A stretch of 37,448 nucleotides of DNA, taken from positions 1 through 37,448 of the forward strand of contig JAAYXS010000857.1 of assembly GCA_012515775.1 (NCBI GenBank). Direction: 5' to 3'. A program made the translations under genes and the position numbers. Positions 1-37,448 of the stretch are shown here, in pieces. Below the pieces are notes generated by a model. The model did no database searches. It saw only the letters and a list, made by a program, of their open reading frames with translations, and had not been told where the DNA came from. Each line of letters starts with the position of its first letter. Positions within the stretch are counted from its first letter, which is position 1. Source of the DNA: Phycisphaerae bacterium. Its GTDB lineage: Bacteria; Planctomycetota; Phycisphaerae; UBA1845; Fen-1342.

Positions 1-127
1 AACTTCTCCGGCGCACGCGGCGCCGTGATCCTCTACGAGTTATCCGCCCGCGACAAGCAGGCGGAAATCCAAGAGCTTCTTGACCGCCTCACCTATTGGC
101 GCCTGCAGATGGCCATTCTCGACGGCG
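1..127 (+). repeat. Terminal direct repeat, copy 1 (circular-contig overlap)
   Basis: Bases 1-127 are identical to 37322-37448. An exact 127-base overlap equals a common assembly k-mer length and falls inside the portal coding sequence with the reading frame continuous, so it marks a circular or circularly permuted genome and not a biological terminal repeat. Confidence 0.92.
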
Positions 128-390
128 CGTTTGAGTTGCCACGCGGCTGGACGCTGCAGGACCTGGTGTGGGAGTGGTTGCCGCAAAAAATGCCGTGGAT
201 CAATCCACTGCAAGAAGTCAAGGCCGACGTCGAGGCCATCAATAACTGCCTTACCTCCCCTCAGCGCGTGCTCAAACGCCAGAAGATCGACTTCGACGAC
301 GTAGTAACGGAAGTCCGCGAGGCACGCGAGAAAATCAACTCTCTGCCACCCGCCCCAGGCGCCAAGCCCAAACAAAAGGAAGCCGAATAA
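1..390 (+). CDS. Portal protein, C-terminal part (gene continues from 36332 across the circular junction)
   Basis: This is the 3' end of the lambda gpB-type portal gene. Codon phase is preserved across the junction: base 1 equals base 37322, which is a codon start of the reading frame opened at 36332, so the joined protein is about 459 aa. The visible part holds the late portal segment, with a helical stretch (ELSARDKQAEIQELLDRL), the typical late motif PWINPLQEVKAD, and a charged Pro/Lys-rich tail. The portal dodecamer forms the DNA entry vertex of the prohead and docks the terminase. The stop codon overlaps the next gene's ATG (TAATG), as expected for a co-translated head operon. The ATG at 25 is internal and should not be taken as a start. 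Confidence 0.93.
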   Translation, partial: NFSGARGAVILYELSARDKQAEIQELLDRLTYWRLQMAILDGAFELPRGWTLQDLVWEWLPQKMPWINPLQEVKADVEAINNCLTSPQRVLKRQKIDFDDVVTEVREAREKINSLPPAPGAKPKQKEAE

Positions 391-1481
391 TGCCCGCAAC
401 CCTCGACCTCGCGCAAATCTCCGTTCCCGAGCCCGCTCGCCACTTCGCCGCGCCCTGTGAGTTCGTCGCCGGCGACAAAACCGACGCCGTGCCTGTCCAC
501 ATCGCCGCGCGCACCGCCGAACCGCTGGACCACTGGTATTGGGGCCGATGCGTCCACGATCTGGACGGCTGCAACGTCCACAAGGAGCGCCTTGCCCTCG
601 ACTACTGCCACGACGACGACCAGATCGTCGGCTTCCTCGACGGCTTTGAACACCGCGAGGACGCCCTATGGTGTGATGGTCAGCTCGTGCTCACAACGGA
701 CCGCGCCCGCGAAATCCTGGCCAACCACAAGGCCGGCGTTCCTTACGAGGCCTCGATTGCCTTCGACCTCGACGACGGGCTGGTAGTGGAGCAACTGAGC
801 CAAGGGGCCACCGCCCAAGTCAATGGCCGGCTATTGGAAGGCCCGCTCTTGATCTTCCGCCAGTGGAGCCTGCGCGGGGTGGCCATCTGTCCCCACGGCT
901 ACGACAAGCACACGCACACGGAGTTTTGCCGCTCCAACCCGGCCGCCGCCCGCTTCACCGCTCCCGCCGTGGATCCTGCAGCCGAATCCGACGACGACCC
1001 CGCCGAAACGCCGGAGGATGAAGCGGCGCCGGATCCCGACGCCGAAAACGGCGACGCTGCAGCCCCGCCCGCCACCGACGAACCGACCCCGGAGGCCCAA
1101 CCCGTCGACCAGATCGACGACCAGGCCGCCGGCGATCCGCCGCCGGCCGACGCCACCGAACAACGCGCTCGCGAGGGCGCGGCGTTCGTTGCCGAGTTTG
1201 GCGAGACCCGCGGCGCCGCGTACTTTGTCCGCGGTTTGTCGCTCGAAGCCGCCCGCGCCGAGTTTACGCGAGACCTGGCCGCAGAGAACGACCAGCTCCG
1301 CACACGCCTGGCCGCCATCGGCGCCGAGCTGGGCGACTCCGAGCCGGCCGAGTTTGCCGACGGCGAACCCAACCAGCCCAACCAGACCGCCTCGGGCCGA
1401 TCCGCCAAGCAACTGCAAAACGCCCTGCCCACGCGGCTGGCCAGCTTTGCGCTCGGCCTGCGACTGCCCGGCCGCAACTGA
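390..1481 (+). CDS. Prohead protease fused to a scaffold-like C-terminus
   Basis: 363 aa. The N-terminal ~180 residues look like a caudoviral prohead serine protease: a His-containing segment (LDYCHDDDQIVGF, H74), then GVPYEASIAF with a probable nucleophile S122 in the usual S-[IV]-x-F setting, then WSLRGVAI. Residues ~190-275 are very acidic and Ala/Pro/Asp-rich (low complexity). Residues ~275-320 are predicted helical or coiled-coil (ARAEFTRDLAAENDQLRTRL). This suggests an internal scaffold domain that the protease removes during head maturation. The gene sits between portal and capsid, the canonical position. The start ATG overlaps the portal stop. The family call is firm; the catalytic residues are inferred from motif spacing. 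Confidence 0.88.
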   Translation: MPATLDLAQISVPEPARHFAAPCEFVAGDKTDAVPVHIAARTAEPLDHWYWGRCVHDLDGCNVHKERLALDYCHDDDQIVGFLDGFEHREDALWCDGQLVLTTDRAREILANHKAGVPYEASIAFDLDDGLVVEQLSQGATAQVNGRLLEGPLLIFRQWSLRGVAICPHGYDKHTHTEFCRSNPAAARFTAPAVDPAAESDDDPAETPEDEAAPDPDAENGDAAAPPATDEPTPEAQPVDQIDDQAAGDPPPADATEQRAREGAAFVAEFGETRGAAYFVRGLSLEAARAEFTRDLAAENDQLRTRLAAIGAELGDSEPAEFADGEPNQPNQTASGRSAKQLQNALPTRLASFALGLRLPGRN

Positions 1482-1538
1482 CCTGCCCCGCCCCGCTTCC
1501 TTTTCCCGCCATCCCGCTCCCTTATCGCCGAGGTCTCC

Positions 1539-2465
1539 ATGCTCACCCGCCCAACGCTGCTGGATATTGCCATTCTCAACGGTGCCGACTCCGCTGCCGG
1601 CCTGATTGAGGAGGTTATGCAAGCCCACCCCGAAATTGCCGCCGGCCACTGGCGGACGATCCGGGGCCTAAACTACCGCACGAAGGTCCGCACCTCCGTT
1701 CCGACCGTCCCATTCCGCGACGCCAACGAAGGGACCGCCGTTGTCAAATCGACCTACGCCAACCGCCTGGTCGAAACCTATATCTGCAACCCCTATTGGG
1801 AGTGCGACAAGGCCGTCGCCGATGCTTCGGAAGAAGGCCCCGAAGCCTTCATCGCCACCGAGGCCGCCGGCATCCTCGAAGGGGCCATGCAAACGCTGGC
1901 CAAGTGCTTCTACTACGGCCGCCACGAAACCCTCGGCGACGCCAAGGCCTTCCCCGGCCTGATCGACAGCTACGACGCTGCCGACCGCGTGGTCGACGCC
2001 GAGGGCACCACGCCGAACACGGGTACCTCTGTCTGGCTCGTCAAATGGGGCATCGACTCCGTCGCCTGGGTGCTCGGTCAAGGCGGTGAACTGGCCGTGT
2101 CTGATCCGCGCATCGAGACCATTCGCGACGACGCCGGAAACCCGTTGACCGGATACGTCCAGGACCTGCTCATGCGTCCCGGTCTGCAAGTCGCCAACCG
2201 AACCAAGGTGGTCCGGATCAAAAAGCTGACCGCCGACGCCGGTTGCACCCTCGACGACGACATCCTCGCCGAGGCCCTGAGCAAGTTCCCCGCCGGCATC
2301 GTGCCCGACGTCATGCTCATGACGCGACGAAGTCGCGAACAGCTGCGCAAGAGCCGGACCGCTACCAATGCGACCGGCGCCCCGGCCCCGATCCCGTCGG
2401 ATGCCTACGGCGTGCCGATCGCCGTGACCGACGCCATCGCCGACACCGAGCCCCTGACGCTCTGA
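1539..2465 (+). CDS. Major capsid protein
   Basis: 308 aa, about the normal size for an HK97-fold capsid protein without a delta domain. It directly follows the protease/scaffold gene. Features seen: an N-terminal helix (TLLDIAILNGADSAAGLIEEVMQAHPEI), a charged E-loop-like region with VPTVPFRDANEGTAVVKST, a spine-helix-like segment (FIATEAAGILEGAMQTLAKCFYYGR) followed by AFPGLID, and a late segment with MLMTRRSREQLRKSRTATN and GVPIAVTDAI, typical of phage capsid proteins where the A-domain names a residue range and then a target sequence. A 57-bp gap upstream has GAGGTCTCC before the ATG as a possible ribosome site. Assignment rests on position, length and motif style. Confidence 0.85.
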   Translation: MLTRPTLLDIAILNGADSAAGLIEEVMQAHPEIAAGHWRTIRGLNYRTKVRTSVPTVPFRDANEGTAVVKSTYANRLVETYICNPYWECDKAVADASEEGPEAFIATEAAGILEGAMQTLAKCFYYGRHETLGDAKAFPGLIDSYDAADRVVDAEGTTPNTGTSVWLVKWGIDSVAWVLGQGGELAVSDPRIETIRDDAGNPLTGYVQDLLMRPGLQVANRTKVVRIKKLTADAGCTLDDDILAEALSKFPAGIVPDVMLMTRRSREQLRKSRTATNATGAPAPIPSDAYGVPIAVTDAIADTEPLTL

Positions 2466-2571
2466 TCCGTCCCGCCCGTGCCACGGCCGGGGCCGCGCGG
2501 TCTCATCTTCCGCCGGCTCCGGCCGCCCGCCCGTTTTCCATACTCCGCCCCCACCTTTAGGACTCCAAACC

Positions 2572-2973
2572 ATGTACCAAGTCAAAGACGCCGAGTTCCA
2601 CGTGTCGAAGGCGCTCCCTGCCGAGGCCGGCGCCGTCTATAGCGACGGCCTGGACCTGCGGATTCCGTCCAGCGGCCAGTTCCTCGCGCCCGCCGAAATA
2701 CTGATCACCGGCCCCGCGCTGACGAATGCACAGCTCGGCAGCGCCGCGACCATGACCTACGACGTCCAGTGTGCACCCGATGCCGAGTTCGCCGGCGTCC
2801 GCACCCTCGCGCAAGCCGTCCTGGTGCAAACCGGCGACGGCACCGGCGCATCCGCTGCGTCGGCCCGTTTCCGCCCGCCCACCAACTGCGACCGCTACGT
2901 CCGGATCAAGGCGACCAACTCGGCCGCCGGCGATTGCTCGGACGCTGCGCTCTCCGTGGACCTGCTGTTCTGA
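2572..2973 (+). CDS. Probable capsid decoration/cement protein
   Basis: 133 aa, lying immediately after the capsid gene, where small capsid-stabilising proteins are usually encoded. The sequence is predicted all-beta: short alternating hydrophobic strands such as EILITGPALT, MTYDVQCAP and RYVRIKATNSA, with Gly/Ser/Thr turns and no long helix. The opening YQVKDAEFHVSKA and the middle strand pair resemble Bbp16-type cement proteins, which form jelly-roll trimers on the capsid surface. A good start is supported by TAGGACTCC upstream of the ATG. It could alternatively be another head-surface protein; the structural role is more certain than the exact family. Confidence 0.6.
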   Translation: MYQVKDAEFHVSKALPAEAGAVYSDGLDLRIPSSGQFLAPAEILITGPALTNAQLGSAATMTYDVQCAPDAEFAGVRTLAQAVLVQTGDGTGASAASARFRPPTNCDRYVRIKATNSAAGDCSDAALSVDLLF

Positions 2974-2977
2974 GGCC

Positions 2978-3322
2978 GTGAAGCCGGCCGCGATACTCGC
3001 CGCCGCCCTCCACCGGGCCGCTGGCGAGCCGATCACCTACCGCCGCGGCGAGGCCCTCGTGAGCCTCACCGCGGTAAGGGGGCAGTCCGAGTTCGACCCG
3101 CTCGACCCGGCTGGCGTGGCCATTACCTCGCACACCACCGACTGGCTCGTTCAACGCGCCGACCTGGCCGCCGACGGCGAACTGCTGACACCCGCGGCCG
3201 GCGACACGATCGAAGACGCCGCCGGCGTCCGCTACGACGTCCGTAGGCCCGACGGCGAAAAACCCTACCGCTATTCCGACCATGCCGCAACACGCCTCCG
3301 AATCCACAGCCAACGCCGTTAG
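2978..3322 (+). CDS. Probable head-closure / head-tail joining protein (GTG start)
   Basis: 114 aa beginning at a GTG five bases after the previous stop; the same frame is open further upstream, but that part overlaps the decoration gene and is not used. It has an N-terminal helix (ILAAALHRAAGEPITYRRG) followed by beta-rich sequence with TSHTTDWLVQRADLA and GDTIEDAAGVRYDVRRP. The phrase pattern (block base altered, then corrected parameters in a Tudor-like small barrel) is typical of head-tail joining proteins, which seal the connector below the portal. It lies between the capsid and tail genes. No distinctive catalytic motif is present. The function is from position and fold style. Confidence 0.55.
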   Translation: MKPAAILAAALHRAAGEPITYRRGEALVSLTAVRGQSEFDPLDPAGVAITSHTTDWLVQRADLAADGELLTPAAGDTIEDAAGVRYDVRRPDGEKPYRYSDHAATRLRIHSQRR

Positions 3323-3530
3323 CGTCCCACTCCCCGACTACATGCGGGCCGTGGCCCTCGAGGCCGCCCGCGTAGCCCTGGAGGCCCACGCCCGCGAATG
3401 TCCGGCCCGCAACCTGGAGACCCGCGTCCGGCGGATCGAGCTGCGATTCGCCGCCCTGCTCGGTTTTATGGCCGGCTCCGGCTTCCTGGGAGGCCTGGCC
3501 GGCGGATTCGTCGCAAACGCCATGCACTGA
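3282..3530 (+). CDS. Small protein with C-terminal membrane segment
   Basis: 82 aa, overlapping the end of the preceding gene by 41 bases in another frame. The N-terminal 45 residues are charged and helical (ALEAARVALEAHARE, then LETRVRRIELRF). Residues ~56-80 form one hydrophobic Gly-rich segment (AALLGFMAGSGFLGGLAGGF) that could span the membrane. A charged helix plus one C-terminal TM is the layout of XhlA-like holin accessories and of some phage tail-associated membrane proteins. No function can be assigned from sequence alone; a holin-type role is possible but the location inside the head-tail operon is unusual for one. Confidence 0.6.
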   Translation: MPQHASESTANAVSVPLPDYMRAVALEAARVALEAHARECPARNLETRVRRIELRFAALLGFMAGSGFLGGLAGGFVANAMH

Positions 3531-3535
3531 CACAA

Positions 3536-3961
3536 ATGGATTTAGCCGCATTACTCGCCGCCGTCGCCGCCCACCTCGACACCGAGGCTGCGCCCGCCGC
3601 TGTCACGTACACGCCGGAGGCCGACCTCGCCGAGATCACAGCCAGGCGAGTGTTGGTCTGCCCGGCTTACGCCGAGGGCGACGGCCCCCTGAGCGAAGAA
3701 CCGGCCGCCCGCCGCATCACTCGCCAAATCGGCCGCGTCGCCGTCGCCTTCGCCGCCCCGGTGGCCGAGGCCGACGACGTCGAGACCTATCAAGCCGAGT
3801 TCGTCTCGCTCATGTCAACGCTGCGACACGCACGTTTGGCCGGCTACCCCGCCGCCCGGTGGCTCGCGCATGAGGTAATTGCCGCGCCGTCGCCCGACCA
3901 CCTGCGAGGTCAATCCCTGTTCCTGGCCGTCTTCCACGCCACGTACCAAGTGCACGCATGA
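3536..3961 (+). CDS. Probable tail terminator / tail completion protein
   Basis: 141 aa, starting at ATG 3536; the upstream extension of the same frame is only overlap with the previous gene. It has an N-terminal helix (MDLAALLAAVAAHLD), then a strand pair (EITARRVLVCPAY), and IGRVAVAFAAPV followed by a long helix (DDVETYQAEFVSLMSTLRHARLAG). This alpha/beta pattern resembles the small gpU/minor-tail family that caps the tail tube. Its 3' end overlaps the gp10-like gene by ATGA, the neck order seen in HK97-type phages. Assignment rests on order and fold style, so the specific neck role is tentative. Confidence 0.5.
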   Translation: MDLAALLAAVAAHLDTEAAPAAVTYTPEADLAEITARRVLVCPAYAEGDGPLSEEPAARRITRQIGRVAVAFAAPVAEADDVETYQAEFVSLMSTLRHARLAGYPAARWLAHEVIAAPSPDHLRGQSLFLAVFHATYQVHA

Positions 3962-4350
3962 CCCGCGTATCGACCCGCGTCCGAACCCAATACCGACCGG
4001 CCCGCGTACGCCGGGCCGCCGACAAAGCGCGTCCGAAGAACCTCCAACACGCCGCCGCGCTCGTGCGTAAGGCCGCGATCCGATCGATTCGCTGCTCGAA
4101 AAAGCCAAGCACCGCGGGCCAACCGCCCCACACCAAAACGAAACGGCTAAAGACCGGCATCCTGTTCGACGTGGCCGAGACCAACGCCATTATCGGGCCG
4201 GCCGTGCAGTTCGTCGGCCCGTCCGGCGCCGCCCATGAGTTCGGAGGCCGGTTCCGCGGCCGTCGCTATCCCGCCCGCCCGTTCATGGGCCCCGCCCTCG
4301 AATCCCTCCGCCCCCGGCTGCCCAGACTCTGGGACGCCACCGTCCACTAA
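3958..4350 (+). CDS. HK97 gp10-like neck/tail completion protein
   Basis: 130 aa. The N-terminus is strongly basic. The centre carries the family signature: conserved SIRCSKKPSTAGQPPHTKT followed by LKTGILFDV, then IIGPA, then a Gly/Arg-rich loop AAHEFGGRFRGRRYPARPFMGPAL that ends in a helix. The HEFGG...PARPFM pattern is characteristic of HK97-gp10_like / minor tail Z-type proteins, which act at the head-tail junction. It overlaps the preceding stop (ATGA) and is followed 12 bases later by the tail tube gene. Confidence in the family is good; the exact virion position is taken from relatives. Confidence 0.82.
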   Translation: MTRVSTRVRTQYRPARVRRAADKARPKNLQHAAALVRKAAIRSIRCSKKPSTAGQPPHTKTKRLKTGILFDVAETNAIIGPAVQFVGPSGAAHEFGGRFRGRRYPARPFMGPALESLRPRLPRLWDATVH

Positions 4351-4362
4351 GGAAACCCCGCC

Positions 4363-4770
4363 ATGTCGTTTTGCGTAGGACTCGACGCCGTCTTGAAGTA
4401 CGGCGCCGTCAACACCACTCCCGCAACCACGCTCCAAAACGTGCAAGACGTTACCGTCTCCGGTGACAAGGAAACCATCGACCGCGTCCGGCGCGGAGTC
4501 AAATGGAAAGGCAAAAAGACCACGTGCAAGAATCTCGCGCTTGACGTGGCCCTGCTCTACGACCCGACCGACGCCGGCTTTACCGCGATCCGGCAAGCGT
4601 ACTACAACGACACGCCGATCGCTCTGGCCGCGCTCGACGACCAGGGGCACGGCTGGATCGCGGACTACGAGGTCACGAAGTTTGAGCGCTCCGAACCCGT
4701 CGAAGGCGACCTCACTATGAGCCTCTCCTTCGCGCTCAATACCGACAAACGCAGCCCCGTCTGGGTCTAG
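4363..4770 (+). CDS. Major tail tube protein
   Basis: 135 aa, the usual size for a compact siphovirus tube subunit. Features seen: an N-terminal strand with GLDAVLKYG, the phrase LQNVQDVTVSGDKETIDRVRRG resembling the tube-protein beta hairpin that passes an insertion, an alpha segment (PTDAGFTAIRQAYYNDTPIALAALD), then WIADYEVTKFERSEPVEGDLTMSLSFALN, the conserved closing strands in which a polymerising tube domain ends. TMSLSFALN is a strong resemblance to TP901-1-like tail proteins. The gene lies just before the chaperone and tape measure, which is diagnostic. Start ATG has AAGGAAACC upstream. Confidence 0.82.
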   Translation: MSFCVGLDAVLKYGAVNTTPATTLQNVQDVTVSGDKETIDRVRRGVKWKGKKTTCKNLALDVALLYDPTDAGFTAIRQAYYNDTPIALAALDDQGHGWIADYEVTKFERSEPVEGDLTMSLSFALNTDKRSPVWV

Positions 4771-4824
4771 TACGGCCGCTTGCGCGTCTCACCTGTCCTT
4801 TTCCAGCCCGTCCTGAGAACACCC

Positions 4825-5436
4825 ATGCTCACCGCATCCGTCAACTATATCGCCGCTATCGCCGGCCTGTCCATTCAATCCACAAAGACCCTCAACGGGA
4901 CCGCGCACGAAGGCGGACAATTCCCCAGCGCCACGCCCGCCGCGTGTACGTATGGAGGGCTAAACGTCTACGACAGCCTCCACACGTTTGCCTTCGACGA
5001 CACACCCGACCTCGAAGCTGGCGACGTGCTCGCCGTGTTCTGGGCCGGGGGCCGCCGCGCCGAACTAATCGTCAACGACGTGGACGGCCTGGCCGTAACG
5101 GTCCACAACGACGACACCGGCCAAGGCGACGCGCTCCCAGCTTCCGGTACCGTCTTGACGGCCTGCAAGCGCGCGCGGAACGACCTGCGATTCGCCGCCG
5201 CGCAACTGGTTGCGCTGGCCGCCGCCGGCGAAGACACTGGCGACGCACTGCTAGTCTTCCGCGACGATTCCGATTCCGTCCTGATGGACCTGCCGGCCGG
5301 CGGCTACGCCGGCTGGGACAACGAGCAAACCACCGCCTCGCCGCTGGCCGACCTGTCCGGCGTCCTGACGCTCGACGTATACGCCGCCGCCGCCCTCACT
5401 GTCACGGTCGGCCTGCTCCAAGATTCCGCCCTCTAA
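4825..5436 (+). CDS. Conserved tail-region structural protein, function unknown
   Basis: 203 aa from ATG 4825; a longer TTG start at 4780 exists but lies directly on the stop of the tube gene and is less likely. The protein is beta-rich and low in charge: YIAAIAGLSIQS, TYGGLNVYDSLHTFAFDD, GDVLAVFWAGGRRAELIVND, DVYAAAALTVTVGLLQ. The part EAGDVLAVFWAGGRRAELIVNDVDGLAVTVHND resembles the small barrel modules that also occur in the large tail protein of this genome at 9251-12619. Placed between tube and chaperone genes, it is most likely a tail or virion-surface protein, possibly an Ig-like tube decoration. Confidence 0.6.
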   Translation: MLTASVNYIAAIAGLSIQSTKTLNGTAHEGGQFPSATPAACTYGGLNVYDSLHTFAFDDTPDLEAGDVLAVFWAGGRRAELIVNDVDGLAVTVHNDDTGQGDALPASGTVLTACKRARNDLRFAAAQLVALAAAGEDTGDALLVFRDDSDSVLMDLPAGGYAGWDNEQTTASPLADLSGVLTLDVYAAAALTVTVGLLQDSAL

Positions 5437-5448
5437 CCCAACCACGCC

Positions 5449-5934
5449 ATGCCTCACTTCACAGACTCCACCGGCCGCGTCTGGACGCTGGCCGTCACGA
5501 TCGGCGCGGCCCGGCATATCAAGAACGCCGGCATCGTCGACCTGCTGAACCCGGACGCGAACGATCCGCCCCTGGCCCAACGCCTGTTGAACACAGAAAC
5601 GGTGATCGACCTTATCTGGCTCCTGACTGCCGACCAGATCGAGAAGGCCGGCATGTCGCAAGACGACTTTCTCCGCGCGCTCGACGGCCCCGCCGCGCTC
5701 GCGGCCGAAACGGCGCTAAGGGAAGCCCTCACGGATTTTTTCCGCGATCGGCGCGACGACCTGGTCCGGGCCCTGGAGAAAGCCGGGGAACTGGTGGCCG
5801 CCGAAGTGGCCGCCAATCGCGCGCTGATCGACGACCCAGAAGCCCAGGCCGAACTGGATGCGCACCTAGCGGGGAAACGGAAGACCCTACTGGCGACGCT
5901 CCGCCAGACCGCCGCGCCGACGGCTGGGACGTAG
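5449..5934 (+). CDS. Tail assembly chaperone, short form (gpG-like)
   Basis: 161 aa. The N-terminal part (FTDSTGRVWTLAVTIGAARHIKNAGIVDLL) and the following helices (ETVIDLIWLLTADQIEKAGMSQDDFLRAL) match the style of gpG-type chaperones that coat the tape measure protein before tube polymerisation. It sits between the tube and tape-measure genes. The C-terminus (LAGKRKTLLATLRQTAAPTAGT) is encoded in a segment where the -1 frame is also open and continues for about 85 codons beyond this stop, so a longer gpGT-like product is expected; see the next entry. ATG start follows AACCACGCC, with no strong ribosome site. Confidence 0.75.
   Translation: MPHFTDSTGRVWTLAVTIGAARHIKNAGIVDLLNPDANDPPLAQRLLNTETVIDLIWLLTADQIEKAGMSQDDFLRALDGPAALAAETALREALTDFFRDRRDDLVRALEKAGELVAAEVAANRALIDDPEAQAELDAHLAGKRKTLLATLRQTAAPTAGT
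5871..5877 (+). other. Candidate -1 ribosomal slippery heptamer
   Basis: GGGGAAA is read as g-GGG-AAA in the frame of the chaperone gene. Slipping back one base keeps GGG on GGG but places the lysine tRNA on GAA, so it is not a classical X-XXY-YYZ site such as lambda's GGGAAAG. It is the only plausible slip site I found between 5821 and the stop at 5932. Confidence 0.35.
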
Positions 5935-5960
5935 TTGCCGAATACGCCGCGGTCCTGCGG

Positions 5961-6191
5961 ATGAATCCGGACCCATACAGCCTCCGGGAGTTGGCCCACA
6001 TGGCCCGCTATCGCCTACAGTACGACTGGAGCCACACGGCCGCCTTACTCGCCAAACTCCACAACATGCTGCGAGGCCCCAACACGCCCGCCAAGACTCC
6101 AGCCTACTTCCACCCCGACCCGCCAAGCCACGCCGCCGCGCAGCCGACCGAGCGGGTCAAACCGACCGAACTGCGCGGCGTGATCGGATGA
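5961..6191 (+). CDS. Tail assembly chaperone T-part, probable -1 frameshift extension of the gene at 5449
   Basis: From its only nearby ATG (5961) this would be 76 aa, MNPDPYSLRELAHMARYR and so on. However, conserved-looking sequence starts upstream in the same frame, WDVVAEYAAVLRMNPDPYS, where there is no ATG, GTG or TTG. Sequences of the type W-x-agixG-dPdpfTLRELxxM are what I recognise from second-frame chaperone parts in similar phages. The frame relation to gene 5449 is -1. The best slip candidate is GGGGAAA at 5871-5877 (codons GGG AAA), which re-pairs perfectly in the P site but only partly in the A site. A slip there gives a fusion of about 247 aa. It ends 4 bases before the tape-measure ATG. 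Confidence 0.65.
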   Translation: MNPDPYSLRELAHMARYRLQYDWSHTAALLAKLHNMLRGPNTPAKTPAYFHPDPPSHAAAQPTERVKPTELRGVIG

Positions 6192-6195
6192 CCTG

Positions 6196-8085
6196 ATGGC
6201 TGGACGCAGAGGCATTCCCGCGGGCAAAGCGTGGGTCGAAATCCACGGGGACAACAACCCGCTAAGCCGCGCGCTGAACGCCGCAGGGGCCAAGCTTAAA
6301 AAGTGGGGCGCGAGCGTCACAAAGATTGGCCTGGCCACGGCCGCCGCCGGAAGCGCGATCCTTGGGCCGCTGTTGGCGGCGGCGAAGGCCTTCGCCGCCG
6401 CCGGCGACGACGTGGACAAGATGAGCAAACGCGTCGGCGCGTCGGCTGAATTCGTCTCCGCCCTCAGCCATGCCGCACAACTGGGCGGCACGAACATTGC
6501 CAACATGGAGACCGGTATCCGCCGGCTCCAACGCGCCGCCTTCGACGCCGCGGCCGGCAGCACGTCCACCGGCGACGCCTTCCGGCAACTGGGCGTCGAC
6601 GTGAAGGATTCCGCCGGCAACCTGAAGACCACCGAAAACCTCTTCATGGAGACGGCCACCGCGCTAAGTGAACTGGAGAACAACACGCAAAAGGCCGCGC
6701 TGGCTCAAGTCCTGTTTGGCCGTGCTGGAACCTCCCTGCTGCCGATGCTCAACGACGGGGCCCGAGGCCTGGCCGCCGCCATGGAAGAGGCCAAGCGCCT
6801 CGGCCTGGTCATGACGCAGGAAGACGCGACGGCCGCGGCCGCGCTGACCGACGCCTGGCTCCGCCTGACCTCGACCACCAAACGCCTGTCGGTGCAAGTG
6901 GGCGGCGCTCTCGCCCCAACGCTTACCGACCTGGCCGACCGCACGGCGCCGCTCATAACGCAGACGATCGACTGGGTCCGCGAACACTCCGCCCTGATCG
7001 TTCAAATAGCCGCCGGGGCCGCCGGCCTGATCGCGCTGGGGGGCGTGCTTGTAACGGCCGGGGGCGCGCTGACCGCCGCCGGGTTCGCCGCCACCGGGCT
7101 CGCCGCCGGCCTGGCCGTAACGAAGGTGGCCGCGCTCGCGCTGCTGTCCCCGTTGGGCCTGGTTACTGCCGGCCTGGTTGGCTTGACCGCCTATGCCCTT
7201 TACGCCTCCGAAGGCAGCCGCGCCGCCTTCGGTGCCATGGCCGACGACGCCACGGCCCTGGGGGCCGACGTGGCCGCGACCTTCCGCGGCATCCAAGACG
7301 CCATGTCCGCAGGCGACTTCCAGAAGGCCGCCGACGTGCTGTGGGCCGGGCTGAAGGTTTCCTGGCTGGACGGCACGAACACGCTCACCAAGATGTGGAC
7401 CGACTTCAAGTTTTCCGCCGCCCGCATATTCACCGAATTGTGGACCGGTGTCCGCGTCATCTGGGCCGACGCCACGGCCGCCATTCAAAAGGCCTGGCTG
7501 GCCACAACCACAAGCCTGACCACCGCCTGGGACGCGGCGAGTACGACAATCGCCAAAGGTATCGGGTGGATGATCGCCAAGGCCCAAGGATCGAACCCGG
7601 CCGAGATTCAGGCGATTATTGAGGAGGACCACCAGCGACGCCAGAAGCAACGCGACGCCGGAGCCCAGTCCCAACGCGCCGCGATCGACGCCGAACACCG
7701 CGAGACCCTCGCAGGCCTGGGGGCCGAGCAAGCCGCCACTATGGCCGCCCTGGACGCGATGCACCGCGACGCCGCTTCGGACGCCGCCGCCAACCTGGCC
7801 CGGGCCCGGGCGGAATGGGAAGACGCTCTGACCGCAGCCCGCCAGGCCGCCGACACGGCCCGCAGCGACCACTCCACGCTGGGCTCCGGCCCCGACATGC
7901 CCGAGTTGGACCCCGAGGGCTGGCGCGCCGCCTCCGGCAGCATCCGCGGCACCTTCTCCGCCGCCGCCGTCGCCGGCATGGGCTCAACCGACGACCACGC
8001 CCGCCGAACGGCCGTCGCCACCGAGGGGACCTGGCGGGCCATCAAGGACCTTATGGACAAACTCCACCTGCCGGTATTTGAATGA
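6196..8085 (+). CDS. Tape measure protein
   Basis: 629 aa. The N-terminus (AWVEIHGDNNPLSRALNAAGAKLKKWGASVTKIG) and the following KMSKRVGASAEFVSALSHAAQLGGTNIANMETGIRRLQ are standard tape-measure language, with a hydrophobic segment at ~266-335 (IVQIAAGAAGLIALGGVLVTAGG, then AAGLAVTKVAALALLSPLGLV) of the type that can insert in the host membrane during DNA ejection. Residues ~470-570 are Ala/Glu/Arg-rich coiled coil. TMP length sets tail length; at about 0.15 nm per residue this predicts a short tail near 95 nm. It overlaps the next gene by ATGA. The family call is secure. Confidence 0.93.
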   Translation: MAGRRGIPAGKAWVEIHGDNNPLSRALNAAGAKLKKWGASVTKIGLATAAAGSAILGPLLAAAKAFAAAGDDVDKMSKRVGASAEFVSALSHAAQLGGTNIANMETGIRRLQRAAFDAAAGSTSTGDAFRQLGVDVKDSAGNLKTTENLFMETATALSELENNTQKAALAQVLFGRAGTSLLPMLNDGARGLAAAMEEAKRLGLVMTQEDATAAAALTDAWLRLTSTTKRLSVQVGGALAPTLTDLADRTAPLITQTIDWVREHSALIVQIAAGAAGLIALGGVLVTAGGALTAAGFAATGLAAGLAVTKVAALALLSPLGLVTAGLVGLTAYALYASEGSRAAFGAMADDATALGADVAATFRGIQDAMSAGDFQKAADVLWAGLKVSWLDGTNTLTKMWTDFKFSAARIFTELWTGVRVIWADATAAIQKAWLATTTSLTTAWDAASTTIAKGIGWMIAKAQGSNPAEIQAIIEEDHQRRQKQRDAGAQSQRAAIDAEHRETLAGLGAEQAATMAALDAMHRDAASDAAANLARARAEWEDALTAARQAADTARSDHSTLGSGPDMPELDPEGWRAASGSIRGTFSAAAVAGMGSTDDHARRTAVATEGTWRAIKDLMDKLHLPVFE

Positions 8086-8870
8086 CTCTCATAGTCCGCG
8101 AACTGCCGACCTCGCGCGCCTGCGCCACGCACCGCGACCACTCCACGCAGCGCCGGAACTGGACGATCGACGGCGCCACCGACGAGGCCGTTGTGCGGGC
8201 CCTCCTGCTGGCCCGCGCGCCCGCCACCATCCAGGAATCGACCGGCCGCGTATTGCGACTCCAGGGCTACAAGCTGGACCCGCAAGCCGACGATGCCTGG
8301 GACTGCCAGGCAGAATACTCATCGGATGTGCCGGCCGCCGACTGGGGCGACTACCAGTTTGCCACCGGTGGCGGAACGCACCATACAACGCAGTCCATTC
8401 AGACGCGCGGCCGCTATCCGTCCGACGCCACCGACTACAAAGGCGCGATCGGCGTTACCGACAGCGGTGTCGAGGGCGTCGACATCACCAGCCCGATTTT
8501 CACGTGGTCCGAAACCTACCGCGTACCCGGCGAGCTGGTCACCGACGCCTACAAGGCCGCGCTGTTTCGATTAACCGGAAAGGTAAACCAAAATCCGTGG
8601 CGGTCCTTCGCCGCCGAGGAAGTCCTGTTCCAGGGCGCGCGCGGCGCAACCACCGCCTGGGACGACAGGGGCGTGCCCATCTGGGAAATCGCCTACGAGT
8701 TTGCCGCGAGCGAAAACCGCGACGACCTGGTGGTTGGCGAATGGTCCGACATCCTCAAGCACGGCTGGGACTACCTCTGGTGTAAGTACGATTCGGAGAA
8801 CAAGCCCGAAGCCGTGTACGTCGAACAGGTCTACCACACGGCCGATTTTGCGAACCTGGGGATTGAATGA
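8082..8870 (+). CDS. Distal tail-associated protein, conserved in planctomycete-type phages
   Basis: 262 aa with no recognised catalytic motif. Distinctive phrases are FATGGGTHHTTQSI, GAIGVTDSGVEGVDITSPIFTWSETYRVP, LFRLTGKVNQNP, AAEEVLFQGARG, WEIAYEFAASEN and HGWDYLWCKYDSE ending in VYVEQVYHTADFANLGI. I recognise this arrangement from uncharacterised proteins in planctomycete genomes and proviruses, which I recall without being able to run a search. It follows the tape measure (ATGA overlap) where distal tail and baseplate hub proteins are encoded, and the mixed beta content fits a Dit-like or hub protein. Function is inferred from position. Confidence 0.65.
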   Translation: MTLIVRELPTSRACATHRDHSTQRRNWTIDGATDEAVVRALLLARAPATIQESTGRVLRLQGYKLDPQADDAWDCQAEYSSDVPAADWGDYQFATGGGTHHTTQSIQTRGRYPSDATDYKGAIGVTDSGVEGVDITSPIFTWSETYRVPGELVTDAYKAALFRLTGKVNQNPWRSFAAEEVLFQGARGATTAWDDRGVPIWEIAYEFAASENRDDLVVGEWSDILKHGWDYLWCKYDSENKPEAVYVEQVYHTADFANLGIE

Positions 8871-9247
8871 TGCCGCTGCAACGCCGCGCCAAGAAGGGCC
8901 AACCGGTCCGCATCGCCGCCGAATCGTTCAACACGATGTTGGACGTGGCAGACGCCCACCGCGCGCACCGTCACGACCTCCGCGTCCCGCGACGGCCTGG
9001 TGGAGGCTCCCATCTCTGGCTCTTCGCCCGCCTGACCGAGGACCTCGCGCCGGGCGGATCGGCCGAGGCCCAGAAAATGGTGCCCGGCAGCCCCGACGCC
9101 CACCCGCCCGTGGCCAGCGACGAGACGATCACCGTGTGGGACTATCTGCTACACAACAACGTCATTTTGTCCGCCGGCACCCTTGTGCAAGCCGCCAAGG
9201 CCGACGCATACGACCGCTACTACGTGGTGAACGCCTACACGACCTGA
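8867..9247 (+). CDS. Small tail/baseplate-region protein
   Basis: 126 aa; two ATGs in tandem at 8867 and 8870 leave a one-residue ambiguity. The N-terminus is basic (LQRRAKKGQPVRIAAESFNTMLDVADAHRAH), a segment that often appears at the start of proteins attached to phage tail fibres. The rest has WLFARLTEDLAPGG and ITVWDYLLHNNVILSAGTLVQAAK. It overlaps the previous gene and ends four bases before the large tail gene, so the three are co-translated. It is probably a minor structural or connector protein. No enzymatic motif is visible. Confidence 0.55.
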   Translation: MMPLQRRAKKGQPVRIAAESFNTMLDVADAHRAHRHDLRVPRRPGGGSHLWLFARLTEDLAPGGSAEAQKMVPGSPDAHPPVASDETITVWDYLLHNNVILSAGTLVQAAKADAYDRYYVVNAYTT

Positions 9248-9250
9248 GCC

Positions 9251-12200
9251 ATGGCCGACCCGTACCCCGCACAGATCTGGCGTTACGCCGCCGCCAACCC
9301 AAACGTCCAGCAGGGCCCGTTACCTGATGCGTACCCGTGGAGCAATTACGGCAGCTACTACGGCCCAGGGCTCCCGCCGGTAACGGGGCTCCATCTCGAT
9401 TTGACCTATCGCGAGGACCTGCCGCCCTATTGGCGGACCGAGACCGGCGAATTGAGCCTGGTAGCTGAAGAGCCCGCCGCCTACCCGGGCCGCGCCCGCT
9501 GGGTCTGGGGCACCCACGACGGCATCACTGGCTGGCATCACTGTCTGCGGTTCCGATGGGCCCTGGAATGGATCGAATGGACCGGCAATACGTCGGCCCT
9601 GTTCCGTGTGAAAAATGACGTACACCCGTTGTGTATTGGCCACTGGGGCCGCCTCTTCTTCTCTCGCACCAACTCGTACCCCGGCTGGCGACACAAGACG
9701 CCCGTCCGGGTTATCGCCGTAGAGGATGACGAGCACGAACGCGAATTGATCGAATTAACCGACGTGACCGTGCCGTCCTACCACTATTGGCCGCTGGAGA
9801 TATCAAGCTCCTGGCAAAACCGCCTGACCACGCGCACCAGCGACACGGCCGGCGTCATCACGCTGCCGGAAGATTACGGCCTGGAAGCCGACGACTTGAT
9901 CGACCTGACCTGGTCCGGTGGCTACCGCAAGGCCGTCTGCATTGATAGCGTCGACGATACGCTGATCACAATCTCAGGCGGTTTCGGCGATCCCCTGCCG
10001 GCCGAAGGAACGAATTACATTGCCATCAAGCGCCCCGGCGGAACGCTCTACTTCGCGCTCTATGCACCCTACGCCTCCACTTACACCAGCCTGTACGGCT
10101 TTTCCGGGCCACAGCAGCGCGGCGAAATCGGCGCTCAGTTGACGGACGCCACACGGCTCGACTTCGAGGACGATCACGGCCTGACCACCGCCGACCGCCT
10201 GCTGATCGGCAGCACGCATTACGCGATTACCGCCGCTACCGACACGACCGTCACAATCTCGCCGGCCAAGTCCGGCTCCGTCGGGGTCGCCGTCGATTGC
10301 ATGCCGCTGTGTGCTGCGCTCCGTGCCGACAGTGCAGTCAGGCCCAATTACCGGTTTCCACAGCCCACGATCCCCGAGGGCGACGACCCGCCCGCCGGCC
10401 AACTCGTCGCCACAGACTGCCAGCCAATCCGGTGTCTCTCGCCGACGTCCAGACCCGCGCTGATGTGGACCGGCCTGGAAACGCACACCTGGGGGACCTG
10501 GCTCGATCACTACATGCTGGCCGTCGCCGTGGTGCCGTACTACCTGCACACACACGAGGCCGGCGATACGATTCGCCTGCTAGTAGATTACCAGGACGCC
10601 GACAACTATTTCGCCGCCGAATACGCCCTCATCGAACACCCTGACCCCGAGGAAGACAAACTCTATTTCCGGCTGCGCCTGATCGACCGTACCGACGGCG
10701 AAGAAACCCAACTGAGCCGCGAACTATACTTGTGGGACCGCGCGGACAGCGAACATAGACAGCGGGACATGTTCCAGTTTCAAGTGCGACTGGACCCGCC
10801 GTTAGGTGATTACGGAGACAATGACGCCATTCTAGGTGCGTCTGTCACCCTTCCGACTTCGTCCACTGAACTCTATACCGGGGCGCCGGTAAAACTGCGT
10901 GGCACACGCAAACTCGGCCTTGCTGCACCCTCCGGCGACCTGCAAATTCGTGCGATTTACGGTCCCACCATTGGGCCTCACGCCACGCTAATAACGCGCA
11001 CAAGTGATACCCAAGGCGTGTGGTCGCTACCGCCCGGTTGCTGGCCTAGTCGTGAGGCGGAAATGGAATACGCCGTGGGCAACCGCTGGTATTGGGCCGT
11101 TGGAGCCCGTACGGGCATAAACGATTTACCGTTTGCCGGCGCTCCAACCGCAGGGTACTACAACTACTCGGTCTTGATTGAGGCTATCGACCTTGACGCA
11201 CGCACCCTGACCGGTAGGCTCACTTCTGGCCCAGCCTTGCCAGCCGTGGACACTCTCGGCACCCCGTATCTCCTGGAATACTACACGAATCGCTACGCTC
11301 CTGATCGACGCACAACATCGCCCACCATGCACGATATTGTGTTTCCGGCCCGTGTCGATTTGTCCGTTTCCAACTGGCCGCTCTTCGCCGGCGATTGGGG
11401 ACTGCTGCATAACTGGGACGGTTCCGGACCTGCTCAGGCATCGTATTGGGCCTGCGACGATCCGGCATGGGACTGGATTGGGTGGACCTCTGGCGAAGCT
11501 CCCGACGATACCCTGGCCCTTGATTGGGCCATCCGCGACTGCCCTGCTGTTGTTGGGAAGCAGACCGCCTGGTACAGCCTGACTGCCGGGGAAATAACCT
11601 TTCCACACGCGAATCATGGCATCCGCACAGGTGACCTGATCAACATTGGCACCGGGCTGAGTGGTGCAACGGCTACGGTATCCGGTGCTGTGGTGTCGTT
11701 TTCCGGGGGCGACGCCCATCCTGGCATCTATGAAGGGGACCTAATGACCCCTTATCCGGTGACCATCGTCACCGAACACGACGACCAAGCCGCCCTCATA
11801 ACCGCCCGGATTTTCAACGCCGACGCGAAGGCGCTTTACGGCCCCCACGTCACGACGACGGACAACCTGGTCCTTGCCGCCCGGCTCGATCCAATTGACT
11901 GGCGGACCGGCCCCATGCGCGCAGATGGCCCGGCGGACCATATCACCTTTGACCGCGCATCGATTTGCGCACCGTATAAACTGCTGTTCGCCTGGGATGC
12001 TGCGACTGATCCCCCTATCACGATCCTGGATCGCACATTTCCGGATTACGACACGGGCGAATGGACGGCGACGATTCAATTCCCACCGCGCGCCGCCGGC
12101 TGGACGGTCCCAGACGGCTTCTTCCCAAACGCGCCTGGCGTCGGTTTCAGTTGCACCTTCGGCCCCTATCACACCTTTTCCGGGCAAATCACAGCCTACG

Positions 12201-12619
12201 ACCACGCCACAAACCAGACTACCTGGCAAGGTTACTCGGACTACGACGGCGGGTACGCTACCCTCGTCTCGCGCGTGAGCGATACCGTCGGCACGCTCGA
12301 CCTGGCCGCCGCCGGCGCGACATTCCATCTAATGGACGTTGGTCTCACGGTACGCATTTACGGTAGCGGATGGTCCACATTTGCCACCGTAACGGCTCGC
12401 ACAGATACCACGATCACCTTCGAAGCCGATGGCCTTGGCGACCCATTGCCGCCCCAAGGTTCGACGTATATCAATATCCAGCGACGCCGCAGCTTACCAC
12501 CTCCTGGCGGCGACTACAACGAGGCCACAGGGACGACAGGCTGGTACGTTACCACGCACCACCATTTCGACCCTGATTTCGCCATCGCCTCCGAGCTCGT
12601 CCCCGCGGTTCCCCTCTGA
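9251..12619 (+). CDS. Large modular tail protein (central fibre/baseplate candidate)
   Basis: 1,122 aa, Trp/Tyr- and Gly-rich, beta-dominated, with no signal peptide or TM segment. At least three copies of a small barrel module are visible: ~192-262 (RTSDTAGVITL ... GDPLPAEGTNYIAIKR), ~579 onward (RTSDTQGVWSL) and ~1002-1080 (RVSDTVGTLDL ... GDPLPPQGSTYINIQR). Related but more diverged copies appear near 295-345 (LDFEDDHGLTTADRLLIGSTHY) and 770-815. Such repeats form string-of-beads tail fibres. The gene closes the tail operon and is followed by two weak terminator-like hairpins. The stretch ~10960-11760 is less GC-rich than its surroundings, consistent with a variable receptor-binding section. 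Adhesion is inferred. Confidence 0.7.
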   Translation: MADPYPAQIWRYAAANPNVQQGPLPDAYPWSNYGSYYGPGLPPVTGLHLDLTYREDLPPYWRTETGELSLVAEEPAAYPGRARWVWGTHDGITGWHHCLRFRWALEWIEWTGNTSALFRVKNDVHPLCIGHWGRLFFSRTNSYPGWRHKTPVRVIAVEDDEHERELIELTDVTVPSYHYWPLEISSSWQNRLTTRTSDTAGVITLPEDYGLEADDLIDLTWSGGYRKAVCIDSVDDTLITISGGFGDPLPAEGTNYIAIKRPGGTLYFALYAPYASTYTSLYGFSGPQQRGEIGAQLTDATRLDFEDDHGLTTADRLLIGSTHYAITAATDTTVTISPAKSGSVGVAVDCMPLCAALRADSAVRPNYRFPQPTIPEGDDPPAGQLVATDCQPIRCLSPTSRPALMWTGLETHTWGTWLDHYMLAVAVVPYYLHTHEAGDTIRLLVDYQDADNYFAAEYALIEHPDPEEDKLYFRLRLIDRTDGEETQLSRELYLWDRADSEHRQRDMFQFQVRLDPPLGDYGDNDAILGASVTLPTSSTELYTGAPVKLRGTRKLGLAAPSGDLQIRAIYGPTIGPHATLITRTSDTQGVWSLPPGCWPSREAEMEYAVGNRWYWAVGARTGINDLPFAGAPTAGYYNYSVLIEAIDLDARTLTGRLTSGPALPAVDTLGTPYLLEYYTNRYAPDRRTTSPTMHDIVFPARVDLSVSNWPLFAGDWGLLHNWDGSGPAQASYWACDDPAWDWIGWTSGEAPDDTLALDWAIRDCPAVVGKQTAWYSLTAGEITFPHANHGIRTGDLINIGTGLSGATATVSGAVVSFSGGDAHPGIYEGDLMTPYPVTIVTEHDDQAALITARIFNADAKALYGPHVTTTDNLVLAARLDPIDWRTGPMRADGPADHITFDRASICAPYKLLFAWDAATDPPITILDRTFPDYDTGEWTATIQFPPRAAGWTVPDGFFPNAPGVGFSCTFGPYHTFSGQITAYDHATNQTTWQGYSDYDGGYATLVSRVSDTVGTLDLAAAGATFHLMDVGLTVRIYGSGWSTFATVTARTDTTITFEADGLGDPLPPQGSTYINIQRRRSLPPPGGDYNEATGTTGWYVTTHHHFDPDFAIASELVPAVPL

Positions 12620-12638
12620 TTTCTCCACCGGGTGTGTC

Positions 12639-12656
12639 GCCCAATGGGCCTTTTTC
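12639..12656 (+). terminator. Weak intrinsic terminator after the tail operon
   Basis: GCCC (12639-12642) and GGGC (12646-12649) can form a short hairpin with loop AAT, followed by C and five T residues. The outer sequence CCGGG...CCCGG may extend it. It lies 20 bases after the large tail gene. Confidence 0.45.
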
Positions 12657-12735
12657 CCCGGGTAAAACGGCCCTTCTTGCGCCTTGTCTCTTCCCGCCGG
12701 CCAACGCCCGCCCTCCCCCACCAGGGCCCCAATGT

Positions 12736-12758
12736 AAAAGGTGTGTAAAACCCTTTTT
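12736..12758 (+). terminator. Second terminator-like hairpin before the small-gene promoter
   Basis: AAAAGG (12736-12741) pairs with CCTTTT (12752-12757) across a 10-base loop and runs into a T tract, so it could stop transcription just upstream of the strong promoter at 12776. The stem is AT-weak on one side. Confidence 0.4.
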
Positions 12759-12775
12759 CTTTTCGGTTTCATGTC

Positions 12776-12803
12776 TTGACGTTATATGCCGATACTGTAT
12801 AAT
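12776..12803 (+). promoter_or_regulatory. Near-consensus sigma70 promoter for the small-gene operon
   Basis: TTGACG (12776-12781), a 16-bp spacer, and perfect TATAAT (12798-12803). The expected transcript start is near 12810, giving a leader of about 39 bases to ATG 12849. This is the best housekeeping promoter in the window and lies in a short AT-richer stretch after the tail terminators, so the genes from 12849 can be expressed independently of the late genes. Confidence 0.8.
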
Positions 12804-12848
12804 AGTGAGAGAGTTGAGGGAACAAAACACCAACACGAAAGGGACCCG

Positions 12849-13265
12849 ATGACCGCAAAGACCTACACAACGACGGAGATTCAAGACCAACTCGCCGACC
12901 GCCTCGCCGCGACTGCTTGCCCGGGCGACCGAACGTTTGCCGGCCGCTGGTGGGGCCGGGGTGAAACGGCCGAACGCTTCTACTTCGGCGCGTCCGCCGA
13001 GATTCGCAAGGACGGAAAGCCCGTCCGCGGCATCCGCGTCTGGCTCCAATTCGATGACCCGGCGACTCTGGAGGGCGTCTCACTTCGGGTCGAGACTCCG
13101 AAGGCCTGGTATCGGCAGCCCTTGGCCGACTGCCACGCCGAAGCCGTCCACGTCGCCATCGAACTGGTGGACCCCGAAGAGGCCGCTCGGCTCCGCTCTG
13201 AGGTAGCCGCGTCCCGAGAGGCCGACGAGCCCGTTGGCGACCTGGTCGCCGGCGAGGACGACTAA
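12849..13265 (+). CDS. Small phage protein, function unknown
   Basis: 138 aa from ATG 12849. The upstream ATG at 12786 lies between the -35 and -10 of the promoter and cannot be on its transcript, so it is rejected. The ribosome region is ACGAAAGGGACCCG, repeated almost exactly before the gene at 13589. The protein has an N-terminal helix (TTTEIQDQLADRLAA), a basic/aromatic middle (TFAGRWWGRGETAERFYFG), and an acidic C-terminus (ending EDD). The middle VRGIRVWLQFDDPATLEGVSLRVETPKAW is beta-rich. I do not recognise the family. First gene of the operon, so possibly an immediate-early host-takeover or lysogeny factor. Confidence 0.6.
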   Translation: MTAKTYTTTEIQDQLADRLAATACPGDRTFAGRWWGRGETAERFYFGASAEIRKDGKPVRGIRVWLQFDDPATLEGVSLRVETPKAWYRQPLADCHAEAVHVAIELVDPEEAARLRSEVAASREADEPVGDLVAGEDD

Positions 13266-13275
13266 CAGACACCAC

Positions 13276-13300
13276 GCGGGGCCCGGCTACCGGGCCCCGC
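13276..13300 (+). promoter_or_regulatory. Perfect 11-bp stem, 3-base loop hairpin between genes 12849 and 13322
   Basis: GCGGGGCCCGG (13276-13286) and CCGGGCCCCGC (13290-13300) are exact reverse complements around CTA. There is no T tract after it, so it looks less like an intrinsic terminator than an RNA-processing, attenuation or mRNA-stability element. It begins 11 bases after the first gene's stop and ends before the next ribosome site. Confidence 0.65.
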
Positions 13301-13321
13301 CCAACCACGAAAGGCGAGACA

Positions 13322-13573
13322 ATGACGAAGAAGCACGTTACCGACCCCAACGCATTTATAGCCGCGTACATGAAACAAACCTTCAACCGCGCTGCCTTCG
13401 TAGACGCGGCAGAAATGCAGGAATGGCTGTACGCACACGAACAGGAATTGCCGCGAAACCTGCGGGGCCTGCTGTTCCAGGTGCAGCAAGCCTTACACGC
13501 GCACGAGCTATTCCGCGACCAGGCCGCCGGCGAGGACGCCCGCCTGCGAGCCATACACCAAGGCGACGGCTGA
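13322..13573 (+). CDS. Small helical protein, function unknown
   Basis: 83 aa, preceded by ACGAAAGGCGAGACA as a ribosome-site region. It is almost entirely predicted helix: DPNAFIAAYMKQTF, AAFVDAAEMQEWLYAHEQELP, LRGLLFQVQQALHAHELFRDQ. No TM segment, signal peptide or metal motif is seen. It belongs to the operon behind the promoter at 12776. The downstream gene starts 15 bases after its stop. Unknown family. Confidence 0.55.
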   Translation: MTKKHVTDPNAFIAAYMKQTFNRAAFVDAAEMQEWLYAHEQELPRNLRGLLFQVQQALHAHELFRDQAAGEDARLRAIHQGDG

Positions 13574-13588
13574 AACGAAAGGGCCCCG

Positions 13589-14023
13589 ATGGACATCATC
13601 ATTGAAAACGACGGCCAAGACATCGCCGCTACGAACTACTGGGCGCTAGCCATGGAAGAGGCCGGCAAGCTCTACGTGAGCGTGAACGCCGGCGCCATTC
13701 GCGTGCTGGTGCCCCGCGCCCTACGGCGCATCATCGTCGATATGAGAACGGCCGAGTACTGCATCCTTTCGCGCGGCCCCTGGCCTCGTATGGAGCTGCA
13801 GGAGGCCGTAGAAATCATCTGGGAAGATATGAGCGACAACCCTTTCGCGTTGCACTTGTCGCCCGAATCGTTCGACCTACTCCCCGCCGAACCGCCAGCC
13901 GGTCGCGACTGGGTGTGTAGCGTCTGGGAATGCCGGAAGGGAAAGCCCCACAAGGCCCTGGAACGCCTCTGCCACTGGCGCCGCGTCGCCAGCCTCCCCT
14001 GCCTCAAACCCTGGAAAGGATAA
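13589..14023 (+). CDS. Conserved phage protein of unknown function (NYW...INAGA type)
   Basis: 144 aa. The ribosome region ACGAAAGGGCCCCG matches that of gene 12849 in 16 of 17 bases including the ATG. Distinctive stretches are ATNYWALAMEEAGKLYVSVNAGAIRVLVP, RRIIVDMRTAEYCILSRGPWP, AVEIIWEDMSDNPFALHLSPESFD and a terminal basic/Cys stretch RRVASLPCLKPW. I recall similar sequences from uncharacterised planctomycete phage-region proteins but cannot assign a role. Mixed alpha/beta content, soluble. It is directly followed by the HTH gene at 14026 with GGAAAGGA between them, so co-expression with that regulator is likely. Confidence 0.6.
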   Translation: MDIIIENDGQDIAATNYWALAMEEAGKLYVSVNAGAIRVLVPRALRRIIVDMRTAEYCILSRGPWPRMELQEAVEIIWEDMSDNPFALHLSPESFDLLPAEPPAGRDWVCSVWECRKGKPHKALERLCHWRRVASLPCLKPWKG

Positions 14024-14025
14024 CC

Positions 14026-14262
14026 ATGGCCCCATCCGCCAACACGATCCTGGCCCGCCGCCTCGCGCTCGAGCTAACGCAACCCGAGGCCGCCGACGCG
14101 GCCGGCATCTCGCAGCCCCTGTGGAGCAAGGTCGAAAACCGGGAAACGCTGGACGATACCCGATTCGGCACCGTCCGCGCGATAGCCGCCGCCCTGGGCT
14201 GCACTACCGACGATCTGGCCAGCCCGCCCCACAACCGCAAGAACCGGAGGCTCCGCACATGA
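14026..14262 (+). CDS. XRE-family helix-turn-helix regulator
   Basis: 78 aa from ATG 14026; the longer open frame upstream overlaps the previous gene and has no better start. Residues ~8-65 show the Cro/C1 HTH pattern: LARRLALELTQPEAADAAGISQPLWSKVENRETLDDTRFGTVRAIAAALGCTTDDL, that is, helix 2 (QPEAADAAG), turn (ISQ), recognition helix (PLWSKVENRE), then the helix 4-5 LGCTTDDL ending. No C-terminal oligomerisation domain, so it is Cro-sized. It overlaps the next gene by ATGA. It may act as a Cro-like partner of the repressor at 16074 or regulate this operon. Confidence 0.82.
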   Translation: MAPSANTILARRLALELTQPEAADAAGISQPLWSKVENRETLDDTRFGTVRAIAAALGCTTDDLASPPHNRKNRRLRT

Positions 14263-14522
14263 AATCCCAACGCGACGACGGTCGGGGCCACTGGCCGGAG
14301 GGCAAGCGGCGCAACCCGCCTGCCGCCGATCTACTGGCGCGACTCGAGTACCTGCTGCAGAACCACCGCAAGCCCGGCGTGATCTCCGGGGCCGTGGTTG
14401 CCGAGTTTCTCGGCGTCCCGACGAAGACGCTCTGGCGCTGGCGATCCGGCATCGACAACCCCAGCCCCGCCCACGCCAAGCGTCTCGCCGCCTGGCTCCG
14501 CCGCCACGCAGACAAACGCTAG
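14259..14522 (+). CDS. Small HTH-like DNA-binding protein
   Basis: 87 aa from ATG 14259, overlapping the previous stop and preceded by GGAGG eight bases upstream. The N-terminus is basic and Arg/Lys-rich (SQRDDGRGHWPEGKRRN). Residues ~45-82 (VISGAVVAEFLGVPTKTLWRWRSGIDNPSPAHAKRLAAWL) have the pattern of a short helix-turn-helix, with LGVPTKTLWRWRSG as the recognition unit, as in Cro-like or excisionase-like proteins. A role in excision, antirepression or gene control is possible; the sequence does not decide. Confidence 0.65.
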   Translation: MKSQRDDGRGHWPEGKRRNPPAADLLARLEYLLQNHRKPGVISGAVVAEFLGVPTKTLWRWRSGIDNPSPAHAKRLAAWLRRHADKR

Positions 14523-14531
14523 GAGAACCCC

Positions 14532-14735
14532 ATGAGCCGAGACATGACCATTCCCGAGGCCGTGTCGCAACTGCGCAAATCTGAGCGGGGCCGTGCTGCC
14601 ATGGCCCCGCTGGCCGCCTGGATCGCGACCGCGGCCGGGCTCGACGGCGACAACACCGCGGCCGCGCTCGAGCTAATGCTCCACGCCGCCGCCGGCCGAT
14701 GCGGTAGCGTCCTGGACGCGCTCCGATCCGGCTGA
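14532..14735 (+). CDS. Very small protein, function unknown
   Basis: 67 aa with a strong ribosome site (AGGAGA at 14521-14526, 5 bases before the ATG). Helical: MTIPEAVSQLRKSERGRAAM and AALELMLHAAAG. It is the last gene of the operon that begins at 12849. Its stop lies one base from the 3' end of the convergent minus-strand gene at 14737, and no terminator is visible between the two, so read-through antisense transcription of that gene is possible. No family recognised. Confidence 0.55.
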   Translation: MSRDMTIPEAVSQLRKSERGRAAMAPLAAWIATAAGLDGDNTAAALELMLHAAAGRCGSVLDALRSG

Positions 14736-14736
14736 C

Positions 14737-15384
14737 CTAACGCCTAGACAAAATCCACTCCCGATCTTCCTCGCTGAGCTTCTCGGCTGCGATCTCAATG
14801 ACCTGCCCGTCCGTGCGCTCGAGCCTCACCTTGCCGAACGCCATGCCGCCGAATCGCGCCTGTATGCGAAACTGGCCGCTGGCGTCCGTCCATTCCCGCA
14901 TTTCCGCGGGAGGCGTCGGAATCGCCTTGGATTCTGGGGCCGGTTCTTCCTTGCCCTCGGCCTTGATGCCGGCCTCGACCAAGGCTTCTCTGCTGCCGAA
15001 TACGACCCGGCCTTCCATTGCCAGGTAGATTGGGAAAAGGGTTTCTTCCCGTTCGACGACGAACGCCTCCCATTTGTGCCGCAACGGCACCCCCAACGCG
15101 TTCTTCGCTTCAACAACGCCTTGCACACGCCACGCCCGCCCCGGCCCCGCCTCTGGGACCTCCGCGGACTGGATTTCCTCCCACGGATAAACGGCCGTGG
15201 AGGGCGCGACCAGAAGCGGCGCAAGCAGCTTCTCGGCCGCCTGCTGCGCGACGAATCTCTCGCCGCCTCCGCGATTGTCGCCGGTCTCGGCCTGCTGAAC
15301 GCTACTTGCCTGGCGAGGCCCTGCCGACTCGCTTCCACACCCCAAGCCACCAGCCACCAGCAACGCCATCCACCACGCTTTCAT
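14737..15384 (-). CDS. Exported protein with C-terminal SHD1-type domain (accessory moron gene)
   Basis: 215 aa from the ATG at 15384 on the minus strand; the longer open frame to 15525 has no signal-peptide logic and is rejected. The N-terminus MKAWWMALLVAGGLGCGS is a signal peptide with a lipobox-like Cys at 16, although Gly at -3 is not canonical. A Ser/Gln/Pro-rich linker follows, then a domain with VYPWEEIQSAEVPEAG and VVFGSREALVEAGI. Residues ~160-215 (REWTDASGQFRIQARFGGMAFGKVRLER ... KLSEEDREWI) match SHD1, a domain abundant in Planctomycetes. It is the only confident minus-strand gene, it lies beside attP, and it is probably expressed in the lysogen. Confidence 0.78.
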   Translation of the reverse strand: MKAWWMALLVAGGLGCGSESAGPRQASSVQQAETGDNRGGGERFVAQQAAEKLLAPLLVAPSTAVYPWEEIQSAEVPEAGPGRAWRVQGVVEAKNALGVPLRHKWEAFVVEREETLFPIYLAMEGRVVFGSREALVEAGIKAEGKEEPAPESKAIPTPPAEMREWTDASGQFRIQARFGGMAFGKVRLERTDGQVIEIAAEKLSEEDREWILSRR

Positions 15385-15436
15385 CGTTCCCGCCTCTCCA
15401 TCTAGGGCTGATCCTCTGGCCCACGTGGCCGGCTCC

Positions 15437-15465
15437 ACCCTACCGCGCCGTCCCCTCGCGGTCAA
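15437..15465 (-). promoter_or_regulatory. Possible promoter for the minus-strand exported protein
   Basis: Read on the minus strand: TTGACC (complement of 15460-15465), 17-bp spacer, TAGGGT (complement of 15437-15442). The -10 is weak. The leader to the ATG at 15384 would be about 45 bases and contains GGAGAGGCGGGAACG before the start. Confidence 0.35.
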
Positions 15466-15518
15466 CCACTCGTCACCCCCTGCACAACCCGCAAAACCCC
15501 TCCCAGCCACCCCTCCAC

Positions 15519-15585
15519 GTCGCACACTAGGTGCCCAGCCTAGTGCGTTGGCCCTGCAAACCGCCCCCCTCTCTGTCGCACACTA
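15519..15585 (+). repeat. Direct repeats GTCGCACACTA beside attP (candidate integrase arm sites)
   Basis: GTCGCACACTA occurs exactly at 15519-15529 and 15575-15585. Shorter relatives are TTGCACACTG at 15621-15630 and, inverted, CTAGTGCG near 15540 and TGTGCGAGAC at 15600-15609. Clustered short repeats within about 110 bp of the attP core are what arm-type integrase or excisionase binding sites look like. Confidence 0.5.
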
Positions 15586-15632
15586 TCCGTGCTGCCTAAA
15601 TGTGCGAGACCGCCCATTCTTTGCACACTGCC

Positions 15633-15684
15633 TTGAGGGCCTAGTGATCGCAAGATCGTGCAGGTTCAAGTCCTGTTTCCCGCA
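15633..15684 (+). other. attP core: 3' half of a tRNA-Leu(GAG) gene
   Basis: The sequence reproduces a class II tRNA from the anticodon loop to the discriminator base: loop TTGAGGG (anticodon GAG) at 15633-15639, anticodon-stem 3' strand CCTAG at 15640-15644, variable arm T-GATC-GCAA-GATC-GT at 15645-15659, T-stem GCAGG/CCTGT with loop TTCAAGT at 15660-15676, acceptor strand TTCCCGC at 15677-15683 and discriminator A84. No CCA is encoded. The 5' half is absent: the base-paired partner of CCTAG should read CTAGG, but CTGCC stands there. This is the usual structure of an attP that restores a host tRNA-Leu gene on integration. Confidence 0.85.
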
Positions 15685-15718
15685 CTCGTAATCCGTTGCG
15701 CGGTAAGGATCTGCGGAA

Positions 15719-16042
15719 ATGCTCCGTGTCGTCTTAGGTTTCATCTTCTGCTTGCTGGGCGCCGCGTTCGCCCTGGTGGCCCTGGCCATGTGGGCCGGGG
15801 GCATCGGCCTTCTAGGGGCCGGTTCCGTGGGCCTGCTTGCCCTTGGGCTGCTGTACGCCGGTCTGAAACGGCTACGGACGTCTGAGCCCAGAAAATACGA
15901 GCTTTACCGCTGGGGTGACCCGCCACCAACAACCAGACAATTCGGCTACGCCATGCACCTTGGAATCCGGCTCCAGAACGGAATGACGAAATGGGACGTT
16001 TCCCGGGCTATCGATGCCATTTTGGAGAATAGCCGAAATTGA
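15719..16042 (+). CDS. Small membrane protein beside attP (possible superinfection or lysogeny factor)
   Basis: 107 aa. Residues ~4-50 form two closely packed hydrophobic segments: VVLGFIFCLLGAAFALVALAMWAGG and IGLLGAGSVGLLALGLLYAGL. The cytoplasmic C-terminal part (residues ~52-107) has TTRQFGYAMHLGIRLQNGMTKWDVSRAIDAIL, a short Q-x3-A-x2-LGI...vS-x-aId pattern seen in several phage and bacterial proteins, likely a small helical protein-protein module. The gene lies between attP and the repressor, so it would be expressed from a prophage. Superinfection exclusion is a reasonable guess only. Start ATG follows GCGGAA. Confidence 0.65.
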   Translation: MLRVVLGFIFCLLGAAFALVALAMWAGGIGLLGAGSVGLLALGLLYAGLKRLRTSEPRKYELYRWGDPPPTTRQFGYAMHLGIRLQNGMTKWDVSRAIDAILENSRN

Positions 16043-16067
16043 CAGGGTTTCCGAAATGCCATAAGAT
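16039..16067 (+). promoter_or_regulatory. Repressor promoter with internal operator (site 1)
   Basis: TTGACA (16039-16044), 17-bp spacer, TAAGAT (16062-16067). Operator-like sequence TTTCCGAAATGCCATAA (16048-16064) fills the spacer and overlaps the -10 box. The predicted transcription start, about 7 bases after the -10, falls at or beside the repressor ATG at 16074, so this transcript would be leaderless; the GGAGG at 16068-16072 would not be on it. Confidence 0.7.
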
Positions 16068-16073
16068 GGAGGC

Positions 16074-16331
16074 ATGGAACTGATGCTGACAAAAGAAGAA
16101 TCTCGCGAAAATCTGGTCGCCAACCTACGCCGTATCCTAGGCGACCGTGGGATGTCCGTCGCGGAACTCGCACGCCGCTCTGGCGTTGCTAAATCGAGCG
16201 TCTACAACGTGCTAGACGGCTATTATGATCCGTCGGCCTACAATCTAAAGTGCATCGCTGACGCCCTCGACGCCGACATGGACAAGCTACTCGAACCGCC
16301 GCCAGTCGCCCTCTCCAAAAATTCCGCGTAG
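16074..16331 (+). CDS. XRE-family repressor, short form
   Basis: 85 aa from ATG 16074 (a second ATG at 16083 is possible). Residues ~12-75 form a Cro/C1 HTH: LVANLRRILGDRGMSVAELARRSGVAKSSVYNVLDGYYDPSAYNLKCIADALDADMDKLL, with recognition helix KSSVYNVLDG. It is followed by a 10-residue tail; there is no peptidase-like autocleavage domain, so RecA-triggered cleavage of the lambda CI kind is not expected. A matching operator lies in its own promoter and again in the promoter at 16339, so it probably controls both its own gene and the genes downstream. This is the best lysogeny-repressor candidate; the HTH gene at 14026 is the alternative. Confidence 0.82.
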   Translation: MELMLTKEESRENLVANLRRILGDRGMSVAELARRSGVAKSSVYNVLDGYYDPSAYNLKCIADALDADMDKLLEPPPVALSKNSA

Positions 16332-16338
16332 CCGCCTC

Positions 16339-16367
16339 TTGACGCGGATTCCGAAATCCCATAAATT
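16339..16367 (+). promoter_or_regulatory. Promoter downstream of the repressor with operator site 2
   Basis: TTGACG (16339-16344), 17-bp spacer, TAAATT (16362-16367). ATTCCGAAATCCCATAA (16348-16364) matches operator site 1 in 15 of 17 bases and occupies the same position relative to the promoter boxes. It fires rightward into integrase, csrA and the replication genes, so it is the candidate early promoter. Confidence 0.7.
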
Positions 16368-16462
16368 AGCCGTTAACGCTCGACGGTCGGGCGTTGGCGG
16401 GTGTCTGGCGGAGCTCCAGTGCTCCCCACGGCCTGTCGGACTCCTTTGGATACGGGCAGCCG

Positions 16463-16498
16463 GCCGGAAGGTGCTAGTTACGTCGAGCACCTTCCGGC
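16463..16498. promoter_or_regulatory. Perfect 13-bp inverted repeat in the leader before the integrase
   Basis: GCCGGAAGGTGCT (16463-16475) and AGCACCTTCCGGC (16486-16498) are exact reverse complements around a 10-base loop. No T tract follows, so it is unlikely to be a simple intrinsic terminator. It may be an RNA element controlling integrase expression, or a protein-binding palindrome. Confidence 0.6.
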
Positions 16499-16622
16499 GG
16501 CGTCCGGTTATCGGGATTGCGACGGATGCGCGGCAAGGATTGCTTAGTAGCAGGCTATTGTTTCTTGGGCCACGGATTTCGGGCCCGGACAATTCACGGC
16601 TCTACGTCGCCATGGCCGCGCA

Positions 16623-17582
16623 ATGAGGGCCGCGCGGGAGTGTCACACGATGCACGCCTCCGATTCCCTAGCCGCACTGCTCGCCGAATACCGCCGAGAC
16701 CGCACGCTGGCAACCAGCTCGTTCCAACAACTCGAAATCGCCGTCAACAAGTTCGCCGCCTGGCACGCTACCACCTGCAACCGCCCGGCGGTTATCTCCG
16801 ACCTGACCCGGGCCAACCTGCACGACTGGATGGATGCCCTGGCAAAGCCGCCCGACGAACTGGCAAACCCCACAATCAACCGCAAGCGCGGCGCCGTCTT
16901 GTCTCTGGCCAACTTCGCGGCCGACGACCTAGGCCTGATACCTGCGATGCGCCGGCCGAAACGCCTGGTCGAGGGAACCGACCCGCCCATAGCCTGGACC
17001 CTCTCAGAGTTCGACCGGCTGCTCTGGTCCGCTGGTTTGGAAACCGCCGAATGGGAAGATGGCGCCAACGCTGGCGACTGCTGGTCGTTCGGTTTTCGCA
17101 TGATTTGGGACTCGGGCGCGCGATTCGAAGAATTGTGGTCGGCCAAAACGGCCCACGTCGATTTCGACCAAGCCACTTGGTTTGTGCAACACGGCCACCG
17201 CAAGGGAAAACGACAGGGGCGTCTCTACGCATTGGCTCCGGACACGCTCGACGCCATCAAAGCCACACTCACCACGCCGCCGCGAGAACGGCTTTGGCCG
17301 TTCCCTTGGAAGAAGCGTCAAGTCTGGATACACTGGGACCGCATCTTGCTCCGGGCAGGACTGCCGAGCGGACGCACGGCCAAATGGCACTGCATCCGGA
17401 AGACGGCCGAGAGCCACGCCGCGGCCCAACGTGGCGCGGCCTGGGCCGCAGAAGCGGTTGGCCACTCCGAAGCCGTCGCCCGGCGCCACTATCTCGCGCC
17501 ATCGATTGTCCCCACGCCGTCGCTCTCCGATTGCTTGCCGCGCCCGCGGCCCAAACCGAACTTGAGCCTGTACGCGGGCTGA
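16623..17582 (+). CDS. int: Tyrosine-family site-specific integrase
   Basis: 319 aa from ATG 16623; ATG 16650 is an alternative that starts closer to the conserved domain. An N-terminal SAM-like core-binding domain covers ~15-105. The catalytic domain shows Arg in SGARFEEL (R167), a Lys-rich beta hairpin HGHRKGKRQGR, the H-x-x-R box HCIRK (H256, R259), His in VGHSEAVARRHY (H281) and the nucleophile Tyr (Y290). It catalyses integration at the tRNA-Leu attB through the attP about 1 kb upstream, with the repressor gene in between. The N-terminus lacks an obvious Arg-rich arm-binding extension. A terminator hairpin follows at 17710. Confidence 0.93.
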   Translation: MRAARECHTMHASDSLAALLAEYRRDRTLATSSFQQLEIAVNKFAAWHATTCNRPAVISDLTRANLHDWMDALAKPPDELANPTINRKRGAVLSLANFAADDLGLIPAMRRPKRLVEGTDPPIAWTLSEFDRLLWSAGLETAEWEDGANAGDCWSFGFRMIWDSGARFEELWSAKTAHVDFDQATWFVQHGHRKGKRQGRLYALAPDTLDAIKATLTTPPRERLWPFPWKKRQVWIHWDRILLRAGLPSGRTAKWHCIRKTAESHAAAQRGAAWAAEAVGHSEAVARRHYLAPSIVPTPSLSDCLPRPRPKPNLSLYAG

Positions 17583-17650
17583 CTGAAGACACCTTAGAAG
17601 GGCCCCTGACCGCGATGCTAGCGCGGGTGGGAGGTTTGCTGAGCCGTAGA

Positions 17651-17686
17651 CCATGGGGAGACGGCCGCCACAGCACAAGCCCATGG
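17651..17686. repeat. 7-bp inverted repeat CCATGGG/CCCATGG
   Basis: CCATGGG (17651-17657) and CCCATGG (17680-17686) are separated by 22 bases in the non-coding stretch after integrase. It could fold as an RNA hairpin together with the larger structures further down. Confidence 0.4.
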
Positions 17687-17709
17687 ACCACGGGGCCCGT
17701 AACGCGAGA

Positions 17710-17754
17710 GGCGGGAGTCGGTAGCCAAGGTGGCCGCCGGCTCCCGCCGTGTTT
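17710..17754 (+). terminator. Strong terminator-like hairpin after integrase
   Basis: GGCGGGAG (17710-17717) pairs perfectly with CTCCCGCC (17741-17748); inner bases continue the stem (TCGGT with GCCGG, including wobble pairs). It is followed by GTGTTTT. A long GC-rich stem with a short U run fits an intrinsic terminator, or it may be a structured leader. Confidence 0.65.
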
Positions 17755-17808
17755 TGCGCTCACCCTGAAAGGGCGTCTGGGGTCATGCCCCGGCGCCCGA
17801 CCTGCGAA

Positions 17809-17850
17809 GAGGGGCCGCGTAGGCGACGGCCGCGCGGCCCCTCGTTTCTT
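17809..17850 (+). terminator. 11-bp hairpin followed by a T-rich run, upstream of csrA
   Basis: GAGGGGCCGCG (17809-17819) and CGCGGCCCCTC (17833-17843) are exact reverse complements with a 13-base loop, followed by GTTTCTT. It lies only 16 bases before the csrA ribosome site, so it could be a leaky terminator or an attenuator controlling csrA. Confidence 0.6.
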
Positions 17851-17865
17851 GCCGGAAAGGAAGCA

Positions 17866-18042
17866 ATGCTCGTATTGACCCGCCGGCCAGGCGAAGAAAT
17901 CCGCCTGGAACTCCCCGGACTGCCGCCTGTAATCGTGCACGTGCTCGAAACACACCACGGCCGCGTTCGCCTCGGCGTCCAGGCCGCCCCCGAAATCCGC
18001 GTCATTCGCGCCGAACTACTGGCCGACACTCACGCAGCCTGA
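17866..18042 (+). CDS. csrA: CsrA-family translational regulator
   Basis: 58 aa from ATG 17866, preceded by AAGGAAGC; the upstream open frame in the same phase is non-coding. The sequence MLVLTRRPGEEIRLELPG begins with the canonical CsrA opening MLVL[ST]R..GE, continues with VIVHVLETHHGRVRLGVQA and EIRVIRAEL, which match the beta-strands 3-4 and the R44-type region of CsrA (RxGIxAP...V.R.E[IL]). The conserved AP of most CsrA proteins is AA-P here. CsrA binds GGA motifs in mRNA leaders and blocks translation or changes stability. In a phage it may reprogram host metabolism or control its own leader, which carries GGA twice. Confidence 0.85.
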   Translation: MLVLTRRPGEEIRLELPGLPPVIVHVLETHHGRVRLGVQAAPEIRVIRAELLADTHAA

Positions 18043-18060
18043 CATGGACCGCTGACAGAC

Positions 18061-19041
18061 ATGGACCGTCAAATTCTGCTACCGTTCGCAGCTTCCGAGA
18101 ACCGCGACGCGGCCTACCGCGCGGAACTCGACCGCGCGGACCTGCCCGCCGCTGCCCGGCGTGTGGCCGGCTGGATGCTCTCCGTAGGCCAGCCCCACCG
18201 CACGGCCGACGGCGAGCGCCTGTACTGCACCGCGGCCAGCTCAACGCGCGACCTGGCCGCCCGGTCGAAAATCCCGCGAGCCACCCTCCAGCGCGGGCTG
18301 GAAGCCCTGGCCGCCGCCGATCCCGTGGTCCTGTGGCGCGCTGGCGACACGCTGTGCCTGGTGGCCAGCCGCCTGGCCGAACTGCCCGACGCGCCGGCCG
18401 TGGTGCCCGTCGCCACAACCGACGACTGGGGCCGCGTCTCGATCCCACGCAGCCGGCCCGCCGCCCCGCCGACGGCCGGTATGGTCGGCACTGGCCCAGC
18501 GGTGGCCCATAGTGGCCCAGTCCGGCCCAGTCTGGCCCAAGGTGGCCCACAGTGGCCCAGTCTGGCCCAGTCTGGCCCACCGGTGGCCCAGCCGGATTTG
18601 TCCTCTATATCCGCACGCGCGCAAGTTGTTGTTGTTGGAGATATAGAATTCAACAACAACCAACCAGACCCGGCCGACGTCTGGGATCTGGCCCGCGCCG
18701 TGTGGGGCCGGATCCACTCCGAGACGCGATACCCGCCTCGCGTCGCGCCGGCCCAGCGCCTGCTGCTATTGCGGCTGGCCACCCTCGCGCTGGCCAGCGA
18801 TCTGGGCGACGCCTGGCTGCATTCCGCTGCCGCCGCCCGCCCGCTCCGAGGCGATCGACACGACCGCACCCGATTCTTCCACGCCGCCGCGGCCTACCAA
18901 GCCTGGGAACTCGCCGCTGGCCAGCCGCCCGAGGAAGCCGACCGCCGCCGCGCCAAGGCCCGCCTGCACCGCGCCCTGGCCGCCGTCGATCTGCCGGCCG
19001 AACTGCTCGCCACACCTCAGCCCCAGAAGGTGCACGCATGA
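18061..19041 (+). CDS. Lambda O-like replication initiator with origin embedded in the gene
   Basis: 326 aa. Residues ~25-110 form a predicted winged-helix DNA-binding domain (AARRVAGWMLSVGQ ... TRDLAARSKIPRATLQRGLEAL, recognition helix IPRATLQRGL), then AVVWRAGD-type wing. The middle (residues ~140-180) is Gly/Pro/Ser/Ala-rich and is the translation of the TGGCCCA iterons, so it is likely a flexible linker. The C-terminal ~120 residues are helical (VWDLARAVWGRIHSETRYPP, LRLATLALASDLGDAWLHSAA). This layout, DNA-binding domain, linker containing ori, helical helicase-loader-contact part, copies lambda O. No DnaB or DnaC homologue follows, so host helicase is presumed. Confidence 0.72.
   Translation: MDRQILLPFAASENRDAAYRAELDRADLPAAARRVAGWMLSVGQPHRTADGERLYCTAASSTRDLAARSKIPRATLQRGLEALAAADPVVLWRAGDTLCLVASRLAELPDAPAVVPVATTDDWGRVSIPRSRPAAPPTAGMVGTGPAVAHSGPVRPSLAQGGPQWPSLAQSGPPVAQPDLSSISARAQVVVVGDIEFNNNQPDPADVWDLARAVWGRIHSETRYPPRVAPAQRLLLLRLATLALASDLGDAWLHSAAAARPLRGDRHDRTRFFHAAAAYQAWELAAGQPPEEADRRRAKARLHRALAAVDLPAELLATPQPQKVHA
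18492..18590 (+). repeat. Replication iterons: ten TGGCCCA repeats at about 10-bp spacing
   Basis: TGGCCCA starts at 18492, 18503, 18513, 18533, 18543, 18553, 18563, 18573 and 18584, with one variant (CGGCCCA) at 18523. The spacing is 10 bp, with 11 bp at either end, about one helical turn, so all sites face the same side of the DNA. Because 10 is not a multiple of 3, the codon phase changes with every copy, showing that the selection is on DNA and not on protein sequence. Together with the following AT-rich stretch this is the probable origin. Confidence 0.75.
18599..18664. other. AT-rich unwinding region of the origin with inverted repeat
   Basis: Directly after the iterons is TTTGTCCTCTATATCC, then GTTGTTGTTG (18628-18637) and its exact reverse complement CAACAACAAC (18651-18660) around GAGATATAGAATT. 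This is the most AT-rich stretch of the replication region and would melt easily, as the DNA-unwinding element of lambda ori does. Confidence 0.7.
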
Positions 19042-19280
19042 CCAGCCAAGCGCAACTCGCCCGCGTCGAATTGCTCCAGCGCCGCCGCGCCTGTCCCGCC
19101 CGTGTGCTCTACGCCCTGCGATTGGCCCGCCGGCTCACCGCGCCGCAACTGGCCCGCGTCTTCCGCGGCCGCTGGCACCCTGCGACCATCCGACAAGCGC
19201 TAGACCGGCTCCGGCTGGCCGGCTGTGTGCGACAGACCAACGACTACTACCACCGCGCCCGCGTGTGGGAGATTTGCTGA
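19038..19280 (+). CDS. Small winged-helix protein
   Basis: 80 aa from ATG 19038, overlapping the initiator's stop by ATGA; the frame is open far upstream but only as a shadow of that gene. Basic: ARVELLQRRRACPARVLYALRLARRLTAPQLARVFRGRWHPATIRQALDRLRLAGCVRQT has helix-turn-helix form, LTAPQLARVF as the first helix and ATIRQALDRLRLAGCV as the recognition helix plus wing, as in PadR/MarR-like small replication or transcription factors. The position after the initiator suggests a replication accessory or local regulator. Confidence 0.6.
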   Translation: MTSQAQLARVELLQRRRACPARVLYALRLARRLTAPQLARVFRGRWHPATIRQALDRLRLAGCVRQTNDYYHRARVWEIC

Positions 19281-19317
19281 TTCCAAGTTCCAACCCCCGA
19301 AAGTGAAGGAGAAACCG

Positions 19318-19692
19318 ATGGCCCTGAAACAACTCCGCCTGGACACCCTAAAAGACCTGGACGACGGCCGCGTATCGGTCGCCGTCGATGCCGCTCTAAA
19401 GCAGGCATCGCTCGACTGCCAGGACCGCCCCGGCAACAAGTCCGCCCGCAAGGTGACCCTCGAACTCGCCTTGACGCCCGTAGTCGGCCAGGACGGCGAT
19501 TGCGAGGACATCGACGTGACGCCAACCATCAAGCGCACGCTGCCGGCCATGGGAGGAAAAGCCTATCGCATGGGCGGCCAGCGAAACGGCATGCTCGTTT
19601 TCTCGGAGTACAACCCGGAAAACCACGCCCAGGCGACGGTGTTTGACATCAACCCCGAGACGGGCGAAGTGGACCGCACGATTGACGATTGA
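19318..19692 (+). CDS. Conserved phage protein next to DUF2303 (possible ssDNA-related factor)
   Basis: 124 aa from ATG 19318, preceded by AAGGAGAAACCG, a strong ribosome site. Recognisable stretches are LDTLKDLDDGRVSVAVDAALKQASLDCQDRPGNKSARKVTLELALTPV and TLPAMGGKAYRMGGQRNGMLVFSEYNPENHAQ. Proteins of this kind occur beside DUF2303 genes in many phages; I recall this pairing but cannot verify it here. The acidic C-terminus ends DRTIDD, reminiscent of the acidic tails of ssDNA-binding proteins. Function not established. Confidence 0.6.
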   Translation: MALKQLRLDTLKDLDDGRVSVAVDAALKQASLDCQDRPGNKSARKVTLELALTPVVGQDGDCEDIDVTPTIKRTLPAMGGKAYRMGGQRNGMLVFSEYNPENHAQATVFDINPETGEVDRTIDD

Positions 19693-19763
19693 CCCAGCAA
19701 CACACGCCGGCCAGCCCGCTGGCGTTTTCCCTTTTTCACCCTTACCCTTTTGGAGATTCTCGT

Positions 19764-20558
19764 ATGCTCGCTGAAGCCCTAAACAAACTCGAACAGATGG
19801 CCATCACCGGCCACGGCGCAACGGTAGTGCCCATCAGCCGCGACCCGCGCACCGCGTACCTCGAATGCCTCGGCGAGGTCAAAGAGGTTGACCTCGCACC
19901 GCCGCCGCGCGCCGACTCGCCCGGCACACTGGCCGACCTGTGGGCCGTGGCCGCCCACCTCGCAAACCGCTGGGAAATCTGGGTCGACACGAACCAGGTT
20001 ACGCTGCTGCATTTTCCCGGCCTGCGTCCCGATGCTTCGATTCTCCGCCTGTGCGCCACACGGCAACACCAGAACCTGACCGCGCTCGTGCGCGGGTCGG
20101 AGACCTTCACGCAAAACAAGCTGGTTCGGTTCCTGCGTTTCGAGTTGGGCGCCCCGCTCGAAACCATCCTGCCTTTCCGCCGGATCATCTGGAACTCCAA
20201 GGGAGCCACGCAAGGCACTGCCGCGCAAAACGCCTCGGCCTACGGACATCAGATCGAACAGGAGGTAACAGGCCAGGAGCCCTTGCCGGAAGTGATCCGG
20301 CTGGACGTGCCCCTGTGGGACACGCCCTGCGAGAGGGCTCCCTATCGCATCGAGATTGCCGTGGAATACAACCACGGCGACCAGACCATTTCCCTTAGCC
20401 TGGTGCCTGGCAGCCTGGAGGCCGCGCTCACCGCGCACCAAGAGCTTATGTTCTCCCGCCTCTGCACGATGGCTGCCGACGTCGCGTCCGAGGAGCGTCC
20501 CAGCCCGGCCCTCATCCTCCGCGGCGATCCGGCCGACGCCCGCCGCTGGACATCCTGA
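19764..20558 (+). CDS. DUF2303-family (YfdQ-like) phage protein
   Basis: 264 aa from ATG 19764, with TTTTGGAGATTCTCGT upstream. Diagnostic stretches: RTAYLECLGEVKEVDLAPPPRADSPGTLADLWAVAAHL, WEIWVDTNQVTLLHFPG, RFLRFELGAP, FRRIIWNSKGATQGTAAQNASAYGHQIEQEVTGQEPLPEVIRLDVPLW and YRIEIAVEYNHGDQTISLSLVPGSLE. These match the YfdQ/DUF2303 family, found in the early or recombination regions of many temperate phages; its biochemical role is unknown. The family length (about 260-280 aa) fits. A hairpin at 20569-20625 follows. Confidence 0.78.
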   Translation: MLAEALNKLEQMAITGHGATVVPISRDPRTAYLECLGEVKEVDLAPPPRADSPGTLADLWAVAAHLANRWEIWVDTNQVTLLHFPGLRPDASILRLCATRQHQNLTALVRGSETFTQNKLVRFLRFELGAPLETILPFRRIIWNSKGATQGTAAQNASAYGHQIEQEVTGQEPLPEVIRLDVPLWDTPCERAPYRIEIAVEYNHGDQTISLSLVPGSLEAALTAHQELMFSRLCTMAADVASEERPSPALILRGDPADARRWTS

Positions 20559-20568
20559 CCCGTCCCTT

Positions 20569-20625
20569 GCGGGCGGTTCCCTGCCGCCGGTACCGCAATC
20601 TCCGCCGGCTCCACGAACCGCCCGC
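20569..20625. terminator. 11-bp perfect inverted repeat between DUF2303 and the HD gene
   Basis: GCGGGCGGTTC (20569-20579) and GAACCGCCCGC (20615-20625) are exact reverse complements around a 35-base loop with further GC-rich pairing. It is followed by TCTTCC and lies 24 bases before the next ATG. It may act as a partial terminator or mRNA processing site. Confidence 0.5.
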
Positions 20626-20649
20626 TCTTCCATTCAATCCCTGACTCCC

Positions 20650-21288
20650 ATGTCCACTCTCTGCTACACCTCCGACGGCCGCAAGACGGACCCGTTCGAC
20701 CTCGACCCCGACGACATCCACCTGGAGGACATCGCTATCCGCCTGGCCCGCATCCACCGCTGGGCCGCCTCCGTGCCGTACACCGTCGCCGAGCATTCCG
20801 TCGCCGCCGCCGTGCTGGTGCGCGACGCGGGCGAAGACCTGTCCATCCAACGCTGGGCCCTGCTGCACGACGCGGCTGAAGCCTGGCTGGGCGACGTTCC
20901 GGCCCCGATCAAGACCGGCCTGGGCTGGACGGGCGCCTATACCCTATCGTTCGACAGCGCGGAATGCGACATCCTGGGCGCCGTGGCCGACCGGTTCGGC
21001 CTGAAAACAGACGCCACGTTTTCCGCGCGCCGCTACGCCAGGTCGGCCGTGGCCGTGGCCGACCAAACGCTCCGCGCGGCCGAGGAGCGTTATTGGTTCT
21101 TGCCCGAGACGCTCGTCGACCGCGAGGAATTGGCCGCCCGGCTCGATCCCTACGGCCTGCGGATCGGTCACGAGGCCCAGGCCCGGGCCGACCTGTTCGC
21201 CGCTTCCGGCGTGCCCGACCCCGGTCCCGGCGACCGACGTATCGCCGATCTATTCCTCGCCGAAGCGCTTTCCCTGGGGATCCAATGA
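20650..21288 (+). CDS. HD-domain phosphohydrolase, YfbR-like nucleotidase
   Basis: 212 aa from ATG 20650. The HD superfamily pattern is visible: H36 in ARIHRW, H49 in VAEHSVAAA, H73-D74 in ALLHDAAEAWLGDVPAPIK, and a downstream Asp in VADQTLRAAEE. The segment LLHDAAEAWLGDVPAPIK is typical of YfbR-like 5'-deoxynucleotidases and related phage HD proteins, which hydrolyse dNMPs to nucleosides and can reshape nucleotide pools during replication. Soluble, no signal peptide. It overlaps the next gene by ATGA. Fold is secure; substrate is inferred. Confidence 0.82.
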   Translation: MSTLCYTSDGRKTDPFDLDPDDIHLEDIAIRLARIHRWAASVPYTVAEHSVAAAVLVRDAGEDLSIQRWALLHDAAEAWLGDVPAPIKTGLGWTGAYTLSFDSAECDILGAVADRFGLKTDATFSARRYARSAVAVADQTLRAAEERYWFLPETLVDREELAARLDPYGLRIGHEAQARADLFAASGVPDPGPGDRRIADLFLAEALSLGIQ

Positions 21289-21662
21289 CCGACAAAAAAC
21301 GCTACCGCGCCAAAAGAGGGCGAGTGTACTTCGTGGACCGCGGGATATCCCGGGCCGGTTGTTGCGGCGGCAGGATAACCTACGCGACCTATTGCCGCAA
21401 AGCCAGCGGCTCCCTGAAGCGAGTTGTGAGCAAATACTTTCCGACCCGGGCTTCGATGCGACTTGCTGACTTCGATCTGGCCGACTTCTGTCCTGACGAC
21501 TGTCCGCACCTCGTCCCACGGACGGACTATTACCCGGCCGGGACTGACTACTGGTGCGACCGGCACTGCCACTGGCTGGGCTTTCTGCCACGAAAGCTGC
21601 CAGACTGCCAGGCCGTTCCCCGCGACGACGGTTCCGACCCGATCGGCGTCTCTGACACCTGA
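21285..21662 (+). CDS. Cys-rich small protein, possible zinc binder
   Basis: 125 aa from ATG 21285, overlapping the HD gene stop. The N-terminus is strongly basic (TDKKRYRAKRGRVYF). Cysteines and histidines cluster: CCGG at 26-27, YC near 38, CPDDCPH near 69-75, WCDRHCHW near 90-96 and a late DC. This could form one or two zinc sites, for example CxxxCxH with CxxxCH. It shares no recognised enzyme motif. Position among nucleotide-metabolism and replication genes suggests an early nucleic-acid-related role, not proven. Confidence 0.55.
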   Translation: MTDKKRYRAKRGRVYFVDRGISRAGCCGGRITYATYCRKASGSLKRVVSKYFPTRASMRLADFDLADFCPDDCPHLVPRTDYYPAGTDYWCDRHCHWLGFLPRKLPDCQAVPRDDGSDPIGVSDT

Positions 21663-21673
21663 CCGAGGTAGCG

Positions 21674-22191
21674 ATGCCTGACGTAATAGCGAGACCGGTG
21701 CGATTCGACCAGATCGATGCACAAGACGCGGCCGACGACTGGCGGTTCAATTGCGGGCCAGCAGCGGTGTGCGCGATTCTGCACCTGACGCCCGCTGAGA
21801 TTCGGCCGCATCTGCGAGAGTTTGAGGAAAAAGGCTACACCAATCCGACGCTGATGTTCGCCATCCTGGACGGGCTCGGAGTGCGATTCGAGCGGCTGCG
21901 TCCTCCGATCGGTTTTCCTCGGTACGGGCTCGCCAGAATCCAGTGGGAAGGGCCGTGGACCGCGCGCGGCGTCCCCCAGCGAGTGCGATATCGCAAAACA
22001 CACTGGGTTGGCAGTCGCCTTATGGGCGGGGCGTAGATATTTTCGACGTCAACGCGATGCGCTTTGGCGGCTGGATTTCGCTTGCGGAATGGAAGCGAGA
22101 ACTTGTGCCCTGGCTACTCCGCCGATGCGTGCCAGGCGCCGACGGTGGCTGGCACATCACCCACGCGATCGCAATCCCATTTGAAACCTGA
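21674..22191 (+). pseudogene. Papain-like cysteine peptidase gene interrupted by a frameshift
   Basis: The 5' part (21674-22036, 120 aa) holds NCGPAAVCAIL (Cys27), RKTHWVGSRL (His110) and stops at TAG 22034-22036. The -1 frame continues with DIFDVNAMRFGGWISLAEWKRELVPWLLRR ... GWHITHAI to 22191. Together these read as a C39-like or papain-like peptidase of about 172 aa with the order Cys, His, then Asp/Asn (FDVNA). The break lies around the run GGCGGGGCG at 22025-22033; adding one G would restore GGGVDIFDVN. It is a one-base deletion, a sequencing or assembly error, or, less likely, recoding. It follows the early genes by 11 bases. Confidence 0.7.
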
Positions 22192-22209
22192 ACCCCAAGA
22201 AAGGACACA

Positions 22210-23496
22210 ATGTTCACCGTGAACGGAACCCAATATGCCACCCTCGACGCCGCGCGCGACGAGGCTGACCGGCTGGAAAACGCCGGCATCGCGCCCGAGG
22301 TGTGTTTGACTCAGCCCCCAGCCCCCAATGGCAAAAACCCCGGCCCCATCTTCCTTGCCGGGTTTCCTAGCGACGTGGGCGGGGCGAACACCGAAATCTG
22401 GCACACGCTCCGGCTCTGGCGCAGCCTGCACCTCGACGTCCGCGTGATTCCCACGTGGGGCGCGAGCGATTACGGCGACGATTACGGCCGCTGGGCCATG
22501 CGATTGACGGAGATCGGCTGCCGGATCGTAAGCTGCCCGGACAAGAGCCTGCTGCCCGGCGTACCCGACCTGCCCGGCGCAACCGTGGTGGCCTTCTGCA
22601 ACACACGATTCTGCCACGCGGCCGACCGTCTCCGTGCGCTCGGCTGCCGGCTGGTGTATGTGCCCTGCATGTGCCAACTCTCGCCCTCCGAGCTACGCGC
22701 CGGCCCGTTCGACCGGCTTGTTTTTCAAAGCGATTACCAGGCCGTCCAGATCGGCAACCAGCTTGCCGCCGCCGGCCGCCCCTCCCCGAAGGCCGCCTTG
22801 ATCCGCGGCGCGTTCGACCCGGCCGCCTGGTCGCTCGGCCCACCTCGCGCCGCGCACTACGGCCCAAGCCGATACCTAGAAACGTATGGTACCTACCATT
22901 TCCGCTCCAAGATTGGCCCGGCCGTCGGCCGCATCAGCCGCCCGCACGCGGTGAAATTCCGCGCCGACCTGTGGGACACCGCGTTTGCGCTCTGGCGCCG
23001 CTGGCCCGGGCTGACGTTTCACGTGCTCGGCTGGGACGGCGACGCCGAGGCGAAGTGCGGCCCGCCGCCGCCGTTTGCCCGCTGCTACCCGCCCGGGAGC
23101 CTCCATGCCGGCGACCTGCTGCCCCAGCTCGACGTGCTGCTGCAGCAGACCGACCCGGCCGGCCCGGCGGAGAACTGGCCGCGTGTGGGCCTGGAGGCCA
23201 TGGCCGCCGGCGTGCCGATCGTCGCCGACGACCGGGGCGGATGGCGCGAAATGATCGCGCACGCGACAACCGGTTTCTTACCGGCCAGCCCCGACGGAAC
23301 GCTGCACGCCGTCAACCGCCTGTTGGCGGACCAGGCCCTGCGCCACACCGTGGCCGCCGCCGCCCGCCGCCGGCTCGCCGACCTGGCCGACCCCGCCCGC
23401 ATCGGCCGCCAATGGCTCCACCTGTTCGCCTCGCTCCAATCCCGACACGCCAACGAATCCCCGGAACCCCAAGAAAGGCCCACCCTATGCTCCTGA
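22210..23496 (+). CDS. Glycosyltransferase, GT4-like (GT-B fold), with N-terminal extension
   Basis: 428 aa. The C-terminal half has the GT-B donor site signature: PAENWPRVGLEAMAAGVPIVADDRGGWREMI, the E-x7-E motif, with the upstream SLHAGDLLPQLDVLLQQTD. The middle (FLAGFPSDVGGANTEIWHTLRLW) resembles the N-terminal acceptor domain of GT4 enzymes. The first ~45 residues (FTVNGTQYATLDAARDEADRLENAGIAPEV) are an extra short domain. It starts a three-gene cluster and overlaps the next gene by 10 bases. Such enzymes transfer a nucleotide-activated sugar, here perhaps to host surface polysaccharide or virion proteins. Confidence 0.82.
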   Translation: MFTVNGTQYATLDAARDEADRLENAGIAPEVCLTQPPAPNGKNPGPIFLAGFPSDVGGANTEIWHTLRLWRSLHLDVRVIPTWGASDYGDDYGRWAMRLTEIGCRIVSCPDKSLLPGVPDLPGATVVAFCNTRFCHAADRLRALGCRLVYVPCMCQLSPSELRAGPFDRLVFQSDYQAVQIGNQLAAAGRPSPKAALIRGAFDPAAWSLGPPRAAHYGPSRYLETYGTYHFRSKIGPAVGRISRPHAVKFRADLWDTAFALWRRWPGLTFHVLGWDGDAEAKCGPPPPFARCYPPGSLHAGDLLPQLDVLLQQTDPAGPAENWPRVGLEAMAAGVPIVADDRGGWREMIAHATTGFLPASPDGTLHAVNRLLADQALRHTVAAAARRRLADLADPARIGRQWLHLFASLQSRHANESPEPQERPTLCS

Positions 23497-24533
23497 TCGA
23501 CCTGGCCGCAAGCTGGCGCGCCTACCACGCGCATTCGCCGTACCGCGTGCTGATGGAAGCCGCCGCCTACGACCCACACAGCCGGCTCTCCCTGTACTCC
23601 GACGCCGCCGCCCCCGTGCCCGAAGCCGCGCTGGCCGGCTGCGACGGCATTCTGACCGATCGGCCGCGAGGCGAGGACTGGCCCGACCTCCCGACCGCCT
23701 GCCTGATTAACGACATCCACCGCCACACGAAGGCCAAACTGAACGACCTACAGACGCTGATCCGCAGTCACACGTTTTGCCTCTCACCGTACCGCTACGC
23801 CATCCTGCCGGACGATCCGCCGCACCTCACCGGGGCCGACCTGCAGCGCATGGTGATTTTTCCGCATTGCGTGCCCGACGCCGCGCCGCTGCCATTCTCG
23901 CCCTGCACCGGGCCGCCGGCCTTCGCCGTCGCGCCACTCGCGCCGCGGAACGCCCATCGCCCCTACCCGATGCTGGCCGCCCTGCAAGCCGGCGGGACCG
24001 TGCCACCGATCGACTGGGCCGCGCATCCCGGCTACGACCCGGCCGCCATGGCCGCCGCCCAAGCCGCCTGGTGGCCCACACTGGCAGCCCACCGCATCGG
24101 CGTGGTCGGCCTGGGCTGGGGCCGCGGCTGGGGCCGCTGGGGCTACCCGCTGGCCAAATACGTGGAGTATCTCCACGCCGGCCTGCTGCTGATGGCCGAG
24201 AAGCCGAGCGCGGAAGACTGCACCGTCCTGGGCCTGGCCGACCGGCAAAACTGCCTCCTGTTCGAGTGGCCCGAGGACGAAATGTACTTCCGCCGCCGGC
24301 TCGGCTGCGCCACCTACCTGGCGCAGCATGAGGCCCTGGCCGATAGCGACCTCGGCCGCATGGCCGCCGCCGGCCAACGCCTGGCCCGCTTCCGCCACAC
24401 AGCCAGCGCACGCCTCCGCTACCTCCACGCCCTGTTTGCTGAGGTCCGCCGCAACGGCATCCCCGGCTACTACGACCAGATCCCCCTCTTTTTGGACGCC
24501 ACGAACCCATGCAAACGCGAGTTGGAGCCATGA
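23487..24533 (+). CDS. Glycosyltransferase-like protein of the same cluster
   Basis: 348 aa from ATG 23487. N-terminus LLIDLAASWRAYHAHSPYRVLMEAAAYDP and the stretch DGILTDRPRGEDWPDLPTACLINDIHRHTKAKLNDL read like the acceptor half of a GT-B protein (surface chain search, Asn/Asp/His contacts). The C-terminal half has GWGRGWGRWGYPLAKYVEYLHAGLLLMAEKPSAEDC with E in the donor-site style, which is like YP(l)KLxEYLaaGxPvv of glycosyltransferases. It lacks the E-x7-E box of its neighbours, so it may be inactive or a different GT family. Overlaps genes on both sides. Confidence 0.65.
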   Translation: MLLIDLAASWRAYHAHSPYRVLMEAAAYDPHSRLSLYSDAAAPVPEAALAGCDGILTDRPRGEDWPDLPTACLINDIHRHTKAKLNDLQTLIRSHTFCLSPYRYAILPDDPPHLTGADLQRMVIFPHCVPDAAPLPFSPCTGPPAFAVAPLAPRNAHRPYPMLAALQAGGTVPPIDWAAHPGYDPAAMAAAQAAWWPTLAAHRIGVVGLGWGRGWGRWGYPLAKYVEYLHAGLLLMAEKPSAEDCTVLGLADRQNCLLFEWPEDEMYFRRRLGCATYLAQHEALADSDLGRMAAAGQRLARFRHTASARLRYLHALFAEVRRNGIPGYYDQIPLFLDATNPCKRELEP

Positions 24534-25786
24534 ACCCCCAGACCCCGCCCTACCAACTCGTCATCCGCGGGCCCGTGCACGATCGGGAACCCGCCTTTGC
24601 CGCGCTGTGCGCCGCGGTGGGCTGCATGTGGCGCGGTTACCATATAGTGGCCTTTGAAACGGATACGCTACATTTGAATGGACCGAACCGGCAACGATTA
24701 CGAATTGCCCTGATTACGCCGGCCCTCTACTGGGGCGGGGCGGAACGCTGGATGCTCGATCTGGCCCGCGCCACCCGCGACCGGCTCGACTGGGTCGGCT
24801 GTGCGGTCGACTCGCCGCTCAACCGCGACGATACGATGGTCGAACATTTCCGCGCCATCATGCCCGTGTTTGAACACGGCCGCCGCGCCGTGCTGGAGGC
24901 CGCCGTACGCGCCGACGTACTGCTGGCCTGGGGCGCGATCCCGCTTGCCGATCTAACCGACGGCTTCCGCGGCCCCGTGATCTTCACCGGCCACGGGCAA
25001 GGCGCGTTCGACCGCGTGGCCGTGTCGAAGGCCAAGAGCGGCGCGACCCATTTTGCGGCCGTGGCCGAGGCCGCCCTGCCTCCGTTTGTGGCCGCCGGCA
25101 TTCCGGCCGACCAGGTCGCCGTGCTCCACAACGGCATCGACCCCGACCGTTGCCGGCCCGTTCGCTCGCGCGACCAGGTCCGCGCCGAGTTGGGCCTGCA
25201 GCCGCACCACTGCGCCGTGCTCTACCTGGGCCGCATGTGCCCGGAAAAGGCCCCCGCGCTCGTCGCCGCGGCCGTAGCCAAACTCCCGCCCCGGTTCCGC
25301 GCCGTGTTCGTTGGCGATGGGCTCGACCTGCCGAACCAGCGCGCCGAATGCCGCCGCCTGCTGGGCCACCGGGCCCTCTTTGTCGATCGGACCGAACAAA
25401 TCGGCGACTACTACCAGGCCGCCGACGTCTTCGCCCTGGCAAGCCCAGCCGAAGGCTTTTCGATGGCCATGCTGGAGGCCATGTATTGCCGGCTGCCGTG
25501 CGCGCTGACGAACGTGGGCGTGCTGCCCGAGCTCGAACGCGCACACGGCCGCCACTGGGAGGTGATCCCGCCCGCGCAGCCCGACACGGCCGCCCGCCTG
25601 GCCGCCGCCATCCGCCGCATCGATCGGATGCCGCCGGCCGACCTGGCCGCCCGGCTCGACGCCGCCCACGCCATTGTGGCCGGCCATTTCACGTCCCGCC
25701 ACCTGGCTACCCGCTGGCTCGATTACCTCGAGCGCGTCGTCGCCGCCCCGACTCCCGTTGCGCGAGCCGCACCCGCCGCGGTATAA
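24530..25786 (+). CDS. Glycosyltransferase, GT4-like
   Basis: 418 aa from ATG 24530, which overlaps the previous stop (ATGA) and has TTGGAGCC upstream; an earlier ATG at 24509 is less well placed. It has the full GT-B layout: ALITPALYWGGAERWMLDLAR in the N-terminal domain, VAVLHNGIDPDRC at the hinge, AVLYLGRMCPEKAPALVAAAVAKLP at the start of the donor domain, and ALASPAEGFSMAMLEAMYCRLPCALTNVGVLPEL with E-x7-E. Residues 1-55 (VIRGPVHDREPAFAALCAAVGCMWRG) are an N-terminal extension. Likely retaining glycosyltransferase acting on a surface or virion glycan. A promoter lies over its 3' end. Confidence 0.85.
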   Translation: MNPQTPPYQLVIRGPVHDREPAFAALCAAVGCMWRGYHIVAFETDTLHLNGPNRQRLRIALITPALYWGGAERWMLDLARATRDRLDWVGCAVDSPLNRDDTMVEHFRAIMPVFEHGRRAVLEAAVRADVLLAWGAIPLADLTDGFRGPVIFTGHGQGAFDRVAVSKAKSGATHFAAVAEAALPPFVAAGIPADQVAVLHNGIDPDRCRPVRSRDQVRAELGLQPHHCAVLYLGRMCPEKAPALVAAAVAKLPPRFRAVFVGDGLDLPNQRAECRRLLGHRALFVDRTEQIGDYYQAADVFALASPAEGFSMAMLEAMYCRLPCALTNVGVLPELERAHGRHWEVIPPAQPDTAARLAAAIRRIDRMPPADLAARLDAAHAIVAGHFTSRHLATRWLDYLERVVAAPTPVARAAPAAV

Positions 25787-25787
25787 T
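25758..25787 (+). promoter_or_regulatory. Possible sigma70 promoter for the second structural cluster
   Basis: Perfect TATAAT at 25782-25787 over the stop of the preceding gene, with TTGCGC at 25758-25763 and an 18-bp spacer. It would serve 25835 and the following tail-type genes. In such GC-rich sequence an exact TATAAT is unlikely by chance. Confidence 0.55.
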
Positions 25788-25834
25788 GCGGCGAGATCCA
25801 CGCCCGCCCGTTTTCTCTTCCCAAAAGGCCTACA

Positions 25835-26422
25835 ATGCTAACGCACGAATCCGACACACAAGACGCCGCCACCTCCGCCGTACTCGACCTGATCGACGCC
25901 GCCGCCACCGCCGGCGACCTCCAACTGCTGACCGCCGCCGATGCCGTGCTCTTGACCCAACTGCTTAGCGATCCGGCCTTCGCCGATCCGGTCGGACACG
26001 TCGCCGCGCTCAGCGGAACGCCCATTGCCGCCACCGCCGCGGCCGCCGGAACGGCCGCCAAGTTCCGTTTCCGCGATGGCGACGGTACCACGATCCTCTC
26101 CGGCTCGGTCGGCCAATCGGTGGCCATCGCCGGCGTATCCACCGGCGCGAAAACCTTCTCTATCGCCGGCGACCTCTCCGCCGTGCTCACCGCCGGGGCC
26201 GTTTTCCGCGTGTCCGGCTCCACGGGCAACGACGGCTACTATACCGTCGTGTCCGCCACCCACGCCGACGGAACGACAACGGTTACGGTGGTTGAAGCCA
26301 TCACCGACGCCACGGTCGACGGCACCCTCCACCCGTATGACCTCACGCTCGACAATCCCGCGCTCGTCGCCGGCCAGACCGTGAACATTCCCAGCTACAC
26401 CTACCGCGCGCTGAAGGCCTAG
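25835..26422 (+). CDS. Beta-rich tail/adsorption module protein
   Basis: 195 aa. N-terminal helical part (AATSAVLDLIDAAATAGDLQLLTAADAVLLTQLLSD) followed by a repeat-type beta domain: KFRFRDGDGTTILSGSV, TGAKTFSIAGDLSAVLTAGAVFRVSGSTGNDGYYTVVSATHADGTTTVTVVEAITDATVDGTLHP. The phrase KTFsIAGDLsAvLTAGavFrVSGSTGNDGyYTVVSAth is a module that recurs in phage tail and planctomycete-associated proteins. No catalytic site. First gene of the second structural cluster, which encodes probable receptor-binding proteins. Confidence 0.6.
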   Translation: MLTHESDTQDAATSAVLDLIDAAATAGDLQLLTAADAVLLTQLLSDPAFADPVGHVAALSGTPIAATAAAAGTAAKFRFRDGDGTTILSGSVGQSVAIAGVSTGAKTFSIAGDLSAVLTAGAVFRVSGSTGNDGYYTVVSATHADGTTTVTVVEAITDATVDGTLHPYDLTLDNPALVAGQTVNIPSYTYRALKA

Positions 26423-26424
26423 GG

Positions 26425-27051
26425 ATGGACTGGGAAATTCTGGTGGTCGCCGAAGAAATGCCCGGCTTCTCTGCACAGCGCGGGGAGGCCGTCGTTGCGC
26501 GCGAGGCAGGCCACCGGTGGAGCCGGGCGGAACTGTCGTCCCGGTTTGCACGCGTCCCTTACACCGGCACACGCGCGGAGGTCCGCGAGATCTGCCGGGG
26601 CGGTTACACCTGGGACTTCGCTCGCGAGGTGTTCGTGCATGAGACCGGTCAGGACTTTACCCCGGCTATCGTGGTCGCGCCCGAGGACGCCGACGCGACG
26701 CTTGACTGCGGACTCGACGCCGTGGCTGACGCGGTAGTGCCTGGGTGGCGCGGCAAAGGCCGCTCGGCGGACTCCTACCGGCCGCTGCATCCCGAGCACC
26801 TCCCGTACCCTGAGGGCGAGGATTACTCCGAGATTCGTCGGTACTGGTTCGACAAGTTCCGTTGGCATTGCAACGAACCGGGAATCCGTCAGGTCTTGGC
26901 CGCTCTCAAGCACCATTGCGGAAGTCTCTTCGCCGAACTGGGCCGCCGCTTGCCTGCGGATACCCGTCGGCGAATCTTGTCCGACAAGCGGTTCACGCCC
27001 GAAGACGTCGCCTGGCTGAAGAAGGTCTGGAGGGTCAAGGATGGCGACTGA
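26425..27051 (+). CDS. Protein of unknown function in the adsorption cluster
   Basis: 208 aa starting two bases after the previous stop (TAGGGATG). Basic and hydrophilic; Trp and Arg abundant. Visible parts: RVPYTGTRAEVREICRGGYTWDFAREVFVHETGQDFTPAIVVAPEDADATLD, and a helical C-terminal part KFRWHCNEPGIRQVLAALKHHCGSLFAELGRRLPADTRRRILSDKRFTPEDVAWLKKVW. Its end overlaps the beta-helix gene by 11 bases. It may be an assembly factor or chaperone for the following spike protein, which is a guess from the arrangement. Codon choice is less GC-extreme than in the head genes. Confidence 0.5.
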   Translation: MDWEILVVAEEMPGFSAQRGEAVVAREAGHRWSRAELSSRFARVPYTGTRAEVREICRGGYTWDFAREVFVHETGQDFTPAIVVAPEDADATLDCGLDAVADAVVPGWRGKGRSADSYRPLHPEHLPYPEGEDYSEIRRYWFDKFRWHCNEPGIRQVLAALKHHCGSLFAELGRRLPADTRRRILSDKRFTPEDVAWLKKVWRVKDGD

Positions 27052-28738
27052 AGTCATTAGCACGATCGGCTCCGACCCGGGCGACGATTACACGACGCTG
27101 CTGGCTTGGTATACGGCAAGGAAGGGCGATCTGGTCGCACGCGATACGATCGAGATTGCCGAATTGCGCGGCGAGACGCACACGTCCGGGAAAGTACTTG
27201 GCCGGGACGCAAATGTCGTAGACAGCACTCACTATTTTGTGATTCGTGCGATGGCGGGTGCAGAGTTCCGTGGTGACTTCGGGGACGTTTCCGGCCAAGC
27301 CGTCGTGACAGACGAGGTTGGCAGCTACAACAAGTACACGAAGATTTTTGGTATTGTAGTTAAGGGCATCGTCGGCTCAGCTAAGATTATCGGAATATTT
27401 GTCGCGGGCGATTCTAGCGACATCGACTCTTGTGGCGTAAGTAACTTGGTCTCGTCTGGGACGGGCATGCAGTCCGCGGTCGGGATATCGTGTTCGGGCA
27501 GCGTGGACTGTGCCGTAAAGAATTGTGTAGTTCAAGACCTTTTAGCAGTCTATACGGGGACCAGCGGCAAAGTCAGTGACTGCATAGGCATTGCTTATGC
27601 AGCCTTCATCTATAACAACCTTGTGGCGAATATCTCAGCCGAATCCCAATCTAGCAATTCAGGCAGCACAGCCAGTTCTCACGGCATCAGTTCTGCGTCC
27701 GGGGTGGCTTACAACAACTTGGTGTTCAGCGTCAGCGCCACGGCAGCCTACGGCGAAGCCAATGAAACTGAAGCTTGTATCGACGTCGCTACGGCGGACT
27801 ACAACGCCACGGACGACGGCACCGGCGGCACAAATGGCATCACGATCACGCCTGCCGACGAGATCGAGGATACGAGCACAGCCACTTTCGACTGCCACCT
27901 GAAGCCCGGAGCCGACTGTATTGGGGCCGGAACCGACCTTTCGGCCTACGGGGTGGACGAAGACATCGACGGGGACAGTCGCCCACAAAACACTATGTGG
28001 GACATCGGGGCGGATGAATACGCACCCAGCGTAGCCATCGCCACCGCCACGGGCGCGCACGGTGGAACCCAGGCCCAAACGGCCGGCTCTGCCGTTGCCA
28101 TTGCTACCGCGATCGGCGCACACGGTGGCACGCTGGCCCAAGCCGCTGGCTCTGCCGTGGCCATTGCTACCGCGATCGGCGCGCACCCCGGAACCCGGGC
28201 CCAAGCCGCCGGTTCTGCTGTGGCCATCGCCACCGCGATCGGCGCACACGGTGGAACCCGGGCCCAAGCGGCCGGATCGGCCGTGGCCATTGCTACCGCG
28301 ATCGGCGCACACCCCGGAACCCGGGCCCAAGCCGCCGGCTCGGCCGTGGCCATCGCTACCGCGATCGGCGCGCACGGTGGAACCCGGGCCCAAGCCGCCG
28401 GCTCTGCCGTGGCCATTGCTACCGCGATCGGCGCGCACCCCGGAACCCGGGCCCAAACGGCCGGCTCGGCCGTGGCCATCGCTACCGCGATCGGCGCGCA
28501 CGGTGGAACCCGGGCCCAAACGGCCGGCTCTGCCCTTGCCATCGCCACCGCCACCGGCGCACACGGTGGCACGCTGGCCCAAGCCGCCGGCGTCGTGACT
28601 GTCGCGACGTTCCGCCGCTACCGCGCCGCCGCCGGCCTGGCGTACTCGCCGCGACTGGTCGGAGGTTGCTTTACCGCCCAGGCCGCCGCCGGCCTGGCGT
28701 TCGACCGCCACATCCAGGAGGGCCAGACCCTTGTCTAA
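27041..28738 (+). CDS. Beta-helix-like receptor-binding/tail spike protein with 21-residue tandem repeats
   Basis: 565 aa. N-terminal ~330 residues look like a parallel beta-helix: MATEVISTIG and DYTTLLAWYTA opening, then short Ile/Val/Asn-rich strands (FVIRAMAGAEFRGDF, KIFGIVVKGIVGSAKIIGIFVAG, IYNNLVANISAES, VAYNNLVFSVSA), ending in DGDSRPQNTMWDIGADEYAPS, a closing motif common in right-handed beta-helix proteins of Planctomycetes. Residues ~330-517 are nine near-identical repeats of the type SAVAIATAIGAHGGTRAQ. The last ~48 residues repeat AAGLAYSPRLV and AAGLAFDRHI. The helix section is visibly lower in GC than the rest. Likely host recognition. Confidence 0.7.
   Translation: MATEVISTIGSDPGDDYTTLLAWYTARKGDLVARDTIEIAELRGETHTSGKVLGRDANVVDSTHYFVIRAMAGAEFRGDFGDVSGQAVVTDEVGSYNKYTKIFGIVVKGIVGSAKIIGIFVAGDSSDIDSCGVSNLVSSGTGMQSAVGISCSGSVDCAVKNCVVQDLLAVYTGTSGKVSDCIGIAYAAFIYNNLVANISAESQSSNSGSTASSHGISSASGVAYNNLVFSVSATAAYGEANETEACIDVATADYNATDDGTGGTNGITITPADEIEDTSTATFDCHLKPGADCIGAGTDLSAYGVDEDIDGDSRPQNTMWDIGADEYAPSVAIATATGAHGGTQAQTAGSAVAIATAIGAHGGTLAQAAGSAVAIATAIGAHPGTRAQAAGSAVAIATAIGAHGGTRAQAAGSAVAIATAIGAHPGTRAQAAGSAVAIATAIGAHGGTRAQAAGSAVAIATAIGAHPGTRAQTAGSAVAIATAIGAHGGTRAQTAGSALAIATATGAHGGTLAQAAGVVTVATFRRYRAAAGLAYSPRLVGGCFTAQAAAGLAFDRHIQEGQTLV
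28028..28591 (+). repeat. Nine tandem 63-bp repeats (21-residue units) in the spike gene
   Basis: First unit 28028-28087 (one codon short), followed by eight 63-bp units. All contain AIATA[IT]GAH[GP]GT[RLQ]AQ. The central six alternate GAHPGT and GAHGGT, so copies probably multiplied as 126-bp pairs. Near-identical units of this length recombine easily, so copy number is expected to vary. Confidence 0.9.
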
Positions 28739-29114
28739 TGTGATTCACGATACCGTGATGCACGGCTCGAGCGCCGTGAACTTGGCCCGGGTGGCCGACT
28801 ACGACGACGCCCTGGCCACACCCGCCGCCATTGCTGCAATCAGCTACACCATCGAACGCGAATCGGCCGACGCCGCGTTTTCCGCCGTCGATGGCCACGC
28901 GAACCAACCGGTGGACGTTGCCGCCTGCCTCTTCGCCGAGATGCAAAACGACTCGCGCTGGACCTGCGACTCTGTCGGGTACAATTTCCGCCACCTGGTG
29001 CCGATCGACCTGGCCGACGCCTTCCCAACGCCTGGCGTCTATTGGGTCCGCTATCGATTCGTACCAGCCGCCGGCCAACCCTTTGTGATCGCGTTCCGGC
29101 TCCGCGCGTTGTAG
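28731..29114 (+). CDS. Conserved structural-cluster protein, function unknown (TTG start)
   Basis: 127 aa when read from TTG 28731, which overlaps the spike stop by eight bases; GTG 28740 and ATG 28758 are alternatives. Beta-rich: SSAVNLARVADYDDALA, AAISYTIERESADAAF, VDVAACLFAEMQNDSRWTCDSVGYNFRHLVPI, VYWVRYRFVPAAGQPFVIAFRLRAL. A conserved GYNFRHxVP...AF..pG.Y.VrY.f.Pa.GqPfvv.FR pattern is one I associate with planctomycete phage proteins. Probably a small virion protein that follows the fibre gene, for example a fibre-associated cap or chaperone. Confidence 0.55.
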   Translation: MSNVIHDTVMHGSSAVNLARVADYDDALATPAAIAAISYTIERESADAAFSAVDGHANQPVDVAACLFAEMQNDSRWTCDSVGYNFRHLVPIDLADAFPTPGVYWVRYRFVPAAGQPFVIAFRLRAL

Positions 29115-29138
29115 CCGCTCCCCGTGTTGCGAGGCCCC

Positions 29139-29678
29139 ATGGACGAACGCCACGACCGCCCGACGATTACGCCCACGCTGGCCGACCTGATCGGCGACCG
29201 CGCGCGGGCCGGCGAACCGGTTGCCGCCCTGGCCGCCGAGTTCCACCTGACCACCTACGTCGTGGCGCGTATCTGCGAGGCGCGCCCGAGCGCAGCGGTG
29301 CAGGCGGAAATCCGCAGCCGCTACGCCAGCCAACCGGACGCCGACCTGGCCCTGGAAGCCCGCCTGGCGCGCGAGTACGGGCTCGACCCCAGCCTCGTAC
29401 ACGACATCCTGAGTTCCGACGACTGCGGACGGGCCCGCGCCCGGCGGCGCGAGGCGAAACGCCGCCCCCGGAAGTTCCGCGTGCGCCACTCCGACCTCTC
29501 CACCTCGCCGCTGCATCTGCGCACGGGCGAACGCTACGCGACTGCTCCCACGATCTGCCCGCGCTGTGGAAATCCGCTGCATGTGATCCCCTGCCGTATC
29601 TGCCGCATCCGCGACCTGCTCGCCGGGGGGGTGCGCGTGTGGAACGACCCGAAACCGACCTCGCAGGATACGCCCTGA
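29139..29678 (+). CDS. Zinc-ribbon protein with helical N-terminus
   Basis: 179 aa from ATG 29139, preceded by GCGAGGCCCC; the GTG at 29124 is a longer but weaker start. Residues 1-100 are helical and Arg/Ala-rich (LADLIGDRARAGEPVAALAAEFHLTTYVVARI), HTH-like in style. Residues ~140-158 hold TICPRCGNPLHVIPCRICRIR, two CxxC pairs forming a zinc ribbon. Could be a transcriptional or DNA-associated regulator, for example of late genes; it is the last gene of the adsorption cluster and is followed by a GC-rich inverted-repeat region. Confidence 0.6.
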   Translation: MDERHDRPTITPTLADLIGDRARAGEPVAALAAEFHLTTYVVARICEARPSAAVQAEIRSRYASQPDADLALEARLAREYGLDPSLVHDILSSDDCGRARARRREAKRRPRKFRVRHSDLSTSPLHLRTGERYATAPTICPRCGNPLHVIPCRICRIRDLLAGGVRVWNDPKPTSQDTP

Positions 29679-29699
29679 GGCGCGCCGGCCCATTCCGGC

Positions 29700-29752
29700 G
29701 ACCCCGAAGACCTGTAGCCGGCCCCGGCCAGTACCGGGCCATTTCGGGGCCG
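29700..29752 (+). terminator. GC-rich inverted-repeat region after the adsorption cluster
   Basis: ACCCCGAA near 29700 pairs with TTTCGGGG near 29739-29748, with inner GGCCCCGG/CCGGGCC pairing. There is no long T run directly after it; GGTTTTCCCC follows about 35 bases later. Plausible but weak terminator. Confidence 0.4.
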
Positions 29753-29859
29753 TAGCGGCCACACTAGACCAATAGGGTGGGTTTTCCCCTCGCCCCGCAA
29801 CATTGCCGTTGCGCGAGCCTCCCTCGCGTGATAAATTGACGGCTGCGACGCGCACGTTT

Positions 29860-29904
29860 GCCGGCCGGCCTGGTGCCCTCTCTTGCCGTGCCAGGCCGGC
29901 CGGC
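29860..29904. promoter_or_regulatory. Perfect 14-bp inverted repeat upstream of the secreted protease gene
   Basis: GCCGGCCGGCCTGG (29860-29873) and CCAGGCCGGCCGGC (29891-29904) are exact reverse complements around a 17-base loop. It lies 24 bases before the protease ATG and downstream of a possible weak promoter (TTGCGC at 29809, ATAAAT at 29831-29836), so it would be in the 5' leader: an mRNA structure limiting lysis-gene translation or a factor-binding site. Confidence 0.6.
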
Positions 29905-29928
29905 CCCCGCCTCTCTTCCTGGTGCCTT

Positions 29929-31293
29929 ATGCCCTTCCGCTTCCACCTTCTCCCGCCGATTCTTCTCTTGGTGGCCTGCTGCGCGGTGCCGACGCTAGGG
30001 GCCGCCGACGACTGCGCGGCACTAGCCGCCGCGCACAGCGCCACCGCCCGCCTGGTTGCCGCCAATGGCGACACGGGAACCGGGACCGTCTTCGAGGTCT
30101 CGCAGGGGCGCGTCTTCCTGGCGACCGCCGCGCACGTGGCGACCTCGCAAACGCTCCAGGCCCAATTCTTCTTTCTGGGGCACGAGTCCAAGGCCGTGCC
30201 CGCCGCGCTGCTCTGGCGCGATGAACCGGCCGACCTGGCCATCGTGGCGGTGAATCTGGCGGCGCTCGAGGGAACGATCCCGCCGGCCATTCCGCTGGCC
30301 CCGCCCGACGCCGTGGTGCCGACCGGCGCGCCGATCTATACTGTAGGCTGCGCTCACGGCGCATGGGCCACCGGTGCCGAAGGCCACGCGATCGGCTACG
30401 ACGAGGGCCGCCGGTTGTGTTTCCTGCCGATCCCCGCAGAAGGCCGGTCGGGCTCCGCCGTGATCCACGCGGGCCGCATCGTGGGTATCGTGTCCGTGCA
30501 AGTCTTCGACAAGAGAAAGGAAGAGGGCGGTCGGCCGGTCCATGGGGCCGCCGCGCCGCATCACGCGTTCTATGCTCTCTGGGGAAACGCCCAACAAAAG
30601 ACCGCCGCCCGCCTGGTCGAAATCCCCACGCAAGCCCAACGCTGGCAACCGTTCGGTGGTCGGCTGCAAGGCATGATGGGCGGATGCCAAGGTGGCGGAT
30701 GCCCCGGGGGCCAATGCCCGTACCCGCAACAGCCTGCGCCACAACAGACGCCCCAACCCTCGCCGAATGCTGGCGGTGTCTGGCCCACGCGCCCGGATCC
30801 TGCCGCGGAAATCGGCGGTGCTCGAGCCGCCTCGCTGGACCTGGCCCAACTGGCCGAGGCGATCCACGGCCCGCCCGAAGAACGCGACCTCCGCCGCCGC
30901 CTACTGGAGGCCCAACTCGCCCAACTGGAGGCCCAATCCCAAGCCGCCGCCGACGCCAAGGCCGAGGCCGCCCTGGAGGCCGTACCTCGCGCCCAACTGG
31001 CCGACGCCGCCGGCTCTGCCGTAACGGGCCAGTGGTCCGAGGCCGCCGCCACCCTCACCGGGCCCGAGGTGGCCGGCTGGGCCGTTGGCTCCGTCGCCAC
31101 GCTGGCCCTGGGCTGGCTGGGCCTACGCGGCCTGCCCGGCCTGCTGGCCCGCTGGCTGATCGGCCTGGTAGGGGCCGCCGCCTTCCGCTGGGCCCATGCC
31201 CGAATCACCGCCCCCGTGGACACGGAAGTGGACGCGGTAATTCGGGACGTAACCACCAAGGTAAAGCCTGCTTCTCACCCCCAAGGTGCCTAA
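29929..31293 (+). CDS. Secreted trypsin-like serine protease with C-terminal membrane segment (lysis candidate)
   Basis: 454 aa from ATG 29929. Residues 1-25 are a signal peptide (RFHLLPPILLLVACCAVPTLGA); LVAC at 14-17 also fits a lipobox. A chymotrypsin-fold domain follows with all three catalytic residues: H69 in TAAHVA, D102 in EPADLAIV and S174 in GRSGSAV. Residues ~240-300 are a Cys/Gly/Pro/Gln-rich linker (GGCPGGQCPYPQQPAP), residues ~320-370 are coiled coil (ERDLRRRLLEAQLAQLEAQS), and ~395-435 form one or two membrane segments (VGSVATLALGWLGLRGLPGLLARWLIGLVGAAAF). It sits at the usual lysis position. Host-wall protein cleavage is hypothesis. Confidence 0.8.
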   Translation: MPFRFHLLPPILLLVACCAVPTLGAADDCAALAAAHSATARLVAANGDTGTGTVFEVSQGRVFLATAAHVATSQTLQAQFFFLGHESKAVPAALLWRDEPADLAIVAVNLAALEGTIPPAIPLAPPDAVVPTGAPIYTVGCAHGAWATGAEGHAIGYDEGRRLCFLPIPAEGRSGSAVIHAGRIVGIVSVQVFDKRKEEGGRPVHGAAAPHHAFYALWGNAQQKTAARLVEIPTQAQRWQPFGGRLQGMMGGCQGGGCPGGQCPYPQQPAPQQTPQPSPNAGGVWPTRPDPAAEIGGARAASLDLAQLAEAIHGPPEERDLRRRLLEAQLAQLEAQSQAAADAKAEAALEAVPRAQLADAAGSAVTGQWSEAAATLTGPEVAGWAVGSVATLALGWLGLRGLPGLLARWLIGLVGAAAFRWAHARITAPVDTEVDAVIRDVTTKVKPASHPQGA

Positions 31294-31511
31294 TGCTCCG
31301 CTGCTGCTCCATCCTCTTGCTGATCCTCTGCGCCACCCTGGCCCATTGCTGCGCGGCTGACGCCCGCCCACCGCGCCACGCGCCGCACGGCGCACCGCCC
31401 CACTTCACGCGACCACACCACGCCTTGCCGCCTCGCGCCGCCTGGCCACCGATCCCGCGCCGCCTGCCGCACCCCGGCTGGTTGCTCTGGCTCCGCATCG
31501 CCCCCGACTAA
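31293..31511 (+). CDS. Small exported Pro/His-rich protein (spanin-like candidate)
   Basis: 72 aa from ATG 31293, which overlaps the protease stop (TAATG). It begins with a hydrophobic export signal, MLRCCSILLLILCATLAHCCA, followed by a Pro/His/Arg-rich exported part (RPPRHAPHGAPPHFTRPHHALPP). Size, signal sequence and low-complexity mature part resemble outer-membrane spanins of two-component systems, which are short Pro-rich lipoproteins, though the lipobox here (LAHC) is poor. With the next gene it may form a lysis pair. No further motif is visible. Confidence 0.55.
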   Translation: MLRCCSILLLILCATLAHCCAADARPPRHAPHGAPPHFTRPHHALPPRAAWPPIPRRLPHPGWLLWLRIAPD

Positions 31512-31513
31512 CC

Positions 31514-31639
31514 ATGCTCATCGCCTTCGCTTTAGGTGTCGGCTGCCTGCTCTCGATCCGCCTGCAACGCGAGACGCACCGCCTGCTCCGCGTGATCGTC
31601 TCGCACCTCGACCCGAGCGACCCCGACGCCGAAATCTAG
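31514..31639 (+). CDS. 41-residue membrane protein (holin or inner spanin candidate)
   Basis: A very short gene, ATG 31514 to TAG 31639, two bases after the previous stop. The product starts with a hydrophobic segment (LIAFALGVGCLLSI) followed by a helical, charged cytoplasmic or periplasmic part (RLQRETHRLLRVIVSHLDPSDPDAEI). A single N-terminal TM with an amphipathic helix is like inner-membrane spanins or small pinholins. Too short for confident assignment; it is supported by tight spacing in the lysis-like block and normal codon use. Confidence 0.5.
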   Translation: MLIAFALGVGCLLSIRLQRETHRLLRVIVSHLDPSDPDAEI

Positions 31640-31642
31640 CCG

Positions 31643-31811
31643 CCGCCCCATCTGGCGGCATTTCCCAGCCCTCCGCCCCTTTTCCGCGCGCCTACCTCGC
31701 GCCACGCCCGCCGCGGGTCCTTCCCAGCCCTCCCCGGAACCCCCGGGCGGAAATAGGTTTTCGTCTCAAACAGACTTTCTTTCCCCTCCGCCGCCGCGTT
31801 CGACACCTCAA
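31643..31811. other. Non-coding region between the lysis-like block and the packaging genes
   Basis: CCGCC at 31640 and GGCGG near 31653 can form a hairpin followed by CATTT. TTCCCAGCCCTCC occurs twice exactly, at 31662-31674 and 31721-31733. An AT-richer stretch (GGAAATAGGTTTTCGTCTCAA) precedes the first packaging gene. This may hold the late promoter or part of a packaging (cos/pac) site; no site can be named from sequence. Confidence 0.4.
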
Positions 31812-32477
31812 ATGCTCGATCCCAACGACTTTGGCCCGCCCGACTGGCTATTGGCCGACCTGATCGGAGGCCCAGCCGCCGACAATGGGCTGGAGTCCGA
31901 CCGAATCCCGACGGCCCGCGCCCTGCGGCGCGAGGCAAAGCACCGCTTCGCACGCCTGCGCCAACGCGACACGCTCGCCGACGTGATCGGGGCACCGCCC
32001 CAGCCAGGCGAAACCCTGCACATTGTCTCCGGGGCCACTTGGGACTTCTGGACCTGGGTTCCGCTAATCCTGGACCGGTGGCTGCCACACACGGAAACGC
32101 TCTATTGCTCCACCTGGACACTCTGCGCTACCACCGTTGTGGAGCTGCTCGAATTGTGGGACGCCGGCAAAATCGGCACCGTGAACTTCTTGAGCGGCCT
32201 GTACTTCAAACGCCGCGAAACGTCGGTGTACTCGCGCCTGCTGAACGGGCTACGCGACCGCGGGGGACACTACCGCGCCTTCCGCAATCACGCCAAGGTC
32301 CTCCTGTTGAACCACGGCGACGACTACCACACCATCACCGGCAGCGCCAACCTTACGGCCAACCCTCGCGCGGAACAATACGACTGGACGAACGACCGCG
32401 ACGTGTGGACGTTCTACCGTGATTGGTTCGGCGAAATGCTCCGCGACGTCCCCCCCGAACCGGAGACGCAAAAGTAG
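31812..32477 (+). CDS. PLD-like (HKD) protein in the packaging cluster
   Basis: 221 aa. The C-terminal part has NHAKVLLLNHGDDYHTITGSANLTANPRAEQYD, the H-x-K-x4-(D/N)...GSAN pattern of phospholipase D-like nucleases; the Asp spacing after H-x-K is slightly irregular. The preceding segments (ILDRWLPHTETLYCSTWTLCATTVVELLELWDAG, then TVNFLSGLYFKRRE) fit the first alpha/beta repeat. Only one HKD motif is present, so activity would need a dimer. Next to terminase and methyltransferase genes, a DNA-processing role in packaging or host DNA degradation is plausible. Confidence 0.7.
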   Translation: MLDPNDFGPPDWLLADLIGGPAADNGLESDRIPTARALRREAKHRFARLRQRDTLADVIGAPPQPGETLHIVSGATWDFWTWVPLILDRWLPHTETLYCSTWTLCATTVVELLELWDAGKIGTVNFLSGLYFKRRETSVYSRLLNGLRDRGGHYRAFRNHAKVLLLNHGDDYHTITGSANLTANPRAEQYDWTNDRDVWTFYRDWFGEMLRDVPPEPETQK

Positions 32478-32998
32478 TGGCCAAACGAAAACGCGCCAAG
32501 GCGAAACCCAAGCCCGGGCCGCCAACGGTAAGCCCGGAGACCGTCGACCAGACCATTACGCTGCTGTTGACGCTCGAATCGACACACCAGGTCGCCGCCG
32601 CTCTGACCTCCGACCAGATCGGGCTCGCCCCGGCCGCCGCTGAAGCCGCTATCGCAGAAGCCCAACGCCGCCTCATGGCCGCGGCCGGCTACGACAAGAC
32701 GCACGAGCTGGGGCGCGCAATCCGCCGCCTCAACAACCTGTACCGCCGATCGGTCCAAGTCCAAGACTGCAAGACCGCCCTCGCCGCGCAACGCGAGTTG
32801 AACCGTCTGCTCGCGTTGGGCGCCGCGCCCTCGCCCGACCAAACCACAAGCGACACGCCACCGACCGACCCCGCCGAAGTCGAGCGCGCACGCGAACACC
32901 TCGCGCGAGCGCTGCCTGACCATGCCGACCTGCCACTCGACGAACTGGCCCGCCTGGCCGCTACTGCCCTGATCGACACCCGGAGCCCTCACCCATGA
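32477..32998 (+). CDS. Probable terminase small subunit (GTG start)
   Basis: 173 aa from GTG 32477, whose G is the last base of the preceding TAG stop. It opens with a basic Lys/Arg/Pro tail (AKRKRAKAKPKPGPP), followed by helices in HTH-like order: ETVDQTITLLLTLESTHQVAAALTSDQIGLAPAAAEAAIAEAQRRLMAAAGYDKTHELGRAIRRLNNLYRRSVQVQDCKTALAAQRELNRLL. The part VQDCKTALAAQRELNRLLAL is a motif seen in terminase small subunits and phage DNA-binding proteins. Located immediately before the large terminase block. No direct motif proves it. Confidence 0.6.
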   Translation: MAKRKRAKAKPKPGPPTVSPETVDQTITLLLTLESTHQVAAALTSDQIGLAPAAAEAAIAEAQRRLMAAAGYDKTHELGRAIRRLNNLYRRSVQVQDCKTALAAQRELNRLLALGAAPSPDQTTSDTPPTDPAEVERAREHLARALPDHADLPLDELARLAATALIDTRSPHP

Positions 32999-33750
32999 CC
33001 CCCACCCGCCACGACCTGGCTTTCGATGTGACCCTATACCACGGCTGCGCGGAGGACGTGTTGCCATCGCTGCCGCCCGCTTCACTTGACGCAGTAATCA
33101 CTGACCCGCCGTACTCGTCAGGAGGCCAATTCCGCGGCGATCGCGCGCAACCGACCCGTGCTAAGTACCAATCCACCGACACCAAGACCCTATTTGCCGA
33201 GTTCGCCGGCGACTCACGAGACCAACGCGCCTATCTGCTGTGGTCTGCGCAGTGGATGCGTGCCGCGCTCGACGCGACCAAGCCCGGCGGTTTCCTGTGC
33301 GTCTTTTGCGACTGGCGACAACTCCCGGCCACGTCCGACGCGATCCAGGTAGCCGGCTGGACTTGGCGCGGGATTATCCCCTGGGACAAGCGCAACGCGA
33401 GGCCCCAGCCCGATCGACCTCGCAACCAGTGCGAGTACGTGCTGTGGGCGACACACGGCGCGCACCCGTCGAAGCCCGGTCCAGGCGTCCGTTACCACGC
33501 CGGCCTGCTCTCCGCACCCGCGCCAAGCACCTCGCAACGGACCATTTCGACTCAGAAGCCGGAATCCATCCTCCGCGACCTGGTCGCCCTCGCGCCGCCC
33601 GGTGGCCTGGTGTGCGATCCGTTCCTGGGGTCTGGTACCACGGCCGCCGCCTGTCTGGCTATGGGCCGCCGGTTCGTCGGCTGCGAGTTCACCGCCGCAC
33701 ATTTCGCCCACGCCCGCGAACGCATCGAGGCCGCCCTCGCTGCGCGCTGA
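32995..33750 (+). CDS. DNA N4/N6-methyltransferase, solitary
   Basis: 251 aa, overlapping the preceding gene by ATGA. Motif IV DPPY is at 37-40 (DAVITDPPYSSGG) and the AdoMet-binding motif I at 208-216 (DPFLGSGTT), with TQKPE at 186-190. DPPY before FxGxG is the beta-class order, used by N4-cytosine or N6-adenine enzymes. There is no restriction partner, so it most likely modifies phage DNA to avoid host restriction, or marks DNA for packaging. It is embedded between the small and large terminase genes, so it is co-expressed late. Substrate base is not decided. Confidence 0.88.
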   Translation: MTPTRHDLAFDVTLYHGCAEDVLPSLPPASLDAVITDPPYSSGGQFRGDRAQPTRAKYQSTDTKTLFAEFAGDSRDQRAYLLWSAQWMRAALDATKPGGFLCVFCDWRQLPATSDAIQVAGWTWRGIIPWDKRNARPQPDRPRNQCEYVLWATHGAHPSKPGPGVRYHAGLLSAPAPSTSQRTISTQKPESILRDLVALAPPGGLVCDPFLGSGTTAAACLAMGRRFVGCEFTAAHFAHARERIEAALAAR

Positions 33751-33754
33751 CTGA

Positions 33755-35782
33755 ATGCCCCGCCGTTACGACGCACACAAAAAGGCCGCTGCCGAACGCC
33801 AACGCCGGCTGTCGACGGCAGGTCGCGACATCGGCCCCTTACCACCGATCCGCGACCCGGAGCGGCGCGCCGAAGGTAGCCGCGACCTAGCGTTCTTTGG
33901 GCGAGAGTACTTCCCCGATATTTGTTGCCTGCCGCCTGGCCCGTGCCACTACCAGGCTTGCCGGCGATTGGCCGGGGCCGCAACCAATGGGGGCCTGTTC
34001 GCCTTCGCAATGCCGCGAGGATTCGGCAAGACAACGTGGTCCTGGCTGACTGCCGTCTGGGCCCTGCTGCGAGGGTTGCGGCCGTTCGTCGCGCTGATCG
34101 GCGCGGACGAACCCGCCGCTGTGCAACTGCTCGATTCCATCAAAATGGCCTTCGCGCACAACGACCGCCTACTAGACGACTATCCCGAAGTCTGCTATCC
34201 GATCCGCCGCCTAGACGGCATTTCCCAGCGCGCCCGCGGCCAGCTCTACCGCGGCGAGCCTACGGCGCTGATCTGGACGGGCCACAAAATCACGTTGCCG
34301 ACAATTGCCGGCTCTCGCGCGTCCGGGGCGACCGTCCGCACCGCTGGCTTGACCGGGCAAATACGCGGCATGGCGCATACGACGGCCGACGGCCGAACCA
34401 TCCGGCCTTCGTTCGTGATTCTGGACGATCCGCAAACCGACGAATCCGCGCGCAGCCCGGCTCAAACACAGGCGCGCCACGAGATAATCCAAGGGGCCGT
34501 GCTAGCCCTGGGAGGCCCGGGCACGTCCATTGCCGCCGCCATGCCTTGTACAGTCATCAAGCCCGACGACCTCGCGAGCCGCTACCTCGACCGCCGCGCC
34601 ATGCCCGAATGGCACGGGCAGCGCACGCCCGCCGTAATCTCCTGGCCGACGAATGACAACCTATGGGGCGAGTACTCCCGCCTGCGAACCGAGGACTTGG
34701 CCGCGGGTGGCGACGGCGCGTCGGCCGACGCCTACTACCTCACCCACCGCGAGGAAATGGACGCCGGAGCCGAAGTCTCCTGGGAACACTACCGGCAAGG
34801 CTGCCACAGCGCCATACAGCTCCACTGGAATCTGCGGTTGCGAAACCCGGCAGCCCACGCCGCCGAATACCAGAACGCGCCGATTGATTCCACCGACGGT
34901 GCCGAGGCCATCACCGCCAAGGCGATCCTGGAACGCCCGGCCGGCGCATACGAACGCGGCGCTCTGCCAACGCTCCGGCAGACCCTTGCACGGCTGACCG
35001 CCAGTATCGACGTACACGACAACCTGCTCTATTGGCATGTGCTCGCATCCTCCACCGATCTTACCGCCGGCCTGGTCGATTGGGGCGCCTGGCCCGACCA
35101 GAAGCGCGAATACTGGACGCTGGATGACGCAACGCGCACGCTCAAGCGAAAGTACCCCGGCCGCGGCAAGGATGGCGCGATTGTCGCCGGCCTGACCGAT
35201 CTGCTCAATAGTCTACTGGCGCGAACCTGGGAACTCGACGGCAGCCAACACCGGGTGGACCTCTGCCTGGTGGACCTGGGCTACAAACCCGACGAAGTCG
35301 AACTAGCCATCGCCCAATGCAACGCGCCGGCCGCGGTCATAGGGTCGAAGGGTCTGCCCGTCAAGGCCACGAACAAGCCGCTCAGCGAATACACCAAACA
35401 CCCGGGCGACCGCGTCGGCCACTACTGGCGATCTGCGAAGCCGCCGAAACGAAGCCGCCGGCAAATCCAATTCGACGCCAACGCCTGGAAGTCCATCGTT
35501 GCCCGCGCCCTCACGACGGCCCCGGGCGATCCCGGCGCTCTCCACCTGCCCACCGGAAACCTCCGGCTATTGGCCGACCATTACGCCGCGGAGTACCCGC
35601 TCAGGGTCACGGCGCGCGGCCGAACGCTGGACGAATGGCAGCTACGGCCAGGCCGCGACAACCACTTCTGGGACGCCCTAGTCCTCTGTTTCGTGGCCGC
35701 CGGCGTCAAAGGCGCGCGCCCCGCCGCCCTCGCCTCTGGCAAGAAACCCTCACGCAAGAAAAGAAAGGTGCACTATCTATGA
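33755..35782 (+). CDS. terL: Terminase large subunit
   Basis: 675 aa. ATPase domain: Walker A in AMPRGFGKTTW (residues ~86-95), Walker B FVILDDPQTDE (residues ~220-230), with the coupling motif near ISWPTNDN. The nuclease domain begins about residue 420 (TASIDVHDNLLYWHVLASS), with the first acidic residue D in SIDVHD, and continues through LCLVDLGYKPDEVELAI; the C-terminus is basic (GKKPSRKKRKVHYL). Layout and the PRGFGKT form are lambda gpA-like. It cuts concatemers and pumps DNA through the portal. It overlaps the next gene by ATGA. Confidence 0.92.
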   Translation: MPRRYDAHKKAAAERQRRLSTAGRDIGPLPPIRDPERRAEGSRDLAFFGREYFPDICCLPPGPCHYQACRRLAGAATNGGLFAFAMPRGFGKTTWSWLTAVWALLRGLRPFVALIGADEPAAVQLLDSIKMAFAHNDRLLDDYPEVCYPIRRLDGISQRARGQLYRGEPTALIWTGHKITLPTIAGSRASGATVRTAGLTGQIRGMAHTTADGRTIRPSFVILDDPQTDESARSPAQTQARHEIIQGAVLALGGPGTSIAAAMPCTVIKPDDLASRYLDRRAMPEWHGQRTPAVISWPTNDNLWGEYSRLRTEDLAAGGDGASADAYYLTHREEMDAGAEVSWEHYRQGCHSAIQLHWNLRLRNPAAHAAEYQNAPIDSTDGAEAITAKAILERPAGAYERGALPTLRQTLARLTASIDVHDNLLYWHVLASSTDLTAGLVDWGAWPDQKREYWTLDDATRTLKRKYPGRGKDGAIVAGLTDLLNSLLARTWELDGSQHRVDLCLVDLGYKPDEVELAIAQCNAPAAVIGSKGLPVKATNKPLSEYTKHPGDRVGHYWRSAKPPKRSRRQIQFDANAWKSIVARALTTAPGDPGALHLPTGNLRLLADHYAAEYPLRVTARGRTLDEWQLRPGRDNHFWDALVLCFVAAGVKGARPAALASGKKPSRKKRKVHYL

Positions 35783-36063
35783 GCACTCCCAAAACCACGA
35801 AGAAACGCACTGGTGGCCGGCCCAAGGGGGCGAGGACCGAACCGCGACCTACCGTCGCCGTTGCCCTGAGCCGTTGCACGGCTTGCGGATCCACCCGCCG
35901 CACCCCCTACACCCAGACTCGGCGCACGCCCTACGCCGGCCGCACTCCGGACGGCCAACCCTACACGGCCGTGGTCCGCCGCTGGACCCGCTGCGAGGAC
36001 TGCGGACAGGCCCGGGTGGACCTGAGCTACGAACACACGCCGGAAGAAAAACCGTCAAACTAG
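35779..36063 (+). CDS. Small zinc-ribbon protein next to TerL
   Basis: 94 aa from ATG 35779, overlapping the TerL stop. N-terminal Lys/Arg-rich tail (TPKTTKKRTGGRPKGARTEP), then SRCTACGSTRRTPY and RRWTRCEDCGQARVDLSYEHTPE, two CxxC pairs about 45 residues apart that would form one zinc ribbon. The basic tail suggests DNA or RNA binding. Its position between terminase and head-joiner genes suggests a role in packaging initiation or late transcription. The same zinc-ribbon style appears in the gene at 29139. Confidence 0.65.
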   Translation: MSTPKTTKKRTGGRPKGARTEPRPTVAVALSRCTACGSTRRTPYTQTRRTPYAGRTPDGQPYTAVVRRWTRCEDCGQARVDLSYEHTPEEKPSN

Positions 36064-36109
36064 GTTTCCGCTCTCCGGTCAGCGCCACCTCTGCGCGCAA
36101 AATGGACCC

Positions 36110-36328
36110 ATGACTGCCGACGAACTGCGAACCGCCATTGACGCCATCGACCGGGCCGCCGTTCGCATTGCCACCCACGGCGTGGCATCCGTCACGATCG
36201 ACGGCCAAACCACGCAGTTCGTCAACCCGACGGAACTGTACGAACTGCGGAAGCAATTAGCCGCCCGCCTGGCCCGCCTGACCGGGCGCCGCCCTCGCTG
36301 CTGCTCAATCCGCCTGCCTGGCTCCTAA
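36110..36328 (+). CDS. gpW-like head-tail joining protein
   Basis: 72 aa, the size of lambda gpW (68 aa). TADELRTAIDAIDRAAVRIATHGVASVTIDGQTTQFVNPTELYELRKQLAARLARLTG reproduces the W pattern: helix, then beta hairpin (HGVASVTIDGQTTQF), then helix (NPTELYELRKQLAARLA). gpW stabilises packaged DNA at the portal and joins the tail. It lies directly before the portal gene, exactly as W precedes B in lambda. The portal begins three bases after this stop, in the same frame. Confidence 0.85.
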   Translation: MTADELRTAIDAIDRAAVRIATHGVASVTIDGQTTQFVNPTELYELRKQLAARLARLTGRRPRCCSIRLPGS

Positions 36329-36331
36329 TCC

Positions 36332-37448
36332 TTGCCGATCCTCTCCACGCTCCGATCTGCTGCCCATCGCGCCGCACGGTGGGCCTACGATGCGACCGAC
36401 GCCACCAACCGTCGCCGTGCGCCGCGTTCCGTGCTGCAATCGGAGGACTCGGCCCTAACGCCCACCCGCCGGCGAACGCTCATTTCGGCCACGCGAGACC
36501 TGCGCCGCAATTTCGAAATTGCCGCCTGGGCGATTCGGCTGCATCTGGACTTTGTCGCGAGCCACGCCTTCGAATCGCACACCGGCAACGATGCGTTCGA
36601 TAAGGGACTTGAAGAGTTCGTCGCCCGCTGGGGGCGCAAAGGCAACTTTGAGGCCACCGGCCGACATAGCCGCCGCCGCTGCATGCGATTGGCGGAAGCC
36701 CACCGCGTATGCGACGGCGACGTCTTCTTCCAACGGCTCCGCTCCGGCCTGGTTGCTCCGATCGAGGGCGACCGAATCCGCACGCCAGGCGGTACGAATC
36801 GCGCGGACTACTCGCACGGAATCCGGACCAACGCCGCCGGCAAGCCTCTGGGCTACGCGCTGCACAACCGCACGGGCAGCTCTGGGTTCACGTTCGCTCG
36901 CGAGCTGAGCGCGCAATACGTCGAACAACTCGCCTATTTCGACCGATTCGACCAGGGACGCGGCATTTCGCCACTGGCCCCGGCCGTCAACCGGCTCCGC
37001 GATTCCTACGAGTGTTTGGACTACGCGCTGGTAAAAGCCAAGGTTTCCCAGCTCTTCGGGTTGGCCCTCCATCGCGACGACGACGAGGCCATTGGCGACG
37101 TCGAGACCGCCGACGACGCAGATGGCAACCCCGACAAGTCGGCGCAAACGATCGACTTCGGCCGCGGTCCTTTCCAGCTCGATCTCGGCATTGACGAGAC
37201 TGCCGAAATCCTCGAAAGCAAGACCCCCAGCGCAGAGTTCACCAACTACGTCGAGCTATCCATCGCGCTTGGGCTGAAGGCCCTGGACATCCCGGCCATT
37301 TTCTGGGACGAGTCGCGCACCAACTTCTCCGGCGCACGCGGCGCCGTGATCCTCTACGAGTTATCCGCCCGCGACAAGCAGGCGGAAATCCAAGAGCTTC
37401 TTGACCGCCTCACCTATTGGCGCCTGCAGATGGCCATTCTCGACGGCG
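36332..37448 (+). CDS. Portal protein, N-terminal part (continues at base 1; TTG start)
   Basis: Lambda gpB-type portal. The open frame begins at TTG 36332, three bases after the gpW stop and in the same frame; there is no ATG or GTG before the conserved region, so TTG is the probable start. Visible: PRSVLQSEDSALTPTRRRTLISATRDLRRNFEIAAWAIRLHLDFV, a segment typical of the portal N-terminus, DGDVFFQRLRSG, the clip/stem-like IEGDRIRTPGG, RGISPLAPAVNRLRDSYECLDYALVKAKVSQLFGLAL and TPSAEFTNYVELSIALGLKALDIPAIFWDESRTNFSG. The last phrase is highly characteristic. Full length ~459 aa with bases 1-390. Confidence 0.92.
   Translation, partial: MPILSTLRSAAHRAARWAYDATDATNRRRAPRSVLQSEDSALTPTRRRTLISATRDLRRNFEIAAWAIRLHLDFVASHAFESHTGNDAFDKGLEEFVARWGRKGNFEATGRHSRRRCMRLAEAHRVCDGDVFFQRLRSGLVAPIEGDRIRTPGGTNRADYSHGIRTNAAGKPLGYALHNRTGSSGFTFARELSAQYVEQLAYFDRFDQGRGISPLAPAVNRLRDSYECLDYALVKAKVSQLFGLALHRDDDEAIGDVETADDADGNPDKSAQTIDFGRGPFQLDLGIDETAEILESKTPSAEFTNYVELSIALGLKALDIPAIFWDESRTNFSGARGAVILYELSARDKQAEIQELLDRLTYWRLQMAILDG
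37322..37448 (+). repeat. Terminal direct repeat, copy 2 (circular-contig overlap)
   Basis: Second copy of bases 1-127. Removing it gives a unique circle of 37,321 bp. Confidence 0.92.

Follow-up and report, generated by a model that had tools for sequence, protein, structure and literature searches.

The canonical lysis cassette of phages with Gram-negative hosts, composed of endolysin, holin and spanin, lies in a late block beside the terminase genes, includes small overlapping membrane or exported genes and has the envelope as its target. The phage locus described here resembles it in these respects, the envelope being a presumed target, but it encodes no recognised muralytic enzyme and contains instead a protease with its own export signal. 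Opening of a host wall by a peptidase and not a glycosidase is known from PeiW and PeiP of archaeal viruses, pseudomurein endoisopeptidases which cleave pseudomurein cross-links and do not undergo signal-peptide export. The protease of this locus is likewise a peptidase, presumed to act at the host wall, although the folds are unrelated. With the DegS/HtrA proteases (Trypsin_2, PF13365) it has fold, catalytic triad and export in common, and DegS is membrane-anchored too. It differs from them in being phage-encoded, in having a C-terminal anchor where that of DegS is N-terminal, and in combining a Cys/Pro-rich linker with a coiled coil, no PDZ domain having been found.

The host belongs to the Planctomycetota, whose envelope is described as SDS-resistant, with disulfide-stabilised protein rich in cysteine and proline (PMC3035269, citing Liesack 1986). 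Peptidoglycan has been demonstrated in planctomycetes (PMC4432640), and with genes for Mur ligases and a PBP transpeptidase in its genome the host makes peptidoglycan precursors. An earlier suggestion that such envelopes are protein-rich is in line with the former description, whereas the minor importance it gave to peptidoglycan is weakened by the latter data. No description of how phages exit planctomycete cells was found in the literature searched.

The protease gene and its surroundings

The window, i.e. the whole stretch of 37,448 nucleotides analysed, is an entire contig of a metagenome-assembled genome. It begins and ends with the same 127 bases, giving a closed phage genome of 37,321 bp with the portal gene crossing the contig junction; since this overlap indicates completeness, statements of absence made below cover a complete genome. 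The phage gene set includes the large terminase subunit (TerL), a lambda-type portal, a capsid protein, a tape-measure protein, a Phage_integrase-type integrase, CsrA, repressor-like HTH regulators, a methylase and glycosyltransferases. The presence of integrase and repressor-like HTH genes indicates that the phage is probably temperate.

Three forward-strand genes put forward in the original prediction (29929-31293, 31293-31511 and 31514-31639) were recovered at exactly these coordinates and all score as coding by codon usage. The start of the first at 29929 was picked independently by the gene caller and is also that of its homologue in the nearest relative. The 454-residue product was correctly recognised at the outset as an exported, membrane-tethered serine protease with an intact triad. 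It carries an N-terminal signal peptide (MPFRFHLLPPILLLVACCAVPTLGA) and a Trypsin_2 domain at residues 50-187 (Pfam PF13365, E 7e-11) with His69 (TAAHVA), Asp102 (ADLAI) and Ser174 (GRSGSA). Beyond this domain come a linker rich in Cys and Pro (GGCQGGGCPGGQCPYP), residues 316-350 predicted to form a coiled coil, and either one or two helices of hydrophobic character (378-396 and 402-427), the membrane tether being predicted from hydrophobicity; no PDZ domain was found in this protein. The predicted model has a low overall confidence (mean pLDDT 55), the catalytic domain being better, mostly 55-80. Comparison with the PDB by Foldseek placed this domain with DegS/HtrA protease domains (E 1.9e-9, probability 1.0), which headed a list of 409 hits at E <= 0.001; the TM-score by target reached at most 0.75. 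Export combined with a C-terminal anchor implies a periplasmic site of action for this DegS/HtrA-type domain. A close copy of a host gene was considered and rejected: host Trypsin_2 proteins align over the catalytic domain only, at ~30-40% identity, and are devoid of the architecture of the phage protease, for which the full-length match is that of the nearest relative.

The protease gene is followed by two tiny genes. The first (31293-31511, +), whose start overlaps the protease stop codon (TAATG), encodes a 72-residue exported Pro/His-rich protein with a signal peptide and a lipobox-like LAHC; the second (31514-31639, +) begins two bases past the stop of the first and encodes a 41-residue protein with a single transmembrane (TM) segment. 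Neither gave a family match. Gaps of 172-250 bp flank this three-gene unit on both sides. Directly upstream is a gene for an HTH/Cys-rich protein (29139-29678, +). Directly downstream are a gene for a PLD-like single-HKD protein (31812-32477, +), matching endonuclease PHROG 16945 (E 4e-9), and a run encoding a probable small terminase subunit, a DNA methyltransferase and the large terminase subunit (32477-35782, +). The protease lies in a late block whose genes all run one way, between the tail genes and those for terminase, and it is this gene order that suggests the lysis position initially attributed to it.

The nearest relative is IMG/VR contig 3300001533_002218 (L009/L011/L042), whose TerL is 75% identical. 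Its protease homologue is full-length and about 40-46% identical, and both neighbouring sides are kept, the HTH/Cys-rich protein upstream (39% identity, E 1e-20 to L009:3561-4076) and the PLD-like (76% identity to L009:6308-6943) and terminase genes downstream. At the place of the two tiny genes stand unrelated ones, for a 40-residue basic protein and an SNase-like product. The two small proteins are exported or membrane-bound, and one gene overlaps the protease, as originally described; their role as conserved lysis partners was rejected, and their absence from the relative makes the protease, not the trio, the conserved unit. The 41-residue TM protein may be a holin-like partner of the protease, although support for this is weak; the other holin candidate in the window, encoded at 15719, has two TM segments and gives a weak hint of Holin-X (E 0.34). 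Comparison with spanins (Rz/Rz1) draws attention to the coiled coil beside the TM segment of the protease and to the LAHC-bearing 72-residue protein, which has no counterpart in the relative.

A leader hairpin with a 17-bp perfect stem (GCCGGCCGGCCTGGTGC; 29859-29905, +) ends ~24 nt before the protease ATG and has an MFE of -45.3 kcal/mol (z -4.1). In the relative the stem measures 14 bp and keeps the 11-bp arm motif at the corresponding place, z being only -1.0 there; the motif was not found elsewhere in the window or in L042. Pattern searches for sigma-70 promoters and intrinsic terminators returned no sites. Judging from the hairpin, the protease unit may be under separate control, as would be expected equally of a lysis gene with set timing and of a moron.

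Search for wall hydrolases

The original prediction of a phage genome without classical endolysin was borne out by HMM searches on the complete genome. No wall hydrolase was detected by a Pfam scan of all 53 window genes, in which families were visible to E about 1e-3, and no lysis family by PHROGs among the uncharacterised genes, a silence compatible with the presence of an unrecognised hydrolase. Six-frame HMM searches of the window detected neither a YiiX-like hydrolase (profile from the L239, L240 and L244 proteins described below) nor a thioredoxin or C39 partner, nor XhlA-like or lipoprotein families. A C39/papain-like gene (NCGPAAV ... THWVG) at 21674-22191 is broken across two reading frames, which looks like the effect of a frameshift or of faulty assembly; it lacks a signal peptide, its product not being exported.

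Related phages gave a similar picture. The complete list of PHROG matches for 80 selected late-region genes of ten related prophages, and for related proteins, includes no endolysin. Amidase_2, Peptidase_M15_4 and Phage_lysozyme had no match in 46 related phage records, nor had NLPC_P60 and Peptidase_M15_3 in 38; many of these 38-46 records are fragments, and the zero applies to these five families in this set of related records. Genes in related phages (L052:12245-12995, L145:2001-2707 and L160:3438-4171) encode a TM protein followed by TM or lipoprotein products (RTVYVPHG...VRLRETVKNAKVWV), a holin/spanin-like pair with no recognised endolysin.

Exported enzymes in related phages

Profile scans revealed further anchored relatives of the protease in L105, L113, L239, L240-L242 and L243/L244. 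Seven phage homologues, which share 22-46% identity with the window protease and represent at least five phage backgrounds, have all kept the triad, the GRSGS motif and both membrane segments. L240 and L244 come from phages whose late genes differ. The protease of L240 closes the late genes; behind it come a TM protein, a protein resembling thioredoxin (PF00085, E 1e-4) and an 85-residue TM protein, after which opposite-strand genes begin. Three small TM proteins flank the protease of L239, and one of them is homologous to the TM neighbour in L240 (E 7.6e-5). A papain-like Cys hydrolase, YiiX-like by our own reading of its sequence, precedes the protease in L239, L240 and L244, either immediately or with one small gene in between. 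Of the positional evidence, these contexts speak most strongly for a role in lysis or at the envelope. The gene directly after the anchored trypsin of L244 (L244:9153-10235) encodes an exported protein in which an HExxH motif is combined with a thioredoxin-like domain bearing WCGPC. Annotated phages showed no DNA match to the protease region, and the relative's protease recovered two records only from them, weakly and over the catalytic part; no capsid-protein relatives were found by scanning reference genomes.

Among 392 planctomycete genomes, 55 contain relatives of the window TerL, as do hundreds of viral contigs. In the head-to-tail region of these phages, late head/neck loci encode three kinds of exported enzyme: anchored trypsins (L105, L113), trypsins that begin with an Ig-like part (L069, L070, L101; Trypsin_2 E 4e-11), and an exported C39/papain-like protein (family c31) whose gene immediately precedes that of a thioredoxin-like protein (family c37), likewise exported and anchored at its C-terminus. 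A scan with c31 yielded at least 80 viral loci (L245-L324), 73 of them with enough downstream sequence; c37 was within 1.5 kb in 72 of these, and further on in the remaining one. One example is L151:18738-19313, whose next gene runs into L152. Only three of the 392 planctomycete genomes contain c31, each with a TerL relative close by in contig coordinates. A prophage bearing the C39-like and thioredoxin genes is present in a complete genome (that of G381). Short TM genes are enriched after the pair (12/63 against a background of 4.4%, the cases not being independent). As the AlphaFold model of the C39-like protein is of low confidence (pLDDT 49), the C39/papain assignment is based on weak matches (best E 3.7e-3) and conserved Cys/His/Asn residues. 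Families c31, c37 and c60 had no match in annotated phages, the pair had none among PHROGs, and no published description of a C39-like protein paired with an anchored thioredoxin was found in the literature searched.

Like the window protease, this pair offers an exported peptidase and a C-terminal TM segment with a coiled tail; the peptidase is however a cysteine peptidase accompanied by a separate thioredoxin gene, whereas the window has a serine peptidase and no thioredoxin gene. The tail of the L113 trypsin weakly matches the c37 profile (E 7.7e-4), which would fit, though no more than suggestively, a swappable enzyme head on a common anchor. None of the families modelled was present in 11 of 35 loci with neck-to-tail coverage. 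With many related phages showing neither exported peptidase nor endolysin, a peptidase cannot be the only answer in this clade. On planctomycete chromosomes (L013 and L031), host proteins combine an apparent N-terminal thioredoxin part (our own reading) with Trypsin_2, uniting in one protein the enzyme pair that phages carry as separate genes.

Possible roles of the protease

The reading that we favour, with a probability of roughly 0.43, is that the protease is a late envelope-breaching enzyme that weakens the protein-rich planctomycete envelope. It would be made late, exported across the inner membrane and held by its C-terminal anchor on the outer face of that membrane, where it would cut envelope proteins and let the progeny leave. 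Its substrates could be outer-layer or wall proteins, or envelope proteins holding the layers together. The protease would do, or help with, the job of muralytic endolysins and spanins in other phages, possibly alongside a wall hydrolase that escaped recognition. Computation shows the export signal, the fold, the triad, the anchor, conservation among phages, the lack of a recognisable wall hydrolase in the complete genome and the recurrence of exported peptidases; late expression, an envelope substrate and a contribution to lysis we infer. Proteolytic lysis as first proposed is a reasonable hypothesis that is partly supported: the exported anchored protease, the lysis-like cassettes of L239 and L240 and the recurrence of exported enzymes in related phages speak for it, while the gene trio does not. 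The points counted against late lysis are the separate leader hairpin, the flanking gaps, the temperate genes and the missing thioredoxin partner. A further point against it is that a host making peptidoglycan precursors should require some enzyme to cut its wall.

The main rival, somewhat unlikely in our estimation, is that the gene is a moron or serves lysogenic conversion: driven in the prophage by a promoter of its own, the protease would trim host envelope proteins and play no part in lysis; receptor removal, superinfection exclusion or DegS-like stress handling could be its role. The leader with its conserved hairpin, the gaps on both sides and the temperate gene set suit such a gene, as do the many Trypsin_2 proteins on host chromosomes, including the apparent thioredoxin fusions. 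The window also contains a clear moron-like gene elsewhere (14740-15390, minus strand), which encodes a lipoprotein with an SHD1 domain (E 9e-16), lies on the strand opposite to other genes and resembles a planctomycete host gene. However, the protease is embedded in a block running in one direction from tail to terminase, a position kept in the nearest relative, and its L239 and L240 homologues lie among small TM genes beside late genes.

An unrecognised wall hydrolase encoded elsewhere, with the protease as a spanin-like accessory acting on the outer envelope after the wall has been cut, appears improbable. Many genes of this genome have no match, and one of them might encode such an enzyme, as might the split C39/papain-like gene; the papain-like hydrolases upstream of the protease in three other backgrounds further suggest that a cryptic wall hydrolase may accompany it, which weakens the idea that the protease replaces one. 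The profile built from these very hydrolases nevertheless detected none in the window, Pfam gave no match, and the split gene is disrupted and devoid of a signal peptide. Processing of phage or host proteins for assembly or for non-lytic (chronic) release, a mode reported for a planctomycete phage (PMC10945688), is very unlikely, since cytoplasmic capsid proteins are out of reach of an exported protease and capsid maturation would be served by the product of 390-1481, read by us as a prohead protease from its matching cluster.

Extending late envelope breaching by proteolysis beyond this genome, Planctomycetota phages might lyse their hosts with exported trypsin-like or C39-like peptidases, often together with a disulfide-opening anchored thioredoxin, so as to dismantle a disulfide-stabilised envelope with no reliance on a muralytic endolysin. 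This generalisation is rather doubtful; the combination of peptidases and thioredoxin would suit a disulfide-held, Cys/Pro-rich layer. The unusual planctomycete envelope and a recurring peptidase-thioredoxin module without common endolysin families make the question open to direct experiment, and such enzymes could serve to open planctomycete cells for DNA extraction and genetics.

Two other genes of the window deserve mention. A putative tail protein (27041-28735) contains many near-identical AIATAIGAHGGTRAQAAGS repeats. The phage-encoded CsrA homologue lies at 17866-18042 (Pfam E 1.7e-12), and a CsrA-like gene is apparently also present on the contig of the nearest relative (L335:11864-12052).
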